A DNA stretch of 64,000 nt from NCBI RefSeq assembly GCF_014270065.1, contig NZ_JACNME010000001.1:496001-560000 (forward strand), read 5' to 3'. Made by a program: the position numbers and the translations under genes. Below are positions 1 to 64,000 of the stretch, one piece after another. The stretch's first letter is position 1; each line of letters begins with the position of its first letter. The notes beneath the pieces are model-generated. The model searched no databases. It was not told where the DNA came from and saw only the letters and a program-made list of their open reading frames with translations. The stretch is from Quadrisphaera sp. RL12-1S. GTDB lineage: Bacteria; Actinomycetota; Actinomycetes; Actinomycetales; Quadrisphaeraceae.

Positions 1-781
1 GGGAGACGCCCTGGTCGAGGTCGGTCTTGCCGTCGAGGGAGTCGCGGGCGTCGGAGATCTTGTTCGCGGCGTCGGCCAGGCCCTCGGTGTAGATGACGGT
101 CCGCACCGCCCCCGCGTGGTACGCCTCCACGGCGAGGATGCCCGCGGCGGCGTCGAGGTAGGTCTTGCTGCTGATGAGCGGCGCGCCGCCCTTGTAGGCG
201 GTGACGCCGACGTCCTCGAAGAGGAAGGCGCCCAGGAGGAAGCTCGTGTCGTCGGCGAAGGCGTCGAAGGTCTGGCCGTCCTTGATGAGGCCCGCCGCCT
301 TCGCCGCCGCGGTGAACGCGCCGGTGAAGTCGATGGCAGGGCGGGCGACGGCGGCCCCGCCGAGAGCTCCGCGCAGGAACTTCACGTGCGCGATCTCGTC
401 GTTGGCGATCTCCTCGGCGATGCCGCGCACCAGCTTGCTCTTGAACTGCACCTTGTGGCCGCCGTTGACGTCCCCGCGGTTCAGCTTGCCCGTGGTGAGG
501 CCGTCGTCGAGGCCGCGGCCGTAGAACGCGCGGGAGTAGAACTCCGCCTCGAGGTACTCGAGGTTGAGGGCGAAGTTGAGGATCGCCCCGTCGCTGATGC
601 CACCCGCTCCTCCACCCCCGCCCCCTGGCGTCGTGCCGTGCGCCGAGGCGGGGGCCGCGACAGCGGTGGTCCCGACGACGCCGAGGCCGACCACGCCGGC
701 CGTGCGCAGGAAGGCGCGGCGGTCTGCGCCGCTCTCCGCGCTGCGCGAGATCATGTCCGTGACGAGCTGCTTGCCGAACAT
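1..781 (-). CDS. Tat-exported ferritin-like protein (3' end outside window)
   Basis: Ferritin-like four-helix protein of the desiccation-associated type, truncated at the window edge. The N-terminus has a twin-arginine signal (RRAFLRTAG, about residues 21-29), a hydrophobic stretch ending in ASA, then a glycine-rich linker. The body has helices with acidic and His residues typical of a di-iron fold ([31 protein letters not shown]). I chose the ATG at 781 because GAGGAG lies six bases upstream; the ATG at 787 abuts that site. It is divergent from sod, so an oxidative-stress or iron role is plausible but inferred. Metal binding and substrate are unknown. Confidence 0.8.
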
Positions 782-1096
782 CGACATCTCCTCGGGTGCT
801 GGCGAGGGTCGCCGTCGGCCCTCTCCCGCCACCCGTTCGGAGCAGCCGGGCCCCGGGATGGGAGCAGACCGGGACGAACCGCCCCTCTTCCGGCAGACCC
901 CCTGGTGTGCTCCCAGACCGGGCGCACCCGTGGAGCGGGCCGCCGGAGCCCACCCCGCTGTTGCCCCCCGGTGGGGGGCGCGGAATGCTCGGAGGGTCGG
1001 CGCGCCCGCGCCGCTGCAGGTGGACGGGCGCGACGCACCTGACGGGCCGCCTGGCAGTCCCCGCTGCGGGCGGCGAGGAGCACGAGGAGGAGAACC
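782..1096. promoter_or_regulatory. Divergent intergenic region between ferritin-like gene and sod
   Basis: 315 bases with no convincing gene; it must hold the promoters of both flanking genes. A 7-bp inverted repeat with a 3-base loop (GCCCCCC-ggt-GGGGGGC) lies at 963-979. It could be an operator or a transcript hairpin ahead of sod. A GAGGAGGAGAA ribosome site precedes the sod GTG. No clear -10/-35 pair was recognised. Confidence 0.4.
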
Positions 1097-1723
1097 GTGG
1101 CGGAGTACACGCTGCCCGACCTGCCCTACGACTACACCGCGCTCGAGCCGCACATCAGCGGCGCGATCATGCAGCTGCACCACGACAAGCACCACGCCAC
1201 CTACGTCGCCGGAGTCAACACCGCCCTGGAGCAGATGGCCGAGGCCCGCGAGAAGAACAGCTTCGGCTCCATCACCGGGCTGGAGAAGAACCTCGCCTTC
1301 AACCTCGGCGGGCACATCAACCACTCCATCTTCTGGCCCAACATGTCCCCCGACGGCGGCGACAAGCCCGTCGGAGACCTGGCCGCCGCCATCGACGAGT
1401 TCTTCGGCTCCTTCGACGGCTTCCGCGCCCACTTCACCGCCAACGCCCTCGGCATCCAGGGCTCGGGCTGGTCCATCCTCGCCTGGGACTCCGTCGGCTC
1501 CCGCCTGGTCATCGTCCAGCTGTACGACCAGCAGGGCAACGTCCCGGTCAGCCTGACCCCGGTGCTCATGCTCGACATGTGGGAGCACGCGTTCTACCTG
1601 GACTACAAGAACGTCAAGCCCGACTACGTCAAGGCCTGGTGGAACATCGTCAACTGGGCCGACGTCGCCGCCCGCTTCGAGGCCGCCCGGACCAAGACCT
1701 CCGGCCTGGTCGTCCCCGCCTGA
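1097..1723 (+). CDS. sodA: Superoxide dismutase, Mn/Fe family
   Basis: Cytoplasmic Mn/Fe superoxide dismutase, converting superoxide to oxygen and hydrogen peroxide. The 208-residue length is standard. The N-terminal helical domain carries the HHDKHHATY region with the first metal His. The C-terminal domain carries the signature [11 protein letters not shown], whose Asp and His complete the metal site. GTG start with a strong GAGGAGGAG site. It stands alone, ends in a strong hairpin and diverges from the ferritin-like gene. Metal preference (Mn, Fe or either) cannot be told from the sequence by eye. Confidence 0.95.
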
Positions 1724-1739
1724 CGCGCCACCCGCCCGT

Positions 1740-1786
1740 GACCATGGGCGTCCGCCACCCTGCGGGGGTGGTGGACGCCCATGGTC
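1740..1786. terminator. Bidirectional terminator between sod and ispF
   Basis: A 20-bp stem (1740-1759 with 1767-1786, one G-T pair) with a 7-base loop lies between the convergent ends of sod and ispF. There is no clear U tract, which is common in actinobacterial terminators. The placement and stem length support termination from both sides. Confidence 0.85.
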
Positions 1787-1796
1787 GCGCTGAGGG

Positions 1797-2291
1797 TCAG
1801 GCAGAGGACCCGACGGCGACCACGAGGGCCGTGGCGATGGCGGCGACGCCCTCGCCGCGCCCGGTGAGGCCCAGGGCGTCCGTCGTGGTGCCGGAGACCG
1901 ACACGGGGGCCCCGCAGGCCGCCGACAGGGCCGCCTCGGCCTCAGCGCGACGGCTGCCGATCTTGGGACGGTTGCCGACCACCTGGACGGCGACGTTGCC
2001 GATCTCGTAGCCGGTCTCCCGCACGCGGCGGGCGGCCTCGGCGAGCAGCACCACGCCGGCGGCACCGGCCCACCGGGGCTCGGCGGTGCCGAAGTGCGCG
2101 CCGAGGTCCCCGATGCCGGCGGCCGAGAACAGCGCGTCACACGCGGCGTGCGCGGCGACGTCGGCGTCGGAGTGGCCGTCGAGCCCGCGCTCGCCGGGCC
2201 AGTCGAGTCCCGCCACGCGCAGAGGCCGGTCGGACCCCGGAGGGGCGAGGGCGTGGACGTCCACCCCGACCCCCACCCTCGGGAGGCTCAC
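1797..2291 (-). CDS. ispF: 2-C-methyl-D-erythritol 2,4-cyclodiphosphate synthase
   Basis: Fifth enzyme of the non-mevalonate (MEP) isoprenoid pathway: it cyclises CDP-ME 2-phosphate to MEcPP and CMP. 164 residues, standard. The N-terminal [10 protein letters not shown] has the D-x-H metal ligands, [14 protein letters not shown] the next metal/substrate loop, and the end has the family's [13 protein letters not shown]. The GTG start overlaps the ispD stop by four bases (GTGA), so translation is probably coupled. Last gene of carD-ispD-ispF. Confidence 0.95.
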
Positions 2292-3016
2292 GAGGTGGCT
2301 CCCGCGGCGCGCTCCTGGGCGAGCACGGCCGTGGCGAGGGCCAGGTCGAGCGGACGGGTCACCTTGAAGGCCTCCTCGCGGCCGGGGACGACGGTCACGG
2401 GCGCGCCCAGCAGCTCCGCCAGCGACGCGTCGTCGGTGGCCGCCAGGGCCGCGGGAAGCCCGTGCTCGGAGGCCAGGGCGTGCGCCCGCTCGATGACCTC
2501 GCGCCGGAAGCCCTGCGGGGTCTGCACGAGCCGGAGCGACGTCCTGTCGATGGGTCCCCCTCGGGGCACCCCCTCGACGTCGACGGCGCGGACGGTGTCG
2601 CTGACGGGGACGCCCGGGACCACGGCCGCCGCGCCCGTGCGCACCGCCCGCTCCACCTCGGCCACCTGCTCGGGCGGGGTGAGGCAGCGGGCGGCGTCGT
2701 GGACGAGCACGACGTCGACGTCCGCGGGCAGCGCCGCCAGGCCAGCGGCGACCGACGAGCGCCGGTCGGCGCCGCCCGCCACGGCCCGCAGCACGACGCC
2801 CTCGGCCCCGGCGAGGCCGGAGACGAGGGCGGTGGACTCGTCCTGGCGGCCGTCGGGCACCACCAGGACCAGGTGCTGGCACACCCCGGAGCGCAGGACG
2901 CGCTCCGCGGCGTGGACGAGCAGGGGGCGTCCGTCGAGGACGACGAACGCCTTCGGTGACCCCGCCGCCAGCCGGGTCCCGGACCCGGCGGCGACGAGGA
3001 CGCAGCCCGTGCTCAG
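2288..3016 (-). CDS. ispD: 2-C-methyl-D-erythritol 4-phosphate cytidylyltransferase
   Basis: Third MEP-pathway enzyme: it transfers CMP from CTP to methylerythritol phosphate. The nucleotide-binding signature [11 protein letters not shown] is near the N-terminus (about residues 5-15), followed by SPKAF with the conserved Lys. [13 protein letters not shown] is the family's VHDAARP-type motif, and the C-terminal part has a TDDASL motif. Only a CTG codon at 3016 gives a sensible N-terminus ([13 protein letters not shown]). It overlaps the carD stop as CTGA, the same 4-base layout used by the GTGA and ATGA junctions nearby. The first in-frame GTG lies downstream and would delete the active-site loop. 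Confidence 0.9.
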
Positions 3017-3495
3017 CTGGCGAGGACCTCGTCGAGGAGGGCCTCTGCGCGCGACTCCTCGGTCTTCTCCGCGAGCGCGAGCTCGGAGACGAGGATCTGG
3101 CGCGCCTTGGCGAGCATGCGCTTCTCACCCGCGGACAGGCCGCGGTCCTGGTCGCGGCGGTAGAGGTCGCGGACGACCTCGGCCACCTTGATGACGTCGC
3201 CCGAGGCGAGCTTCTCCAGGTTGGCCTTGTAGCGGCGCGACCAGTTGGTCGGCTCCTCGGTGTACGGCTGGCGCAGCACCCCGAAGACCCTGTCGACACC
3301 GGCGCGGTCCACGACGTCGCGGACGCCGACGAGGTCGCAGTTCTCCGCCGGGACCTCGATGGTCAGGTCGCCCTGGGCGACCTTGAGGCGGAGGTAGACC
3401 TTGTCCTCGCCACGGATCGTGCGGTTCTTGATCTCTTCGATGAGGGCGGCCCCGTGGTGGGGGTAGACGACCGTCTCGCCGACCTTGAATGCCAT
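3013..3495 (-). CDS. carD: CarD-family RNA polymerase-binding transcription regulator
   Basis: Global regulator that binds the RNA polymerase beta subunit and stabilises open complexes at rRNA and other promoters; essential in mycobacteria. 160 residues, the usual size. The N-terminal Tudor-like RNA polymerase-interacting domain starts [17 protein letters not shown]. The C-terminal helical DNA-binding domain has the [13 protein letters not shown] region. An AAAGGGGATC ribosome site precedes the ATG. It heads the carD-ispD-ispF operon, an arrangement conserved in actinobacteria. Confidence 0.95.
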
Positions 3496-3691
3496 CAGCA
3501 GATCCCCTTTCGCGACCTCGATCCTACCACGGCGCGGCGGTGGTCCGGCAGCCCGAGAGGCTCGTTCCCGCAGGTCAGGGCCGTGCGGGTGGTCTTGGGG
3601 CGCGGAGGAGGTCCCCGCCTGCAGGCTTGACAGGGCCGCCACCGGCGTGCTGGGCCGGGCGCGGCCGCGCGGCGCCGGTAGGCTCCGCGGC

Positions 3692-4315
3692 GTGCACCTC
3701 CCACGACGCGCCCTGGCCGCGAGCGCGCTGGCGCTGGCCTCCCTGACCGCCGCCACCGGCTGCACCTACACCAACGCCCAGCAGACCGCGCAGAGCTACG
3801 CCCCCGGGGCCGCCGCCGCGGTCTCGCTCGGCACGGTGCACGTGGCCGGCCTCTTCGTGGCCGCTGACGGCGAGGGACCCGCGTCCCTGGTCGCGCGGAT
3901 CGTCAACTCCGGGAGCGACGCGGTCAGCGTGCAGATCGCCGGCACCGGAGACGCCTCCGCCCTGTCCGGGACCTTCGAGGTCCAGCCGGCCAGCACCTAC
4001 GACGTCGGGCCGGCCGGGGAGCGGACCGTGACGACGTCGTCGCTCGCCACGCCGCCCGGCCAGGTCGTCACCATGAAGGTGACGGCGGGCAGCGACTCGG
4101 CGGACCTCGCCGTGCCCGTGCTGGACGGCACGCTGGAGCAGTACGCCCAGTACGTGCCCACCCCCACGCCCACGAGCTCGCCGACCCCGCTGGTGACGGG
4201 CTCGCCGTCCGCCACCGGCACCCGCACCGGCTCCCCGTCGGCCTCGGCCAGCTCCGGTCGCAGCGCCACCGGCGCCGCCAGCGAGACCTCCAGCGGCACG
4301 CCCACGCAGGGCTGA
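3692..4315 (+). CDS. Putative secreted lipoprotein, function unknown
   Basis: 207-residue exported protein. It has a basic N-terminus (HLPRR), a hydrophobic segment, and Cys around residue 21 in the context TAATGC, a weak but acceptable lipobox. The folded part (about 30-150) is probably an all-beta domain. From about residue 150 the tail is almost only Pro, Thr, Ser and Gly, as expected of a wall-spanning, possibly glycosylated linker. GTG chosen as the last start before the signal peptide. It converges on regX3. No family recognised; copper-chaperone-like or adhesion roles would be guesses. Confidence 0.7.
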
Positions 4316-4345
4316 GCCGCCGCCAGCACCACCAGCACCGCCGGG

Positions 4346-4380
4346 GAGGGCCCCGGGCGCCGTCAGGCGCCCGGGGCCTC
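4346..4380. terminator. Terminator hairpin spanning the regX3 stop codon
   Basis: GGCCCCGGGCGCC (4349-4361) pairs perfectly with 4366-4378 around a GTCA loop; outer bases extend the stem with one bulged G. The regX3 stop codon (4363-4365) sits in the loop. It lies between convergent genes and could serve both strands. Confidence 0.75.
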
Positions 4381-5052
4381 GACCTTGTAGCCCAGTCCGC
4401 GGACGGTCACCAGGAAGCGCGGGTCCGAGGGGTCCTCCTCGACCTTGGCGCGCAGGCGCTTGACGTGGACGTCGAGGGTCTTGGTGTCGCCCACGTAGTC
4501 CGAGCCCCAGACCCTGTCGATGAGCTGGCCGCGGGTCAGCACGCGGCCGGCGTTGCGCAGCAGCAGCTCGAGCAGCTCGAACTCCTTGAGCGGGAGCCGG
4601 ACCGCCTCGCCGCGCACCGTGACGACGTGGCGGTCCACGTCCATGCGCACCGGGCCCACCTCCACGGCGGAGGGCAGGAGGTCCTCCGGCTCGCTGCGGC
4701 GCCGCAGCACCGCCCGCACCCGGGCGAGCAGCTCGCGGGCCGAGTACGGCTTGGTGACGTAGTCGTCGGCGCCCAGCTCGAGGCCCACCACCACGTCGAC
4801 CTCGGAGTCCTTGGCGGTGAGCATGATGACCGGCACGGCGCTGCGGACCCTCAGCTGCCGGCAGACCTCCGTCCCGGGGACGCCCGGGAGCATGAGGTCG
4901 AGCAGCACGAGGTCGGCCCCGCTGCGGTCGAAGGCGGCCAGGGCGGACGGGCCGTCCGCGGCCACCTCCACCTCGTACCCCTCGCGGCGGAGCAGGTACG
5001 ACAGGGGGTCGCTGAACGACTCCTCGTCCTCGACCAGCAGCACCCTCGTCAT
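4363..5052 (-). CDS. regX3: Phosphate-response regulator RegX3
   Basis: OmpR/PhoB-type response regulator, 229 residues, partner of SenX3. The receiver has the acidic pocket (VEDEES), the phosphorylated Asp in LVLLDLMLPG (about residue 52) and the conserved Lys in VTKPYSARELL. The C-terminal winged helix has LPLKEFELLELLLRNAG and the recognition-helix region TKTLDVHVKRLRAKVEE. The ATG overlaps the senX3 stop (ATGA). Divergently linked to phoU, as in mycobacteria and streptomycetes (where the pair is named PhoR-PhoP). Expected to bind the PHO boxes listed at phoU, pit/ppk2 and pstS. Confidence 0.93.
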   Translation of the reverse strand: MTRVLLVEDEESFSDPLSYLLRREGYEVEVAADGPSALAAFDRSGADLVLLDLMLPGVPGTEVCRQLRVRSAVPVIMLTAKDSEVDVVVGLELGADDYVTKPYSARELLARVRAVLRRRSEPEDLLPSAVEVGPVRMDVDRHVVTVRGEAVRLPLKEFELLELLLRNAGRVLTRGQLIDRVWGSDYVGDTKTLDVHVKRLRAKVEEDPSDPRFLVTVRGLGYKVEAPGA

Positions 5053-6224
5053 CCTGAGAACTCCTCCTGCTCGGTGTCGGCGTCCGCGCGAGCGGGCCGA
5101 CGCGGGGGTGCCTGCGGCACCCTCAGCGTGAACGTGGAGCCCTGGCCCTCCTGGCTCCACAGCTGCACGTCGCCGCCGTGGCCGGCGACGACGTGCTTGA
5201 CGATGCTCAGCCCCAGACCGGTGCCACCGGTCTGGCGCGAGCGGGCCGGGTCGACGCGGTAGAACCGCTCGAAGATCCGCTCCCGGTCCGCGGGGGCGAT
5301 GCCGAGGCCCTGGTCGCTGACGGCCACCTCGACCGTGCCGGCGGCCTCGTCGACGCGCACGCCCACCGCCACGCGGGTGCCCGCGTCGGAGTAGCGGATG
5401 GCGTTGTCCACGAGGTTGCGCACGGCCGTGGTGAGCAGCTCCGCGTCGCCCACCACCTCCGCGGCCGTCTCCGGGCCGACCTCCAGCGCGATGCCCCGCG
5501 AGCCCGCGGTGGTACTGCACCGGTCCACGGCCTCGGCGACCACGGCGTCCACGTCCACCCGGACGGCGGCGGCCAGGGGCTCGCCGTCCTGCAGGCGCGA
5601 CAGCTCCACGACGTCGTGGACGAGGACGGCGAGGCGGCGGGCCTCCACCCCCATGCGCGCCGAGAAGCGGCGCACGGCCTCGGGGTCGTCGGCGGCGTCG
5701 GCCATCGCCTCCGCCAGCACGGACATGGCGCCCACGGGCGTCTTCAGCTCGTGGCCGACGTTCACCACGAAGTCGCGGCGGACCTGCTCCAGGCGGCGCG
5801 CCTCGGTGCGGTCGCTGCCGAGCACCACCACGTGGAGCGGGCCGAGCGGCGCGACCCGCACCGACAGGGCCCGCCGGGCGGTCCCGCCGGCCGGGACCCG
5901 CAGGTCGACGTCCACCTCGCGGACCTCGCCATCGGCGCGCACGGCGCGCACGGCGGCCAGCACGTCGGGGTCGGTGACGGCGCCGCGGCGCACCAGCCCG
6001 ACGGCGTGGGCGGCCGGGGAGGCGCGCACCACCGCGTCGGAGACGTCCAGCACCACCGCGGGGCCGCCGAGGACGGCCAGCAGCTCCGGGACCCCGGCGG
6101 GGAGGTCGCCGGGACCCGGGGGCGGTGCCTGGGAGACCCCGGTCTCGTCGCGGCGGACGGCGAGGGCGACCAGGCAGCCCACGACCAGCCCCAGCAGGGC
6201 GGCCGCCACGACGGAGGCCTGCAC
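5049..6224 (-). CDS. senX3: Phosphate-sensing histidine kinase SenX3
   Basis: Membrane sensor kinase of 391 residues. One hydrophobic segment at the extreme N-terminus (AAALLGLVVGCLVALAV) is followed by a PAS-like region (about 50-150) and a HisKA domain with phospho-acceptor motif VGHELKTPVGAM. The ATP-binding domain has the N box (VRNLVDNAIRYS), G1 (DQGLGIAP), F box and G2 (TGGTGLGLSI). GTG at 6224 is chosen because it starts directly before the membrane segment. Known family role: kinase under low phosphate, held off by PhoU and Pst when phosphate is plentiful. Confidence 0.93.
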   Translation of the reverse strand: MQASVVAAALLGLVVGCLVALAVRRDETGVSQAPPPGPGDLPAGVPELLAVLGGPAVVLDVSDAVVRASPAAHAVGLVRRGAVTDPDVLAAVRAVRADGEVREVDVDLRVPAGGTARRALSVRVAPLGPLHVVVLGSDRTEARRLEQVRRDFVVNVGHELKTPVGAMSVLAEAMADAADDPEAVRRFSARMGVEARRLAVLVHDVVELSRLQDGEPLAAAVRVDVDAVVAEAVDRCSTTAGSRGIALEVGPETAAEVVGDAELLTTAVRNLVDNAIRYSDAGTRVAVGVRVDEAAGTVEVAVSDQGLGIAPADRERIFERFYRVDPARSRQTGGTGLGLSIVKHVVAGHGGDVQLWSQEGQGSTFTLRVPQAPPRRPARADADTEQEEFSG

Positions 6225-6307
6225 GGGCGCCAGCGTAGGGCCGGGCGGGTGTCCGCGGCCGCCGACCGCCGTCCCGCAGGGCCGCCCGGGTGGCCGGTTG
6301 GCCCGCT

Positions 6308-6351
6308 GTTCACCGGACCACCTGGCGCCGTTCACCGCACCGCGCCAGTCT
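6308..6351 (+). promoter_or_regulatory. PHO box and candidate -10 of phoU
   Basis: GTTCACC occurs at 6308 and 6330, exactly 22 bp (two 11-bp units) apart, with a weak unit between. CAGTCT at 6346-6351 is a plausible -10 starting 16 bp after the last unit's start. This matches the GTTCACC-type PHO box of actinobacterial PhoP/RegX3. It lies in the senX3-phoU divergent gap, so it may also autoregulate senX3-regX3. Confidence 0.75.
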
Positions 6352-6411
6352 CTTGCGGGTCACCCCGCGCGCGGCTGCGCCGGGAAGCCCCAGCGTCAGG
6401 AGAGCACACCC

Positions 6412-7083
6412 GTGCGCGACCTCTTCCACTCCGAGCTCGACCAGCTCGCCGAGCGCCTGCAGGAGATGTGCGGCCTCGTCGGCGCCGCCATGGGCAGCGC
6501 CACCCGCGCCCTGCTGGCCGGCGACCTGCGGCTGGCCGAGAGCGTCATCGCCGCCGACGTCCAGATCGACGAGGCCCAGCGCGAGCTCGACGAGCGCGCC
6601 GTCGCCATCCTGGCCCGGCAGGCCCCGGTCGCCACCGACCTGCGCGTGGTGGTGGCCTCGCTGCGCATGAGCTCCAGCCTCGAGCGCATGGGCGACCTCG
6701 CCCGCCACATCGCCCTGCTGGCGCGCCTGCGCTACCCCCACACCGCCATCCCGGGCGACCTCGAGCTGGTCTTCGCGGAGATGGGCGCCACCGCCCAGCG
6801 CATCGCCTCCAAGGCCGGCCGCGTCATCGCCACGCGCGACCTCGCCCTGGCCGCCGAGCTGGTGAAGGACGACGACGCCCTCGACGACCTGCACCGCCAG
6901 GTCTTCGCCGCCCTGTCCGGCGAGGGGTGGACCGCCAGCCCCGAGACCACCGCCGACGTGACGCTGGCGAGCCGGTTCTTCGAGCGCTACGGCGACCACG
7001 CGGTCTCGCTGGCCAAGCGCATCGGCTACCTCGTCACCGGCGACGTCGACGGTCCCCTCGACCCGGCGGTCGCCGAGGGCTGA
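6412..7083 (+). CDS. phoU: Phosphate signalling complex protein PhoU
   Basis: Cytoplasmic PhoU, 223 residues: two repeated three-helix bundles (about 10-100 and 115-210) with the metal-binding signatures ERMGDLARHIA and ERYGDHAVSLAKR. It links the state of the Pst transporter to SenX3 and represses the phosphate-starvation response when phosphate is available. GTG start with AGGAGA upstream. The gene is far from pstSCAB in this window (43 kb) but next to the kinase-regulator pair, the usual actinobacterial layout. A strong terminator follows. Confidence 0.93.
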   Translation: MRDLFHSELDQLAERLQEMCGLVGAAMGSATRALLAGDLRLAESVIAADVQIDEAQRELDERAVAILARQAPVATDLRVVVASLRMSSSLERMGDLARHIALLARLRYPHTAIPGDLELVFAEMGATAQRIASKAGRVIATRDLALAAELVKDDDALDDLHRQVFAALSGEGWTASPETTADVTLASRFFERYGDHAVSLAKRIGYLVTGDVDGPLDPAVAEG

Positions 7084-7100
7084 GGCGCCCGCTCCCCCGC

Positions 7101-7141
7101 ACGACGAGACCCCCGGCCGCAGCGGCCGGGGGTCTCGTCGT
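7101..7141. terminator. Terminator between phoU and gpmA
   Basis: Perfect 19-bp stem (7101-7119 with 7123-7141) and a 3-base loop between convergent phoU and gpmA. A T/C-rich stretch follows on the phoU side. Confidence 0.9.
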
Positions 7142-7163
7142 CGTCGTCAGGGGGTCAGCGGGG

Positions 7164-7904
7164 TCAGCGGCCCTGGTTGGCCACCGCGGCGGCGGCGGTC
7201 GCCGCGGCCTCCGGGTCGAGGTAGCGCCCGCCGGGGGTGGTGGGGCGCAGGTCGGCGTCGAGGTCGTAGAGCAGCGGGATGCCGGTGGGGATGTTGAGGC
7301 CGGCGATGTCGGCGTCGGAGATGCCGTCGAGGTGCTTGACCAGCGCCCGCAGCGAGTTCCCGTGCGCGGCCAGCAGCACGGTCTTCCCGGCCTGCAGGTC
7401 CGGCACCACGGACTCGTGCCAGTACGGCAGCATCCGGTCCACGACGTCGGCGAGGCACTCGGTCAGCGGCGCGTCAGCCCCCAGGTCCGCGTAGCGGGGG
7501 TCGGCGTCCTGGCTGAACTCGCTGCCGCGCTCGATGGGCGGCGGCGGCACGTCGTAGGAGCGGCGCCAGGTCATGAACTGCTCCTCGCCGAACTCGGCGA
7601 GGGTCTGCTTCTTGTCCTTGCCCTGCAGGGCGCCGTAGTGGCGCTCGTTGAGGCGCCAGGAGCGGCGCACCGGGATCCAGTGGCGGTCGGCGGCGTCCAG
7701 GGCGAGGTGCGCGGTGGTGATGGCGCGGCGCAGCAGCGAGGTGTGGACGACGTCGGGCAGCAGGCCCGACTCGGCCAGCAGCTCTCCGCCGCGCGCGGCC
7801 TCGGCGCGTCCCTTCTCCGACAGCGGGACGTCCACCCACCCCGTAAAGAGGTTCAGGGCGTTCCACTCGCTCTCGCCGTGGCGCAGCAGCAGCAGGGTGC
7901 TCAT
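7164..7904 (-). CDS. gpmA: 2,3-bisphosphoglycerate-dependent phosphoglycerate mutase
   Basis: Glycolytic enzyme interconverting 3- and 2-phosphoglycerate through a phospho-His intermediate. 246 residues, standard. The catalytic signature [18 protein letters not shown] is at residues 6-23. [14 protein letters not shown] carries the catalytic Glu, and [16 protein letters not shown] the second active-site His. ATG start. Followed downstream on the same strand order by nothing related; mshA lies upstream, 67 bp away, and may share a transcript. Confidence 0.95.
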
Positions 7905-7971
7905 GGGCGCGACCCTAGCCGGGCCCGCGCGGCGCCGGTCCTGCGCCGGCCGTCCTGCGCCGGGCCGCTGC

Positions 7972-9300
7972 TCAGGCGCTCGCGCGGCGGCGCCGGTCGA
8001 GCGCGGCGGCGTAGCTGCGCAGCACCCCCTCGGCGCTGGCGCCCCAGCCGAACCGCTCCGCGTGGGTGCGCGCGCCGGCCGCCAGCCGCTCCCGCTCGCC
8101 GGGGTCGGCGGCCAGCTGCTGCAGGGCAGCGGCCCACGAGCGCGGGTCGTGCCCGTCCACGAGGACCCCGGAGGTCCCGTCGGCCACCGCGGTGACCAGT
8201 CCGCCCACGCGCGCGGCCACCACGGGGGTCCCGCACGCCTGCGCCTCCAGGGCCACCAGGCCGAAGGACTCGTTGTAGCTGGGGACGGCCACGAGGTCGG
8301 CGGCCCGGAACCACTCCGGCAGCACGTCCCGCGAGGCGGGCGGCTCGAACCTCACGACGTCGGGCACGCCCGGGACGCCCGCCAGGCCCAGGTGGCTCGC
8401 GAGGCCCTCGAGGTCCTGGGCATGGCCGCCGACGCCGGACCTGCCACCCACCACCGCCACCACCAGCCGGTGCCGCAGCGCGGCCCCCTCGCGGCGCAGC
8501 AGCTCCGCGGCGGCGCGCAGCAGCACGTCGGGGGCCTTGAGCGGCTGGACGCGCCCGGCGAAGACGAGCACGAGGGCGTCGGGGTCGAGCCCCAGCCGCG
8601 CGCGTGCGGCGCCGCGGCCGCGGTCGGCACCCGGACCGGGCGAGAACCTGTCCAGGTCGACGCCGGGCGGCACCACGTCCACCCGGTCGGGCGCCGCGCC
8701 GTAGCGCTGCACGAGGTCTCGCGCCTCGTCGTCGGTGTTGGCGATGAGCCGGTCGGCCGCGGCCACCACCTGCTCCTCCCCGATGACCCGGGAGGCCGGC
8801 TCGGGCAGGTCACCGGCGGCGAGGTGGGCGTTCTTGACCTTGGCGAGGGTGTGGGAGGAGTGGACCAGGGGCACCCCCCAGCGGTCAGCGGCCAGGTCCG
8901 CCACCTGGCCGGACAGCCAGTAGTGGGAGTGCACGAGGTCGTACCAGCCGGCCTCGCGGCGGGCCTCGGTGCGCAGCACCCCCGCCGCGAAGGTGCACAT
9001 CTGCGCGGGCAGGTCCTCCTTGGCGAGGCCCTCGAAGGGACCGGCGGCCACGTGGCGCACCAGCACACCGGGTGCCAGCTCGACCTCGGGCGGGGCCGCC
9101 GAGGAGCGCGCGCGGGTGAAGACCTCCACCTCGGTGCCGCGGCGGGCCAGCTCGCGGGCCAGCTCCACCACGTAGACGTTGAGACCGCCCGCGTCACCGG
9201 TGCCCGGCTGGTCGAGCGGGGAGGTGTGCATGCTCACCATGGCCACGCGGCGGGGCGGTGCACCGGCAGCGGCGCGCTGGCGGCTGCGGCGGGAGGGCAC
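7972..9300 (-). CDS. mshA: D-inositol-3-phosphate glycosyltransferase (mycothiol biosynthesis)
   Basis: First committed enzyme of mycothiol synthesis: it joins N-acetylglucosamine from UDP-GlcNAc to inositol 3-phosphate. GT4-family, GT-B fold, 442 residues. The N-terminal acceptor domain has [21 protein letters not shown], matching the MshA loop. The donor domain has [14 protein letters not shown] and [21 protein letters not shown] with the family E-x7-E. The GTG at 9300 gives a short basic leader; an upstream reading is GC-rich leader only. The mshD gene is also in this window, at 21.6 kb. Confidence 0.92.
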
Positions 9301-9412
9301 GGCGCGACGGTACCCACGCGCGGCTCCCGCGCCCAACCGGTCGAGCCCGACCGGACCACCCCGTGCGCACCCCTGCCCGCCTCAGCTCGCCGGCCGCCCC
9401 CTGGCAGCATGC

Positions 9413-10249
9413 GTGCGCGTGCCCGCCTCGCCCGCTCCGCGGCACCCCGTGGGCAGGCCCACCCGCGGGACCACGGGCACCAACCGGCTGCGGCGCCTCG
9501 ACAGGTGGCTCACCGGGCCCGGGGCCGCGCTGCTGCGCTCCGCGGACGACCCCCTCGTCGTCGACCTGGGCTACGGCGCCTCCCACACCACCACGGCGGA
9601 GCTCGCCGCGCGCCTGCGGGTGGTGCGGCCCGACGTCGAGGTGGTCGGGCTCGAGATCGACCCCGAGCGCGTGCGGGCCGCCGCCGAGGGGCTCCGGCGG
9701 GCCGGCCTGAACGGGACGGGGGTGCGGTTCGCGCGGGGCGGCTTCGAGCTGGGGGCGCCGGGCGTGCTGGGCGGTCGGCGCCCGGTGGTGGTGCGGGCGG
9801 CCAACGTGCTGCGCCAGTACCCGGTCGAGGAGGTGGCGCCCGCCTGGCGGCTCGTCGCGTCCCGGCTGGCGCCGGGCGGGGTCCTGCTGGACGCCACGTG
9901 CGACGAGGTCGGGCGCCGGGCCGCGTGGGTCGTCGTCGACGACGACGGCGCGCCGCGCTCCCTGGTGCTGTCGCTGCGCCTGGCCGGTCTGGAGCGCCCC
10001 GGCGTGGTGGCCGAGCGGCTCCCCAAGGCGCTCATCGAGCGGAACGTGCCGGGTGAGCCGGTGCACGCGTGGCTGGCGGCCCTGGACGACGCGTGGGCGA
10101 GGGAGGCGCCGCTGGCGGTGTTCGGCGCGCGGCAGCGGTTCGCCGCGGCGGTGGCCCGGGTCCGCGGCGACGGCTGGCCCGTGCGGGGCCGGCCCGCGCG
10201 CTGGCGGCTCGGGGAGGTCTCGGTGGACGCGCCGGCGGTGGGCCTCTAG
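9413..10249 (+). CDS. Class I SAM-dependent methyltransferase-like protein
   Basis: 278 residues with a Rossmann methyltransferase core. Motif I-like VVDLGYGASHTTTAELAAR is at about residue 50, VVGLEIDPERV gives the acidic residue after strand 2, and a strand-4 region LAPGGVLLDATCDE follows. The substrate is unknown. Two in-frame GTG codons (9413, 9419) are equally possible and no ribosome site decides between them. Divergent from mshA. Orthologues are common next to mshA in actinobacteria, which suggests but does not prove a shared context. Confidence 0.75.
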   Translation: MRVPASPAPRHPVGRPTRGTTGTNRLRRLDRWLTGPGAALLRSADDPLVVDLGYGASHTTTAELAARLRVVRPDVEVVGLEIDPERVRAAAEGLRRAGLNGTGVRFARGGFELGAPGVLGGRRPVVVRAANVLRQYPVEEVAPAWRLVASRLAPGGVLLDATCDEVGRRAAWVVVDDDGAPRSLVLSLRLAGLERPGVVAERLPKALIERNVPGEPVHAWLAALDDAWAREAPLAVFGARQRFAAAVARVRGDGWPVRGRPARWRLGEVSVDAPAVGL

Positions 10250-10274
10250 CAGCCCGCCTGCTCCGCGGAGCCGG

Positions 10275-10601
10275 TCACCAGCCCCCGTAGGGGCCGTTGG
10301 AGGTGCGCCCGCCCGGGCCCTGCACCGAGCGCAGCGCGGGGAGCACGCTGACGAGGAAGATCGCGGCGATCGCCACCGCGATGATCGACAGGAAGCCGAG
10401 CGGGTTCTGGAACGACACGAAGCCGACGGCGGCGCCGACCGCGGTCAGCGTCACCCAGAGCACCTTGGTCTGCTTGCCGGCCGCCGGGTAGGCGTCCTTG
10501 CGGAACCTGATGGCCTGGACCAGCGCCCACACCTCCAGGGCGAGCGCGGCGAGGCCGAGCACGAGGAGGATGATGCCCTGACCGGCGCCGATGAGGTCCA
10601 C
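10275..10601 (-). CDS. DUF2516 family membrane protein
   Basis: Small integral membrane protein, 108 residues, with three hydrophobic segments (about 8-28, 45-65 and 70-90) and a basic loop RFRKDAYPAAGKQTK between the first two. The overall pattern matches the actinobacterial DUF2516 family, whose function is not known. GTG start behind a G-rich site. The C-terminus is Gly/Pro-rich (GPGGRTSNGPYGGW). It converges with the methyltransferase, and dtd lies upstream on the same strand. Confidence 0.8.
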   Translation of the reverse strand: MDLIGAGQGIILLVLGLAALALEVWALVQAIRFRKDAYPAAGKQTKVLWVTLTAVGAAVGFVSFQNPLGFLSIIAVAIAAIFLVSVLPALRSVQGPGGRTSNGPYGGW

Positions 10602-10632
10602 CCCCCGATCGTAGGCGCCGCGGGGCGCCGGC

Positions 10633-11070
10633 TCAGGCCGGAGAGCGCGTGTCGAGCAGGATCGTGACCGGACCGTCGTTCACCAGCTCCACCGCCATGT
10701 CGGCCCCGAAAACCCCCGTGCCGACCCTCAGGCCGCGCTCGCGCAGGGCCCCGACCACGGCGGCGACCAGCGGCTCGGCCACGTCGCCGCGGGCCGCTCC
10801 CGCCCAGGTGGGGCGCCGGCCCTTGCGGGTGTCGGCGAGCAGCGTGAACTGGCTGACGACGATGACGGGGGCGCCGGCGTCGACGGCGGACAGCTCCCCG
10901 CGCAGCACCCGCAGGTCGGCCACCTTGCGGGCCACCTGGGCGGCGTCGTCGGGTCCGTCCTCGACCGAGACGCCCACGAGCACCACGAGGCCGGGCCCGT
11001 CGAGGGCGGCCACCTCCTGGCCGTCCACCACCACGCGCCCCGAGGAGGCGCGCTGCACCACCGCCCTCAC
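10633..11070 (-). CDS. dtd: D-aminoacyl-tRNA deacylase
   Basis: Homodimeric proofreading enzyme that removes D-amino acids (and Gly) from mischarged tRNAs. 145 residues, the exact family size. The N-terminus is VRAVVQRASSGRV; the substrate-pocket motif VSQFTLLADTRKGRRP and the C-terminal NDGPVTILLDT (the N-x-G-P-V-T cross-subunit motif) are intact. The GTG start overlaps the asparaginase stop (GTGA), so the two are co-translated. The functional link to the asparaginase is unclear. Confidence 0.95.
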   Translation of the reverse strand: MRAVVQRASSGRVVVDGQEVAALDGPGLVVLVGVSVEDGPDDAAQVARKVADLRVLRGELSAVDAGAPVIVVSQFTLLADTRKGRRPTWAGAARGDVAEPLVAAVVGALRERGLRVGTGVFGADMAVELVNDGPVTILLDTRSPA

Positions 11071-12125
11071 AGGAGGCCGTCCGGCAGGGCCCGCGCCGGC
11101 GGCGGCGGTGCCGCGGGCAGCGGGTCGGGCAGCAGCGCCCTGACCGCGCCCACCGGGCGGCCGTGCCCGAGCACCGGCACCCGGCCGACCTCGTCGAGCA
11201 CGGGTGCGTCGACGCCGAGCAGCCTCAGCAGGGCCACCACCACCGCGGGCCGGGGGCGGTCGGAGCCGTCCAGCACCTTGAGCGCCGCGCCCCGCCCGTC
11301 GGGCAGCCCCACCGCGTACACGCCGTCGGCGCCGTCCTTGGCCACGAGGCCGGGCACCCCCGCCAGGAGCGCCGTGACGTCGCGGCCCGCGCCGCCGACC
11401 ATCTCGGGGTGGCTGCCCATGGCGCGCGCCACCGCCGCCTCGGGGCTGCCGGGCGCCCGCTCGGGGGCTGCGGCGAGGCGGCCGAAGGCCCGCGCCAGGC
11501 CCGACAGGGGCAGCGAGTGCAGCGGCGCCCCGCACCCGTCGACCGTGGTCAGGTTGTGGGCGCTCGAGCCCAGGTCCGCGACCGTCGCGCGGACCTGGCG
11601 CTGCAGCGGGTGGCCGGCGTCGAGGTAGGTGCCGGTGTCCCAGCCGGCCGCGACGCACGCGGCGAGCATCGCCGCGTGCTTGCCCGAGCAGTTCTGCGCC
11701 AGCGGCTGAGGACCGTTCCCCGCGGCGCGCCAGGCGGCGGACGCCTCGGCGCCGTACGGCACGTCGGGGGTGTTCCGCAGCGCTGACGGCGCCAGGCCGG
11801 CACCGGCGAGGAGCTCCAGCACGCCGTCGAGGTGGCGCTGCTCGCCGCTGTGGCTGGAGCACGCCAGCGCGAGCAGGCGGCGGGAGCGGTCGTCGTCGCC
11901 GGCGAGGTCGAGCCCGCACTGCAGCGCCGCGACGGCCTGCAGCGGCTTGAGGCTGGAGCGCGGCCACACCCGCGCGTGGGGGTCCCCGAGGCCGGCGACG
12001 GCCTCGCCGTCGGGCCCGGTGAGGACCACGTGGCCCAGGTGCACCGACTCCACGAGGGGGCCCCGCACCACGGCGGCGAGCGGTGCGGCGAGCCCGGCGA
12101 GCGAGAGGTCCAGCGACGGGGTCAC
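11067..12125 (-). CDS. L-asparaginase II family protein
   Basis: 352-residue protein of the asparaginase II family common in actinobacteria and rhizobia (Pfam Asparaginase_II). This family is distinct from the bacterial type I/II AnsA/AnsB enzymes. Conserved blocks seen: WPRSSLKPLQAVA, LACSSHSGEQRH, QNCSGKHAAMLAAC and DGCGAPLHSLPL. These Ser, Lys and Cys residues form the active and Zn sites in characterised rhizobial enzymes. The tail is Pro/Ala-rich. GTG at 12125; stop overlaps dtd. Likely hydrolyses asparagine to aspartate and ammonia; the substrate is inferred from the family. Confidence 0.85.
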   Translation of the reverse strand: MTPSLDLSLAGLAAPLAAVVRGPLVESVHLGHVVLTGPDGEAVAGLGDPHARVWPRSSLKPLQAVAALQCGLDLAGDDDRSRRLLALACSSHSGEQRHLDGVLELLAGAGLAPSALRNTPDVPYGAEASAAWRAAGNGPQPLAQNCSGKHAAMLAACVAAGWDTGTYLDAGHPLQRQVRATVADLGSSAHNLTTVDGCGAPLHSLPLSGLARAFGRLAAAPERAPGSPEAAVARAMGSHPEMVGGAGRDVTALLAGVPGLVAKDGADGVYAVGLPDGRGAALKVLDGSDRPRPAVVVALLRLLGVDAPVLDEVGRVPVLGHGRPVGAVRALLPDPLPAAPPPPARALPDGLL

Positions 12126-12191
12126 CCGTGCAGCATCGCGGATCGGGCGTGCGGCGGTGACGGCAGGCCGTCCGTGCGGGACAGTCAGGGG

Positions 12192-14561
12192 GTGACGGGC
12201 GCGCATCCACGGCTGGCGGTCGCGGGGGCCTCCGCCGGGGTCGCCGCCGGGGTCGCCGCCGTGGCCGTGGGGACGGTGGCGGTGGCCCTGCTGCCGCCGT
12301 CCACCGCCGTCGACGTGCTCGCCGTCGTCCAGCTGGTGGGCGTGGCCGGGGTGCTCGGGGGGCTGGTGCGCAACCGCCCGGCGCGTCCCGTGGTGTGGCT
12401 GGTGCTGCTCGGCGCGGCGGTGCTCTACGGGGCCGCGTGGTGGGCCGTGGTGCTGGACGCCGGTGGCGCGGTGGTGGCCGTGGCCTGCACCGCCTCCTTC
12501 CTCGCGCTCGGCCGGGTGGTGGCGCTCGTGGGCCGCCAGCGCGAGCAGGACGCCGCGGTCGACGCCGTGGACGTGTCCCTGCTGGCCATCGCGGCGGCGT
12601 CCTCCTCGCTGACCCTGGTGTCGGTGCTCCACAGCGGCCCCCGCGGTGCGGGGGCGACGGCCGAGGCCTGGCTCGCCGTGCAGGCGGCCGGCGTGGTGGT
12701 GGTCGCGGCGGCCGCGGCGTGGGCCGTGGTGACCGGGCGGCTCCGCTCCACCGCCGTCCGGCTGCTGCTGGTCACGGCGGGCGGCCTGCTCGCCTGGCAC
12801 GTCGCGACGATCGTGGCCGCCCTCGGCACGGGGTACGCGCCCGGGTCTGCGGCCGACGCGGCGCTGGTGGTGACGTGGTCGGGGTTCGTCGCCGCCGCCT
12901 GGCACCCCTCGATGCGGGCGCTCGGGCGTCCCGTGGCGCCGTCCGGGCGGCGCTTCCCCGCCACGCTGGCCGTGCTGGGCGCCGGGGTGACGCTGGTGGT
13001 GCTGCCCGGCCTGTCGCGGTGGACCACGGCCGACGAGCCGACGCCCGTGCTGGTGGCCGCGTCCGCCGCGACGGTGGCGCTGCTGGTCCTGCGCCAGTGG
13101 CTCTCGGCGCGCAGCGCCCGCCGCGGCCCCGCGGTGGACCCGCTGACGGGGCTGGGCACGCGACGCTCGCTGCTGCAGGCCCTGGCGGGGCGCCTCGCCG
13201 ACCCCACCAGCCCCCCGGCCGTGCTGTGCGTGGTGGACCTGGAGGCCTTCGCGGACGTCAACGCCACCCGCGGGCACGCCACCGGGGACCGCGCCCTGGC
13301 GGCGGTGGCGCAGCGCCTCGAGCGGGCCGCCCCGCCCGGCGCGCGCACCTACCGCACCAGCGGGGACGGCTTCGCGGTGCTGGCCCCGGCCGACGTCACC
13401 GAGCGCACCGCCGACGGCGGGGGGACGGCGCCGGGTCCCGCGGGAGGCGCGGCAGCGGCCGCGGCCGCGCAGGCGTGGGTGCCCCCGGAGGCGGCCGAGC
13501 CCGGGAGCACGCCGTCCACCACCGCGCAGGGCCTGCTCGCGGCGCTGTCGCAGCCCTTCGACGTGCCCGGCGGGCAGGTGAGGCTGCGCGGGCGCGTCGG
13601 CGAGGTGCTCCTGCCCGGCCGCCCCGACGACGACCCCGATGACGCCGCCGCCGTCGCGATGACGGCCACGTCCCAGCTGGGCGACGCGGAGCTGGCCCTG
13701 GCCGAGGCGGTGCGCCGCCGGGTTCCCGCCCTGCGCGCGACGCCGCACCTGCTGGCCGTCCGCCACGACGAGCGCGCGCTCGCCGCACGGCTGCCGGACG
13801 CCCTGGCCGGCGGCGAGGTGGTCCCCCACTACCAGCCGATCGTGCGGCTCGGCGCCACCTGCGCCGACGACCGCGTGTCCGGCCACGAGGCGCTGGCGCG
13901 CTGGCAGCACCCCGAGCGGGGGACGCTCGGCGCCGACCGCCTGGTGCCGCTGGCGGAGCGGCTGGGCGTGGTCCGGGACGTCGACGAGGCGGTGCTGCGC
14001 CTGGCGCTGGTCGAGTGCGCCCGCTGGCGCTCCAGCGGGGTGGTGGACCCGGCCGCGTCGGTCTCCGTGAACGCGTCGGCCAGCACGCTGCTGCGGCCCG
14101 ACCTGCCCGAGGTGGTGCTGGAGGCGCTGCAGGGGGCCCAGCTGCCGGGCACGGCGCTGGTGCTGGAGATCACCGAGGGGTCGTGGCTCTCGGACCGGGA
14201 GGGCATCGCGCGGCGCCTGGCGGTGCTCCGCGAGCAGGGCGTGCGGGTGGCCGTGGACGACTTCGGCACCGGCTACGCCTCGCTGGACTACCTGGTCAGC
14301 TTCCCCGTGGACTCGCTCAAGGTGGACAGGTCGCTGGTGCGGCGCATCGAGGAGCCCGCGTGCGCGCGGCTGCTGGGCGGGGTCGTGGAGATCGCCAAGG
14401 ACCTCGGCGTGCTGGCGCTGGCGGAGGGGGTGGACACCCCCGCGCAGGTGGAGCTGGCGCGGGTGCTCGGCTTCGGGGCGGTGCAGGGGCACGCCGTCGG
14501 CGCGGCGGCGCCCGCGCCCCGCGCGGCCGTCGAGCCCCCGCTGGCCGAGACGGCCTCCTGA
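12192..14561 (+). CDS. Membrane GGDEF/EAL protein (probable c-di-GMP phosphodiesterase)
   Basis: 789 residues. About 1-300 is an integral membrane sensor with eight or nine hydrophobic helices. A GGDEF domain starts at DPLTGLGTRRSLL (about 315), but its active-site loop reads SGDGF, so diguanylate cyclase activity is unlikely. An Ala/Gly/Pro-rich insertion follows. The EAL domain (about 525-780) keeps the catalytic set: EAL in GHEALARW, VNASA, LEITE, VDDFGTGYASL, LKVDRS and ALAEGVD. Predicted to hydrolyse c-di-GMP in response to a membrane signal. It converges on an RsiG-like c-di-GMP-binding protein gene. GTG start preceded by CAGGGG. Confidence 0.88.
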   Translation: MTGAHPRLAVAGASAGVAAGVAAVAVGTVAVALLPPSTAVDVLAVVQLVGVAGVLGGLVRNRPARPVVWLVLLGAAVLYGAAWWAVVLDAGGAVVAVACTASFLALGRVVALVGRQREQDAAVDAVDVSLLAIAAASSSLTLVSVLHSGPRGAGATAEAWLAVQAAGVVVVAAAAAWAVVTGRLRSTAVRLLLVTAGGLLAWHVATIVAALGTGYAPGSAADAALVVTWSGFVAAAWHPSMRALGRPVAPSGRRFPATLAVLGAGVTLVVLPGLSRWTTADEPTPVLVAASAATVALLVLRQWLSARSARRGPAVDPLTGLGTRRSLLQALAGRLADPTSPPAVLCVVDLEAFADVNATRGHATGDRALAAVAQRLERAAPPGARTYRTSGDGFAVLAPADVTERTADGGGTAPGPAGGAAAAAAAQAWVPPEAAEPGSTPSTTAQGLLAALSQPFDVPGGQVRLRGRVGEVLLPGRPDDDPDDAAAVAMTATSQLGDAELALAEAVRRRVPALRATPHLLAVRHDERALAARLPDALAGGEVVPHYQPIVRLGATCADDRVSGHEALARWQHPERGTLGADRLVPLAERLGVVRDVDEAVLRLALVECARWRSSGVVDPAASVSVNASASTLLRPDLPEVVLEALQGAQLPGTALVLEITEGSWLSDREGIARRLAVLREQGVRVAVDDFGTGYASLDYLVSFPVDSLKVDRSLVRRIEEPACARLLGGVVEIAKDLGVLALAEGVDTPAQVELARVLGFGAVQGHAVGAAAPAPRAAVEPPLAETAS

Positions 14562-14583
14562 GGCGACCGCCGCTCCGGGCCGA

Positions 14584-14627
14584 GGTCAGGCCGGGGTCTG
14601 GCCGGGGTCAGGCCAGGGTCAGGCCAG
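14584..14627. repeat. 11-bp tandem repeat, four copies
   Basis: Four units of GGTCAGGCCGG type with GGTC recurring every 11 bp (14584, 14595, 14606, 14617). The array lies between two convergent genes and runs into the last codons of the rsiG-like gene. Origin or role unknown; slippage or a protein-binding array are both possible. Confidence 0.7.
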
Positions 14628-15164
14628 GCGCAGGCGCCGGCCCAGCTCCTCGGTGAGCCGGCTCTCCACCTGCTGCACGCGCCGGCGGGTGGTGGACAGC
14701 CGGTGCTCGATGCCCCGCAGGTGGTCGATGGCCTCGGCGAGGGCCGGGTCGGACAGCTCCGCGGGGGCGCTGGTGCGCACGTCGGCCACGGCGAGCTCCG
14801 CCTCGCGGCGGTGCTCGCCGACCCGGCTGGGCTCCACCGAGAGGAACCTGCCGATGCCGCGGGTGCTGCGGGTGTCGTCGGCGAGGATCCGGGACAGCGC
14901 CTCGGCCAGCTCCGCGTCGCTGCGGGCGGACCCCCGTCCCGGGGAGGGCCGCTCACCGCTGCGGTGGGCCCGCTCGGCCTCGAGCAGGTCCAGGCGGCCC
15001 TGCAGGAGGCGCCGCACGTAGGAGAGGTCGGCCTCCTCCTGTTGCGCGTCGTCGCGGCGGGCGCGCAGCACCGCTTCGTCGACCTCGGCCAGCTCGTCGC
15101 AGAACGCCGGGTCGAGGACGTGGTCGAGCCGTCGGCGCCCGCCCGGCCGGTAGTCCAGCGTCAT
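14619..15164 (-). CDS. rsiG: RsiG-like c-di-GMP-binding anti-sigma factor
   Basis: 181-residue, mostly helical protein. RsiG of Streptomyces holds the sigma factor WhiG in a complex that needs c-di-GMP, bound by two copies of E-x3-S-x2-R-x3-Q-x3-D on antiparallel helices. The first copy here is intact (in EADLSYVRRLLQGRLD, about residues 44-59). The second, near the C-terminus (EHRLSTTRRRVQQVES), matches except that the final Asp is Ser. Orthologues are often labelled 'aerial mycelium formation protein'. ATG start without a clear ribosome site. The target sigma factor is not in this window. It converges with a GGDEF/EAL gene. Confidence 0.82.
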   Translation of the reverse strand: MTLDYRPGGRRRLDHVLDPAFCDELAEVDEAVLRARRDDAQQEEADLSYVRRLLQGRLDLLEAERAHRSGERPSPGRGSARSDAELAEALSRILADDTRSTRGIGRFLSVEPSRVGEHRREAELAVADVRTSAPAELSDPALAEAIDHLRGIEHRLSTTRRRVQQVESRLTEELGRRLRLA

Positions 15165-15309
15165 GCACCGAGAGTAGCCGCGCGGCAGGTCACAGGTCGG
15201 GGCTTCGCGGCGGCGCGCCGCAGGCGACGCGCCGGGGCCGGCCAGGAGGCGCTGGCACCGCCCCGCGTGTCAGCGCCGCCGCGGAGCAGGCCGACCGCAC
15301 CATTCCGGG

Positions 15310-15567
15310 ATGACACCGTGGCGGCGTGGCCCCGGAGCTGAACCGGGTGACCTCTTCCTCGACCCGTCCCTGCCCGACCCCGAGCGGGTGGCCGTCTCGT
15401 GCGGCTCCTGGGCGGCGGAGGCGACGCACGTCTGGACCGGCTGCGGCTGGGCCAGGCTCCTCACCAGCCCCGTGAGGCTGGTGCCGGGCGCGGTCGCGCC
15501 CGACCTCGCCAGCACGCACCACCCGGACAGCGCGGTGGTGGTGGAGCTGGGGCGGCTCGCCTCCTGA
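15310..15567 (+). CDS. Small hypothetical protein
   Basis: 85 residues with strongly GC-biased third codon positions, supporting real coding. The sequence is acidic and Trp-rich in the middle (SWAAEATHVWTGCGWARL), with no membrane segment or known motif. ATG start lacks a strong ribosome site. It converges with the nitrobindin-like gene. No family recognised. Confidence 0.55.
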   Translation: MTPWRRGPGAEPGDLFLDPSLPDPERVAVSCGSWAAEATHVWTGCGWARLLTSPVRLVPGAVAPDLASTHHPDSAVVVELGRLAS

Positions 15568-15593
15568 GGCGGGCCCGGTGGGGCTGCGGCGCG

Positions 15594-16115
15594 TCAGCTG
15601 ACGCGCCGCAGCCTCGCCGACAGGCGGGGGTGCAGCTGCTCGGTGGAGCTGGCGACGTCGAGCACCCACAGCAGGTCTCCCTCGACCTGGCCGAAGGTGC
15701 GCTTGCCGGCGGTGTAGTCGCTCGCGCCGGAGGTGCGGACCACCGCGTCGGTGACCATCTCGACGCGCGTCCCGAGCATGCGGCCGACGAGCACCTCGAC
15801 CACGCCGGTGGGGTGGGCGAGCAGCATCTCGACGTCGACGCCCGGCTTGCCCGGCGAGGACTGCTCCGCCGACGTGCGCCAGTAGCCGGTCTCGGTGTCC
15901 AGGGGGTCGGTGCGTCGGCCCTCCGCGTCCAGGCGCCACACGCGCGAGGTCCAGGTGAGGAACCCGCGCGGGTCGGCCACGACGTCGACCTCCTGGCCGA
16001 CCTGGGCCTCGCCGGTCTCCGGGGTGGCGATGACCCCGGCGCCCGCCCAGTGGCCGACCAGCCACTGCAGGGGGACCAGGGACGCCGGCAGCGAGCCGTC
16101 GATCTCGAGGGGCAT
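15594..16115 (-). CDS. Nitrobindin-like heme-binding beta-barrel protein (FABP family)
   Basis: 173-residue ten-stranded beta-barrel protein of the nitrobindin/THAP4-C group (formerly DUF1794). The signature G-x-W-x-G-x-G is present as GHWAGAG at about residue 21. Family members bind heme b through a C-terminal His (here LHPRLSARL is a candidate) and react with nitric oxide or peroxynitrite. ATG start, 14 bp downstream of a tiny membrane-peptide gene on the same strand, with which it probably forms an operon. Role in nitrosative stress is inferred from characterised homologues. Confidence 0.85.
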   Translation of the reverse strand: MPLEIDGSLPASLVPLQWLVGHWAGAGVIATPETGEAQVGQEVDVVADPRGFLTWTSRVWRLDAEGRRTDPLDTETGYWRTSAEQSSPGKPGVDVEMLLAHPTGVVEVLVGRMLGTRVEMVTDAVVRTSGASDYTAGKRTFGQVEGDLLWVLDVASSTEQLHPRLSARLRRVS

Positions 16116-16129
16116 CGGCGCGGCCCCGC

Positions 16130-16243
16130 TCAGCGCTGGCCCTTGAAGAGGCGGAAGACCACGTAGAAGGAGAACCAGATGATCACGACGCTGCTCAGCA
16201 CGAGCAGGCAGAGGTAGAAGATCTCCAGGGCCTCGGTGCTCAC
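16130..16243 (-). CDS. Single-pass membrane micropeptide, 37 aa
   Basis: Short reading frame starting at GTG 16243: an acidic N-terminus (STEALEIFY), one hydrophobic helix of about 22 residues, and a basic C-terminus (FRLFKGQR). Codon third positions are almost all G or C. It lies 14 bp before the nitrobindin-like gene on the same strand. The function is unknown; the topology suggests a membrane anchor or regulator peptide. Confidence 0.6.
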   Translation of the reverse strand: MSTEALEIFYLCLLVLSSVVIIWFSFYVVFRLFKGQR

Positions 16244-16425
16244 CCGCCGAGACTACCGGCGCGGTCGCGACGCGCAGGCCGCAGGCCGGTGCGCGACGCT
16301 CCCCTCCGGTGCGATCTGCGACACGTCGTGCGACACGACCGAGGACCGACCACCACCTCCCGCACTCAGAGTCATCTCTTGCTTACTCTCGGCAAGGAGT
16401 CAGGGGTGACCTGGAGGAGCGGGGG

Positions 16426-16656
16426 GTGACGGGCGTGGACGTCCTGGTGGTGGCAGGCGCCTGGGCGCTGGGGTCGGTGGCCGTGAGCCTGGTGGTGGGC
16501 GCGGTCGTGTCCCGCGCCGAGCGCCCGGCGGAGCCCGGTCGGCGCGACGCGCACGCGGTCCCGGCCGCCGGCGAGGGCGCCCGGCTCGCCGTCCTCCCGC
16601 TGGCCCTCCCGGCCCCGCGGACCTCGACCGAGCAGGTCCCGGCCCGCGCCTCCTAG
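16426..16656 (+). CDS. Small membrane protein, 76 aa
   Basis: One strong transmembrane helix near the N-terminus (VLVVAGAWALGSVAVSLVVGAVV) and a Pro/Ala-rich cytoplasmic tail. GTG at 16426 chosen because GAGGAG lies just upstream and it starts immediately before the helix; a longer reading from 16309 would add a Ser/Arg-rich leader of doubtful reality. Upstream (16244-16425) is a divergent gap with no other gene seen. No family recognised. Confidence 0.5.
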   Translation: MTGVDVLVVAGAWALGSVAVSLVVGAVVSRAERPAEPGRRDAHAVPAAGEGARLAVLPLALPAPRTSTEQVPARAS

Positions 16657-16660
16657 CCCC

Positions 16661-17758
16661 TCACGGCGCGGGGCGGCGGGGCGCCGCCAGCTGCGGGCGG
16701 GCGTGCGCCGGCGCGGCGTCGGGGTCGACGACGACCTCCTGCGCCGCCGCCACGCCGTCCACGGACAGGCGGGCGTCGACGGGGGTGCTGCGCTTCACCA
16801 GGGCCAGGGCCACCGGTCCCAGCTCGTGGTGGCGGACGGCGCTCGTGAGGCGTCCCACGGCGCGGCCGCGGTCGACGTCGACCACCTCCGAGCCCGGGGC
16901 CGGCAGCGCCGCGCCCGACCCGTCGAGGTGGAGCACCACCAAGCGCCGCGGCGGCCGGCCCAGGTTGTGGACCTTGGCCACCGTCTCCTGGCCGCGGTAG
17001 CAGCCCTTGGAGAGGTGGACGCCCGTGCGCAGCCAGTCCACCTCGTGCGGGATGGTGCGCTCGTCGGTCTCCGCGCCCAGGCGCGGCCGCCACGCGGCCA
17101 CGCGCAGAGCCTCGGAGGCCCAGGTGCCGGCCAGCGGCCGGTCGCCGACGGCGGCCACGAGCTCGGCGCGGGGCACCAGCACCTCGCGCCAGGGCCGCTC
17201 GGCGCCGGGGTGCTCGTCGTCCGCGGGTCCGTAGCGGGTGGACGACGGCGACGTGCGCGGCCACGGGTCCACCCACGCCAGGGGCTCGCCGGGCAGCGAC
17301 TCGCGGCCCACCGGCTCCCCGAGCACGGCCCAGTCGTCCGTGACGTCGGCGACCTCCACGCGCAGCATGAAGCGCATCGAGTCGAGCCACGCCGCGGCGG
17401 GCGCGCCCTCGCCCGGCTCGAGCACCAGCCAGGTGGCCTCGCCGTCGTCGACGACGTGCAGGGCGTGCTCCACCCGCCCCTCGGGGCTGAGCAGCAGCGA
17501 CTCCACCGACGTCCGCGGCGGCAGGTCCAGGAGGCGCTGGGAGGTGAGGGAGTCGAGCCAGCGGAGGCGGTCCGGTCCCGCGACGCGCACCACGCTGCGG
17601 TGGGACAGGTCGACGACGGCGAGGCCCTGCTCCAGGAGGCGCTGCTCGCGCACCGGGTCCCCGTAGTGCCAGGCGACGCCCGCGTCGGCGGCCCCTCCGT
17701 CGGCTCCGCCCTCGACGGCTCCGGGCCGGTCCAGCAGGGGGCTGCGTCGGGTGCTCAC
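16661..17758 (-). CDS. ygfZ: Folate-binding YgfZ/GcvT-like protein
   Basis: 365 residues, aminomethyltransferase (GcvT) fold. The diagnostic YgfZ motif K-G-C-Y-x-G-Q-E is present as KGCYRGQE (about residue 248), with the essential Cys. Family role: tetrahydrofolate-dependent help in assembly or repair of certain iron-sulfur enzymes. The N-terminal part has the DLSHRSVVRVAGPDRLRWL region of the family. GTG start at 17758, 52 bp after the aceB stop on the same strand; co-transcription is possible. Confidence 0.9.
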   Translation of the reverse strand: MSTRRSPLLDRPGAVEGGADGGAADAGVAWHYGDPVREQRLLEQGLAVVDLSHRSVVRVAGPDRLRWLDSLTSQRLLDLPPRTSVESLLLSPEGRVEHALHVVDDGEATWLVLEPGEGAPAAAWLDSMRFMLRVEVADVTDDWAVLGEPVGRESLPGEPLAWVDPWPRTSPSSTRYGPADDEHPGAERPWREVLVPRAELVAAVGDRPLAGTWASEALRVAAWRPRLGAETDERTIPHEVDWLRTGVHLSKGCYRGQETVAKVHNLGRPPRRLVVLHLDGSGAALPAPGSEVVDVDRGRAVGRLTSAVRHHELGPVALALVKRSTPVDARLSVDGVAAAQEVVVDPDAAPAHARPQLAAPRRPAP

Positions 17759-17810
17759 GCCACGTGCAGCGCTGCGCGCGGCCCGCTGCTTCCCGCGCCC
17801 GTCGTCGTCC

Positions 17811-19472
17811 TCACGGGCCGACGTCCGCGACGGTGGTGAGGAAGGGGGGGAAGTCGTCGGCGAGGGCCACCCGCTCGAACAGCTCCGCCGCCTCCCGGGA
17901 GCGCGCCGCCGCGGCCCGGTCGTCCCCGGTGGCCCGCAGCAGGCCGTCCAGCACGTCGGCGAGCACGGCGCGGACGCGGTCGGCGGTGACGGGCGCGCCG
18001 TCCTCGGTGACGACCCCGGCGCGCACCCACTGCCACACCTGCGACCGGCTGATCTCCGCCGTCGCGGCGTCCTCCATGAGGCCGTCGATGGCCACGGCGC
18101 CGCGCCCGTCCAGCCATGCGGCGAGGTAGCGCACGCCCACCGACACGTTGGTGGCCAGCCCCGCCGAGGTCACCCGGCCCGTCGCGTCCGGCAGGTCGAG
18201 GAGCAGCTCGGCGCTGACCTGCGGGACCTCGTCCGCGTGCGCGGCCAGCTGGTTCGGCGCCTCGCCCAGCACCGCGTCGAAGGCCGCGCGGCCGGTGGCC
18301 ACGAGGTCGGGGTGGGCCACCCACGAGCCGTCGAAGCCGTCCCCGGCCTCGCGCTCCTTGTCCGCGGCGACGGCGGCCAGGGCGCGGGCGGCGGCCTCGG
18401 CGTCCTTGCGGCTCGGCACGGCGGCCGCCATGCCGCCGATGGCGTGCGCCCCGCGGCGGTGGCAGGTGCGCACCAGCGCGCGGGCGTAGGCGCGCATGAA
18501 CGGGGTGGTCATGGTGAGCGCCGACCTGTCGGGCAGCACGAAGCCCTCCCCCGCGTCGCGGAAGGTCTTGATGGTGCTGAACAGGTAGTCCCACCGACCC
18601 GCGTTGAGGCCGGTGGCGTGCGGCGCGAGCGCGTGGAGGACCTCCTCCATCTCGAACGCGGCCGTGATGGTCTCGATGAGCACCGTCACCCGCACCGCGC
18701 CCTCGGGCAGGCCCAGGTGCGCCTCGGCGTCGGCGAGGACGTCGTGCCACAGCGCCGCCTCGGTGGCGTGCTCCAGCTTGGGCAGGTACAGGTACGGCCC
18801 CGAGCCGCGGGCCAGCAGCTCGGCGGCGTTGCCGTCCAGGAACAGGGCCGCGTCGAGCAGGCCCCCGGAGACCGGCTCGCCGTCCACGAGCACGTGCGCC
18901 TCGTCCATGTGCCAGCCGCGGGGACGCACGACCAGCGTCGCGAGGCGCCCCTCCTCCGGCAGGGACCAGGCGGAACCGTCCTTGGCGGTGCCGGCGAGGC
19001 TGCGGCGCACCACGTCGCGCAGCACCACCTGGGAGCCGACCACGTTGCTCCAGTGGGGGGTGGAGGAGTCCTCCAGGTCGGCCATCCACACGCGGGCCCC
19101 GGAGGTGAGCGCGTTGAACGCCATGCGCGGCTCGGCGGGCCCGGTGATCTCCACGCGCCGGTCGGCGAGGTCGGCGGGGGCGGGCGGCAGCCGCCACTCC
19201 CCCGCGCGCACCGGCGCGGTGCCGGGGTCGGGGGAGAGGGTGCCGGCCTCGGACGCCGCGCGGCGCAGCCGCTCGCGGTCGGCGAGCAGCGCGCGCCGCC
19301 GCTCCCCGTGGCGGCGGTGCAGCGAGGCGACGAGGGCGAGCGCGGACGGCGTCAGCACCTCGCTGGCGCGGGGGTGCGGCGGTCCGCCGTGCTCGACGAC
19401 GACGCCCGCGGGCGCACCGGCCGGAGCGCCCGGGAGCGGGCCTGAGGGGTCGCTGGCTGCACTGGGGGCCAC
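17811..19472 (-). CDS. aceB: Malate synthase A
   Basis: Glyoxylate-cycle enzyme condensing glyoxylate and acetyl-CoA to malate. 553 residues, type A length. Signature regions: DLEDSSTPHWSN (acidic site region), LVVRPRGWHMDEAH, RVTVLIETITAAFEMEEVL (carrying the Mg-binding Glu), and GRWDYLFSTIK. The C-terminal helical plug contains MEDAATAEISRSQVWQW with the catalytic Asp. GTG start; the N-terminus has a Gly/Pro/Ala leader. No isocitrate lyase gene is in this window, so the partner must be elsewhere. Confidence 0.95.
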   Translation of the reverse strand: MAPSAASDPSGPLPGAPAGAPAGVVVEHGGPPHPRASEVLTPSALALVASLHRRHGERRRALLADRERLRRAASEAGTLSPDPGTAPVRAGEWRLPPAPADLADRRVEITGPAEPRMAFNALTSGARVWMADLEDSSTPHWSNVVGSQVVLRDVVRRSLAGTAKDGSAWSLPEEGRLATLVVRPRGWHMDEAHVLVDGEPVSGGLLDAALFLDGNAAELLARGSGPYLYLPKLEHATEAALWHDVLADAEAHLGLPEGAVRVTVLIETITAAFEMEEVLHALAPHATGLNAGRWDYLFSTIKTFRDAGEGFVLPDRSALTMTTPFMRAYARALVRTCHRRGAHAIGGMAAAVPSRKDAEAAARALAAVAADKEREAGDGFDGSWVAHPDLVATGRAAFDAVLGEAPNQLAAHADEVPQVSAELLLDLPDATGRVTSAGLATNVSVGVRYLAAWLDGRGAVAIDGLMEDAATAEISRSQVWQWVRAGVVTEDGAPVTADRVRAVLADVLDGLLRATGDDRAAAARSREAAELFERVALADDFPPFLTTVADVGP

Positions 19473-19481
19473 CCGCGGACG

Positions 19482-19628
19482 CTACCGCCCGGTGCTCCTG
19501 CGCGGGGCTGCCGCGGCTGAGCGCGCGGGCGCCGCGTTCTGGCGGGCGGAGGGGTCGAAGGCCATCTGCACGAGCCGGACGACGATGAAGGCCGCCAGCA
19601 CCAGCAGGAGGAGGGGCAGGACGTCCAC
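19482..19628 (-). CDS. Single-pass membrane peptide, 48 aa
   Basis: GTG at 19628 preceded by a run of G. Residues 4-20 form one hydrophobic helix (LPLLLLVLAAFIVVRLV); the tail is Ala/Arg/Ser-rich (SARQNAAPARSAAAAPRR). The stop lies 10 bp before the aceB start on the same strand. Function unknown. GC-biased third positions and the ribosome site support coding. Confidence 0.5.
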   Translation of the reverse strand: MDVLPLLLLVLAAFIVVRLVQMAFDPSARQNAAPARSAAAAPRRSTGR

Positions 19629-19800
19629 CCCCCGACGCTCGCAGACGCGGCCCCCCTCGGCCCGGCGACACGCCGGTGCGGGCACCACCGGCACCGGGCG
19701 CGCCGCCACCTCGCACCCGAGCACCAGCGGCTGGTGGGCGCACCGCCAGGTGGCCGTCACCCGGGCGTCACCCGGAGGCCCCGGAGGGCCGGCGCACGGC

Positions 19801-20568
19801 TCAGCCGAGCAGGACGCGTCCGAGCAGTCCCGCGACCGCACCGGCCGCGGCGACGGGCGCAGCAGCGCGCCCGAGCGAGGGCAGGGCGCGCGAGGCCGGT
19901 GCGAGCGGCGCGAGGACCAGGGCCACCAGCACCACCACCGCACCCGCCGCCGCGCCGAGCTCCGCGCCGGCCACCGCCGCGGCGCCCGCCAGGAGCGCGC
20001 CGCCCGCGCCGGCCGCGGCCCCTCCCACCACGGCGGCGAGAGCGCCCGCGGGCCGCGGCACGGGGAGGGCGACGGCCAGCGCGGCCACGGCCACGGCCGC
20101 CGCCGCGGCGCTGGTGGAGGCCCCCGCTGACGCGTCGGACGCCGCGGCCACCCAGCCGCTCGCCATCCCCGCCACGAGCAGACCGGTGACCGCTCCGCTG
20201 AGGCCGTCGACCACCCGGGGGCGCAGGTCGCGCCGCAGCATCTGGTGGGTGAACGCGCCCAGCACGGCGAGGGCGAGCACGGCGGGCAGCGGACGCAGGG
20301 GTGCGTGGCCGCCGTCGAGGAGGGCGGTGGCGGTGGTGGCGAGCACCGCGAGGACCCCGGCGCCCCCGACCACCGCGGCGCTGCCCCGGGGGCTGGGGAG
20401 GAGCAGCAGCCCGGGCCACCCCAGGGCGAGGGCCGCGACCACGACCACCGCCGCCGCCGCGGAGGGCGCGGTGCCCGCCAGCCCGGCAAGCGCCAGCAGC
20501 CCGGCCAGGCCCGCGGCGACGAGCGCCGAGCGGGCGGACGGGGTGGCTCGGCGCGCGGGTGTCACCAC
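19801..20568 (-). CDS. Polytopic membrane protein, function unknown
   Basis: About 255 residues with six to eight hydrophobic segments extremely rich in Ala, Val, Gly and Leu. There is a short charged loop FTHQMLRRDLRPRVVDG near the middle. No catalytic motif seen. Start uncertain: GTG at 20568 or 20565 begins just before the first membrane segment. A GTG at 20685 would add about 39 Gly/Pro-rich residues, and third-position GC drops in that stretch. Divergent from glnR. Low-complexity membrane sequence prevents family assignment by eye. Confidence 0.55.
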   Translation of the reverse strand: MVTPARRATPSARSALVAAGLAGLLALAGLAGTAPSAAAAVVVVAALALGWPGLLLLPSPRGSAAVVGGAGVLAVLATTATALLDGGHAPLRPLPAVLALAVLGAFTHQMLRRDLRPRVVDGLSGAVTGLLVAGMASGWVAAASDASAGASTSAAAAAVAVAALAVALPVPRPAGALAAVVGGAAAGAGGALLAGAAAVAGAELGAAAGAVVVLVALVLAPLAPASRALPSLGRAAAPVAAAGAVAGLLGRVLLG

Positions 20569-20583
20569 CGGATGGTCTCGCAC

Positions 20584-20605
20584 GGGGGGTGGTGCGCCAC
20601 CCCCC
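20584..20605. repeat. Perfect inverted repeat upstream of glnR
   Basis: GGGGGGTGG (20584-20592) and its exact complement (20597-20605) flank a TGCG centre. It lies in the divergent gap between the membrane protein and glnR, about 165 bp before the glnR start. Candidate operator or RNA hairpin; the binding protein is unknown. Confidence 0.55.
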
Positions 20606-20770
20606 GGCACCGCGGCGCCGCAGCCCCGGGTGGTCCCGCCGGGCACGAGGTGAGCCGGACCGTGGCGCAGGAGGTCGCTCGTCACCTATCGTTCACCTCG
20701 TCGTAGCGACGTCGCACCGGCGCGGCGGTGGGTCGCGGTGGTGGGACCCGCCCCGGACCCGGAGGACGCC

Positions 20771-21517
20771 GTGGCCCAGCTCCTGCTGCTGACGAACGCT
20801 CTCGCCCCTTCCGCCGAGGTGCTGCCCGCCCTCGGCCTGCTCACCCACTCGGTGAGGGTGCTGCCCGCCGAGCCCGCTGCCCTCGTGGACGCTCCCCCGG
20901 CGGACGCCGTGCTGGTGGACGCCCGGCGCGAGCTGGTGGCGGCGCGGTCGCTGGCGCGGCTGCTGCGCACGACGGGGGTCAGCTGCCCGCTGTTCCTGGT
21001 GCTCACCGAGGGCGGCCTGGCCGCGGTCGCCGCCGACTGGGGCGCTGACGACGTGCTGCTCGACACCGCCGGCCCCGCGGAGGTCGAGGCGCGCCTGCGC
21101 CTGGCGGTGGGCCGCGCGGCCCTCGCCGAGGCGGGGGACGACTCCCCGGAGGAGATCCGCGCGGGCGACGTGGTGATCGACGAGTCGACCTACACGGCGA
21201 AGGTGCGCGGGCGCACCCTCGACCTCACCTACAAGGAGTTCGAGCTCCTCAAGTACCTCGCCCAGCACCCCGGTCGCGTGTTCAGCCGGGCGCAGCTGCT
21301 CCAGGAGGTCTGGGGCTACGACTACTTCGGCGGCACCCGCACCGTGGACGTCCACGTCCGGCGGCTGCGGGCCAAGCTGGGCCCGGAGCACGAGCAGCTC
21401 ATCGGCACGGTGCGCAACGTCGGCTACCGCTTCGTCCCCGCGAGCCGGGAGCGGCGCGAGCTGGACCTGCGCGCCGACGCCGCGGTCACCGACGACGAGG
21501 CCGTCGCCGACCGCTGA
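20771..21517 (+). CDS. glnR: Nitrogen regulator GlnR (orphan OmpR-type)
   Basis: Global nitrogen-metabolism regulator, 248 residues. The N-terminus [19 protein letters not shown] and the winged helix ([19 protein letters not shown], then [20 protein letters not shown]) match streptomycete GlnR closely. The receiver keeps the Asp in VLVDARREL but lacks the paired acidic residues and the Lys of true receivers, the known feature of GlnR, which dimerises without phosphorylation. GTG at 20771 chosen for the GGAGGA site four bases upstream. Position next to mshD matches mycobacteria. The C-terminal tail is acidic. Confidence 0.9.
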
Positions 21518-21572
21518 CGCGACCGCCGCAGCCCGCCGGGCCGCGGCGGCACGGGGCGCCTAGCCTGCGGGG

Positions 21573-22547
21573 GTGCCCGACGCCGTCCGCGCCGCCGGGG
21601 TCCTGCCCCCGCGTGTGCTCACCGCCCTGTCCGCCGCCGAGGTCGGCGCCGTCGAGGCCCTCGTGGCCCGCGCCGCCGAGGCCGACGGCGGCCACCCGCT
21701 CTCGGAGGCGTCGCTGCTGGCGCTGCGCGACCCCTCCGCGGGGGCGCACCACGTGCTGGTCGGGGCAGCCACGGACGACGGCGCGGACCACGGCGCGGAC
21801 GGGCCCCACGTCGTCGTCGGCTACGCCCAGCTCCCGAGCACCGGCGGAGCCGAGCTGCTCGTGGACCCCCGGGCCCGGCGCGCCGGTCTGGGCGGGCTGC
21901 TGGCCGCGCAGCTGGAGGAGCTCGCCGGGTCGCGGGAGCTGGAGGTGTGGGCCCACGGGGGCTCGGCGGGGGCCGCGGCCCTGGCCCGCCGCCGGGGCTA
22001 CGCGCCGGTCCGGGAGCTGCAGCACCGCCGCAGGGACCTCGGCCCGGCAGCCCCCCTGCCGCCGCTGGAGATCCCCGACGACGTCGCCCTGCGCGCCTTC
22101 GAGGTGGGGCGCGACGAGCAGGCCTGGCTGGACCTCAACGCGCGCGCCTTCGCCTCCCACCCCGAGCAGGGCCGCTGGACCGCGGACGACCTGGCCGCGC
22201 GCACGGCCGAGCCGTGGTTCGACCCGGCGGGGCTGCTCCTCGCCGTCGACGCCCAGCGGGGGCGGCTGCTGGCCTCGCACTGGACCAAGGCGGAGGGTCC
22301 CGAGACGGACCGCGCGGGGGAGGTCTACGTGGTGGCGGTGGACCCCGCCGCGCAGGGCAGGGGGCTCGGCCGGGCGGTGGTGCTGGCGGGGCTGCACCAC
22401 CTCGACACCGCTGGCTGCCGCTCGGTGGAGCTCTACGTCGAGGCCGACAACGCCGCGGCGGTGCGTCTGTACGAGCGGCTCGGCTTCGGCCTGGACGCCT
22501 CCGACGTGCTCTACCGGCGTGGCGCGTCGGAGCCGGTGGCGGACTGA
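21573..22547 (+). CDS. mshD: Mycothiol synthase
   Basis: Last step of mycothiol biosynthesis: acetylation of Cys-GlcN-inositol by acetyl-CoA. 324 residues with two tandem GNAT domains. The N-terminal one (about 60-140) has a weak acetyl-CoA loop (RRAGLGGLLAAQLE). The C-terminal one (about 170-315) has a full motif A (VVAVDPAAQGRGLGRAVVLAGL) and motif B (YVEADNAAAVRLYERLGF). This inactive/active pairing is known for MshD. GTG start, 55 bp downstream of glnR. Confidence 0.93.
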   Translation: MPDAVRAAGVLPPRVLTALSAAEVGAVEALVARAAEADGGHPLSEASLLALRDPSAGAHHVLVGAATDDGADHGADGPHVVVGYAQLPSTGGAELLVDPRARRAGLGGLLAAQLEELAGSRELEVWAHGGSAGAAALARRRGYAPVRELQHRRRDLGPAAPLPPLEIPDDVALRAFEVGRDEQAWLDLNARAFASHPEQGRWTADDLAARTAEPWFDPAGLLLAVDAQRGRLLASHWTKAEGPETDRAGEVYVVAVDPAAQGRGLGRAVVLAGLHHLDTAGCRSVELYVEADNAAAVRLYERLGFGLDASDVLYRRGASEPVAD

Positions 22548-22559
22548 CAGGATGGTGCG

Positions 22560-24866
22560 ATGGCGAGCACGACGGACGACCAGGCCGTGAGCGGGCTCGC
22601 GCCCTCACCCGCAGCGGCGGCGGTGAGCGACGGCGCGGAGCCCGCCCCGGCGGCCGGAGCGGCCGCCGACCTCGAGGCGGCGCTCAGCGAGCACCTCGCC
22701 GCCGAGGACGACGAGACCGAGGAGCGCACCGGCGCCGTCGAGGAGGTCGTGGAGTCCGAGGAGCCGGCGCCCCTGCCCGAGGACCGCTTCGGGGACCGTG
22801 AGCTCAGCTGGCTGGCGTTCAACGAGCGGGTGCTCGAGCTGGCGGAGGACCCCGCCGTCCCGCTGCTGGAGCGGACCCGGTTCCTGGCCATCTTCGCCAG
22901 CAACCTCGACGAGTTCTTCATGGTGCGCGTGGCCGGCCTCAAGCGCCGGATCGCCACCGGCCTGGCGGTGACCGCGGCCAGCGGGCTGGAGCCGCGCGAG
23001 GTGCTGGCCGCGGTGAGCGAGCGCGCCCACGAGCTGGTGGAGCGCCACGCCCGGGTGTTCACCGAGCAGGTGCAGCCGGCGCTGGCCGCCGAGGGCATCC
23101 GGATCGCCGCCTGGGACGAGCTGGAGCCGTCCGAGCAGGACCGCCTCCACGAGTTCTTCCGCGACTCCGTGTTCCCGGTGCTCACGCCGCTGGCCGTGGA
23201 CCCCGCGCACCCGTTCCCGTACATCTCCGGGCTGTCGCTCAACCTCGCCGTCGTGGTGCGCAACCCCACCACGGAGAAGGAGCACTTCGCCCGCGTCAAG
23301 GTGCCGCCGCTGCTGCCGCGCCTGGTGCGCGTCGAGCAGGGCAAGGCGCTGTCGGCCGGGCGGACGGCGCGGTTCGTGCCGCTCGAGGTGGTCATCTCCC
23401 AGCACCTGGACCAGCTCTTCCCGGGCATGGACGTGGTGGCCCACCACACGTTCCGGGTCACCCGCAACGAGGACCTGGAGGTGGAGGAGGACGACGCCGA
23501 GAACCTCCTGCAGGCCCTGGAGAAGGAGCTGCTCCGGCGCCGCTTCGGCCCGCCGGTGCGCCTGGAGCTCACCGAGCAGACCGACGACCACGTGCGCGAG
23601 CTGCTGGTGCGCGAGCTGGGCGTGGAGGAGGCGGAGACCTACGTCCTGCCCGGCCCGCTCGACCTGCGCGGGCTCAACGCGGTGGCGGACCTGGAGCGGC
23701 ACGAGCTGAGCTACCCGACCTTCGTGCCCAAGACCCACCGGCACCTCACCGACGGGCGCGAGTCGAGCCAGCAGCGGAGCATCTTCGCGGCCGTCAGGTC
23801 CCGCGACGTGCTGCTGCACCACCCGTACGACTCGTTCTCGACGTCGGTGCAGGCCTTCCTGGAGCAGGCCGCCGCCGACCCGAAGGTCCTGGCGATCAAG
23901 CAGACGCTCTACCGCACCTCGGGCGACTCCCCCATCGTCGACGCCCTCATCGACGCCGCCGACGCCGGCAAGCAGGTGCTGGCCCTGGTGGAGATCAAGG
24001 CCCGCTTCGACGAGCAGAACAACATCACGTGGGCGCGCAAGCTCGAGCAGGCCGGCGTGCACGTCGTGTACGGCATCGTCGGCCTCAAGACCCACTCCAA
24101 GCTGTGCCTGGTGGTGCGCCAGGAGGGTGACCGGCTGCGCCGCTACTGCCACGTCGGCACCGGCAACTACAACCCCAAGACCGCGCGCCTCTACGAAGAC
24201 CTCGGCCTGCTGACCTGCGACGACGAGGTGGGCGAGGACCTCACCAAGCTCTTCAACCAGCTGTCGGGGTTCGCGCCGCGCACCCGCTACTCGCGCCTGC
24301 TCGTGGCGCCGCGCTCGCTGCGGCGCGGCCTGGTGCAGCGCATCGAGCGCGAGGCCGAGCACCACCGGGCGGGACGGCCGGCCCACATCCGCATCAAGGT
24401 CAACTCCATGGTCGACGAGGCGGTCATCGACGCGCTGTACCGGGCGTCGCAGGCCGGGGTGCCGGTGGACGTCGTCGTGCGCGGGATCTGCGCGCTGCGC
24501 CCGGGGGTGCCGGGGCTGTCCGAGACCATCCGCGTGCGGTCGGTGCTCGGGCGCTTCCTCGAGCACAGCCGGATCTTCGCCTTCGAGGCCGGCGGCGACG
24601 CCGAGGTGTACATCGGCAGCGCCGACATGATGCACCGCAACCTCGACCGCCGGGTGGAGGCGCTGGTGCGCATCCGCGACGTGGAGCACCAGCGCGCCCT
24701 GGTCGACCTGGTCGACCTCGCCGCCGACGCCGGGACCGCCAGCTGGCACCTCGGACCCGACGGCAGCTGGGCCCGCGCGGCGGTGGACGACGCCGGTGAG
24801 CCCCTGCTCGACCTGCAGGAGTTCCTCATCGCCGCGCGCTCCAACCGCCGCGCCCGCCGGCGCTGA
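22560..24866 (+). CDS. ppk1: Polyphosphate kinase 1
   Basis: Transfers the gamma phosphate of ATP to polyphosphate, reversibly. 768 residues including an acidic, Ala-rich N-terminal extension of about 70. The N domain starts [19 protein letters not shown]. The head domain and two phospholipase D-like C domains follow. The catalytic phospho-His is about residue 531 in [20 protein letters not shown]. The second C domain has [16 protein letters not shown]. It begins 13 bp after mshD and probably shares its transcript; mutT1 follows, as in mycobacteria. No PHO box seen directly upstream. Confidence 0.95.
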
Positions 24867-24876
24867 GGGGGCCGCC

Positions 24877-25980
24877 GTGGCCCCCCACGCCGCCGCGGCT
24901 GCCGAACCCGAGCAGCCCGAGCAGCCCGACCGACGCGAGAGCACCCCGTCAGCGGTCCCGTCCGCCGCCCTGCACTCCCGCCCACCGGCCCGGTCCGCGC
25001 CGGCGCACCCGCCGGAGCACCGGGACGGCCAGGAGCCGGCGGGGCAGCCCCTGCCGCTCGTCAGGGCGGCCGGGGCGCTGTGCTGGCACCGGGCCCCCGA
25101 CGGCGGGCTGCGCCTGCTCGTCGTGCACCGGCCGCGCTACCGCGACTGGTCCTGGCCGAAGGGCAAGCTGGAGGGCGCGGAGCCGCCCCCCGCCGCCGCG
25201 GTCCGCGAGGTGGCCGAGGAGACCGGGCTGGACGTGCGGCTCGGCCGAGCGCTGCCCAGCGCGCGCTACGCCCTGGGCGCGGACGCCACCAAGGAGGTCT
25301 CCTACTGGGCCGCCCACGTGGACGGCGCCCGCCACCCCCTGCCTCCGCGCCCCGCGGAGGTCGACCGCACCGAGTGGGTCACCCCGGAGGAGGCCGACGC
25401 CCGGCTGACCCGCCGCGGCGACCGCGTGCAGCTGCGCGCGCTGCTCGCCGCCGACCGCGCCGGCTCGCTCGACACCTGGCCGCTGGTGGTGGTGCGGCAC
25501 GGCCACGCCCACCCCAAGACCGCGTGGGGCCGCAGCGACGACGAGCGCCCCCTGGCGGCGCCGGGCCGCCGCCAGGCCGAGCGCCTGCCGGAGCTGCTCA
25601 CCGCCTGGCAGCCGCGGCGCGTGGTGACCAGCCCGTGGCGGCGCTGCACGGACACGGTGGAGCCCTACCTGCACGCCAGCGGCGCGAAGGTCAAGACCCG
25701 CGGCCGCCTCACGGAGGACGCCCACCGGCGGGACCCGGCGCGCACCGCCAAGCTGGTGCGCAAGCTGCTGGGCAAGCAGCGCCCCGTGCTGCTGTGCACG
25801 CACCGACCGGTGCTGTCGACGGTGTTCGGCGAGCTGGCCGAGCACGCCGCTGACGACATCGCGGCGCTGGTCCCCCAGCACGACCCGTACCTCGGCCCCG
25901 GTGAGGTGCTCGTCGCGCACGTGGCGCGCAGCACTGGGCTCGTGGTCGCGGTGGAGCGCCACGCCGTCCCGGCGGGCTGA
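24877..25980 (+). CDS. mutT1: Nudix hydrolase fused to histidine phosphatase (MutT1-like)
   Basis: 367 residues. After a Pro/Ala-rich leader of about 55 residues comes a Nudix domain whose box is complete (G-x5-E-x7-R-E-V-x-E-E-T-G, about residues 100-122). From about residue 205 a histidine-phosphatase (RHG) domain follows, with VVVRHGHAHPKTAW and the second His in CTHRPVLSTV. Mycobacterial MutT1, with the same two domains, degrades 8-oxo-(d)GTP and diadenosine polyphosphates, and its gene also neighbours ppk. GTG at 24877, 10 bp after ppk1. Confidence 0.9.
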   Translation: MAPHAAAAAEPEQPEQPDRRESTPSAVPSAALHSRPPARSAPAHPPEHRDGQEPAGQPLPLVRAAGALCWHRAPDGGLRLLVVHRPRYRDWSWPKGKLEGAEPPPAAAVREVAEETGLDVRLGRALPSARYALGADATKEVSYWAAHVDGARHPLPPRPAEVDRTEWVTPEEADARLTRRGDRVQLRALLAADRAGSLDTWPLVVVRHGHAHPKTAWGRSDDERPLAAPGRRQAERLPELLTAWQPRRVVTSPWRRCTDTVEPYLHASGAKVKTRGRLTEDAHRRDPARTAKLVRKLLGKQRPVLLCTHRPVLSTVFGELAEHAADDIAALVPQHDPYLGPGEVLVAHVARSTGLVVAVERHAVPAG

Positions 25981-26118
25981 GGATGGGCCGGCGGTGGGCC
26001 CGGACGCAGTCGCCGGGCCGCCGTCGACCGGGGACGGACGACGGCGTCTCGACCTGGGACGTACTGCCGGCAGGTGATCTTCCTTCACGTCGCCACAGGC
26101 CCACCTGGCCGGCGCATC

Positions 26119-26487
26119 ATGATCAAGATGCGCTTCCGTACTGTCGATCTTGCCGTGGTGACTGACATCGCCCAGGAGAGCGGGCACACCGGGCTGTTCT
26201 GCCGGGCCTGCGACGGCACCAGGACCGCTGCCATCCGCGTCGACGGCGGCGGTGCCACGGCCGAGCAGCGCACGACCCTGGCGAACCTGCGGCTGTTCTA
26301 CTCCCGCCGCGGCACACCACACCCCCTGCTGGGACCTGCCAGCCCTGCGGACCTGGAGCGCCTGCACCTCGATGACGCGAGCAGCGGCACGGGCACGCCT
26401 GCCGTCGGCCCGGCGAGCTGGCACCAGCTCCAGGTGAGCTGCCTCGGCTGGTCCCGTCGCCCAGAGCCTCCACCACCGAGCCGCTGA
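26119..26487 (+). CDS. Hypothetical protein at island edge
   Basis: 122 residues, no recognised family. The first half carries a C-x2-C pair (LFCRACDGTRT), suggesting a possible metal or thiol site; the rest has Pro/Gly/Ser-rich tracts. Third positions are GC-rich but with more A and T than neighbouring core genes (gat, ctt, act, cgt), so it may be acquired or decaying. Start between two ATGs (26119, 26128) is undecided and no ribosome site is obvious. It may be a fragment. Confidence 0.4.
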   Translation: MIKMRFRTVDLAVVTDIAQESGHTGLFCRACDGTRTAAIRVDGGGATAEQRTTLANLRLFYSRRGTPHPLLGPASPADLERLHLDDASSGTGTPAVGPASWHQLQVSCLGWSRRPEPPPPSR

Positions 26488-26507
26488 CGACCTGGTGAGC
26501 AGGCGAT

Positions 26508-26555
26508 GAGCTGAGCGCCGAGGCGCACCCCGGTGCGCCGCGACGGGCTCAGCTC
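26508..26555. terminator. Compound hairpin at 3' end of CWB2-collagen gene
   Basis: Outer arms GAGCTGAGC (26508-26516) and its complement (26547-26555) enclose a second perfect stem GCGCACC/GGTGCGC (26523-26538). It lies between the convergent ends of the 26119 and 26554 genes and overlaps the latter's stop codon; likely a shared terminator. Confidence 0.65.
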
Positions 26556-27627
26556 AGCCGATCGGCTGCTTCAGGGGCAGCTGGGCGATGCTCAGGCGCG
26601 GGTAGTTCTGGTTGGTGGTGCTCAGGGTCGAGGAGGTGTTGTTGTAGAACCTCATCCGCACGTAGTCGCCCTGGTACAGCCACACCGTCTGGGAGACGCT
26701 CAGGGTGGTGTTGTAGCTGGCCTGGGCGGTGGTGTTGGACTGCTCGGCGACCTGCTGGTCGCTCAGGCCGTGACCGGTGACGGTCAGGGCCAGGTAGCGC
26801 TCCCCGGCGGCGGAGGAGTTGGTCTGGTCCAGCCGGATGGCGCCGCTGACCTGGTAGAAGCCGTCGGCGGGGGCAGTGACGGTGTCGAAGGTGCCACCGG
26901 AGCCGCCGGAGTAGTTCGCCGGCACCTGGACGGTGGCTCCGGATGTGTGGGAGGCGGGGCTGGCGAAGCTGACCAGGGCGTAGGTGTTGGCGGCGAAGCT
27001 CTGCACCGCGGTGGCCTGGAAGGTGGCCAGGGACAGCGCCGAGGTGGTCACCGGCGTGGTCCAGGTGGTGTTGTAGTCGGTGCCGTTGACCTTGGAGAGC
27101 ACCTGGCCGGTGGTGCCGCCGGCGGCCACGCCCGGCCCGGTCGCGCCGGGAGCTCCGCTGGTGCCGTTGGCACCGACGGGCCCCGCAGCACCAGTGGCTC
27201 CAGCGGGTCCGGCGGGGGTGGGCAGCGACGCCGCCAGGCCCGCCAGCAGCACCGCGGTCTCCTGGCGGTTCGCACCGCCGTACCGGCTGACCGCGTACGC
27301 GCCAGCCAGGCTCGTCTTCACCGCCTCGCTGATGACGGCGGTGCCTCCGACAAGCGCGACGGCGGTGGGCTTGTACGAGCTGAGGTAGTCCGCGGTGGCC
27401 TGGGGGACTGCGGTGGGGTCGGTGTACAGCAGCGGGGCGGAGGCCTTCGCGGCGACCGGACCGGCGGTCATCGCGTCTGCTCCGGCGCCGGAGGCGACGA
27501 GGAACACCGGGCGGGCTCCCAGGTCGACGGTGCTGTTGGCAGCCGAGGCGGTGCCGACGGCGCCGGCCAGCAGCGCCAGGGCCCCAGCGGTCGCCAGGAC
27601 CGTTCGCGGTGCTCGCATCGCTGCCAC
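26554..27627 (-). CDS. Secreted CWB2 / collagen-like / C1q-like surface protein
   Basis: 357 residues. Sec signal peptide 1-29 (ends TASA). About 33-110 resembles one cell-wall-binding type 2 repeat (PVFLVASGAGADAMTAGP, ALVGGTAVIS). About 115-145 is a Gly-x-y collagen-like stretch with nine or so triplets. GQVLSKVNGTDYNTTW is a linker of the kind seen in phage tail-fibre proteins. The C-terminal half is beta-rich and C1q/TNF-like (GFYQVSGAIRL, ERYLALTVTG). GTG start four bases after GGAGGAG. Predicted surface stalk with a globular head that binds a ligand; the ligand is unknown. It shares CWB2 repeats with the next gene. Confidence 0.8.
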   Translation of the reverse strand: MAAMRAPRTVLATAGALALLAGAVGTASAANSTVDLGARPVFLVASGAGADAMTAGPVAAKASAPLLYTDPTAVPQATADYLSSYKPTAVALVGGTAVISEAVKTSLAGAYAVSRYGGANRQETAVLLAGLAASLPTPAGPAGATGAAGPVGANGTSGAPGATGPGVAAGGTTGQVLSKVNGTDYNTTWTTPVTTSALSLATFQATAVQSFAANTYALVSFASPASHTSGATVQVPANYSGGSGGTFDTVTAPADGFYQVSGAIRLDQTNSSAAGERYLALTVTGHGLSDQQVAEQSNTTAQASYNTTLSVSQTVWLYQGDYVRMRFYNNTSSTLSTTNQNYPRLSIAQLPLKQPIG

Positions 27628-27780
27628 AGGTCTCCTCCAGGTGCGGCCGCTGACTCACCAGCTCCCCTGCGCACCGGATGCGTACGCGCGCCCACCATCG
27701 TGATCAACCGCGGTGATCTCGGGCGCCGCGACACGCCGTCGGTGCCATGCCATCTGCGCCTGATCCGCGCCGGACGCAGC

Positions 27781-27816
27781 GATGGCCTCCCACCCCGGGT
27801 GGGGTGGGAGGCCATC
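27781..27816. terminator. Terminator downstream of NHL-CWB2 gene
   Basis: Perfect 16-bp stem: 27781-27796 pairs with 27801-27816 around a GGGT loop, about 80 bp after the stop of the minus-strand gene at 27897. Probably also insulates the neighbouring gene at 26554. Confidence 0.85.
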
Positions 27817-27896
27817 GGCTGGGGCGCGCCGTCGGCGGGGGAAGTCGCCGACGGTGCTGCAGCGGCCGGTCAGGCCGCTGCTGGGCTCAGCTGTCG

Positions 27897-30410
27897 TCAG
27901 CTGTTCAGGAGCGCTCCGGCGCGGTCGTAGGCCGCTGCTGGGATGGCGGAGGTGCCACCGAAGGCGAGCACCCGCTGAGCTCTCAGCGCGCTGAGCGCGG
28001 TCGCGGTGGAAGGGGGCACGCTGTCGCTGCCGGTGGGGGTCAGCAGCAGCGGCCCCCCGAGCGCGGCCATCGCCGCCGAGCCTGACAGGGCGTCGGACCA
28101 GGACGCCCCACCGGCCAGCCCGACCGAGGCCACCACCGAGGAGGTCGAGCTCGAGGACGACGACGAGGCGCTGGCCTTCATCGCCGCAGCGAGCTTGGCG
28201 GAGGTCTCGTACCGGTCCGCCCCGACGACGGCGCGGCTGGCCGCACCGTCCAGCCCGGCGGTGGTGGCGGCGGTCTTGGCCGGGCCGCCGATGGCGACGG
28301 CGCGGGTGCCGGTGGGGTCGTGGTCCTTCAGGTACGCCGCCGTCGCCGCCGGCATCTTCTCGCCGTCGGTGAGCAGCACCACACCACCGGTGGACTGGGC
28401 GTAGGCGCCCACGGAGACCCCGTCGGCGAAGTCCTTGCCGGTCACCAGGTAGATCGGGCCGACGTCACCGGCCTTCTTCACCGTGGCATCAGCGATGGCC
28501 GCAGCGGTCTCGAAGCGGGTGTCCCCACCCACGCGGACCACGGTGTCACCGCTGACCAGGTCACCGGTGGCCTTCTCCACCGCGTCGGACAGGGCCTTGT
28601 CCCCGCCGAGGAGGTACACCGTGCCCCCAGCGGCCACCAGGCGCTTGACCTGAGCGGCTGCCTCCTCAGAGAGCTGGTTGCCGTTGGTCAGCAGCAGGGG
28701 TCCTCCGACCTGGCCTGCCAGGCGGGACCCGGCCAGGGCGTCGGCGTAGGACCCGGCGGTGGCGATGACCACGTCACGGCTGGTGCCGGCCGCGGGGGTG
28801 GGGAAGACCTTGGCGGCGATGTCCGCCGACGTCGCGACCCGCTCGGAGCCGGCGAAGCGCTGCGGCCCGGTCGGCAGCGCCGCCACGGAGGCCTCCGGGG
28901 CGGTGATGGTGATGTCGAGGTTCTTGGCGGTCAAGCCGTTGGTGGTGGTGGCTGCGGCGGTCACCGTGACCGTGCAGGTGCCGGCCTTCAGGGCGGTGAC
29001 GATGCCGCTGCTGTCGACGGTGCAGATCTGCGGGGTGGCCGCGGTGTAGTTCAGCTTCCCGCCCGCCGTGCTCGAGCCGGTGGAGCTCGGCGTCGACCCG
29101 GTGGCGGTGGCGTTCAGCGCGAAGGTCCGCGCGCCCAGGCTCAGGGACTTCGGGGCGGAGCTGGTCAGCTGCTGCTGCGGCAGGGACGCCACCACCGCGG
29201 GGGCCGGGTTCACCGTCAGCGTCGCCGGGAGGGTGTCGTACCCCGCGGTGGTGGTCGCCATCAACGTGAACGTCGACGTGCCCGCCGTGGTCGGCGTTCC
29301 CGTGATCGCGCCAGTGGCCGTGTTCAGCGCCAGACCCGCCGGCAGAGACCCGGCGGAGATGCTCCAGGTGATCGTCGAGCCTCCCGCGGACCCGGTGGCA
29401 CCGAAGGTGTACGCGGTGCCCACCACCGGCGCCTGCGACATCGTCGGGGTGGAGATCGTCGGCAGCATCCCAACGGGGAACGTCACCTTCTCGATGCGGT
29501 TGTTCCCGGTGTCGGCGATGTAGACGTTGCCGGCGCCATCCACGGCCACACCCTGCGGGTAGCTCAGCGCTGACGAGGTCGCCGCTCCAGCCGTGGCGGC
29601 CCCCGTGGTGCCGGCGCCAGCGATGACGCTGAGCTGACCGGAGGTGTCGACCTTCTCGATGCGGTGGTTGAACGTGTCGGCGATGTAGACGTTGCCGGCG
29701 CCATCCACGCCCACCCCGTACGGCTGGTTCAGCGTCGAGGAGGTCGCCGCTCCAGCGGTGGGAGCACCCTGCCTGCCGGTGCCGGCGATGATGCTGAGCT
29801 GACCGGAGGGGTTGACCTTCTCGATGCGGTAGCTGTTGGTGTCGGCGATGTAGACGTTGCCGGCGCCATCCACGGCCACGCCCGCCGGGTAGCTCAGTGT
29901 TGAGGAGGTCGCCGCTCCAGCGGTGGGAGCACCGGCGGTGCCGGTGCCGGCGATGATGCTGAGCTGACCGGAGGTGTTGACCTTCTCGATGCGGTGGTTG
30001 CTGGTGTCGGCGATGTAGACGTTGCCAGCGCTGTCCACGGCCACCCCGGACGGGGTGTACAGCGCTGAGGAGGTCGCCGGCCCGGCGGTGGGAGCACCGG
30101 CGGTGCCAGTACCGGCGATGATGCTGAGCTGACCGAAGGTGTCGACCTTCTCGATGCGGTGGTTGCTGGTGTCGGCGATGTAGACGTTGCCGGCGCCATC
30201 CACGGCCACACCCTGCGGGTAGCTCAGCGCTGAGGAGGTCGCTGGTCCAGCGCTGGGAGCAACGGCACTGCCGGTGCCGGCGACGAAGCTCAAGGTGGGC
30301 GGTGCAGCCACCGGGGTCGCCTGCGCCGGAGCCGCACACGTCAGGATCCCCGCGGTGGCAGCCAGGGCCAGCGTCGCCGCCAGAGCACCCCGCCGACGTG
30401 GATCTCTCAT
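27897..30410 (-). CDS. Secreted NHL-propeller / Ig-like / CWB2 wall protein
   Basis: 837 residues. Signal peptide 1-31 (ends AQA). About 38-310 holds five NHL repeats, each with GVAVDGAGNVYIADT and HRIEKV, which probably form a propeller. About 318-400 is a putative Ig-like domain (SAGSLPAGLALNTATGAITG). About 410-530 is a BIG-like domain with CTVDSSGIVTALKAGTCTVTV. From about 545 three cell-wall-binding type 2 repeats follow (DVVIATAGSYADALAGS, YLLGGDKALSDAV, RVGGDTRFETAA). A Ser run (SSSSSSTSS) lies in the third. It should be anchored to the wall by CWB2 with the propeller outward. ATG at 30410 starts the signal peptide. Confidence 0.85.
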   Translation of the reverse strand: MRDPRRRGALAATLALAATAGILTCAAPAQATPVAAPPTLSFVAGTGSAVAPSAGPATSSALSYPQGVAVDGAGNVYIADTSNHRIEKVDTFGQLSIIAGTGTAGAPTAGPATSSALYTPSGVAVDSAGNVYIADTSNHRIEKVNTSGQLSIIAGTGTAGAPTAGAATSSTLSYPAGVAVDGAGNVYIADTNSYRIEKVNPSGQLSIIAGTGRQGAPTAGAATSSTLNQPYGVGVDGAGNVYIADTFNHRIEKVDTSGQLSVIAGAGTTGAATAGAATSSALSYPQGVAVDGAGNVYIADTGNNRIEKVTFPVGMLPTISTPTMSQAPVVGTAYTFGATGSAGGSTITWSISAGSLPAGLALNTATGAITGTPTTAGTSTFTLMATTTAGYDTLPATLTVNPAPAVVASLPQQQLTSSAPKSLSLGARTFALNATATGSTPSSTGSSTAGGKLNYTAATPQICTVDSSGIVTALKAGTCTVTVTAAATTTNGLTAKNLDITITAPEASVAALPTGPQRFAGSERVATSADIAAKVFPTPAAGTSRDVVIATAGSYADALAGSRLAGQVGGPLLLTNGNQLSEEAAAQVKRLVAAGGTVYLLGGDKALSDAVEKATGDLVSGDTVVRVGGDTRFETAAAIADATVKKAGDVGPIYLVTGKDFADGVSVGAYAQSTGGVVLLTDGEKMPAATAAYLKDHDPTGTRAVAIGGPAKTAATTAGLDGAASRAVVGADRYETSAKLAAAMKASASSSSSSSTSSVVASVGLAGGASWSDALSGSAAMAALGGPLLLTPTGSDSVPPSTATALSALRAQRVLAFGGTSAIPAAAYDRAGALLNS
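29482..30306. repeat. Five 165-bp tandem repeats inside the NHL gene
   Basis: The stretch encoding GNVYIAD recurs with an exact 165-bp step (for example at 29521, 29686, 29851, 30016 and 30181), coding for 55-residue units. Copies are nearly identical at DNA level, including synonymous positions. This indicates recent duplication or gene conversion and a copy number likely to vary. Confidence 0.9.
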
Positions 30411-30633
30411 GGTGTGGGGGGTGGAGCTGAGCGGACGCGCACCCGGGGCTGGTGGATAGCGATCATGCATTCCACCACGATGATCCACACGAGTTGTGGC
30501 GCGGGGGAGGCGCGCCGGGCACTGGTGTCCCCCGTCTTGTCCCCCGTCGTGTCCCCGGTCGGCAGCAGCCGGCAGCGGGAGTCCGCAGCGGCGGTTGAGA
30601 CCGCGTGGCCCGATGCCTCGTGCGGGGCCGAGA
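30411..30633. other. Promoter region of the NHL-CWB2 gene
   Basis: No gene recognised. The stretch between the NHL gene start and the recombinase remnant is less GC-rich than the core and contains repeated ATCAT/CCACCA words near 30465-30490, but no promoter was identified with confidence. Confidence 0.3.
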
Positions 30634-30976
30634 TCAGGGGCCGGCTGCCGCGAGTGCGGCAGCGGGCCGCAGGAGCATGTGGCGGTACAGGCCGGTGGGG
30701 GTGATGCAGGTCTTGGCGACGATCTGGTCGGCGGTGCAGCCTCCGACGTCACGCAGGTGCACCGCGTGAGCCAGCCTGTCGGGGTCGACCCCGCTGGACC
30801 GACCGACGTAGCGGCCCTCGGCGGTGGCCACCGCGCGGGCATGGGCGTCGCGCTCGGCGGTGCGGGGTGTGCACGACGATCACATCGCCGTCGCGGGCGC
30901 ATGCCAGGACGGCCTGCAGTCCGGGGCGATCGGTGTTCTGGCCGGTCTTTCGGTCGACGTAGATCCGCTCGCCTCA
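30634..30976 (-). pseudogene. Serine recombinase (resolvase/invertase) remnant
   Basis: Two pieces of a small serine recombinase in different frames. Near 30976-30850 one frame reads GERIYVDRKTGQNTDRPGLQ then DGDVIVVHT, matching the catalytic-domain segment of resolvases. From about 30850 to 30637 another frame reads TAEGRYVGRSSGVDPDRLAH and ends in a helix-turn-helix (ADQIVAKTCITPTGLYRHM). The catalytic N-terminus and the segment joining the domains are missing, and a stop lies just upstream. Clear trace of a past mobile element at the edge of the island. Confidence 0.8.
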
Positions 30977-31052
30977 TCCCGCGGCGCAGAGGCCACGGAT
31001 CCAGCAGCGCTGGACTGCTCCTCCGGACGGCGCAGGCGACCGTCCGGGAGGC

Positions 31053-31091
31053 GTCAGAGACCCCGGGGCGACCCGTCAGGGCTCCGTCAGG
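31053..31091 (+). promoter_or_regulatory. Candidate KdpE operator upstream of kdp operon
   Basis: GTCAG words at 31053, 31075 and 31086 fall on an 11-bp grid (22 and 11 apart); the last two are CCGTCAGG direct repeats. Direct repeats at helical spacing are typical for OmpR-family regulators such as KdpE. It ends about 40 bp before the first kdp reading frame. Assignment to KdpE is inference. Confidence 0.45.
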
Positions 31092-31132
31092 ACGGGCGCC
31101 CGGCCCCTTCCAGCGGTGGCTGGATGGCTCCC

Positions 31133-31228
31133 GTGCCTGACATCGCCTTCGTCGCGCTGACCGTGGTGGTCTTCGCCGTCCTGGCCCTGCTCGTCAGCGG
31201 CCTCGAGCGGATGGGGGGCCAGCGGTGA
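31133..31228 (+). CDS. 31-aa membrane peptide heading the kdp operon
   Basis: GTG at 31133; one hydrophobic helix (IAFVALTVVVFAVLALLVSGL) and a charged end (ERMGGQR). Its stop overlaps the kdpF start (GTGA), so the two are co-translated. Similar peptides precede kdpF in other actinobacterial kdp operons. It may be an extra small subunit of the Kdp complex or a coupling leader; the role is unknown. Confidence 0.65.
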   Translation: MPDIAFVALTVVVFAVLALLVSGLERMGGQR

Positions 31229-31314
31229 GCGCCGTCAGCGTGGTCCTGCTGCTCCTCGTGCTCGCCCTGGCCGGCTACCTGCTGACGGCCCTGCTGGACC
31301 CGGAGCGCTTCTGA
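31225..31314 (+). CDS. kdpF: Potassium-transporting ATPase subunit KdpF
   Basis: 29-residue single-helix subunit that stabilises the KdpFABC complex. The sequence shows one membrane helix (VVLLLLVLALAGYLLTALL) and the family's C-terminal DPERF. GTG start overlapping the upstream peptide; its TGA overlaps the kdpA ATG by one base. Confidence 0.9.
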   Translation: MSAVSVVLLLLVLALAGYLLTALLDPERF

Positions 31315-32992
31315 TGCTCCCGACCACTGGCCTGTCCGACTCCGCGGCCGGCTTCCTCACCGTCGCGGCCCTCGTGGCCGCCCTCGCGCTCGTCCACGCC
31401 CCCCTGGGCGACTTCATGGCCCGCGTCTACACCTCCGAGCGCCACCTGCGCGTGGAGCGCGTGCTCTACCGCGCCGCCGGCATCGACCCCGAGGCGGAGC
31501 AGCGCTGGCCGGTCTACGCCCGCGCCGTCCTCGGCTTCTCGTTCGTGTCCGTGCTCTTCCTGTACGCCTTCCAGCGGCTGCAGCACTGGCTGCCGCTGTC
31601 CCTCGGCTTCCCGGGCGTCCCGGCGCCGACCGCCTGGAACACGGCCATCAGCTTCGTGACCAACACGAACTGGCAGTCGTACTCCGGTGAGTCGACCATG
31701 GGCCACCTCGTGCAGGCCGCGGGCCTGGCGGTGCAGAACTTCACGTCGGCGGCCGTCGGCATGGCCGTGGCCGTGGCGCTGGTGCGCGGGTTCACCCGCC
31801 ACCGCACCGAGCGCATCGGCAGCTTCTGGGTGGACCTGGTCCGGACCTGCGTGCGGATCCTGCTGCCGCTGGCGCTCGTCGCCGCCGTCGTCATGCTCCT
31901 CGGCGGGGTGGTCCAGAACCTCAGCGGCCCGACGGCGTACACCACCGTCGCCGGCGGCACCCAGACCATCACCGGCGGGCCGATCGCCTCGCAGGAGGCC
32001 ATCAAGGAGCTGGGCACCAACGGCGGCGGCTTCTTCAACGCCAACTCCGCCCACCCCTTCGAGGGGCCGACGGCGTGGGTCAGCCTGTTCCAGGTCTTCC
32101 TCCTGCTGGTGATCCCGTTCTCGCTGCCCCGGACCTTCGGCCGGCTGGTCGGCGACAAGCGCCACGGCCTCGCCGTCCTCGGGGTCATGGGCGTCCTGTG
32201 GCTCGGGTCGGTGACCCTGGCGGTCTGGGCCGAGGTCACCGGCGCGGGCGCCGTGCCGCAGGCGGCCGGGGCCGCGATGGAGGGCAAGGAGGTCCGCTTC
32301 GGCGAGGTCCTCACCGGCCTGTTCGGCGCGTCCACCACGGCCACGTCCACCGGCGCCGTCAACGGCGCGCACGACTCCCTCACGGCGGCCGGCGGTGGCG
32401 TCGCGATGCTCAACATGATGCTGGGCGAGGTGTCCCCCGGTGGCACCGGCTCGGGCCTGTACGGCCTGCTCGTGCTCGCGGTCATCGCCGTCTTCCTCGC
32501 CGGCCTCATGGTGGGCCGCACGCCCGAGCTGCTCGGCAAGAAGATCGGCCGCCACGAGGTGGCGCTGGTCGCCCTGTACGTGCTGGCCACCCCGACCCTG
32601 CTGCTCGTGGGCGCCGCGCTCACCGTGGGGGTCCCCTCCCTGCTGGGCGCCTCCGTCCAGCAGAGCGGAGCCCACGGCCTGTCCGAGGTGCTCTACGCGT
32701 ACGCCTCCGCCGCCAACAACAACGGCTCGGCGTTCGCCGGGTTCGGCGCCGCCACCGACTACCAGAACGTCGCGCTGGCGCTGGCCATGGTGTTCGGCAG
32801 GTTCGTGCCGATGCTCCTGGTCATCGCCCTGGCGGGCCGCCTCGCCGCGCAGGCGCCGGTCCCGGTCACCGCGGGCACGCTGCCCACCCACACCCCCCTC
32901 TTCGCGAGCCTGGTCACCGTCGTCGTCATCGTCGTCGCCGGTCTGACCTACTTCCCCGCGCTCGCCCTCGCTCCGATCGCTGAGGCCCTCTC

Positions 32993-32996
<4 letters not shown>
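31314..32996 (+). CDS. kdpA: Potassium-transporting ATPase subunit KdpA
   Basis: Channel-like K+-binding subunit of the Kdp pump, 560 residues, about ten membrane helices. The four pseudo-repeated selectivity-filter regions are visible: [44 protein letters not shown] and [10 protein letters not shown]. Takes up K+ at very low external concentration and hands it to KdpB. ATG start is translationally coupled to kdpF; its stop overlaps kdpB (ATGA). Confidence 0.96.
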
Positions 32997-35107
<2,111 letters not shown>

Positions 35108-35142
35108 GCCCCGGCGCAAGCCGCACTACCGAGGAGTACCCC

Positions 35143-35760
35143 GTGTCCCGCGTGCTCGACCTGTCCCGCCAGTCCGTCGCCGGCCTGCGCCTGCTGCTGG
35201 CCCTCACCGTGCTCCTCGGCCTGGTCTACCCGGCCGTCCTCCTGGGCGTCGGCCGGCTCGTCCCCGGCCGCGCCGACGGCTCGATGATCGCGGTCGACGG
35301 GCGCCCCAGCGGCTCCTCGCTCATCGGCCAGCAGTTCGGCTCGGACCAGGACCCGTCCTCGCAGCTGCCGTGGTTCCAGCCCCGGCCCTCGGCGGCCGGT
35401 GACGGGTACGACCCGCAGTCCTCCGGGGCCTCCAACCTCGGGCCGAACAACCCCGACCTCGTCAAGACCGTCGAGGAGCGCCGCGCCGCCGTCGCCGCCC
35501 GCGAGGGCGTCGACCCCGCCGCGGTCCCGGCGGACGCCGTCACCGCCTCGGCGTCCGGGCTGGACCCGGACGTCTCCCCCGCCTACGCCCAGCTCCAGGT
35601 GGCCCGCGTGGCCCGCGAGCGCGGCCTGCCCGTGTCCCAGGTGGAGCAGCTGGTGCGCGAGAGCACCCACGGGCGCGACCTCGGCTTCATCGGGGAGCCC
35701 ACCGTCGACGTCGTCACCCTCAACGCCGCCCTCGCCCGGGTCGGCGGCCCCCAGGGGTGA
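35143..35760 (+). CDS. kdpC: Potassium-transporting ATPase subunit KdpC
   Basis: 205 residues: a basic N-terminus, one membrane helix (RLLLALTVLLGLVYPAVLLG), then an extracytoplasmic domain. Conserved blocks are SLIGQQFG, WFQPRPSAAGDGYDPQSSGASNLG and the C-terminal LGFIGEPTVDVVTLNAAL. Needed for assembly and ATP affinity of the KdpFABC complex. GTG start; its stop overlaps kdpD (GTGA). Confidence 0.95.
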   Translation: MSRVLDLSRQSVAGLRLLLALTVLLGLVYPAVLLGVGRLVPGRADGSMIAVDGRPSGSSLIGQQFGSDQDPSSQLPWFQPRPSAAGDGYDPQSSGASNLGPNNPDLVKTVEERRAAVAAREGVDPAAVPADAVTASASGLDPDVSPAYAQLQVARVARERGLPVSQVEQLVRESTHGRDLGFIGEPTVDVVTLNAALARVGGPQG

Positions 35761-38501
35761 GCGGACGGGTGGACCTGCCGGCTCCTGCGGCGCGGCCCGC
35801 GGGCCCGCCGGAGGAGGATGGCGCCGTGCAGGGGGCGGGCGGTGCGCGGCGCGGCAGGCTGAGGGTCTACCTGGGCGCCGCCCCCGGCGTGGGCAAGACC
35901 GTCGCCATGCTCGGCGAGGGCCACCGCCGCGCCGAGCGCGGCCAGGACGTGGTGGTCGCGTTCGTGGAGACCCACGGCCGCGCCCACACCGCGGCCGCCA
36001 CCGAGGGCCTGGAGCTGGTCCCCCGGCGGCGGCTCACGCACCCCGCCTCCCCCGGCACCGTGCTGGAGGAGATGGACGTCGACGCCGTGCTGGCCCGCGC
36101 CCCCCGGCACGCGCTGGTGGACGAGCTGGCGCACACCAACGCGCCGGGCTCGCGCAACGCCAAGCGGTGGCAGGACGTCGAGGAGCTGCTGGCGGCCGGC
36201 GTGGACGTCATCACCACCGTCAACGTGCAGCACCTGGAGTCGCTCAACGACGTCGTCGCGCAGATCACCGGCGTGCGCCAGCGCGAGACCGTCCCCGACG
36301 ACGTGGTGAGGTCGGCGGACGCCATCGAGCTGGTGGACATGAGCCCGCAGGCGCTGCGGCGCCGCCTCGCCCACGGCAACGTCTACGCCGCCGAGCGCGT
36401 GGACGCCGCGCTGTCCAACTACTTCCGGGTGGGCAACCTCACCGCCCTGCGCGAGCTCGCGCTGCTGTGGACGGCGGACCGGGTGGACGCCGCCCTGGCC
36501 CTGTACCGCGCCGAGCAGGGCATCGCCGAGCCGTGGGGCGCCCGCGAGCGCGTGGTGGTGGCGCTGACGGGCGGGCCGGAGGGGGACGCGCTGGTGCGCC
36601 GCGCGGCGCGCATCACCCAGCGCGCCGCGGGCGGTGAGCTGCTGGCCCTGCACGTCTCCCGCTCCGACGGGCTGACGGGGGCCGCGCCGGACGCGCTGGC
36701 GCGCCAGCGGCTGCTGGCGGAGAGCCTCGGCGGCAGCTGGCACTCGGTGGTGGGCGAGGACGTCGCCACCGCCATCCTCGACTTCGCCCGCGGCGTCAAC
36801 GCCACCCACGTGGTGGTCGGGGCCAGCCGGCGCAGCCGGCTCGCGGCGGCGCTGTCGCCCGGTGTGGGACAGCGCGTCATCGACGGCTCCGGTGACATCG
36901 ACGTGCACGTGGTCACGCACGCCGCCGCCCGCGGCCAGCAGGGGCGGCTGGTCCGCCGGACGGCGCTGTCCGCGCTCCCCGCGCGGCGCCGGGCGGCCGG
37001 CTGGGCGCTGGCCGTGGTGGCGCCGGTGGCCCTCACGGGGCTGCTGCACCTGACCCGGGCGCGCCACGAGCTGCCCAGCGAGCTGCTGCTCTTCCTGGCC
37101 CTCGTGGTGGGGGTGGCCCTCGTCGGCGGGATGTGGCCGGCGGTGCTGGCCGCGGTGCTGTCGGGGCTGCTGGCCAACTGGTACTTCACCCCGCCCTACG
37201 GCACGCTCACCATCGCCGAGCCGGCCAACGCCGTCGCGCTGTTCGTGCTGGTCAGCGTGGGGGCGGCGGTAGCCGCCGTGGTGGACACCGCGGCCCGCAG
37301 GGCCCGGGACGCCGCCCGCGCCCGCGCCGAGGCCGACGTGCTGGCCACGCTCGCGGGCAGCGTGCTGCGCGGCGCCCAGGCCGTGCCCGCGCTGCTGGAC
37401 CGGCTGGTGGAGACCTTCGGCCTCCAGGGCGCGGCGCTGCTGGAGCGCACGCGGGACCAGGTGGGCACCGCGAACGACGTGTGGCGGGTCGTGGCCTCGC
37501 AGGGCTGCCCCCCGCCGTCCTCGCCCGAGGCCGCGGACGCGGCGCTGCCGGTGGACGAGCACCTGAGCATCGCCATCACCAGCCAGCAGGGCGGTCCGGC
37601 GCTGTCGGCCTCGGACCTCCGCGTGCTGACGGCGGTGGCCGCGCAGGCGGGGTCGCTGCTGGAGCGGGACAGGCTGCGGGAGACCGCGCGGGCGGCGCGC
37701 CGCGAGGAGGAGCGCACCGCCACGCGGACCGCGCTGCTGGCCGCCGTCTCGCACGACCTGCGCACGCCGCTGGCGAGCGTCAAGGCGTCGGCCTCGACGC
37801 TGCGCTCCCTCGGCGCCGAGCTCGACCCCGCCGACCGCGAGGTGCTGCTGGCGGACGTGGAGACCTCCGCGGACCGCCTGCAGGCCCTCGTCGACAACCT
37901 CCTGGACATGAGCCGCCTCGACGCCGGGGCGGTGCGGGCGCGCCGCGAGGCGGTGGCCCTGGACGAGGTGGTCCCCCGCGCGCTCGCGGGCCTCACCCCG
38001 GAGCAGGCGGGCGCCGTGGTGGTGGACGTCTCCGAGGACCTCCCGCTGGTCGACACCGACGCCGGCCTGCTCGAGCGCGCGCTCGGCAACGTGGTGGAGA
38101 ACGCCCTGCGCCACGCCGTCCCCCACGCCCCCGGCACCCCGGTGGAGGTGACGGCCGGGGTGGTGGACGACACCGCCGCGCCCGGCGGACGGGGAGGACG
38201 CCGGGTGGTGGTGCGCGTGGTCGACCGCGGCCCGGGCATCCCCGACGACCGCAAGGCCGCCGCCTTCTCCGCCTTCCAGCGGCTGGGGGACGCGCCGGGC
38301 GCCCTCGGCGTGGGGCTGGGCCTGGCGGTGGCGCGGGGCCTGGTGGAGGCCAGCGGTGGCACGGTGGAGGCCGACGACACCCCCGGTGGCGGGCTCACCG
38401 TGGTGTTCTCACTGCCCGTGGCCGCTGCTCCCGGCAGTGGCAGTGGCAGTGGCAGTGGCAGCGGCAGCGGCGCGCCGAGCGAGCAGGAGGTGCCCGCGTG
38501 A
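35757..38501 (+). CDS. kdpD: Potassium sensor histidine kinase KdpD
   Basis: 914-residue membrane kinase. The KdpD N-terminal domain has Walker A GAAPGVGKT (Lys about 47) and DELAHTNAPGSRN; a USP-like domain spans about 260-390; four membrane helices (DUF4118) about 410-510; a GAF region follows. HisKA has the phospho-acceptor His at about 666 in SHDLRTPLASVKAS, and the ATPase domain has VVENALRHA, DRGPGIPD and LGVGLGLAVARGL. It phosphorylates KdpE under K+ limitation. The C-terminus ends in a Gly-Ser repeat encoded by a hexanucleotide microsatellite. Overlaps kdpC and kdpE by four bases each. Confidence 0.95.
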   Translation: MSGRVDLPAPAARPAGPPEEDGAVQGAGGARRGRLRVYLGAAPGVGKTVAMLGEGHRRAERGQDVVVAFVETHGRAHTAAATEGLELVPRRRLTHPASPGTVLEEMDVDAVLARAPRHALVDELAHTNAPGSRNAKRWQDVEELLAAGVDVITTVNVQHLESLNDVVAQITGVRQRETVPDDVVRSADAIELVDMSPQALRRRLAHGNVYAAERVDAALSNYFRVGNLTALRELALLWTADRVDAALALYRAEQGIAEPWGARERVVVALTGGPEGDALVRRAARITQRAAGGELLALHVSRSDGLTGAAPDALARQRLLAESLGGSWHSVVGEDVATAILDFARGVNATHVVVGASRRSRLAAALSPGVGQRVIDGSGDIDVHVVTHAAARGQQGRLVRRTALSALPARRRAAGWALAVVAPVALTGLLHLTRARHELPSELLLFLALVVGVALVGGMWPAVLAAVLSGLLANWYFTPPYGTLTIAEPANAVALFVLVSVGAAVAAVVDTAARRARDAARARAEADVLATLAGSVLRGAQAVPALLDRLVETFGLQGAALLERTRDQVGTANDVWRVVASQGCPPPSSPEAADAALPVDEHLSIAITSQQGGPALSASDLRVLTAVAAQAGSLLERDRLRETARAARREEERTATRTALLAAVSHDLRTPLASVKASASTLRSLGAELDPADREVLLADVETSADRLQALVDNLLDMSRLDAGAVRARREAVALDEVVPRALAGLTPEQAGAVVVDVSEDLPLVDTDAGLLERALGNVVENALRHAVPHAPGTPVEVTAGVVDDTAAPGGRGGRRVVVRVVDRGPGIPDDRKAAAFSAFQRLGDAPGALGVGLGLAVARGLVEASGGTVEADDTPGGGLTVVFSLPVAAAPGSGSGSGSGSGSGAPSEQEVPA
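38433..38470 (+). repeat. GGCAGT/GGCAGC hexanucleotide repeat in kdpD tail
   Basis: Six consecutive hexamers (four GGCAGT, two GGCAGC) encode a Gly-Ser run near the KdpD C-terminus. Such arrays can gain or lose units without breaking the frame. Confidence 0.85.
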
Positions 38502-39223
38502 CCCGCGTGCTGGTGGTGGAGGACGAGCCGGCGCTGGCGCGCGCGCTGGCGATCACGCTGCGCGCCAAGCGGTACGAGGTCGACGTGGCGCACACGGGCG
38601 CTGCGGCGCTGGACGCGGCGGCCACGCGCCGGCCCGACGTCGTCGTCCTCGACCTGGGGCTGCCGGACCTGGACGGCCTGGACGTGCTGCGGGCCCTGCG
38701 CGGGTGGAGCGCCGTGCCGGTGGTGGTGCTGTCGGCGCGGCACGACAGCTCCGAGAAGGTGGAGGCGCTCGACGCCGGCGCCGACGACTACGTGACCAAG
38801 CCGTTCGCCGTCGACGAGCTCCTGGCCCGGCTGCGCGCCGCGGTGCGGCGCGGGGAGGCCGCCGGGCCGGTGCCCGACCCGGTGGTGGAGACGGCGGGCT
38901 TCACGGTGGACCTGCCGCGACGGCGCGTGCTGCTGCGGTCGGCCCAGGGGCAGGACGACGACGGCGAGGGCGGCGGCGAGCCGGTGCGGCTGACGCCGAC
39001 GGAGTGGCAGCTGCTGGCGGAGCTCGCGCGGTCGGTGGGCCGCGTGGTGGGCCGGCGCGAGCTGCTGGTGGCGCTGCGCGGGCCGCACCTGGGGTCCGAG
39101 GCCGCGGAGACGCACTACCTGCGCGTGTACGTGGCGCAGCTGCGCCGCAAGCTGGAGGCCGACCCCTCGGCCCCGCGGCACCTCATCACGGAGCCGGGGG
39201 TCGGCTACCGCCTGGTCCCGTGA
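38498..39223 (+). CDS. kdpE: Potassium-response regulator KdpE
   Basis: OmpR-type response regulator, 241 residues, partner of KdpD. Receiver: VVEDEPALARAL, phospho-Asp in VVVLDLGLPDLDG, Lys in VTKPFAVDELL. Winged helix: LTPTEWQLLAEL and ETHYLRVYVAQLRRKLE. An acidic linker (QDDDGEGGGE) separates parts of the output domain. GTG start overlapping the kdpD stop. It should activate kdp transcription, probably through the direct repeats before the first kdp gene. Confidence 0.95.
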   Translation: MTRVLVVEDEPALARALAITLRAKRYEVDVAHTGAAALDAAATRRPDVVVLDLGLPDLDGLDVLRALRGWSAVPVVVLSARHDSSEKVEALDAGADDYVTKPFAVDELLARLRAAVRRGEAAGPVPDPVVETAGFTVDLPRRRVLLRSAQGQDDDGEGGGEPVRLTPTEWQLLAELARSVGRVVGRRELLVALRGPHLGSEAAETHYLRVYVAQLRRKLEADPSAPRHLITEPGVGYRLVP

Positions 39224-39323
39224 CGCCACCGCTGCCGGCGCCGGTGACACCGCGGAGGCAGCCGACGACGGAGGACCTTCGCGCCACCTCGGAGCAGCCC
39301 GGAGCGGGAAGACGCCCCTTCGG

Positions 39324-39368
39324 GCGAGAAGGCGCCCCATGAGCGGGTCTGATGGGGCGTCTTCTCGC
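39324..39368. terminator. Terminator of the kdp operon
   Basis: 17-bp stem (39324-39340 with 39352-39368, one G-T pair) and an 11-base loop, about 100 bp after kdpE, between convergent units. A partly overlapping alternative stem just upstream (39308-39335) reuses the same GAAG/GCGCCCC words, so alternative folds are possible. Confidence 0.85.
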
Positions 39369-39438
39369 ACGGTGGGGCGTCACCTGCACCGGTGGGGCCC
39401 GACGAGGCGGCCGAGGCGAGGCGCCGCGCCGACCGCGG

Positions 39439-39750
39439 TCAGCGGGCGTCGGCGAGCGGCCACCCGCCTGCCGCCAGGCGGGAGGAGACCCGTGCGACGT
39501 CCGAGGGGGCGGCCTCGTCCAGGGTGGCTCCGGTGATGAGCCGCTCGACGTCCGCGCGGGTGATCACCTCGCCCTGGGCCGCGAGGCCCGCCAGCTCTGC
39601 CGCGATGAGGCGCACCTCGGTCTCGGTGAGCTTGCGGCGCAGCAGCCCGAGGAGGGCCACGTAGTCCTGCCGCGGCACCCCCTGCGGGTACCCGGCCCGC
39701 AGCCACGCCACCACGCGGGCGACCGCGCCCTGGTCCTGCACCTCGGTCAT
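39439..39750 (-). CDS. DUF3349-type small protein
   Basis: 103 residues, predicted all-helical and soluble. VVAWLRAGYPQGVPRQDYVALLGLLRRKLTE-like organisation (about 12-42) matches the actinobacterial DUF3349 family: a YPxGVP loop followed by an amphipathic helix. Family function is unknown. ATG at 39750 chosen for the GAGGAGG site; an upstream GTG would place the start ahead of that site. It lies 26 bp downstream of the pit accessory gene and probably ends the pit transcript. Confidence 0.75.
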   Translation of the reverse strand: MTEVQDQGAVARVVAWLRAGYPQGVPRQDYVALLGLLRRKLTETEVRLIAAELAGLAAQGEVITRADVERLITGATLDEAAPSDVARVSSRLAAGGWPLADAR

Positions 39751-39776
39751 GGCGACCTCCTCACCGGTCCGCGGGC

Positions 39777-40091
39777 TCACTTGCTGACGAGGGTCGGGTA
39801 GACGTGCTCGAAGCTGAGCTTCATGCCGAAGCCCGAGCCGACGATGAGCGCGATCGCGGTGAGGGCGACGAGCACCACCACCGCGAAGACGGCGTAGGCG
39901 ATGACCTTGCCGGCGGGGTGCGGCTGCGCCGGCGCTCCGCCCTCGGAGACCTCGGCGCTGCCGCCGGTGCCGAGCGCGAGGGCCCGGATGCCGAGGGCGA
40001 ACAGCAGCGGCAGGCCGGCCCCGAAGACGAGCGCGGCGAGCGCGACCTGCCCGAGCAGCGACGCTTCCAGCGACGCGACGGTGGACGTCAT
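39777..40091 (-). CDS. Small membrane protein linked to Pit
   Basis: 104 residues with two hydrophobic helices (about 12-38 and 64-90) joined by a Gly/Ser/Pro-rich loop. The C-terminus is short and aromatic (FEHVYPTLVSK). ATG preceded by GGAAGGACC. It starts 32 bp after the pit stop on the same strand. This small partner is often found after low-affinity phosphate permease genes in actinobacteria; whether it is a subunit is not known. Confidence 0.65.
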   Translation of the reverse strand: MTSTVASLEASLLGQVALAALVFGAGLPLLFALGIRALALGTGGSAEVSEGGAPAQPHPAGKVIAYAVFAVVVLVALTAIALIVGSGFGMKLSFEHVYPTLVSK

Positions 40092-40123
40092 GGTGGGTCC
40101 TTCCGGTCCGGTGGTCGAGGCGG

Positions 40124-41350
40124 TCAGGCGGCGACGGGGGTGCGGTCTGACGCGGCCGGGCGGCCGTCGCCCTCCCACTCGTCGTTGACGTTGCCGGCGT
40201 GCACCGGGTCCTGGTGGGAGCGGTAGAAGAAGAAGCCCGCGAGCGCGGCCAGCAGCACCACGTCGACCAGGGCGCCGGCGAGGCCGCCGCCCAGCAGGTG
40301 GGCGATCCACCACATGACGGCCCCGACGACGGCGGCCGCGGGGATGGTGATGACCCAGGCGACCACCATGCGGCCCGCCACGCGCCAGCGGACGGTGGCG
40401 CCCGGCCGGCCCAGACCGGTGCCCAGCACGGACCCGGTGGTGACGTGCGTGGTGGACAGCGGCAGGCCGAGGTGGCTGGAGACCAGGATCACCGCGGCGC
40501 TGGACGTCTCGGCGGACAGGCCCTGGGGCGGCGCGATCTCCACCAGCCCCTTGCCCAGCGTGCGGATGATGCGCCACCCGCCCAGGTAGGTGCCCAGGGC
40601 GATGGCGAGGGCGCAGGCGGCCTTCACCCAGAAGGGGATGTTCGAGGTGTCGGTCCAGTGACCGGTGGCGATGAGCCCCAGGGTGATGACGCCCATGGTC
40701 TTCTGCGCGTCGTTGGTGCCGTGGGCCAGGGAGACCAGGGAGGCCGACCCGATCTGGCCCCAGCGGAAGCTGCTGTCCTTGAAGCGGTCGGCCACGCCGG
40801 CGGTGACCTTGTAGACGAGCCAGGTGGCGATGCCCGCCACGACGATCGCCACCACGGGCGAGGCGAGCGCCGGGATGATGACCTTGGGGATGAGCCCGTC
40901 GATCTTCTGGCCGTTGCCCGCCCAGTTGACGCCGCCCCACCCGAGGCCGGCGATGGTGGCGCCGAGCAGGCCCCCGAAGAGCGCGTGGGTGGAGCTGGAG
41001 GGCAGCCCGAGCAGCCACGTGGCGAGGTTCCAGACGATCGCGCCGGCCAGGCCGGCCAGCACGATGACCAGCAGCGCGGTGCCGCCGTCCCCCGACAGGC
41101 CGCCCACGGGCGTGCCGTCGCTGTTCTGGATCTTCACGACGGCGTTGGTGACCGTGAGGGCCACCTCCACCGAGAGGAAGGCCCCGACGAGGTTGAGGAC
41201 GCCGGACAGCAGCACGGCCGTCTTCGGCTTCAGGGCGCCGGTGGCGATGGAGGTCGCCATGGCGTTCGCGGTGTCGTGGAAGCCGTTCGTGAAGTCGAAC
41301 GAGAGGGCTACCACGACCAGGAGCACCAGGATGATGGTGGCGGTGGTCAC
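40124..41350 (-). CDS. pit: Low-affinity inorganic phosphate transporter Pit
   Basis: PiT-family (PHO-4) permease, 408 residues, ten or more membrane helices in two inverted halves. Both signature sequences are intact: TNGFHDTANAMAT in the first half and AHGTNDAQKTMG in the second; GLPSSSTHALFGG and LPLSTTHVTTGS are the paired pore loops. It takes up metal-phosphate or phosphate driven by the proton gradient. The soluble C-terminus is charged. GTG start. Transcribed away from ppk2, with PHO boxes in the gap. Confidence 0.93.
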   Translation of the reverse strand: MTTATIILVLLVVVALSFDFTNGFHDTANAMATSIATGALKPKTAVLLSGVLNLVGAFLSVEVALTVTNAVVKIQNSDGTPVGGLSGDGGTALLVIVLAGLAGAIVWNLATWLLGLPSSSTHALFGGLLGATIAGLGWGGVNWAGNGQKIDGLIPKVIIPALASPVVAIVVAGIATWLVYKVTAGVADRFKDSSFRWGQIGSASLVSLAHGTNDAQKTMGVITLGLIATGHWTDTSNIPFWVKAACALAIALGTYLGGWRIIRTLGKGLVEIAPPQGLSAETSSAAVILVSSHLGLPLSTTHVTTGSVLGTGLGRPGATVRWRVAGRMVVAWVITIPAAAVVGAVMWWIAHLLGGGLAGALVDVVLLAALAGFFFYRSHQDPVHAGNVNDEWEGDGRPAASDRTPVAA

Positions 41351-41412
41351 GAGCCACGAGCGTCGTGCACCGCTAGCAGGTGCGCCAGCCCCGTTCGCCG
41401 AGGGCGTGCAGG

Positions 41413-41445
41413 GTTCGCCCAGGGTTCACCGTCCCCTGGGAGTCT
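41413..41445 (+). promoter_or_regulatory. PHO box A in the pit/ppk2 gap
   Basis: GTTCGCC at 41413 and GTTCACC at 41424 are exactly 11 bp apart. GAGTCT at 41440-41445 starts 16 bp after the last unit and continues CTTG, the same nine bases (AGTCTCTTG) as at phoU. Another GTTCGCC lies at 41393, off-grid. The orientation points toward ppk2; an effect on pit is also possible. Confidence 0.75.
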
Positions 41446-41528
41446 CTTGACCCTTCCGCGGCCCCCGGGCCGCCTCCCGCGCTCCCCCGTGGTCCGCGTC
41501 ACCCGCCCGGACGCACCCGCCGCCTGCT

Positions 41529-41572
41529 GTTCACCCGCCGTTCGCCGTCCGACCCGCGGCCAGCGGTAAGAC
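41529..41572 (+). promoter_or_regulatory. PHO box B directly before ppk2
   Basis: GTTCACC at 41529 and GTTCGCC at 41540 are 11 bp apart; a weak third unit would start at 41551. TAAGAC at 41567-41572 is 16 bp after that third unit. If it is the -10, transcription would begin close to the ppk2 GTG at 41579 and the mRNA would be leaderless. Confidence 0.6.
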
Positions 41573-41578
41573 CGCAGC

Positions 41579-42562
41579 GTGACGCAGACGACCCCCCGAC
41601 CCCCTGCCGCACCGGACCTCCCGACCGGCGCCGGCCCCGAGGTGGACGCCGACCTCGAGGAGGCCCCCCCGGGTCCCCTGGGGACGCACCTGGACGGGCT
41701 GCGGGTGGAGGTGGACCCCGAGGGCGAGCCCGTCCTGCTGCGCCCTGACGGCTCGGAGGTGGACACCTGGCGACAGGGCTACCCGTACCCGAGCCGCATG
41801 ACGCGGCGGGAGTACGAGACCACCAAGCGCGGCCTGCAGATCGAGCTGCTCAAGATGCAGCGCTGGCTGGTGGACGGCGGGCAGAAGCTCGTGGTGCTCT
41901 TCGAGGGCCGCGACGCCGCCGGCAAGGGCGGCACCATCAAGCGCTTCACCGAGCACCTCAACCCGCGCGGCACGCACGTGGTGGCGCTGGAGAAGCCGAC
42001 CGAGCGCGAGCGCACCCAGTGGTACTTCCAGCGCTACGTCGAGCACCTGCCGGCCGGCGGGGAGATCGCCCTGTTCGACAGGTCCTGGTACAACCGCGCG
42101 GGCGTCGAGCGGGTCATGGGCTTCTGCTCGCAGGCCGAGTACGAGGCGTTCTACCGCCAGGCCCCCGACCTCGAGCGGATGCTGGTGGACTCCGGGATCA
42201 CCCTCGTCAAGTTCTGGTTCTCGGTGTCGCAGGCGGAGCAGCGCACGCGCTTCGCCATCCGGCAGATCGACCCGGTGCGCCAGTGGAAGCTGTCGCCGAT
42301 GGACCTGGCCTCGCTGGACCGGTGGGACGACTACACTGCTGCCAAGGAGGCCATGTTCCTGGCCACGGACACCGACCACGCCCCGTGGACGGTGGTGAAG
42401 AGCAACGACAAGAAGCGGGCCCGCCTGGAGGCGATGCGCCACGTGCTGCGCCAGCTGGACTACACCGGCCGGGACGACGCGCTGGTCGGCGAGGCGGACC
42501 CGCTGGTGCTCGGTCCCGCCCGGGACCTCTTCGAGACGGGCGAGCGCGCCTCCGGGGCCTGA
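41579..42562 (+). CDS. ppk2: Polyphosphate kinase 2 family protein
   Basis: 327 residues. The PPK2 core (about 80-300) has Walker A GRDAAGKGGTIKRF, the lid region NPRGTHVVALEKPTERERTQWYFQRY and Walker B FDRSWYNRAGVERVMGF. It uses polyphosphate to phosphorylate nucleotides, or the reverse; the class (nucleoside di- or monophosphate) is not settled by eye. The N-terminal 70 residues are acidic and Pro-rich. GTG start directly after PHO box B, with no ribosome site of the usual kind. Divergent from pit. Confidence 0.92.
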   Translation: MTQTTPRPPAAPDLPTGAGPEVDADLEEAPPGPLGTHLDGLRVEVDPEGEPVLLRPDGSEVDTWRQGYPYPSRMTRREYETTKRGLQIELLKMQRWLVDGGQKLVVLFEGRDAAGKGGTIKRFTEHLNPRGTHVVALEKPTERERTQWYFQRYVEHLPAGGEIALFDRSWYNRAGVERVMGFCSQAEYEAFYRQAPDLERMLVDSGITLVKFWFSVSQAEQRTRFAIRQIDPVRQWKLSPMDLASLDRWDDYTAAKEAMFLATDTDHAPWTVVKSNDKKRARLEAMRHVLRQLDYTGRDDALVGEADPLVLGPARDLFETGERASGA

Positions 42563-42572
42563 GGCCCCGCTC

Positions 42573-42612
42573 GCGGCGGTGCGGTCCCCGGTCGCGGGGA
42601 CCGCACCGCCGC
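42573..42612. terminator. Terminator between ppk2 and phnX-like gene
   Basis: Perfect 18-bp stem (42573-42590 with 42595-42612) and a 4-base loop between convergent genes. Confidence 0.9.
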
Positions 42613-42613
42613 G

Positions 42614-43312
42614 TCAGGCGAGCCCGAGCAGCTGCGGCAGCTCGGCCACCGAGCCGAGCAGGTGGGTGTGCGGCTCGGCGGCCAGCACCTCGCGGGGGAC
42701 GCCGCCGGTGAGGACGCCGACGACGGCGCCGGCGCCGGCGTTGGTGCCCGCGCGCAGGTCGCGCGGGGTGTCACCGGCCACGAGGACGTCAGCCACGGCG
42801 GTGGTGCCGGTCGCCTCCATCGCGCGGAACACCATCCACGGGGCGGGCCGGCCGGCGGGCACGTCGTCCACGCACACCACGGCGTCCAGGCGGCCCTCGC
42901 CCTCACCGCCCACGGCCCAGCCGAGCTGGTCGAGCAGGCCGGCCGTGACCCCCCGGTCGAACCCCGTGGTCAGCGCCACCTTCACGCCGCGCTCCCGCAG
43001 CCGGGCGAGGGCCTGCGGCACCCCGGGGAAGGGGTGCGGCGGGCGAGCGGCGTAGGCGGCGGCCAGGCGGGCGCGGAAGTCCTCCAGCACCTCCTCCACC
43101 AGCGCCCCGCCCGCCGGGACGCCGCCGGCGGCGAGCAGCGCCGCCACGGCCTCCCGCTTGTCGGCTCCCATCCAGCCCGCCAGGTCGGCGTCGGCCACGG
43201 GGGCGCCGGCCGCCTCGACGGCCTCGCGCAGCGCGGCGTAGACGGCGGAGTGCTCCTCCACCGTCGTCCCCGCCACGTCCAGCGCCACCAGCTGCGTGCT
43301 CCACGGGCTCAT
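42614..43312 (-). CDS. PhnX-like phosphonoacetaldehyde hydrolase (HAD family)
   Basis: 232-residue HAD hydrolase of the phosphonatase-like group. Motif I is LVALDVAGTTVEEH: Asp nucleophile, then Ala-Gly-Thr as in PhnX rather than the usual D-x-D. WMGADKREAV in the cap carries a Lys in the position of the Schiff-base Lys of phosphonatase. Later motifs are LTTGFDRG and VAGDTPRDLRAGTNAGAG. It should cleave the C-P bond of phosphonoacetaldehyde to acetaldehyde and phosphate. ATG overlaps the gntR stop (ATGA). The operon and the divergent oxidoreductase-transporter genes support the phosphonate role. Confidence 0.82.
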   Translation of the reverse strand: MSPWSTQLVALDVAGTTVEEHSAVYAALREAVEAAGAPVADADLAGWMGADKREAVAALLAAGGVPAGGALVEEVLEDFRARLAAAYAARPPHPFPGVPQALARLRERGVKVALTTGFDRGVTAGLLDQLGWAVGGEGEGRLDAVVCVDDVPAGRPAPWMVFRAMEATGTTAVADVLVAGDTPRDLRAGTNAGAGAVVGVLTGGVPREVLAAEPHTHLLGSVAELPQLLGLA

Positions 43313-44094
43313 GCGCGGTCTCCTCGTCCAGGTCCAGGTGCTGCGGGCGCCGCGGCGCCCCAGGTGCGTCCGGGGGCCGGGTGGCCGTCCGGGGAGTTGT
43401 CGATCGTGAAGACCACCCGGTCGGGGCGGTACCTGTCGTCGGAGTGCTCGAAGACGGTGCCGTCCTCGGTGCACGCGGTGCGGCGCTCCCGCAGCAGCGG
43501 CGCGCCGACCGGGGTGCTGAGCAGCTCCGCGTCCTGCTCGTCAGCGCCCACGGCGTCGATGACGTGGCGCGCGGGCCCCACCCGCAGGCCGTCGGCCACG
43601 AGGTAGGAGTAGACGGAGCCGGCGTCGAGGTCGCGGTCGAAGAGCACCCGGCCCACGGCGGCCGTGAAGGTCGAGCGCTCCACCATGGCGGGCACCCCGT
43701 CCACCGAGCGCAGGCGCAGCAGCTGCACCACGCGGTCCCCGGGCTCCAGGCCCATCGCGTCGGCCACCTGCGCCGGGGCCGGGCGCAGCGCGCACTCGAG
43801 GGTGCGCTGACCGGGCTCGGCGCCGATGAGGTGGGCCCAGCGCGAGAAGGACAGGAAGGTGTCGAAGGGCTGCACGAGCGTGGCGCGGCGCACCACCGGT
43901 GGGCGCCCGGGACCACCGCCCACCAGGCCCTCCGAGCGCAGCGCCGCGAGCGCCTGGCGCACCGGCGCCCGCGAGGTGCGCCACCGCTCGCACAGCTGGG
44001 CCTCCGAGGGCAGCGGCGCGCCCACGGCGAGGTCACCCGTGCGGATCGCGCTGCGCAGCGACTCGGCGATCTGCTCGTGCACCGGCACGCTCAT
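43309..44094 (-). CDS. GntR/HutC-family regulator of phosphonate genes
   Basis: 261 residues. The N-terminal winged helix (about 5-70) has LPSEAQLCERWRTSRAPVRQALAAL, the standard GntR recognition region. The C-terminal UTRA/HutC effector domain (about 85-240) has LRSVDGVPAMVERSTF and a final YRPDRVVFTID. Co-translated with the PhnX-like gene. A palindrome of CCTG-N6-CAGG type lies immediately before its ATG, and a similar one sits at the start of the divergent oxidoreductase gene. It probably controls both units in response to a phosphonate ligand; the ligand is unknown. Confidence 0.85.
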   Translation of the reverse strand: MSVPVHEQIAESLRSAIRTGDLAVGAPLPSEAQLCERWRTSRAPVRQALAALRSEGLVGGGPGRPPVVRRATLVQPFDTFLSFSRWAHLIGAEPGQRTLECALRPAPAQVADAMGLEPGDRVVQLLRLRSVDGVPAMVERSTFTAAVGRVLFDRDLDAGSVYSYLVADGLRVGPARHVIDAVGADEQDAELLSTPVGAPLLRERRTACTEDGTVFEHSDDRYRPDRVVFTIDNSPDGHPAPGRTWGAAAPAAPGPGRGDRA

Positions 44095-44114
44095 GGACCT
44101 GACCGTACAGGTCC
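44095..44114. promoter_or_regulatory. Candidate GntR operator O1
   Basis: Inverted repeat GGACCTG-N6-CAGGTCC immediately upstream of the gntR ATG. It shares the CCTG-N6-CAGG core and a following GTC with the site at 44259. Position fits autorepression. Confidence 0.6.
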
Positions 44115-44185
44115 CCGAGGTCTCGCCTCAAGGACGGACCGGGCATCCGCTGCGCGCCGCCCGTGCGACCAGCCGTCCACGACCA

Positions 44186-44203
44186 GGCGAACGACACCTG
44201 AAC
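44186..44203 (-). promoter_or_regulatory. Weak PHO box upstream of gntR-phnX
   Basis: On the minus strand GTTCAGG and GTTCGCC start 11 bp apart. This is the PHO-box grid, but the first unit is imperfect and no good -10 lies 16 bp on. It would connect phosphonate use to phosphate starvation; treated as a candidate only. Confidence 0.4.
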
Positions 44204-44258
44204 ACGTCGTGCACAGATCCAGCAGGTCTTGACCGACCACCGGGGCCCTGGCGCAATT

Positions 44259-44272
44259 CCTGTCATGACAGG
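44259..44272. promoter_or_regulatory. Candidate GntR operator O2 at the oxidoreductase start
   Basis: Perfect 14-bp palindrome CCTGTCATGACAGG, with the oxidoreductase ATG at 44265 inside it. TTGACC at 44230-44235 lies where a -35 would be for transcription starting at or near the ATG, so bound regulator would block initiation. Confidence 0.6.
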
Positions 44273-45419
44273 TCTGGGACGGGCGACCGCCCCCCTCGAC
44301 GCCGCCGACCTCGTGGTGGTCGGCGCGGGCGTCGTGGGGCTCGGGGCCGCGCTGCGCGCCGCGGACGCGGGCCTCGACGTCGTCGTCGTCGAGAGGGACG
44401 CCGCCGCCCTCGGCGCCTCGGTGCGCAACTTCGGCCACGGGTGCGTGACCGCCCAGGACGGCGAGGCGCTGCGCCTGGCCCGCGCCACCCGCGAGCTGTG
44501 GGTGCGCCTGGCCCGCGAGGCCGGGTTCTGGCTCGCCGAGTCCGGCGCCGTGGTGGCCGCCCGCCACGACGACGAGATGGCCGTGCTCGCCGACCTCGCG
44601 GCGGCCCGCGCGGACGAGGTCGCGCTCCTGGACGGCGCCGCGGTCGAGGAGGCCGCCGGGTGCCCCGGCGCCGTGGGCGGTGCCCGGCTCAGCTCGGACG
44701 TGCGCGTCTCGCCCCGCGAGGCCGTCCCGGCGCTCGCGGCGCTGCTGGCCCGCCGCGGGGTGCGCTTCCACTGGCGGACCGCCGTGGTGGGCGTGGACGA
44801 GCGCGGCGTGGAGACGAGCCGCGGCCGGGTGGACGCCGCCCGCCAGGTGGTGGCCGTCGGCCACGACGTCGACCTGCTGGACGCCGGGCTCGCCGAGGAG
44901 GCCGGCGTGGTGCGCTGCGCGCTGCGGATGCTGCGCGTGCGGGACCCGCGCCGCGCACCCTCGCCCGCCGCTGCCGGCGGGCGGGCCCTGCCCGCCCTGC
45001 TCACCGGCTGGTCGCTGCTGCGCTACGACGCCTTCGCCGTCAGCCCCGCCCTCGGCGCGGTCCGCGAGCGGCTGGCCCGCGAGCGCCCGGACGCCCTGGC
45101 CGTGGGCCTGCACCTCATGTGCACCCAGCGGCCGGACGGCGACCTCGTGGTGGGCGACACCCACGCCTACGGCGACGCGCCGTCCCCCTTCCGCCCCGAG
45201 GACCTCGACGACCTGCTCCTCGACGAGGTGGCGGCGCTGCTCGGCACCGACCGCCCGCGGGTGGTCGAGCGCTGGGAGGGCGTCTACGCCTCCGCCCCGC
45301 GGCCCTTCCTCCTGTCCGCCCCCAGGCCCAGCACGCGCGTCGTGTCGGTGACCGCGGGGATCGGCATGACCACCGGCCTGGGCCTCGCGGCCGAGGCCGT
45401 CGACCAGCTCGCCTCCTGA
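44265..45419 (+). CDS. Phosphonate-associated FAD-dependent oxidoreductase
   Basis: 384 residues, DAO-type flavoprotein of the family that co-occurs with PhnX-like hydrolases (TIGR03364 type). N-terminal FAD-binding VVVGAGVVGLGAALRAADAG with Glu at the end of strand 2 (VVVERD), then ASVRNFGHGCVT. C-terminal GIGMTTGLGLAAEAVD closes the FAD site. Characterised relatives oxidise 2-aminoethylphosphonate or its N-alkyl forms to phosphonoacetaldehyde. No phnW transaminase is present here, so this enzyme is the likely feeder of the PhnX-like hydrolase. ATG at 44265 preferred over an in-frame TTG at 44229. Confidence 0.82.
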   Translation: MTGLGRATAPLDAADLVVVGAGVVGLGAALRAADAGLDVVVVERDAAALGASVRNFGHGCVTAQDGEALRLARATRELWVRLAREAGFWLAESGAVVAARHDDEMAVLADLAAARADEVALLDGAAVEEAAGCPGAVGGARLSSDVRVSPREAVPALAALLARRGVRFHWRTAVVGVDERGVETSRGRVDAARQVVAVGHDVDLLDAGLAEEAGVVRCALRMLRVRDPRRAPSPAAAGGRALPALLTGWSLLRYDAFAVSPALGAVRERLARERPDALAVGLHLMCTQRPDGDLVVGDTHAYGDAPSPFRPEDLDDLLLDEVAALLGTDRPRVVERWEGVYASAPRPFLLSAPRPSTRVVSVTAGIGMTTGLGLAAEAVDQLAS

Positions 45420-45490
45420 CCCCCTCCACACCTGCTGACCGGCCGACCGGGCCGGACCAGCGACCACCCACCACCTGCGAAGGACCCCTC

Positions 45491-46660
45491 GTGCGCACCT
45501 CACGCCTGACGCTCGCCGCCGCCCTGGCGGCCCTCACCCTGGTCTCCACCGCCGCGTGCGGCGGCTCCGCAGCAGGCTCCGGGGGCTCCGGCAGCTCCGC
45601 CAGCGGCTCCGCGAGCTCCGTCGACTGGGCCACCACCTCCTCCGCGCAGGCGGGCGGCGGCATGGACGCCCTCGTGGCGGCCGCCAAGGCCGAGGGGACG
45701 CTCAACGTCATCACGCTGCCGCGCGACTGGGCCAACTACGGCTACCTCATGGACACCTTCTCCCAGAAGTACGGGATCAAGGTCAACGACGCCAACCCCG
45801 ACGGCTCCAGCGCCGACGAGATCGCCGCCATCAAGAGCCTCAAGGGCCAGGACCGCGCCCCCGACACCGTGGACGTCGGCCAGGCGTTCGCGCTGTCCGG
45901 CGCCAAGGAGGGCCTGTACGCGCCGTACCAGGTGTCGACGTGGGCCGACGTCCCCGACAACCAGAAGGCCTCCGACGGCAGCTGGGTCAACGACTACGGG
46001 GGCTTCGTCTCCATCGGCTGCGACTCCTCCAAGATCAGCGCCTGCCCGACGAGCTTCGCGCAGCTGGCCGACCCGCAGTACAAGGGCAAGATCGCCCTCA
46101 ACGGCGACCCGACCAAGGCCAACGCCGCGTTCTCCGCGGTGTGGGCGGCGGCGCTGGCCAACGGCGGCTCGTTCGACGACGTCAAGCCCGGCATCGAGTT
46201 CTTCGGCAAGCTGGCCAAGGAGGGCAACTACGTGCCCGTCCAGGCCACCGCCGCCACCATCGAGAGCGGCGAGACGCCGATCGTGCTCGACTGGGACTAC
46301 CTCAACGCCGCCAAGACGTCCGACGTCGACGCCAAGGGCGGCAAGTGGACCGTGGCCGTGCCCAGTGACGCCCTGTTCGGCGGCTTCTACGCCCAGGCCG
46401 TCAGCAAGTACGCCCCGCACCCGGCGGCGGCCCGCCTGTGGCAGGAGTTCCTCTACTCCGACGAGGGCCAGAACGGCTTCCTCAAGGGCTTCGCGCGCCC
46501 GGTGCGCCTGCCCGCCATGGAGAAGGCCGGCACGGCCGACAAGACCGCCGCGGCCGCCCTGCCGGCCGTGACCGGCTCGCCGACGTTCCCCTCGGACGCC
46601 CAGACCACCACGGCCAAGAGCCTCGTGACCTCCTCGTGGGCCACGACGGTCGGCTCCTGA
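45491..46660 (+). CDS. ABC transporter substrate-binding lipoprotein (phosphonate candidate)
   Basis: 389 residues. Signal peptide with lipobox ending STAAC (Cys about 22), then a Gly/Ser linker. The mature domain is a type II periplasmic-binding fold of the spermidine/2-aminoethylphosphonate class: LNVITLPRDWANYG, DTVDVGQAF, VSIGCDSSK, IVLDWDYLNAAK, and HPAAARLWQEFLYSDEGQ. GTG start behind GAAGGACC. First gene of a four-gene ABC operon after the FAD oxidoreductase. Substrate inferred from context; a polyamine or other organic cation cannot be excluded. Confidence 0.82.
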   Translation: MRTSRLTLAAALAALTLVSTAACGGSAAGSGGSGSSASGSASSVDWATTSSAQAGGGMDALVAAAKAEGTLNVITLPRDWANYGYLMDTFSQKYGIKVNDANPDGSSADEIAAIKSLKGQDRAPDTVDVGQAFALSGAKEGLYAPYQVSTWADVPDNQKASDGSWVNDYGGFVSIGCDSSKISACPTSFAQLADPQYKGKIALNGDPTKANAAFSAVWAAALANGGSFDDVKPGIEFFGKLAKEGNYVPVQATAATIESGETPIVLDWDYLNAAKTSDVDAKGGKWTVAVPSDALFGGFYAQAVSKYAPHPAAARLWQEFLYSDEGQNGFLKGFARPVRLPAMEKAGTADKTAAAALPAVTGSPTFPSDAQTTTAKSLVTSSWATTVGS

Positions 46661-46687
46661 CCTCCGAACTCCACGGAGACCACGACG

Positions 46688-47641
46688 GTGGACACGGTCC
46701 CCGCGGTGGGGCGCTCGCACGCGAGCGCCCCACCGGCGTCCCCGGCCGCCGCGGCGGCCGCTCCTCGACAGCAGGCGCGCCCGGCGCGGCGCCTGCCCGG
46801 CTGGGCGTGGCTCGCCCCCGCGGCGTTCTTCGCCTACGCGGCGGTCTTCTTCCTGGTGCCGGTGGGCGCGATCCTCGTGGAGGCCTTCCGCGGTGACGAC
46901 CCCACCACGGGCGACCCGGTCTGGACCGGCGCGAACGTCGCGGCCGTCCTGCGCGACGCCTACGGCGCGAGCCTGCTCAATAGCGTCGAGCTGTCGCTGG
47001 TCACCGCCGTCCTCGGGACGGTCTGCGGACTCGTGCTCGCCTGGGCCATCTCCGCGACGGGCAGCAGCGCCCTGGGTCAGCTGGTCTCCTCGGCGGCCGC
47101 CGTGCTGGCCAACTTCGGCGGGCTGCCGCTGGCGTTCCTCTTCGTGGCGGCCATCGGCAACGCCGGTGTGCTCACCGGCTGGCTGGCGGGCGCTGGCCTG
47201 CCGCTGCCCAAGAACTTCCTCTACTCGCTGCCCGGCGTGGCGGTGGTCTACCTCTACTTCCTCGTGCCGCTCATGGTGCTGGTCATCACCCCGGCCCTGG
47301 AGGGGCTGAAGCCGCAGTGGCGCGAAGCCTCCGACAACCTCGGCGGCACCGTGGCCCAGTACTGGCTGCACGTGGCGGGACCCGTGCTCGCCCCGAGCCT
47401 GGTGGGCTCGCTCGCCCTGCTCTTCTGCTCCTCCTTCTCGGCCTACGCCACGGCGGCGGCGCTCACCAACGGCACGCTGGCGATCACCCCGCTGGCCATC
47501 GCCAGCGCCGTCTCCGGCAACGTGCTGGTGGGCCAGGAGAACGTCGGCTACGCCCTGGCCCTCGCGATGGTGGTGGTGGTCGTGCCGCTGACCCTGCTCT
47601 ACCAGTGGACCGCGCGCCGGACCGCGAGGTGGCTCTCATGA
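46688..47641 (+). CDS. ABC transporter permease 1 (phosphonate candidate)
   Basis: 317 residues, BPD-type permease with six membrane helices after an Ala/Pro-rich cytoplasmic leader of about 35 residues. The EAA-like loop that docks to the ATPase is EASDNLGGTVAQYWLHVAGPVL. The gene overlaps the second permease by four bases (ATGA), so the two probably form a heterodimer. GTG start. Confidence 0.85.
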   Translation: MDTVPAVGRSHASAPPASPAAAAAAPRQQARPARRLPGWAWLAPAAFFAYAAVFFLVPVGAILVEAFRGDDPTTGDPVWTGANVAAVLRDAYGASLLNSVELSLVTAVLGTVCGLVLAWAISATGSSALGQLVSSAAAVLANFGGLPLAFLFVAAIGNAGVLTGWLAGAGLPLPKNFLYSLPGVAVVYLYFLVPLMVLVITPALEGLKPQWREASDNLGGTVAQYWLHVAGPVLAPSLVGSLALLFCSSFSAYATAAALTNGTLAITPLAIASAVSGNVLVGQENVGYALALAMVVVVVPLTLLYQWTARRTARWLS

Positions 47642-48561
47642 CGACGACGCCGCCCGCGGTGCCCGGCGCCGTCCCGGGCGGGGCCCCCGGGGCCGCGACC
47701 GGCTCCGGGTCCGCCGCACCCGTCCTGCGCGCCTCCGGGACCGGTGCCCGGGCCGCGCGGGCCGGGGTGCTCGCCCTGGCGGTGGTCTACTTCGCCGGGC
47801 CGCTGCTCGCGGCGCTGTGGTTCACGGTCAGCAGCCGCTCGGCGCCCTTCAGCCTCGCGGCCTACGGGCGCGTGTGGGGAGCGCCGGGCCTGGCCGACGC
47901 CCTGGGGCTGTCGCTGGTCATCGCCGGGCTGACGGTCCTGCTGACGCTCGTGCTGCTCGTGCCGACGGCGCTCGTGGTGCACCTGCGCCTGCCCCGGCTG
48001 CGCGCGGCCGTCGACGTGCTGTGCCTGCTGCCGCTGGTGGTCCCGGTCATCGTGCTGGTGGTCGGGGTGCGCGGCGTGCTCGGCTGGGGCCCCGACCAGC
48101 TGGCCGGGACCCCGTTCGAGGAGCTGCTCTCGGGGGTGCAGTCCGGCTGGCTCCCGTGGGTGCTGCCGCTGGAGTACGTGGTGCTGGCGCTGCCGTTCAC
48201 CTACCGCGCGCTGGACGCCGGCCTGCGCACCTCGGCCGCCGCCACCCTGGTGGAGGCCTCGCTCAGCCTGGGAGCCTCCTGGCCGGTGACCATCTGGCGC
48301 GTGGTGCTGCCGACGCTGCGGACCGCCCTGCTCAACGCGGCGTTCCTGTCGTTCGCCCTGGTGCTGGGCGAGTTCACGATGGCCAGCATCCTGCAGTACC
48401 AGACCTTCTCGGTGTGGATCCTGCAGTTCGACAACACCGACGGCCAGCTCAGCGTGGCCATCTCCCTGCTCAGCCTGCTGCTGACCTGGGGCCTGCTCCT
48501 CCTCATCGCCGTGGTGAGCCGCGGCCGCACCCGTGCACCCCGACGCGACAGGAAGGCCTGA
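47638..48561 (+). CDS. ABC transporter permease 2 (phosphonate candidate)
   Basis: 307 residues, second BPD-type permease. A Gly/Ala/Pro-rich N-terminus is followed by six hydrophobic helices and an EAA loop (VEASLSLGASWPVTIWRVVLP). LPFTYRALDAGLRT precedes it. ATG overlaps the first permease stop; the ATPase GTG follows two bases after this gene's stop. Confidence 0.85.
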   Translation: MTTTPPAVPGAVPGGAPGAATGSGSAAPVLRASGTGARAARAGVLALAVVYFAGPLLAALWFTVSSRSAPFSLAAYGRVWGAPGLADALGLSLVIAGLTVLLTLVLLVPTALVVHLRLPRLRAAVDVLCLLPLVVPVIVLVVGVRGVLGWGPDQLAGTPFEELLSGVQSGWLPWVLPLEYVVLALPFTYRALDAGLRTSAAATLVEASLSLGASWPVTIWRVVLPTLRTALLNAAFLSFALVLGEFTMASILQYQTFSVWILQFDNTDGQLSVAISLLSLLLTWGLLLLIAVVSRGRTRAPRRDRKA

Positions 48562-48563
48562 CC

Positions 48564-49691
48564 GTGGCCAGCGAAGCCCCCTCCCGCCCCCGCACCGCCC
48601 GCCTGGCCGTGGCCGGCGCCTCCGGCGCCCCGGGCACGCCCGAGGGAGCCTCGGTGGAGTTCCGGGGGGTCACCCGCGCCTACGGCTCCACCCGGGCGCT
48701 CGACGGGTTCGACCTCGCCGTGGAGCCCGGCCAGCTGCTGGCTCTGCTGGGCCCCTCCGGGTGCGGCAAGACCACGGCGCTGCGCATGCTGGCCGGCTTC
48801 GACAGGCCGACCAGCGGCGAGGTGCTCGTCGACGGGCGGGACGTCACGCGCCTGCCTGCCCACCGGCGCGGCATGGGCATGGTCTTCCAGAGCTACAGCC
48901 TCTTCCCCACCATGTCGGCCCTCGACAACGTCGCGTACGGGCTGCGCGTGCGCGGCACCGGCCGCGCCGAGCGGCACCGCCGCGCCGGGGAGCTGCTCGA
49001 GCTGGTGGGGCTGGCCGAGCACACCGCCAAGCACCCCCACCAGCTCTCCGGCGGCCAGCAGCAGCGGGTGGCGCTCGCCCGGGCGCTGGCCGTCTCACCG
49101 CGGGTGCTGCTGCTGGACGAGCCGCTGAGCGCCCTGGACGCCAAGGTCCGCGAGCAGCTGCGCGAGGAGATCCGCCGGATCCAGCTGGAGACCGGTCTCA
49201 CCACGGTGTTCGTCACGCACGACCAGGAGGAGGCCCTGTCCACCGCGGACCGGGTGGCCGTGGTCCGCGCCGGCCGACTGGAGCAGTGCGCCGCCCCGGA
49301 GGAGCTGTACGAGCGGCCCGCCACCCCGTTCGTGGCCCAGTTCGTGGGGACCATGAACAGGCTCCCCGCCACCGCGGAGGCCGGGGGCCGGGTGCGCGTC
49401 GGCGCGCAGTCGCTGCCGGTCGACGGGCCCAGCGGTGCGGCCGGCGAGCGCGTCACGGTGCTCGTGCGCCCGGAGGCCGTGGTGCTGCAGCCCGACCCGG
49501 CCGGCACGGGCGTCGTGGCCCTGAGCACCTTCCGGGGCGCCTCCACGCGCCTGCGGGTGGCCCTGGACGACGCACCGACGGGGCCCGAGCTCATCGTCGA
49601 CACCGCACCGCACCTCGCGGCGAGCACGCCGCTGGGCGCGCGCGTGTCGTGGCGGCTGCTCGACCGGCCGGTGCTCCTGGACCGCGCCTGA
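48564..49691 (+). CDS. ABC transporter ATP-binding protein (phosphonate candidate)
   Basis: 375 residues of the PotA/UgpC class. Walker A GPSGCGKTT, Q loop MVFQSYSLFP, signature [15 protein letters not shown], Walker B VLLLDEPLSALD and the switch His in VFVTHDQEEAL. The C-terminal 110 residues form a TOBE-type regulatory domain (VTVLVRPEAVVL). The N-terminal 35 residues are an Ala/Pro/Gly leader. GTG start with GGAAGG upstream. Ends the oxidoreductase-transporter unit at a very strong hairpin. Confidence 0.88.
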   Translation: MASEAPSRPRTARLAVAGASGAPGTPEGASVEFRGVTRAYGSTRALDGFDLAVEPGQLLALLGPSGCGKTTALRMLAGFDRPTSGEVLVDGRDVTRLPAHRRGMGMVFQSYSLFPTMSALDNVAYGLRVRGTGRAERHRRAGELLELVGLAEHTAKHPHQLSGGQQQRVALARALAVSPRVLLLDEPLSALDAKVREQLREEIRRIQLETGLTTVFVTHDQEEALSTADRVAVVRAGRLEQCAAPEELYERPATPFVAQFVGTMNRLPATAEAGGRVRVGAQSLPVDGPSGAAGERVTVLVRPEAVVLQPDPAGTGVVALSTFRGASTRLRVALDDAPTGPELIVDTAPHLAASTPLGARVSWRLLDRPVLLDRA

Positions 49692-49708
49692 GCACGTCCC
49701 CTCCCGCC

Positions 49709-49753
49709 CAGCAGCCGGCGCCAGCGGTCACGGACCGCTGGCGCCGGCTGCTG
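49709..49753 (+). terminator. Terminator of the phosphonate transport operon
   Basis: Perfect 21-bp stem (49709-49729 with 49733-49753) and a 3-base loop, 18 bases after the ATPase stop. It separates this operon from the pst promoter. Confidence 0.9.
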
Positions 49754-49827
49754 TCCGGGGCGCGCGGTGGCCCGTCCGGGTGGACCCGCCGACGTGACCA
49801 GATCGTGATGCACCCTCTGACCAGCGT

Positions 49828-49882
49828 GTTCGCCCGTTGTTCACCTGGGTCGGGCCGCCCCTTCACCTCGCGACCGTAACTT
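49828..49882 (+). promoter_or_regulatory. PHO box and -10 of pstS
   Basis: Four 11-bp units start at 49828 (GTTCGCC), 49839 (GTTCACC), 49850 (degenerate TCGGGCC) and 49861 (CTTCACC). TAACTT at 49877-49882 is a good -10 and starts 16 bp after the last unit. The repeats cover the -35 position, as expected for activation by an OmpR-type regulator that replaces a -35. Confidence 0.82.
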
Positions 49883-49958
49883 CCGGACCGCCAGATCGCG
49901 CCAGCCTGCAGCCACGAGCCAGCGGCGGCGCATCCCACGCCTTCGAGAGGTACCTCAC

Positions 49959-51086
49959 GTGAAGCGCAGCACCCTCGGTCGCGCCGCCATCCCCGCGGCC
50001 ATCGTGCTCTCCCTCGGCCTGTCGTCGTGCGCCGCCAACGAGCCCGGCGCCGGTGGCTCCGACGCCTCGACCGGCGCGTCCTCGGGCGCCAGCTCGTCCT
50101 CCTCGGCCGCCGCGCTGAGCGGCACCCTGAACGGCGCCGGCTCCTCCGCGCAGCAGGCCGCGCAGCAGGCGTGGATCGCCGGGATCACCTCGTCCAGCCC
50201 CGACCTGCAGGTCAACTACGACCCCCAGGGCTCCGGCGCTGGCCGCACGCAGTTCCTCTCGGGCGCGGTGCAGTTCGCCGGCTCGGACGCCTACCTCAAG
50301 TCCGACGAGCTCACCAAGGCGCAGAGCCGCTGCAACGGCGGCACCGCGATCGACATCCCGGACTACGTGTCCCCGATCGCCATCGCCTACAACCTGCAGG
50401 GCGTCGAGGACCTCAAGCTCAGCCCCGCCGTCATCGCCCAGATCTTCGACGGCAAGATCACCAAGTGGAACGACCAGGCCATCGCGTCGCTGAACTCCGG
50501 CGTGACCCTGCCCGACACCGCGATCAACACGGTCCACCGCGCTGACGAGTCGGGCACCACCCAGAACTTCACGGACTACCTGTCCAAGGCCTCCGGCGGC
50601 GCGTGGAGCTACCCGGCCGCCCAGAAGTGGCCGGCTTCCGGCGGCGAGGCCGCCCAGGGCACCTCCGGCGTCGTGGCGGCCATCAAGGCCACCGCCGGCT
50701 CCATCGGCTACGCCGACGAGTCGCAGGCCAAGGACCTCGGCCACGTCAACGTGCAGGTCGGCAGCTCCTTCGTGGCCCCCAGCGCCGAGGCCGCCGCCGC
50801 CGCCCTGGACGAGGCCACCCCGGCCTCGGGCCGCCCCAGCGGCGACATCGCCCTGGACATCAACCGTACGCCCACCAGCACCTCGGCCTACCCGGTGATC
50901 CTGGTCAGCTACCTCATCGGCTGCACCAGCTACCAGAACGCCGCTGACGCCGCGAACGTCAAGGGCTACTTCGACTACGTGACCAGCGAGGCGGGCCAGC
51001 AGGCCGCGGCCAAGGCCGCCGGCTCGGCGCCGATCTCCAGCTCGCTGCGCGAGCAGATCACCAAGTCGCTCGAGCTCATCAAGTAA
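49959..51086 (+). CDS. pstS: Phosphate ABC transporter substrate-binding protein PstS
   Basis: High-affinity phosphate-binding lipoprotein, 375 residues. Signal peptide with lipobox LGLSSC (Cys about 25), a Ser-rich linker, then the binding domain with NGAGSSAQQAAQQAW, the phosphate loop around VQFAGSDAYL, HRADESGTTQNFTDYL and GTSGVVAAIKATAGSIGYAD. GTG start after GAGAGGTACCTC. A strong hairpin separates it from pstC, which should give more PstS than permease. Confidence 0.95.
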   Translation: MKRSTLGRAAIPAAIVLSLGLSSCAANEPGAGGSDASTGASSGASSSSSAAALSGTLNGAGSSAQQAAQQAWIAGITSSSPDLQVNYDPQGSGAGRTQFLSGAVQFAGSDAYLKSDELTKAQSRCNGGTAIDIPDYVSPIAIAYNLQGVEDLKLSPAVIAQIFDGKITKWNDQAIASLNSGVTLPDTAINTVHRADESGTTQNFTDYLSKASGGAWSYPAAQKWPASGGEAAQGTSGVVAAIKATAGSIGYADESQAKDLGHVNVQVGSSFVAPSAEAAAAALDEATPASGRPSGDIALDINRTPTSTSAYPVILVSYLIGCTSYQNAADAANVKGYFDYVTSEAGQQAAAKAAGSAPISSSLREQITKSLELIK

Positions 51087-51101
51087 GCACCGAGCACGTG
51101 A

Positions 51102-51150
51102 CGGCGCCGGCGCCAGACCCCGCGGTGAGCGGGGTCTGGCGCCGGCGCCG
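51102..51150 (+). terminator. Strong hairpin between pstS and pstC
   Basis: Perfect 22-bp stem (51102-51123 with 51129-51150) and a 5-base loop, 15 bases after the pstS stop. It is followed by CGCGCCAGTCTCT at 51155-51167, which matches the phoU promoter word. Likely a partial terminator or stabiliser of pstS mRNA, with possible re-initiation for pstCAB. Confidence 0.85.
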
Positions 51151-51219
51151 CACTCGCGCCAGTCTCTGCCCGAGCCGCCGCCACACCCCGAGCCAGCGTC
51201 CCGCCCAGGAAGGCACCTC

Positions 51220-52161
51220 GTGACCGCCACCTCCACGCCGCCGCGCGAAGCGGCAGCCCCGCAGCGGGTGCGACAGCGCCCCGGAGACCGGGTCTTCTCC
51301 GGCCTGGCCACCGGCGCCGGGCTGATGATCCTCGTGATCCTCGCCGGGGTCGCCGCGTTCCTCATCTACCAGGCGGCGCCCGCCCTGGTCGCCCCCGCCG
51401 CGCAGATCGGTGGTGGGCAGGGGTTCTGGCGCTACGTCGCGCCGCTGGTCTTCGGCACGCTGATCTCCTCGGCCCTGGCGCTGCTCATCGGCGGCCCCCT
51501 GGGCGTGGGCATCGCCCTGTTCATCACGCACTTCGCGCCGCGCCGGCTGGCCGCGCCCCTGGGCTACGTGATCGACCTGCTCGCCGCCATCCCGAGCATC
51601 GTCTACGGCCTGTGGGGCGTGTTCGTCTTCGCCCCCGCGCTGGTGCCGGTGTACGCCTGGCTCGGCACCCACCTCGGCTGGTTCCCGCTGTTCGCCGGCC
51701 CGGTGTCGTCAGGTCGCACCATGCTCACCGCCGGGCTCGTCCTCGCCGTGATGATCCTGCCGGTCATCACGGCCCTGTCCCGCGAGGTCTTCCGCCAGAC
51801 CCCCACGCTGCAGCAGGAGGCGGCGCTGGCCCTGGGCGCCACCCGCTGGGAGATGATCAAGTACGCGGTCATCCCGTACGGCAAGTCCGGCGTCGTCGCC
51901 GCCTCGATGCTGGGGCTCGGCCGCGCCCTGGGCGAGACGATGGCCGTGGCCGCGGTGCTGTCCATCGGCGGTGGCATCACCTTCAACCTCATCAGCACCC
52001 AGAACCCGGCGACCATCGCGGCCAACATCGCGCTGCAGTTCCCGGAGTCGAGCGGGCTGGCCGTCAACACCCTGGTGGCGACCGGCCTGGTGCTCTTCGT
52101 CATCACCTTCCTCGTCAACTTCGCGGCCCGCGCCATCGTGGCCCGCACGTCGAAGGGCTGA
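51220..52161 (+). CDS. pstC: Phosphate ABC transporter permease PstC
   Basis: 313 residues, six membrane helices. The cytoplasmic N-terminus has [37 protein letters not shown] and the EAA loop [22 protein letters not shown] are typical of Pst[18 protein letters not shown] follows. GTG start with AGGAAGG upstream. Pairs with PstA, whose ATG follows six bases after the stop. Confidence 0.95.
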
Positions 52162-52167
52162 CCCGCG

Positions 52168-53226
52168 ATGTCGCAGCTCACCTCCTCCGGCTCGGGCCTC
52201 GGCCTGGGCCACAGCCGCCACCTGCCGGCCTGGGCCCCGTGGGGCGCGCTGGGCCTGGCCGCCGCGTTCTCCGCCGCGGTGCTGGCCCTCGCGGGCTTCA
52301 GCACCGCGGGGTTCCTCGTGCTCACCGCGATCGTCTTCACGATCGTCCTGGTGGTCGCGTCCCGCGCCGTCGAGGGCGGCCGCAAGGCGACGGACCGGTT
52401 CGTCACGAGCCTGGTGGTGGGGGCCTTCCTCCTCGCCCTCATCCCGCTGGTGTCCCTGATCTGGACGGTCGTCTCCCGCGGCGCCGCCCGGTTCGACGTC
52501 GAGTTCTTCACGTTCTCGATGCGCGGGATCGTCGGCGAGGGCGGCGGCGCCGTGCACGCCATCACGGGGACGCTCATCATCACCGCCATCACCACGCTGA
52601 TCTCGGTGCCGATCGGCATCCTCACCGCGGTGTACCTCGTCGAGTACGGCCGCGGTCACGTGGCGCGGGCCATCACGTTCCTCGTGGACGTCATGACGGG
52701 CATCCCCTCCATCGTCGCCGGCCTGTTCGCCTTCGCGCTCTTCGTCCTCCTCCTGGGCCCGCAGGCCCGCCTGGGGATCATGGGTGCGGTGGCGCTGTGC
52801 GTGCTGATGATCCCCGTGGTGGTCCGCTCCACCGAGGAGATCCTGCGGCTGGTGCCGCACGAGCTGCGCGAGGCCTCCTACGCCCTCGGCGTCCCGAAGT
52901 GGCGGACCGTGGTGAAGGTGGTGCTGCGCACCTCCGTGGCCGGCATCGCCACCGGTGTGACCCTGGCCATCGCCCGCGTCATCGGCGAGACGGCGCCGCT
53001 GCTCGTCACTGTGGGCACCACCACCGCCATCAACTACAACCCGTTCGAGGGCCGCATGTCCACGCTGCCCACGTTCTCGTGGTTCTCCTACGCCTCCCCG
53101 ACCCTCCCGGCGGACGCCTCCATCAACAGGGCCTGGACGGCGGCGCTCGTCCTGGTCATCCTGGTGATGGCCTTCAACCTCATCGCACGGGTCGTCTCGC
53201 GGGCCTTCTCGCCCAAGACCCGCTGA
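52168..53226 (+). CDS. pstA: Phosphate ABC transporter permease PstA
   Basis: 352 residues. Longer than many PstA proteins because of two extra hydrophobic segments at the N-terminus (about 25-60) before the usual six-helix core. Core motifs: [40 protein letters not shown] (EAA loop) and [18 protein letters not shown] start. Forms the translocation pore with PstC. Confidence 0.95.
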
Positions 53227-53270
53227 CCCGACCCGTACCGACCGCGTACCGACCGCACTGGAAGGCGGCC

Positions 53271-54050
53271 ATGAGCAAGCGCATCGACGTCTCTGACCTG
53301 AACATCTACTACGGCGACTTCCTCGCCGTCGAGGGCGTCTCGATGGCGATCGAGCCCCGCTCGGTGACGGCCTTCATCGGGCCGTCCGGCTGCGGCAAGT
53401 CGACCTTCCTGCGGTCGCTGAACCGCATGCACGAGGTCATCCCGGGCGCCCGCGTCGAGGGCAAGGTCGTCATGGACGGCCAGGACCTCTACGCCTCCGA
53501 CGTAGACCCGGTGGACGTGCGGCGCACGGTCGGCATGGTGTTCCAGCGCCCCAACCCGTTCCCGACGATGTCCATCGCCGAGAACGTCCTGGCCGGCGCG
53601 CGCCTCAACAGCAAGCGGATGCGCCGCTCCGAAGCGGACGACCTGGTGGAGTCCTCCCTCAAGGGCGCCAACCTCTGGAACGAGGTCAAGGACCGCCTCG
53701 ACCGCCCGGGCGCCGGCCTGTCCGGTGGTCAGCAGCAGCGCCTCTGCATCGCCCGCGCCATCGCGGTGAAGCCCGACGTGCTGCTCATGGACGAGCCCTG
53801 CTCCGCGCTCGACCCGATCTCCACCCTCGCCATCGAGGACCTGATCCAGGAGCTCAAGAGCGAGTACACGATCGTCATCGTGACCCACAACATGCAGCAG
53901 GCCTCGCGCGTCTCGGACGCCACCGCCTTCTTCAACATCGCGGGCACGGGCAAGCCGGGCAAGCTCATCGAGATGGCCGACACCGCCACGATCTTCTCCA
54001 ACCCGAGCCAGAAGGCCACCGAGGACTACGTCTCCGGCCGCTTCGGGTGA
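53271..54050 (+). CDS. pstB: Phosphate ABC transporter ATP-binding protein PstB
   Basis: 259 residues. Walker [11 protein letters not shown] loop [14 protein letters not shown] (PstB-specific), signature [14 protein letters not shown], Walker [14 protein letters not shown] and His in [14 protein letters not shown]. The C-terminus [10 protein letters not shown] is typical. ATG preceded by GGAAGG. No phoU follows here, since phoU is at 6.4 kb. A terminator closes the operon. Confidence 0.96.
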
Positions 54051-54106
54051 GTCGCAGCTCCCCGTCGGCGCAGAGCCGGCGAGGAGCCAGCGAGGAGCCA
54101 GCGCAC

Positions 54107-54145
54107 CGCAGGGGGCGCCGACCGCACCGGTCGGCGCCCCCTGCG
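54107..54145. terminator. Terminator of the pst operon
   Basis: Perfect 17-bp stem (54107-54123 with 54129-54145), loop GCACC, between pstB and the convergent second Pit gene. Confidence 0.9.
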
Positions 54146-54228
54146 ACGTCCCGGCCCAGCCGCGGCCGGACCTGGACCGCAGCCAGGCGCTCGGCTGCGG
54201 TGGGGGGCGGGGTGGGGCGCAGCGGTGC

Positions 54229-55236
54229 TCAGCCGAGCAGGGGCAGGAGGACCGCCGCGGCGAGCGCGCCCGCTGCCGCCGAGGCGGGGGCCGTGACCAC
54301 CCAGAACCCGGCGATCCGCCGCAGCACCCGCCACCGCACGGCGGAGGTGCGACGGACCGCACCCGCTCCGGCGATCGCCGCGGTGACCGTGTGCGTGGTG
54401 GAGACCGGGACACCCAGGCCCGCGGCGGACAGCGCGAGCACCCCCGTGGTGGTGGCCTCGGCGGCGAAGCCGGCGGGCGGGTCGACGGCGGTGATGCGGT
54501 CCCCGAGGGTCCTGACGATCCGCCAGCCACCCGCGAGGGTGCCCAGCGCCAGGGCGCCCGCGGCGGAGGCCGCGACCCACCAGGGGACCTCCGCGCCGTG
54601 CGGGAGCGCGCCGGCGGCCACGAGGGCCAGCAGCACCACGCCCATGGTCTTCTGCGCGTCCTGGAGCCCGTGCCCCACGGCCACCCCGCTGCTGGAGACC
54701 ACCTGCGCGTACCGGAAGATCCGGTGGGCCCGTCCGGGGGCGGCGTGGCGCAGGAGCCACGCGATCCCCAGCGCCACGAGCCCGGCCGCGACGAAGCCGA
54801 GCAGGGGTGAGACGAGCAGCGGCAGCAGCACCTGGAGGACGGCGCGGGGCCAGTCGACGCTGGCTCCCACCACCGCGCCCGCACCCGCCAGCCCTCCCAC
54901 GAGCGCGTGCGTGGAGCTGCTGGGGACTCCCCGCCACCACGTGAGGGCGTTCCAGGCGGTGGCCCCCAGGAGCGCGGCCAGCACCAGCACGAGCCCGCGC
55001 TGGCCCTCGAGCGGGGTGAGCACGCCGTAGGCGACGGTCTCGGCCAGCCTGCTGCCGAGCAGCCCGCCCAGCCCGTTGAGCACGGCGGCGATGACCAGGG
55101 CCGCCAGCGGCGTGAGGGCCCCGGTGACGACCGGAGTGGCGACGACGTCGCTGGCGTCGTGGGCGCCGTTGACCACCGCGAAGGCGAGCGCGACGGCGAC
55201 CACGACCGCGAGGACCGTCCCGGTGGCGGGGTCCAA
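54229..55236 (-). CDS. Second Pit-like permease with altered signature residues
   Basis: 335 residues, about ten membrane helices, PiT fold with paired pore loops VPSSSTHALVGG and VPVSTTHTVTAA. The two signatures differ from the other Pit in this window: NGAHDASDVVAT (the conserved Asn is Asp) and GHGLQDAQKTMG (the conserved Asn is Gln). TTG start with GGAGG upstream. Co-transcribed with a DUF47 PhoU-like protein, as in the pap-pitH pairs of streptomycetes. It could carry phosphate under special conditions or another anion. Confidence 0.8.
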   Translation of the reverse strand: MDPATGTVLAVVVAVALAFAVVNGAHDASDVVATPVVTGALTPLAALVIAAVLNGLGGLLGSRLAETVAYGVLTPLEGQRGLVLVLAALLGATAWNALTWWRGVPSSSTHALVGGLAGAGAVVGASVDWPRAVLQVLLPLLVSPLLGFVAAGLVALGIAWLLRHAAPGRAHRIFRYAQVVSSSGVAVGHGLQDAQKTMGVVLLALVAAGALPHGAEVPWWVAASAAGALALGTLAGGWRIVRTLGDRITAVDPPAGFAAEATTTGVLALSAAGLGVPVSTTHTVTAAIAGAGAVRRTSAVRWRVLRRIAGFWVVTAPASAAAGALAAAVLLPLLG

Positions 55237-55240
55237 CGGC

Positions 55241-55867
55241 TCAGGCCTCCTGGACGGCGATGGTCTCGACGACGCGCGAGAGCTCCTCGAAGGCGCGCGC
55301 GACGGCCACCAGCCGGTCGGCGACCTCCTTGACCGCGAGGGCCTCGAGGACGTCCGCGGCGCCGCGCGGGCCCGCCCGGTGCAGCTGCGCCAGGACGGCC
55401 AGGTGGGTGCGCCCGACCTCGTGCTCGAGGCGGCGCACCTCCACCCAGTAGTCGACGAGGTCCCGCACGGTCCGGAGGCGGCCCATCGCCACCGAGGTCA
55501 GCTCCGCCTGGCGCTGCACCAGGGCCACCTGCTCGACGACGGCGGAGGGCAGCTCCCCCACGCCGGTGGCCGCGACGACGGCGGCCGCGACGGCGAGGCC
55601 GTCCACGCAGTCGTCGAGGCCGTGCGCCAGAGCGACGAGGTCGCGGCGGTCGTAGGGGGTCACGAAGCTGGACGTGACGCGGCGGACCACGAGGCGCGCG
55701 GCGTCGTCGGCGGCCCTCTCGAGGCCGGCCAGACGCTCCACGAGGTCGGAGCGGTCCGCGGCGCTCGCACCCAGCATGCGCGCCAGCACCTCAGCGCCCG
55801 CGACGACGTGCTCGGACAGCGCGGTGACGTCGTCGAAGATGGCGCTGTCGCGAGGCAGCAGGCGCAT
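55241..55867 (-). CDS. DUF47 (PhoU-like) accessory protein of the Pit permease
   Basis: 208 residues, all helical. The N-terminus MRLLPRDSAIFDDVTALSEHV and the central VTSSFVTPYDRRDLVALAHGLDD are the DUF47 signature, related to PhoU. Family proteins are encoded next to Pit permeases and modulate them. ATG start. A candidate -10 TAACCT lies on the minus strand at 55914-55919. No convincing PHO box was seen upstream. Confidence 0.85.
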   Translation of the reverse strand: MRLLPRDSAIFDDVTALSEHVVAGAEVLARMLGASAADRSDLVERLAGLERAADDAARLVVRRVTSSFVTPYDRRDLVALAHGLDDCVDGLAVAAAVVAATGVGELPSAVVEQVALVQRQAELTSVAMGRLRTVRDLVDYWVEVRRLEHEVGRTHLAVLAQLHRAGPRGAADVLEALAVKEVADRLVAVARAFEELSRVVETIAVQEA

Positions 55868-55986
55868 GGGTGGTGCTCCAGGGACGGTCGGTTCCGGCCG
55901 CGCCGGGAGGGACAGGTTATGACAGCCGTGACCAGGGCCCGCCGGGCTGCGCCGGCGACCACCCGTGGGGAGCCGGCCCGGAGGGG

Positions 55987-56244
55987 TCAGCCCACCCGGT
56001 CGGGCGGAGCCCCGGCCCCGCCCCCAGCGCCGCCACCCGGGCCGTCGTCCAGGTCGTCGTCCGGGCCGTCGTCCGAGTGGTCGGCGAAGCGCGCGGGGTC
56101 GCCGGACACCGGGACGCCCAGGAGGCGGTCGATCTCGGCCTGGGGCAGCACGTCGCCCGCCTCCGAGGCTGCGACGACGAGGTCCCCGTACAGCTCGATC
56201 TCCTCGGCGAGGGCGTCGTCGTCGAGGCGCCGGCTGCGCTCCAT
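55987..56244 (-). CDS. Small acidic hypothetical protein
   Basis: 85 residues. The first 50 form amphipathic helices (DDDALAEEIELYGDLVVAASEAG, QAEIDRLLGV) with a pattern seen in short conserved actinobacterial proteins. The tail is Asp/Gly/Pro-rich and disordered. ATG at 56244 behind CAGGG. No named function. Confidence 0.6.
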   Translation of the reverse strand: MERSRRLDDDALAEEIELYGDLVVAASEAGDVLPQAEIDRLLGVPVSGDPARFADHSDDGPDDDLDDGPGGGAGGGAGAPPDRVG

Positions 56245-56548
56245 CCCTGCACGGTAGCGGGCGCTGGCGCCGCCCATCTGCCGAAACCGCAGCCCAGAGC
56301 CCGCAGGTGGGAGGGCTGGCCGCCGCCCGGGCGGCGAGAGGGGGGGTCCCGCCGCCCGGACGACGGGTCCGAGGACCACTCGAGGGGCTCGCTGGAGGCG
56401 AGTCCCTCGCTCGAGGGTCACGATCGATCGTACGTGCCGCGTGCTCGGAGGGTCACAGGACGGCCCCGGGCGGAGCAACCGCGCGTGCGGTGTGCCATCG
56501 GTCCGGCGGCGACCTGCGCGCCGGGCGGTGCCCTGGTGGGATGGCGCG
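56245..56548. other. Divergent gap without a recognised gene
   Basis: 304 bases between the small acidic protein and the PHP gene. It is slightly less GC-rich around 56410-56440, where the repeated words TCGAGG and GATCGATCG occur. No reading frame with convincing codon bias and no clear promoter was identified. Confidence 0.4.
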
Positions 56549-57604
56549 GTGCACCCCGTCGACGCGCTGCGGCGCACGGCCTTCCTGCTGGAGCGCGAGC
56601 AGGCGGCGACCCCGCGCGTGAAGGCGTTCCGCACGGCCGCGACCGTGCTGGCGGGCCTGCCCGCCGACGAGCTGTCGCGCCGCCTCGCCGAGGGCAGCCT
56701 CACCGAGCTGCGCGGTGTCGGCCCGAAGACGGCGGCGGTCGCCGCGCAGGCCGCACAGGGGCAGCTGCCCGACTACCTGGCCGAGCTCGAGCGGCGTCGC
56801 CAGGAGTCCGGTGACCTGGTCGAGCTGGACGACGACGCCGCGGCGCTGCTGGCGGCGCTGCGGGGGGACCTCCACGTCCACAGCGACTGGAGCGACGGCG
56901 GGTCCCCGCCGCAGGAGGTGGCCGCGACCGCCGTGGAGCTGGGGCACGAGTACCTGGCCCTCACCGACCACTCGGGGGGCCTGCGAGTGGCGAACGGCCT
57001 GTCGCCGCGGCGGCTGGAGCGCCAGCTGGACCTCGTGGCGGAGCTGGGAGCGCAGCTGGCGCCGTTCCGGCTGCTGTCGGGCATCGAGGTGGACATCACC
57101 GAGGCCGGGGGGCTCGACTGCCCGGACGAGCTGCTGGAGCGGGTCGACGTCGTCGTCGCCTCGGTGCACAGCAGGCTCGGCGGGCGCAGCAGCAGCGAGG
57201 AGATGACCGCGCGGATGCTCGGCGCCCTGGAGCACCCGCGGGTGCGGGTGCTCGGGCACTGCACGGGCCGGCTGGTGCAGCCGGGCGCCGACGCGCACCG
57301 GCCGGCGCAGCGCGCCGAGGCGCCGTTCGACGCCGCCGCGGTCTTCGCCCGCTGCGCGCAGCGGGGCGTGGCGGTGGAGGTGAACTCCCGGCCGGAGCGG
57401 CTCGACCCCCCGATGCGCCTGCTGCGGCAAGCGCTGGAGGCGGGGTGCCTGGTCAGCATCGACACCGACGCCCACGCCCCCGGCCAGCTGGACTGGCGCG
57501 CGTTCGGAGCGGCGCGCGCGGCGGCCGCGGGCGCCGACCACGACCGGGTGGTGACCACCTGGCCCGTCGACCGCCTGGAGGGGTGGCTCAGGGACGCAGG
57601 CTGA
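56549..57604 (+). CDS. PHP-domain phosphoesterase with helix-hairpin-helix N-terminus
   Basis: 351 residues. About 1-95 is helical and includes a helix-hairpin-helix (LTELRGVGPKTAAVAAQA), as in the X-family DNA polymerase/PHP proteins. From about 108 comes the PHP domain: DLHVHSDWSDGGSP (metal His-x-His), LALTDHSGG, GIEVDITEAGG, VVASVHSR, VLGHCTGR and SIDTDAHAPG. All metal ligands appear present, so it is likely an active trinuclear metal phosphoesterase, possibly linked to DNA repair. GTG at 56549. Its last 17 bases overlap the convergent GGDEF/EAL gene. Confidence 0.85.
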   Translation: MHPVDALRRTAFLLEREQAATPRVKAFRTAATVLAGLPADELSRRLAEGSLTELRGVGPKTAAVAAQAAQGQLPDYLAELERRRQESGDLVELDDDAAALLAALRGDLHVHSDWSDGGSPPQEVAATAVELGHEYLALTDHSGGLRVANGLSPRRLERQLDLVAELGAQLAPFRLLSGIEVDITEAGGLDCPDELLERVDVVVASVHSRLGGRSSSEEMTARMLGALEHPRVRVLGHCTGRLVQPGADAHRPAQRAEAPFDAAAVFARCAQRGVAVEVNSRPERLDPPMRLLRQALEAGCLVSIDTDAHAPGQLDWRAFGAARAAAAGADHDRVVTTWPVDRLEGWLRDAG

Positions 57605-59684
57605 GCGCCCGCTGGCGCAGCGAACGGGCGCTCGCTGCCGCCGCCGCGGGTGTCACGGCGGGTGTCACGACGGGCCCCGCGGCGGTCGGCGCGGGGGCTG
57701 CGGGCACGACCACCTGCACGGGCACCTCCTCGACCGGGAGGGCGGTCACCGGCGCGGCGGTGGGTGCGGCGGTGGGTGCGGTGCTCCAGGCCCCGAAGCG
57801 CGCGGCGCGCGCACGCTCGTGCCAGGAACCGACCACGGCGTCGAGGTCGGCCTCGGGGGTGGGGCGGCCGAACCAGTAGCCCTGGCCGTGGTCGCAGCCC
57901 ATCTCCACGAGCATCCGCGCCTGCTGCTCGGTCTCGATGCCCTCGGCGATCACCGTGAGGTGGTGGGCGTGGGCGAGGTCGATGACGGCCTGGACGACGG
58001 CGGTGGCGGAGGTGTCCAGGCCGAGCCGGGACACGAACGCCCGGTCGACCTTCATGAACGCCAGCTCCAGGGCGGACAGGTAGCTCAGGGCGGACCAGCC
58101 GGTGCCGAAGTCGTCGATGCCGACGCCCACGCCGAGGTCGGTGAGGCCGTCCAGGGTGCGGCGGGCGTGCTCTCCCTGGTCGAGCAGGGAGTGCTCGGTG
58201 ATCTCCACGAGCAGCCGGGAGGGGTCCGAGCCCGACTTCTGGAGCGCGCCGCGCACGAGCAGGGCCAGGTCGGGCCGCGACAGCGTCCGGGAGGACATGT
58301 TGACGGCCACCGTGGGCAGCGCATGACGGGGGCCGGCCACGGGGGCCGTCCCGGTCTCGGGCAGGGCGATGGCGGTGGGCGCGCCGGAGGCCGGGGGTCG
58401 CCAGCGCTGGGCGAGGCCGCTGGCCCGCCCCAGCACCCACTCGTCCATGCGCGTGACCAGCCCGGTCTCCTCGGCCACCTCGATGAAGACGAGCGGGGAC
58501 AGCGGTCCCTGCTCGGGGTCGAGGACGCGGGCGAGCGCCTCCACGCCCACCACCTCGCCGCTGGCCAGGTCCACCACCGGCTGGTACAGCACCTGCATGC
58601 GCCCGGCGTCCAGCGCCGAGCGCAGCATCGCCTCGGTGCGCACGCGCCGGACGGCGGCCTCCTCCAGGGCCGGCGAGTAGTGGACGGTGCGGTCGCGGCC
58701 CTCGCGCTTGGCGCGGCGCAGCGCGAGGCCGGCGCGGCGGACGACGTCCTCGGCGCCCACCTCGTCGCCGCCGGTGGTGACCACCCCGACGGAGGCGGTC
58801 AGGGCCAGCGGGTCAGCGACACCGGGGACCGCCACGGGCCGCCGCAGGGCTGCCACCAGCTGCTCCGCGAGCACGGCGGCGTCGGGCGGGCAGGTGAGGA
58901 CCGCCGGCTCCCCGGCGGCGGTGCTGCCGAGGGCGGTGGCGCTGACGGCGACGGCGAAGACGTCGCCGTCCAGCCGGGCGACCACGGCGCCGCGCGGCGC
59001 TGCGGTGCGCAGCCGGTCGGCGCAGGCGGCCAGCACCCGGTCGCCCGTGGAGCGGCCGAGCGCGTCGTCGAGCACGGAGAACCTGTCGAGGTCCACCAGG
59101 GCCAGCACCGCCCCGCCGCGGCGGCGCTGGCGCTCGGCCTCGCGGGCGTCGGCCTCCAGGTGGGCGAGCAGCGCCGGACGGGTGGCCAGGTCGGTGAGGG
59201 GGTCGCGCTGCCCGAGCGGGGCGGCGGCGGTGATGTCGACGGCGGAGCCGTAGAGGCGGGCCGGTTCGCCGCGGGCGTCGAGCTCCACCTCGGTCCAGGC
59301 GTGGACGCGGCGGTGGACGCCGTCGGCGCCGACCAGGTCGAACTGCTCCTCGCCACCGCGGCGCGCCTCGCGCACCACGAGCAGCCAGGCGCGCACGCGG
59401 GCGCGGTCGGCGGGGACCACCAGGGAGGTCCACCACTGCATGGAGGGGGCGGTGGTGGCCGGGTCGCTGCCGGCGATCCGGTGCATGCCCTCGGACCAGG
59501 TGAGCTCGCCGGACAGGAGGTCCAGCTGCCACACCGCGGCGCTGATGCCGGTCGCCCCACCGGCCGCCGCGCCGTGGCGCGCCGCCGGTGCGCTCCCGAG
59601 GGTCCGGCCCGATGCGGCGTGGTCACGGCGCGCGGACGGTGGGGTCACCGTCTGTGCGCTCGGCGACCACGGCGGCGGGGACAT
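57588..59684 (-). CDS. PAS-GGDEF-EAL protein (probable c-di-GMP phosphodiesterase)
   Basis: 698 residues, apparently soluble. A PAS-like domain (about 45-150) has WQLDLLSGELTWSEGMHRI and a PAC end LYGSAVDITA. The GGDEF domain (about 158-320) starts RDPLTDLATRPALL but has DGDVF at the active loop, so cyclase activity is unlikely. The EAL domain (about 345-605) keeps EAL in VVGVEALARV, VNMSS, VEITEHS, IDDFGTGWSAL, MKVDRAF, VIAEGIET and CDHGQGYWFGRP. The last 90 residues are Ala/Pro/Thr-rich. Its 3' end overlaps the PHP gene on the other strand. Second EAL protein in the window. Confidence 0.87.
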   Translation of the reverse strand: MSPPPWSPSAQTVTPPSARRDHAASGRTLGSAPAARHGAAAGGATGISAAVWQLDLLSGELTWSEGMHRIAGSDPATTAPSMQWWTSLVVPADRARVRAWLLVVREARRGGEEQFDLVGADGVHRRVHAWTEVELDARGEPARLYGSAVDITAAAPLGQRDPLTDLATRPALLAHLEADAREAERQRRRGGAVLALVDLDRFSVLDDALGRSTGDRVLAACADRLRTAAPRGAVVARLDGDVFAVAVSATALGSTAAGEPAVLTCPPDAAVLAEQLVAALRRPVAVPGVADPLALTASVGVVTTGGDEVGAEDVVRRAGLALRRAKREGRDRTVHYSPALEEAAVRRVRTEAMLRSALDAGRMQVLYQPVVDLASGEVVGVEALARVLDPEQGPLSPLVFIEVAEETGLVTRMDEWVLGRASGLAQRWRPPASGAPTAIALPETGTAPVAGPRHALPTVAVNMSSRTLSRPDLALLVRGALQKSGSDPSRLLVEITEHSLLDQGEHARRTLDGLTDLGVGVGIDDFGTGWSALSYLSALELAFMKVDRAFVSRLGLDTSATAVVQAVIDLAHAHHLTVIAEGIETEQQARMLVEMGCDHGQGYWFGRPTPEADLDAVVGSWHERARAARFGAWSTAPTAAPTAAPVTALPVEEVPVQVVVPAAPAPTAAGPVVTPAVTPAAAAASARSLRQRALSLRP

Positions 59685-59808
59685 GGGTCGAGGGTGTCAC
59701 CGCGTGTGACGGATCCGGCGTGAAACGGCCCAGACACGCCGAGGGCCCGACGAACTCCTGAAACGATCTCACTCACCGTGAGCGGACGAGCACGCTCGGC
59801 TCACAGCG
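59685..59808. promoter_or_regulatory. Gap between galE and PAS-GGDEF-EAL gene
   Basis: 124 bases. An imperfect inverted repeat with GTGAGC/GCTCAC arms lies near 59777-59804, just after the galE stop; it may be the galE terminator. The promoter of the downstream gene should be here, but no hexamers were identified with confidence. Confidence 0.35.
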
Positions 59809-60843
59809 TCAGGCGGTGGCGTACCCCTGCGGGTTGGACGTCTGCCAGCGCCACGTGTCGACGCACATCTCGTCCAGGCTCCGCTCCGCCGTCCAGCCGA
59901 GGTCGGCGGAGGCCCGGGCGGGGTCGGCGTAGGAGACCGCCACGTCCCCGGGGCGCCGGGCGGCCACCCGGACGGGGATCTCGTGGCCGCAGGCCCGCTC
60001 GAACGCGGCGACCACCTCGCGCACGGAGGAGCCGCGGCCGGTGCCGAGGTTCCACGCGCGGGCGCCGGCGCCGCGCCCCCCGCCGGACAGCCCGGACAGC
60101 GCCCGCAGCGCCGCGACGTGCCCCTCGGCGATGTCCACCACGTGGATGTAGTCGCGCACGCCCGTGCCGTCGGGGGTGTCGAAGTCGTCCCCGAAGACCG
60201 TCAGCTGCTCGCGGCGGCCCACGGCCACCTGCGCGATGAACGGGACGAGGTTGTTGGGGACGCCGCGCGGGTCCTCCCCGATGCGGCCCGAGGGGTGCGC
60301 GCCGACCGGGTTGAAGTAGCGCAGCAGCGCCACCGACCAGCGGTCGTCGCTGGCGGCGACGTCCCGCAGCACCTGCTCCACCATGAACTTCGTCCACCCG
60401 TAGGGGTTGGTGGCCCCCAGCGGGGAGTCCTCGGTGAGCGGCATCCGCGTGGCGGCGCCGTAGACCGTGGCCGAGGAGCTGAAGACCAGCGTCCGGCAGC
60501 CGACGGCGTCCATGGCCTTGACGAGGTTGAGGCTGCCCCCGACGTTGGTGCGGTAGTACCGCTCCGGCTGGGCCACGGACTCCCCCACGGCCTTGAGCGC
60601 CGCGAAGTGCACCACCGCCTCGGGACGCACGCGCTGCAGCGCCTCCAGCACGGCGGCCTCGTCGGTGACGTCCACCTCGAGCAGCTCGACCTCGCGACCG
60701 GCGATCTCGCCGACCCGGCGCACCGCCTCGGCGCTCGCGTTGGACAGGTCGTCGAGGACGACGACGTCGTGCCCCTCCTCCAGCAGCGACACCACCGTGT
60801 GGCTGCCGATGTACCCCGCTCCGCCGGTCACCAGGATGCGCAC
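59809..60843 (-). CDS. galE: UDP-glucose 4-epimerase
   Basis: Interconverts UDP-galactose and UDP-glucose; 344 residues, extended SDR. NAD-binding TGGAGYIGSHT at the N-terminus; VDVTDEAAV; HFAALKAVGESV; catalytic SSSATVYG and Y-x3-K in NPYGWTKFMVE; then LRYFNPVGAHPSG and the late DYIHVVDIAEGHV and NLGTGRGSSVREVV. All are GalE hallmarks. GTG start at 60843. Divergent from a HAD hydrolase. Feeds UDP-galactose to cell-wall or exopolysaccharide synthesis. Confidence 0.93.
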   Translation of the reverse strand: MRILVTGGAGYIGSHTVVSLLEEGHDVVVLDDLSNASAEAVRRVGEIAGREVELLEVDVTDEAAVLEALQRVRPEAVVHFAALKAVGESVAQPERYYRTNVGGSLNLVKAMDAVGCRTLVFSSSATVYGAATRMPLTEDSPLGATNPYGWTKFMVEQVLRDVAASDDRWSVALLRYFNPVGAHPSGRIGEDPRGVPNNLVPFIAQVAVGRREQLTVFGDDFDTPDGTGVRDYIHVVDIAEGHVAALRALSGLSGGGRGAGARAWNLGTGRGSSVREVVAAFERACGHEIPVRVAARRPGDVAVSYADPARASADLGWTAERSLDEMCVDTWRWQTSNPQGYATA

Positions 60844-60881
60844 GGTTCGCGACGCTACACGGACGGTGTCAGGGTCGAAGG

Positions 60882-61568
60882 ATGGTCGCCCGATCGGACC
60901 GCGCTCCGGACGCGGTGCTCTTCGACGTGGACGGGACCCTCGTCGACTCCAACTACCAGCACGTCGTGGCGTGGGCGCGGGCCTTCGAGGGGGTCGGCCT
61001 GGTGGTCCCCGCACCCCGGCTGCACCGGGCCGTGGGGATGGGCGGGGACCAGCTGGTGGCCTTCGTGGCCGGGGACGACGCCGAGCGCGAGCACGGCGAC
61101 GTGCTGCGGGAGGCGTGGCGGACCGAGTACCTGGCGCTGCTCGACAGGGTCCCGGCGCTGCCCGGGGCCGCGGACCTGCTGCGGGCCTGCCACGAGCGCG
61201 GGCTGGCGGTGGTGCTCGCCTCCTCGAGCCCCCGCGACCTGCTGGAGCGCCACGCCGCGATCATCGGCACCGCCGTCGTGGACGCTGCGGTCGACGCCGT
61301 CACCACCGCCGACGACGTCGAGGCGTCCAAGCCCGCCGGGGACCTGTTCGGCGTGGCCGCGCGGAAGGTGGGGGCGCGACGCGCCGTCGCCGTGGGTGAC
61401 TCCGCGTGGGACGCCCGCTCGGCGCACGCGGCCGGAGCGGGCGTGGTGCTGGTGAGGTCGGGAGGCTTCTGCGACGAGCTGCTGCGCGCCGAGGCCCCGG
61501 ACGCCCGGCTCTACGACGACGCCGCGGACCTGCTGGCTCGTCTGGAGGGCTCGCCGCTGCGGCCGTGA
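60882..61568 (+). CDS. HAD-superfamily phosphatase (beta-phosphoglucomutase/PGP-like)
   Basis: 228 residues. Motif I DAVLFDVDGTLVDSNYQHV (two Asp), motif II VVLASSSP (Ser), motif III Lys in VEASKPAGDLF and motif IV AVGDSAWDARSA. The four-helix cap between motifs I and II is the subclass IA type. The substrate is not predictable; phosphoglycolate or sugar phosphates are typical. ATG start. Convergent with the anti-sigma-type ATPase. Confidence 0.82.
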   Translation: MVARSDRAPDAVLFDVDGTLVDSNYQHVVAWARAFEGVGLVVPAPRLHRAVGMGGDQLVAFVAGDDAEREHGDVLREAWRTEYLALLDRVPALPGAADLLRACHERGLAVVLASSSPRDLLERHAAIIGTAVVDAAVDAVTTADDVEASKPAGDLFGVAARKVGARRAVAVGDSAWDARSAHAAGAGVVLVRSGGFCDELLRAEAPDARLYDDAADLLARLEGSPLRP

Positions 61569-61578
61569 CGCCGGTCGA

Positions 61579-61599
61579 CCGCGTCAGCTGCTGACGCGG
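61579..61599. terminator. Short convergent terminator/palindrome
   Basis: Perfect 10-bp arms (61579-61588 and 61590-61599) around one base, so a 9-bp stem with a 3-base loop. It includes the stop codon of the minus-strand gene and lies 11 bp after the HAD gene. Confidence 0.6.
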
Positions 61600-62075
61600 A
61601 ACCAGACCACCTTGCCGGTGGCCTGGCGCGGCACCCGCCCGCCGAACACCGCGGCGAGCGGACCCGGCAGCGACGGCGCCGGCGAGGCGGAGCTCGTCGT
61701 CGTCCCCGCCGAGGAGGCGGAGGTGCTGGCGGTGGCGGGCTCGGGCTCGCGCAGGCCGCCGTCGCGCACGCCCCACTCCACGGACAGCTTGTCCACCAGC
61801 TCCAGGCCGCGACCGCTCTCCTCGAGCAGGTCGGCGTCCCGCAGGACCGGGTGGTCGGGGCTGCCGTCGGCGACCTCCACCAGCACGCTGCCGTCGGCCT
61901 CGAGCTCCACGTCCATGGTGACCAGCGAGCCGGCGTGGACCACGGCGTTGGTGACCAGCTCGGAGGCCAGCAGCTCCACGCGGTCGCGGGCCTCGGGCGT
62001 GCACAGCACGCCCAGCTCCTTGCGCACGAAGGCGCGCGCCAGCAGGGGTGCCCTGGTGTCCTTGGGAAGCCTCAC
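61584..62075 (-). CDS. Anti-sigma-type HATPase protein
   Basis: 163 residues. A histidine-kinase-like ATPase domain of the RsbW/SpoIIAB type fills the first 110: LLASELVTNAVVHA (N box), VEVADGSPDHPV (G1) and ESGRGLELVDKLS (G2). There is no histidine acceptor domain. A Ser/Thr/Ala-rich insertion separates the last strand, which ends GKVVWFRV. Such proteins act as serine kinases or binders in partner-switching control of sigma factors. GTG at 62075 overlaps the upstream stop (GTGA). Confidence 0.82.
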   Translation of the reverse strand: MRLPKDTRAPLLARAFVRKELGVLCTPEARDRVELLASELVTNAVVHAGSLVTMDVELEADGSVLVEVADGSPDHPVLRDADLLEESGRGLELVDKLSVEWGVRDGGLREPEPATASTSASSAGTTTSSASPAPSLPGPLAAVFGGRVPRQATGKVVWFRVSS

Positions 62076-63073
62076 GCGCACGGCAGCACCCTGCCACCGA
62101 GGTCGACCTCTCCGTGGGAACTCAGCCAGACCAGTGCCTCGCGCAGCACCTGCGGGCTGGTCCACCGCGGCGCGTACCCGAGCAGCCGCTGTCCCTTCTC
62201 GATCGACGCGCTGTGGTTGCGCACGAGGTGCTCCCACGAGGCGCCGGCGTGCTCCGCCCCCTCGGTCTCGCCCAGGCGCTGCGCGTACCCGGCGCGGAAC
62301 TCGTCCCACCCGACGTCGCGCAGGTGCGCCTCCTGCCCGAACCAGGACGCGACCTGCTGCGCCAGCCCGCGCACGGTCCAGCCGCGGTCGGAGACGGCGA
62401 AGAAGCTCTCGCCCACCGCCGTCGAACGGTGCTCGAGCGCCTTCTGGAAGACCTGGGCGACGTCGTCGGCGTGCACGTGGTGCATCAGCTGGTGCCCCCC
62501 GTCCGGGACCGCCAGCTCCTCGCCCGCGGCGAGCGCGGACCAGACGGCCGGGTCGGTGTTGCCCAGGGGGTTGATGACGCGCCAGCCGGGGCCGCTGATG
62601 TGGCCGGGGTGCACCACGGTGGTGGGCACCCCGCCGCGGCGGGACTCGGCGAGGAGCAGGTCCTCGCAGGCGACCTTGCCGGTGCCGTAGTCGCCGAACG
62701 GCTCGCGCGGGTCCTCCTCGCGCAGGGGCGCCGCGGCGGCGCGGCCGTGGGTCCAGATGGTGCCCGCGTGCAGCAGGTGCCCCAGCCGTCCGCGCAGCGC
62801 CTCGACCAGCTGCGCCGCCTGCTCGGGCCGGAAGCAGACCATGTCGACGACGACGTCGGCGCCCAGGTCCGCGATGCGACCGCCGAACGTCCCGGCGGCC
62901 TCCTCGGCCTCCCTGTCCACCTGCACGCGCTGCACGCGCGCCCACGCCTCGTGCGGCTGGTACGGCTCGCGGGTGCCCCGCGAGAGGGCCACCACCTCGT
63001 GCCCCGCGGTGACGAGGCGGGGCACGAGGTAGGTGCCGACGTGGCCGGTGGCTCCGATGACGACGACGCGCAC
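62072..63073 (-). CDS. NAD-dependent epimerase/dehydratase family protein
   Basis: 333 residues, extended SDR fold. N-terminal VVVIGATGHVGTYLV nucleotide-binding loop; the usual Y-x3-K appears as YGTGK in GDYGTGKVACEDLLL; VHPGHISGPGWRVINP and HHVHADDVAQVFQKAL are typical later blocks. The substrate is unknown; likely a nucleotide sugar or related metabolite. GTG with GAGGAG upstream. It follows a short-chain dehydrogenase gene on the same strand after 32 bp. Confidence 0.8.
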   Translation of the reverse strand: MRVVVIGATGHVGTYLVPRLVTAGHEVVALSRGTREPYQPHEAWARVQRVQVDREAEEAAGTFGGRIADLGADVVVDMVCFRPEQAAQLVEALRGRLGHLLHAGTIWTHGRAAAAPLREEDPREPFGDYGTGKVACEDLLLAESRRGGVPTTVVHPGHISGPGWRVINPLGNTDPAVWSALAAGEELAVPDGGHQLMHHVHADDVAQVFQKALEHRSTAVGESFFAVSDRGWTVRGLAQQVASWFGQEAHLRDVGWDEFRAGYAQRLGETEGAEHAGASWEHLVRNHSASIEKGQRLLGYAPRWTSPQVLREALVWLSSHGEVDLGGRVLPCA

Positions 63074-63105
63074 GGGGTTGCTCCTCGAGGGGGTCGGGCT
63101 GGTGC

Positions 63106-63882
63106 TCAGTGGACGGTGTAGCCGCCGTCCGCCACGAGCACGGAACCCGTGATGAAGCTGGCGGCGTCGCTGGCCAGGAACACCACGCTCGGCGCGATCT
63201 CCTCCGGGGAGGCGGCGCGCTGCTGCGGTGCGTCCTCGATCCACTGCCGCCGGAACCGGGGCTCGTCGACAGGGGCCATCGCGGTGCGCACGTACCCCGG
63301 GGCGAGGGCGTTCACACGGATGCCGTGCGGCGCCCACTCCGCCGCGAGCGACTTGGTCAGCTGGTGCACCGCCGCCTTGGAGGCGTTGTAGGCCGCCTGC
63401 TCCTGGGGGCGGTTGACGATGATCGCCGAGATCGACCCGATGTTGACGATCGAGCCGCCCCCCGCCTCGCGCATGTGGCGTCCGACCGCCAGGGAGGTCT
63501 TCCACAGGGCTCGCACGTTGAGGTCGAACACCGCCGACCACTCCTCGTCGGGCACGTCCCAGCTGGACCGGTGGAAGCACACGCCCGCGTTGTTGACCAG
63601 CACGTCGATGCGCCCGCCGAGGCCCTCGAGGGCCTCGGCGGTGGCGCGCTCGACGTCGGCGTCGACCGTGAGGTCGGCGTCGACCCGGACCAGGTCGACG
63701 CCGTCCGCGGCGGCCTCGTCGACGAGGGCCTGGTTGCGCGCGCCGTCGCGGGCGACGATCGCGACCTTCGCGCCCGCCGCGGCCAGGGCGAGCACGAACG
63801 CCCGGCCGAGGCCCTGGTTGCCGCCGGTGACGACGGCGGTGCGCCCCTCGAGGCTGAACGGACCCCAGCTCCCAGCCGTCAC
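63106..63882 (-). CDS. Short-chain dehydrogenase/reductase
   Basis: Classical SDR, 258 residues. TGGNQGLGRA cofactor loop, Asp in VDADLTVD, NNAGVCF, the Ser of NIGSISAI, and the catalytic Y-x3-K in AAYNASKAAVHQ; C-terminal GSVLVADGGYTVH. Likely an NAD(P)-dependent sugar or polyol dehydrogenase. The GTG start overlaps the stop of an alcohol dehydrogenase (GTGA), a pairing common in sugar-acid and polyol catabolism. Substrate unknown. Confidence 0.88.
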   Translation of the reverse strand: MTAGSWGPFSLEGRTAVVTGGNQGLGRAFVLALAAAGAKVAIVARDGARNQALVDEAAADGVDLVRVDADLTVDADVERATAEALEGLGGRIDVLVNNAGVCFHRSSWDVPDEEWSAVFDLNVRALWKTSLAVGRHMREAGGGSIVNIGSISAIIVNRPQEQAAYNASKAAVHQLTKSLAAEWAPHGIRVNALAPGYVRTAMAPVDEPRFRRQWIEDAPQQRAASPEEIAPSVVFLASDAASFITGSVLVADGGYTVH

Positions 63883-64000
63883 CGCCAGGGCTCCACGACG
63901 GACTTCAGGCTCTGCGGGTCCTTGTCGGAGTCGAGCGCGTCGGCGGCGTGGTCGAGGTCGTAGCGGCCGGTGACCAGGGAGTCGACGTCCACCTGGCCCG
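63879..64000 (-). CDS. Zinc-type alcohol dehydrogenase C-terminus (partial)
   Basis: The last 39 or so codons of a gene running off the window. VDVDSLVTGRYDLDHAADAL followed by a short stretch ending SLKSVVEPW fits the C-terminal end of medium-chain zinc alcohol dehydrogenases (L-threonine/sorbitol type). Overlaps the SDR start by four bases, so the two are co-translated. Confidence 0.65.
   Translation of the reverse strand, partial: GQVDVDSLVTGRYDLDHAADALDSDKDPQSLKSVVEPWR

Follow-up and report, generated by a model that had tools for sequence, protein, structure and literature searches.

Why does a probably wall-associated protein of Quadrisphaera sp. RL12-1S carry five NHL units, when six or twelve is the number detected in most related arrays, and is that number free to change? 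The question arises from the window, by which we mean the whole stretch of 64,000 nucleotides that was analyzed. We propose, with about even confidence, that the gene encodes a six-fold NHL propeller protein in which the blades evolve in concert and the array is one unit short, most likely by in-frame loss.

The array gene and its domains

The array stands apart from the other repeats of the window, as Tandem Repeats Finder places it at 29485-30290 with a period of 165, 4.9 copies and a score of 1153, compared with 87 for the next highest among the 24 rows. The five units of 165 bp (55 amino acids) are all in frame within a single minus-strand ORF, at 30293-29469, and these boundaries, which are used throughout, are 13 bases off those of the sequence-only reading. 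The start of the coding sequence, the ATG at 30410, was picked by eye, and a longer ORF begins further upstream. The features of the gene are as follows.

27897..30410, minus strand: whole coding sequence, 837 amino acids plus stop (ORF and translation)
30318..30410, minus strand: signal-peptide-like N-terminus, residues 1-31 (by eye from the translation)
30129..30293, minus strand: NHL unit 1 (repeat finder, Pfam, translation)
29964..30128, minus strand: NHL unit 2 (repeat finder, Pfam, translation)
29799..29963, minus strand: NHL unit 3 (repeat finder, Pfam, translation)
29634..29798, minus strand: NHL unit 4 (repeat finder, Pfam, translation); core like the last blade of the homologue in Q. 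granulorum
29469..29633, minus strand: NHL unit 5 (repeat finder, Pfam, translation); looks chimeric, its last part being like the homologue's terminal blade (sliding identity)
29208..29462, minus strand: Ig-like He_PIG match (PF05345), residues 317-401 (Pfam, E 3.9e-12)
28959..29048, minus strand: Big-like match (PF22359), residues 455-484 (Pfam, borderline at 27.1 bits for a cut-off of 27)
27900..28859, minus strand: CWB2 region, three PF04122 stretches from residue 518 on (Pfam)

The placing of NHL units on a CWB2 protein by the sequence-only reading is borne out, since Pfam finds both on the same protein: NHL (PF01436) in five stretches (1.5e-40; 135.7 bits for a cut-off of 20) and CW_binding_2 (PF04122) in three tandem stretches at one end (1.8e-40). 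In the search for curated NCBIfam names every match was under its cut-off. From its sequence the protein is probably secreted and wall-associated, we infer a surface location for it, and the Ig-like linkers and CWB2 domains would hold the blades away from the wall. It resembles the CWB2-anchored surface proteins of Clostridioides difficile, as described in the available part of PMC4973711, in having three CWB2 stretches at one end and a secreted-type sequence, and it differs from those proteins in that its host is an actinobacterium, where a PSII-like polymer need not occur, and its wall binding is predicted. A search of the open-licence literature for a paper with both 'NHL repeat' and 'CWB2' found none.

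CWB2 proteins are numerous in the same genome and their N-terminal parts differ; the window protein has 24 match stretches there on several contigs, several of them within one gene. A homologue in a second genome (G002, L066:2084-5185) is 71% identical over 462 residues in its C-terminal half, while its front differs and is weakly NHL-like with three detected blades, a case of domain exchange. Around the array gene in the window lie a small minus-strand protein (26554-27627) that has a single CWB2 stretch (1.6e-10) and, under the cut-off, a collagen-like segment, and, on the plus strand, an adjoining kdpABCD-like potassium-uptake operon (31314-38501, labels by eye). Upstream on the minus strand is a serine recombinase remnant (30863-30973, Pfam Resolvase 8.5e-07), which has an out-of-frame second piece to about 30630 that gives no Pfam match, so that its reading frame is broken.

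Divergence and concerted evolution of the units

The description of the units as near-identical in DNA is overstated. Pairs of units have DNA identities of 0.77-0.87 and protein identities of 0.69-0.82, 57 of the 165 positions vary among the five, and the longest exact repeat is 66 bp. The synonymous divergence between units, which the sequence-only reading had suggested as a check, is given by dS values of 0.13-0.55. These are not far below the 0.50 that separates the window species from Q. granulorum in the CWB2 part of the protein (from pairs among the window, G3, G2 and C20 rows over 319-324 codons, with the C4 rows of about five codons left out), and hence the units are not recent copies. 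Nevertheless, the supposition that units recombine is supported, both by lineage-specific homogenization and by the following pair of tracts.

30168..30233, minus strand: tract of 66 bp in unit 1 with an exact copy in unit 5 (permutation p = 0.0002 for units 1 and 5, out of ten pairs tested)
29508..29573, minus strand: 66-bp tract in unit 5, identical to that of unit 1 (same comparison)

The two tracts, which are the longest exact repeat of the array, share 17 consecutive variable sites and look conversion-like. Homogenization is seen in the comparison with the nearest homologue, that of Q. granulorum. In the unit tree, which is built on 165-bp units, the window units group together and blades 1-5 of the homologue group apart (supports 0.84 and 0.86), and mean identity is 0.850 within the window units and within these homologue blades versus 0.747 across. 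At the 80% level 24 columns are diagnostic for the split between the window units and these homologue blades (18 when gaps are excluded), more than for any other of the 252 splits, among which the runner-up reaches 16. The period also differs, being 55 residues in the window array and mostly 57 in that of Q. granulorum. In the tree the homologue's last blade clusters with the last blades of two other arrays and not with its own neighbors, and the window clade adjoins terminal blades, namely G3_6, C4a_6 and G25a_6 (supports 0.84 and 0.78). Judged from these sequences, the units evolve in concert on the species time scale, and the pattern does not resemble variation among strains. Units of the paralogous arrays in this genome are more diverged than those of the window.

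Inside the array the pooled pN/pS is 0.62, with dN/dS of individual pairs from 0.34 to 1.25, and positive selection was rejected as an explanation of these values because relaxed constraint accounts equally for them. A restriction of the variation to one propeller face was likewise discarded as not clean: under the assignment of loops d-a, b-c and c-d to faces that we assume here, all three vary in the window, and the c-d loop is mostly constant in the Q. granulorum homologue.

Highly repetitive beta-propellers that were amplified from single blades provide the closest frame for these observations (Pereira and Lupas, 2022, PMC9218822, the available part). As in those propellers, the blades of the window protein are closer to each other than to the blades of homologues and have lineage-specific diagnostic positions, whereas, unlike the recent cases of that paper, the window units are 77-87% identical with many synonymous differences, pointing to an older event. 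On the strength of these synonymous changes (dS 0.13-0.55) the array is filed, from its sequence, as a related case of single-blade amplification and not as a recent one. The word NHL is absent from the main text of PMC9218822, in the part available, and arrays that are too short are taken in it as fragments of full domains.

Blade number and predicted structure

The proposal of a sixth, divergent blade in the window protein is not supported, as the blade profile finds none there and the flanks are otherwise occupied, by a signal-like segment (by eye) and a few residues in the 39 residues ahead of the array and by He_PIG (residues 317-401) behind it. The Q. granulorum homologue has six detected blades, and so do three more arrays of the window genome (two on contig C4 and a third on C20) and two of genome G025. 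The profile count from which these come has 38 rows, several of which show the same gene in overlapping loci, and includes many diverged arrays with one to five blades detected; only its arrays with six detected blades and the window were used here, and alone it does not show that six is universal. Among loci across phyla, which are the best 80 of at least 337 pattern-scan candidates confirmed against the five-unit window sequence, 64 of the 72 arrays in complete ORFs have six or twelve blades under a strict count that leaves out ORFs open at a locus end, and the remaining eight have two (one array), five (two), ten (one) or eleven (four) detected blades. A looser first count gave multiples of six in 92 of 123 runs, many of the others being at contig ends or having weak blades, and one run of 24 blades belongs to an ORF still open where its locus ends. 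At one locus (L144:3307-6727) two and ten blades lie in two overlapping frames and sum to twelve, possibly reflecting a frameshift in a twelve-blade array. The 30 Actinomycetes loci contain 28 six-blade runs, a sample that was drawn with a six-blade profile and is therefore biased towards six; the exceptions are three multi-array loci or runs cut by locus ends, with runs of five, ten and three blades at loci L201-L203 and nine runs cut by locus ends.

The window array thus departs from the six/twelve rule. By detected blades, a five-blade array is rare and not unique, with two other complete ORFs also having five. The sequence-only reading had stated that a fixed number and an old divergence between units in all relatives would speak against it, and this is largely what the relatives display, although the window itself departs in number. 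A repeat surface of freely variable length is not supported, given that the relatives mostly have six or twelve blades and the units are not recent copies.

The AlphaFold2 model of the window array (mean pLDDT 94.5; alignment of 40 rows) has four four-stranded blades and a fifth of three strands; its ring stays open, and the N-terminal segment expected to fill up the last blade does not form a strand (pLDDT about 73-80). The model of the six-unit Q. granulorum homologue (mean pLDDT 96.4; alignment of 39 rows) is closed, and its N-terminal strand is formed with a pLDDT of about 95. Almost the entire five-unit model superposes on human NHLRC2 (Z 36.7, 1.7 A, 281 residues aligned, target 349), and with a 351-residue SOQ1 chain the model has a TM-score of 0.88 by query and 0.72 by target. 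An open structure making up five sixths of a six-bladed ring would be expected to superpose in this way, with the qualification that the alignment behind the window model is made up of six-blade proteins and may bias its curvature. The best sequence match in the PDB is the NHL domain of a bacterial teneurin-like protein, 9ifo (1.2e-80), which is also the best Foldseek match (TM by query 0.88); unlike the window protein, this domain lies within a modeled chain of 1395 residues, belongs to another type of protein and, according to its listing, is without CWB2. No five-bladed propeller is named by title among the structure matches listed (50 per comparison), and the fold may still exist.

Origin of the five-unit array

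Our preferred explanation is that an ancestral six-blade array, in which blades were already recombining, would have lost one blade by in-frame recombination, and that the five units left would make five sixths of a six-bladed ring. The loss event itself is inferred. Unit 1 has the start and core features of the homologue's unit 1 and unit 5 has the tail of the homologue's last unit. The features of the terminal blade are divided between units 4 and 5 and do not point to one particular unit as the one lost. The orthology of the homologue is uncertain because, as far as tested, the gene occupies a different genomic place in Q. granulorum: a search with seven neighboring window proteins (E 1e-10) gave no match around the homologues in Q. 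granulorum (G003:C17:84000-110247) and in G002 (C109:1-16000, a stretch that offers only about 2 kb on one side), the sole neighbor match being that of the small CWB2 protein at another place of its own genome. The open ring may be tolerated, or its gap may be filled by a blade of another molecule.

Other origins of the number five have to be weighed against in-frame loss. It is rather unlikely that the true gene has six units of which the assembler merged two. The genome is indeed a draft of 27 contigs (4.6 Mb) and six is the usual number in relatives, but with 57 of 165 positions differing and no exact repeat beyond 66 bp the merging needs a sixth unit that is nearly identical to a retained one, and the paralogous arrays of the same assembly keep their six, though with more diverged units. 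A history in which five copies arose anew from one terminal-like blade, and not by reduction from six, would explain why the window units form one clade adjoining terminal blades, and independent amplifications have been described in close homologues (Pereira and Lupas, PMC9218822, the available part). We consider it clearly unlikely, however, as the tree is based on units of 165 bp and as the start and core of unit 1 and the tail of unit 5 match the homologue, suggesting that old positions were kept. A natural five-bladed NHL propeller that closes by itself is very improbable: although the sequence does contain the N-terminal strand that closure requires (LSFVAGTG), this strand is unformed in the AlphaFold2 model, and while other families include five-bladed propellers (PMC8458387), the designed NHL protein Pizza is reported to fold only as a six-bladed one (PMC8458387, PMC6327176), as far as the available parts of these papers go.

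The sequence-only reading had likened the array to phase or antigenic variation, and a change in unit number of this kind would be favored by the in-frame unit, the secreted-type protein and the past conversion between units. That resemblance finds no support and we regard such variation as extremely improbable. Units that are 77-87% identical with exact matches of at most 66 bp are not the long, nearly perfect repeats that it calls for, the relatives mostly have six or twelve blades, the divergence of the units is old when set against that between species, and the serine recombinase remnant upstream is broken.

The designed NHL propellers Pizza2 to Pizza7 (PMC7337062, PMC8458387, PMC6327176, the available parts) are among the closest known systems, and among PDB sequence matches they form the second group (Pizza7H, 4.1e-41). 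Pizza5, which like the window protein has NHL blades in a number other than six, is stated in the accessible text of PMC7337062 to form a hexamer. The window protein differs from the Pizza series in being natural, in its blades of 55 and not 42 residues, in its diverged units and in its fusion to wall-binding domains, and oligomers would be expected of it only by analogy. It is improbable, if worth stating, that it is a natural counterpart of Pizza5, in which each wall-anchored chain would contribute five blades of a six-fold ring and chains would share blades to close their rings. Were this true, the absence of a single in-frame unit would convert a surface propeller that is a monomer into an obligate oligomer cross-linking neighboring chains, a one-step route from monomer to lattice on the cell surface.

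Blade number in such NHL arrays is strongly quantized in sixes despite recombination between units, and a natural five-unit array offers a case in which to examine how a propeller with an incomplete ring tolerates, repairs or exploits the gap. Moreover, repeats in the DNA of a surface-type protein do not have to mean antigenic variation, as this array illustrates.
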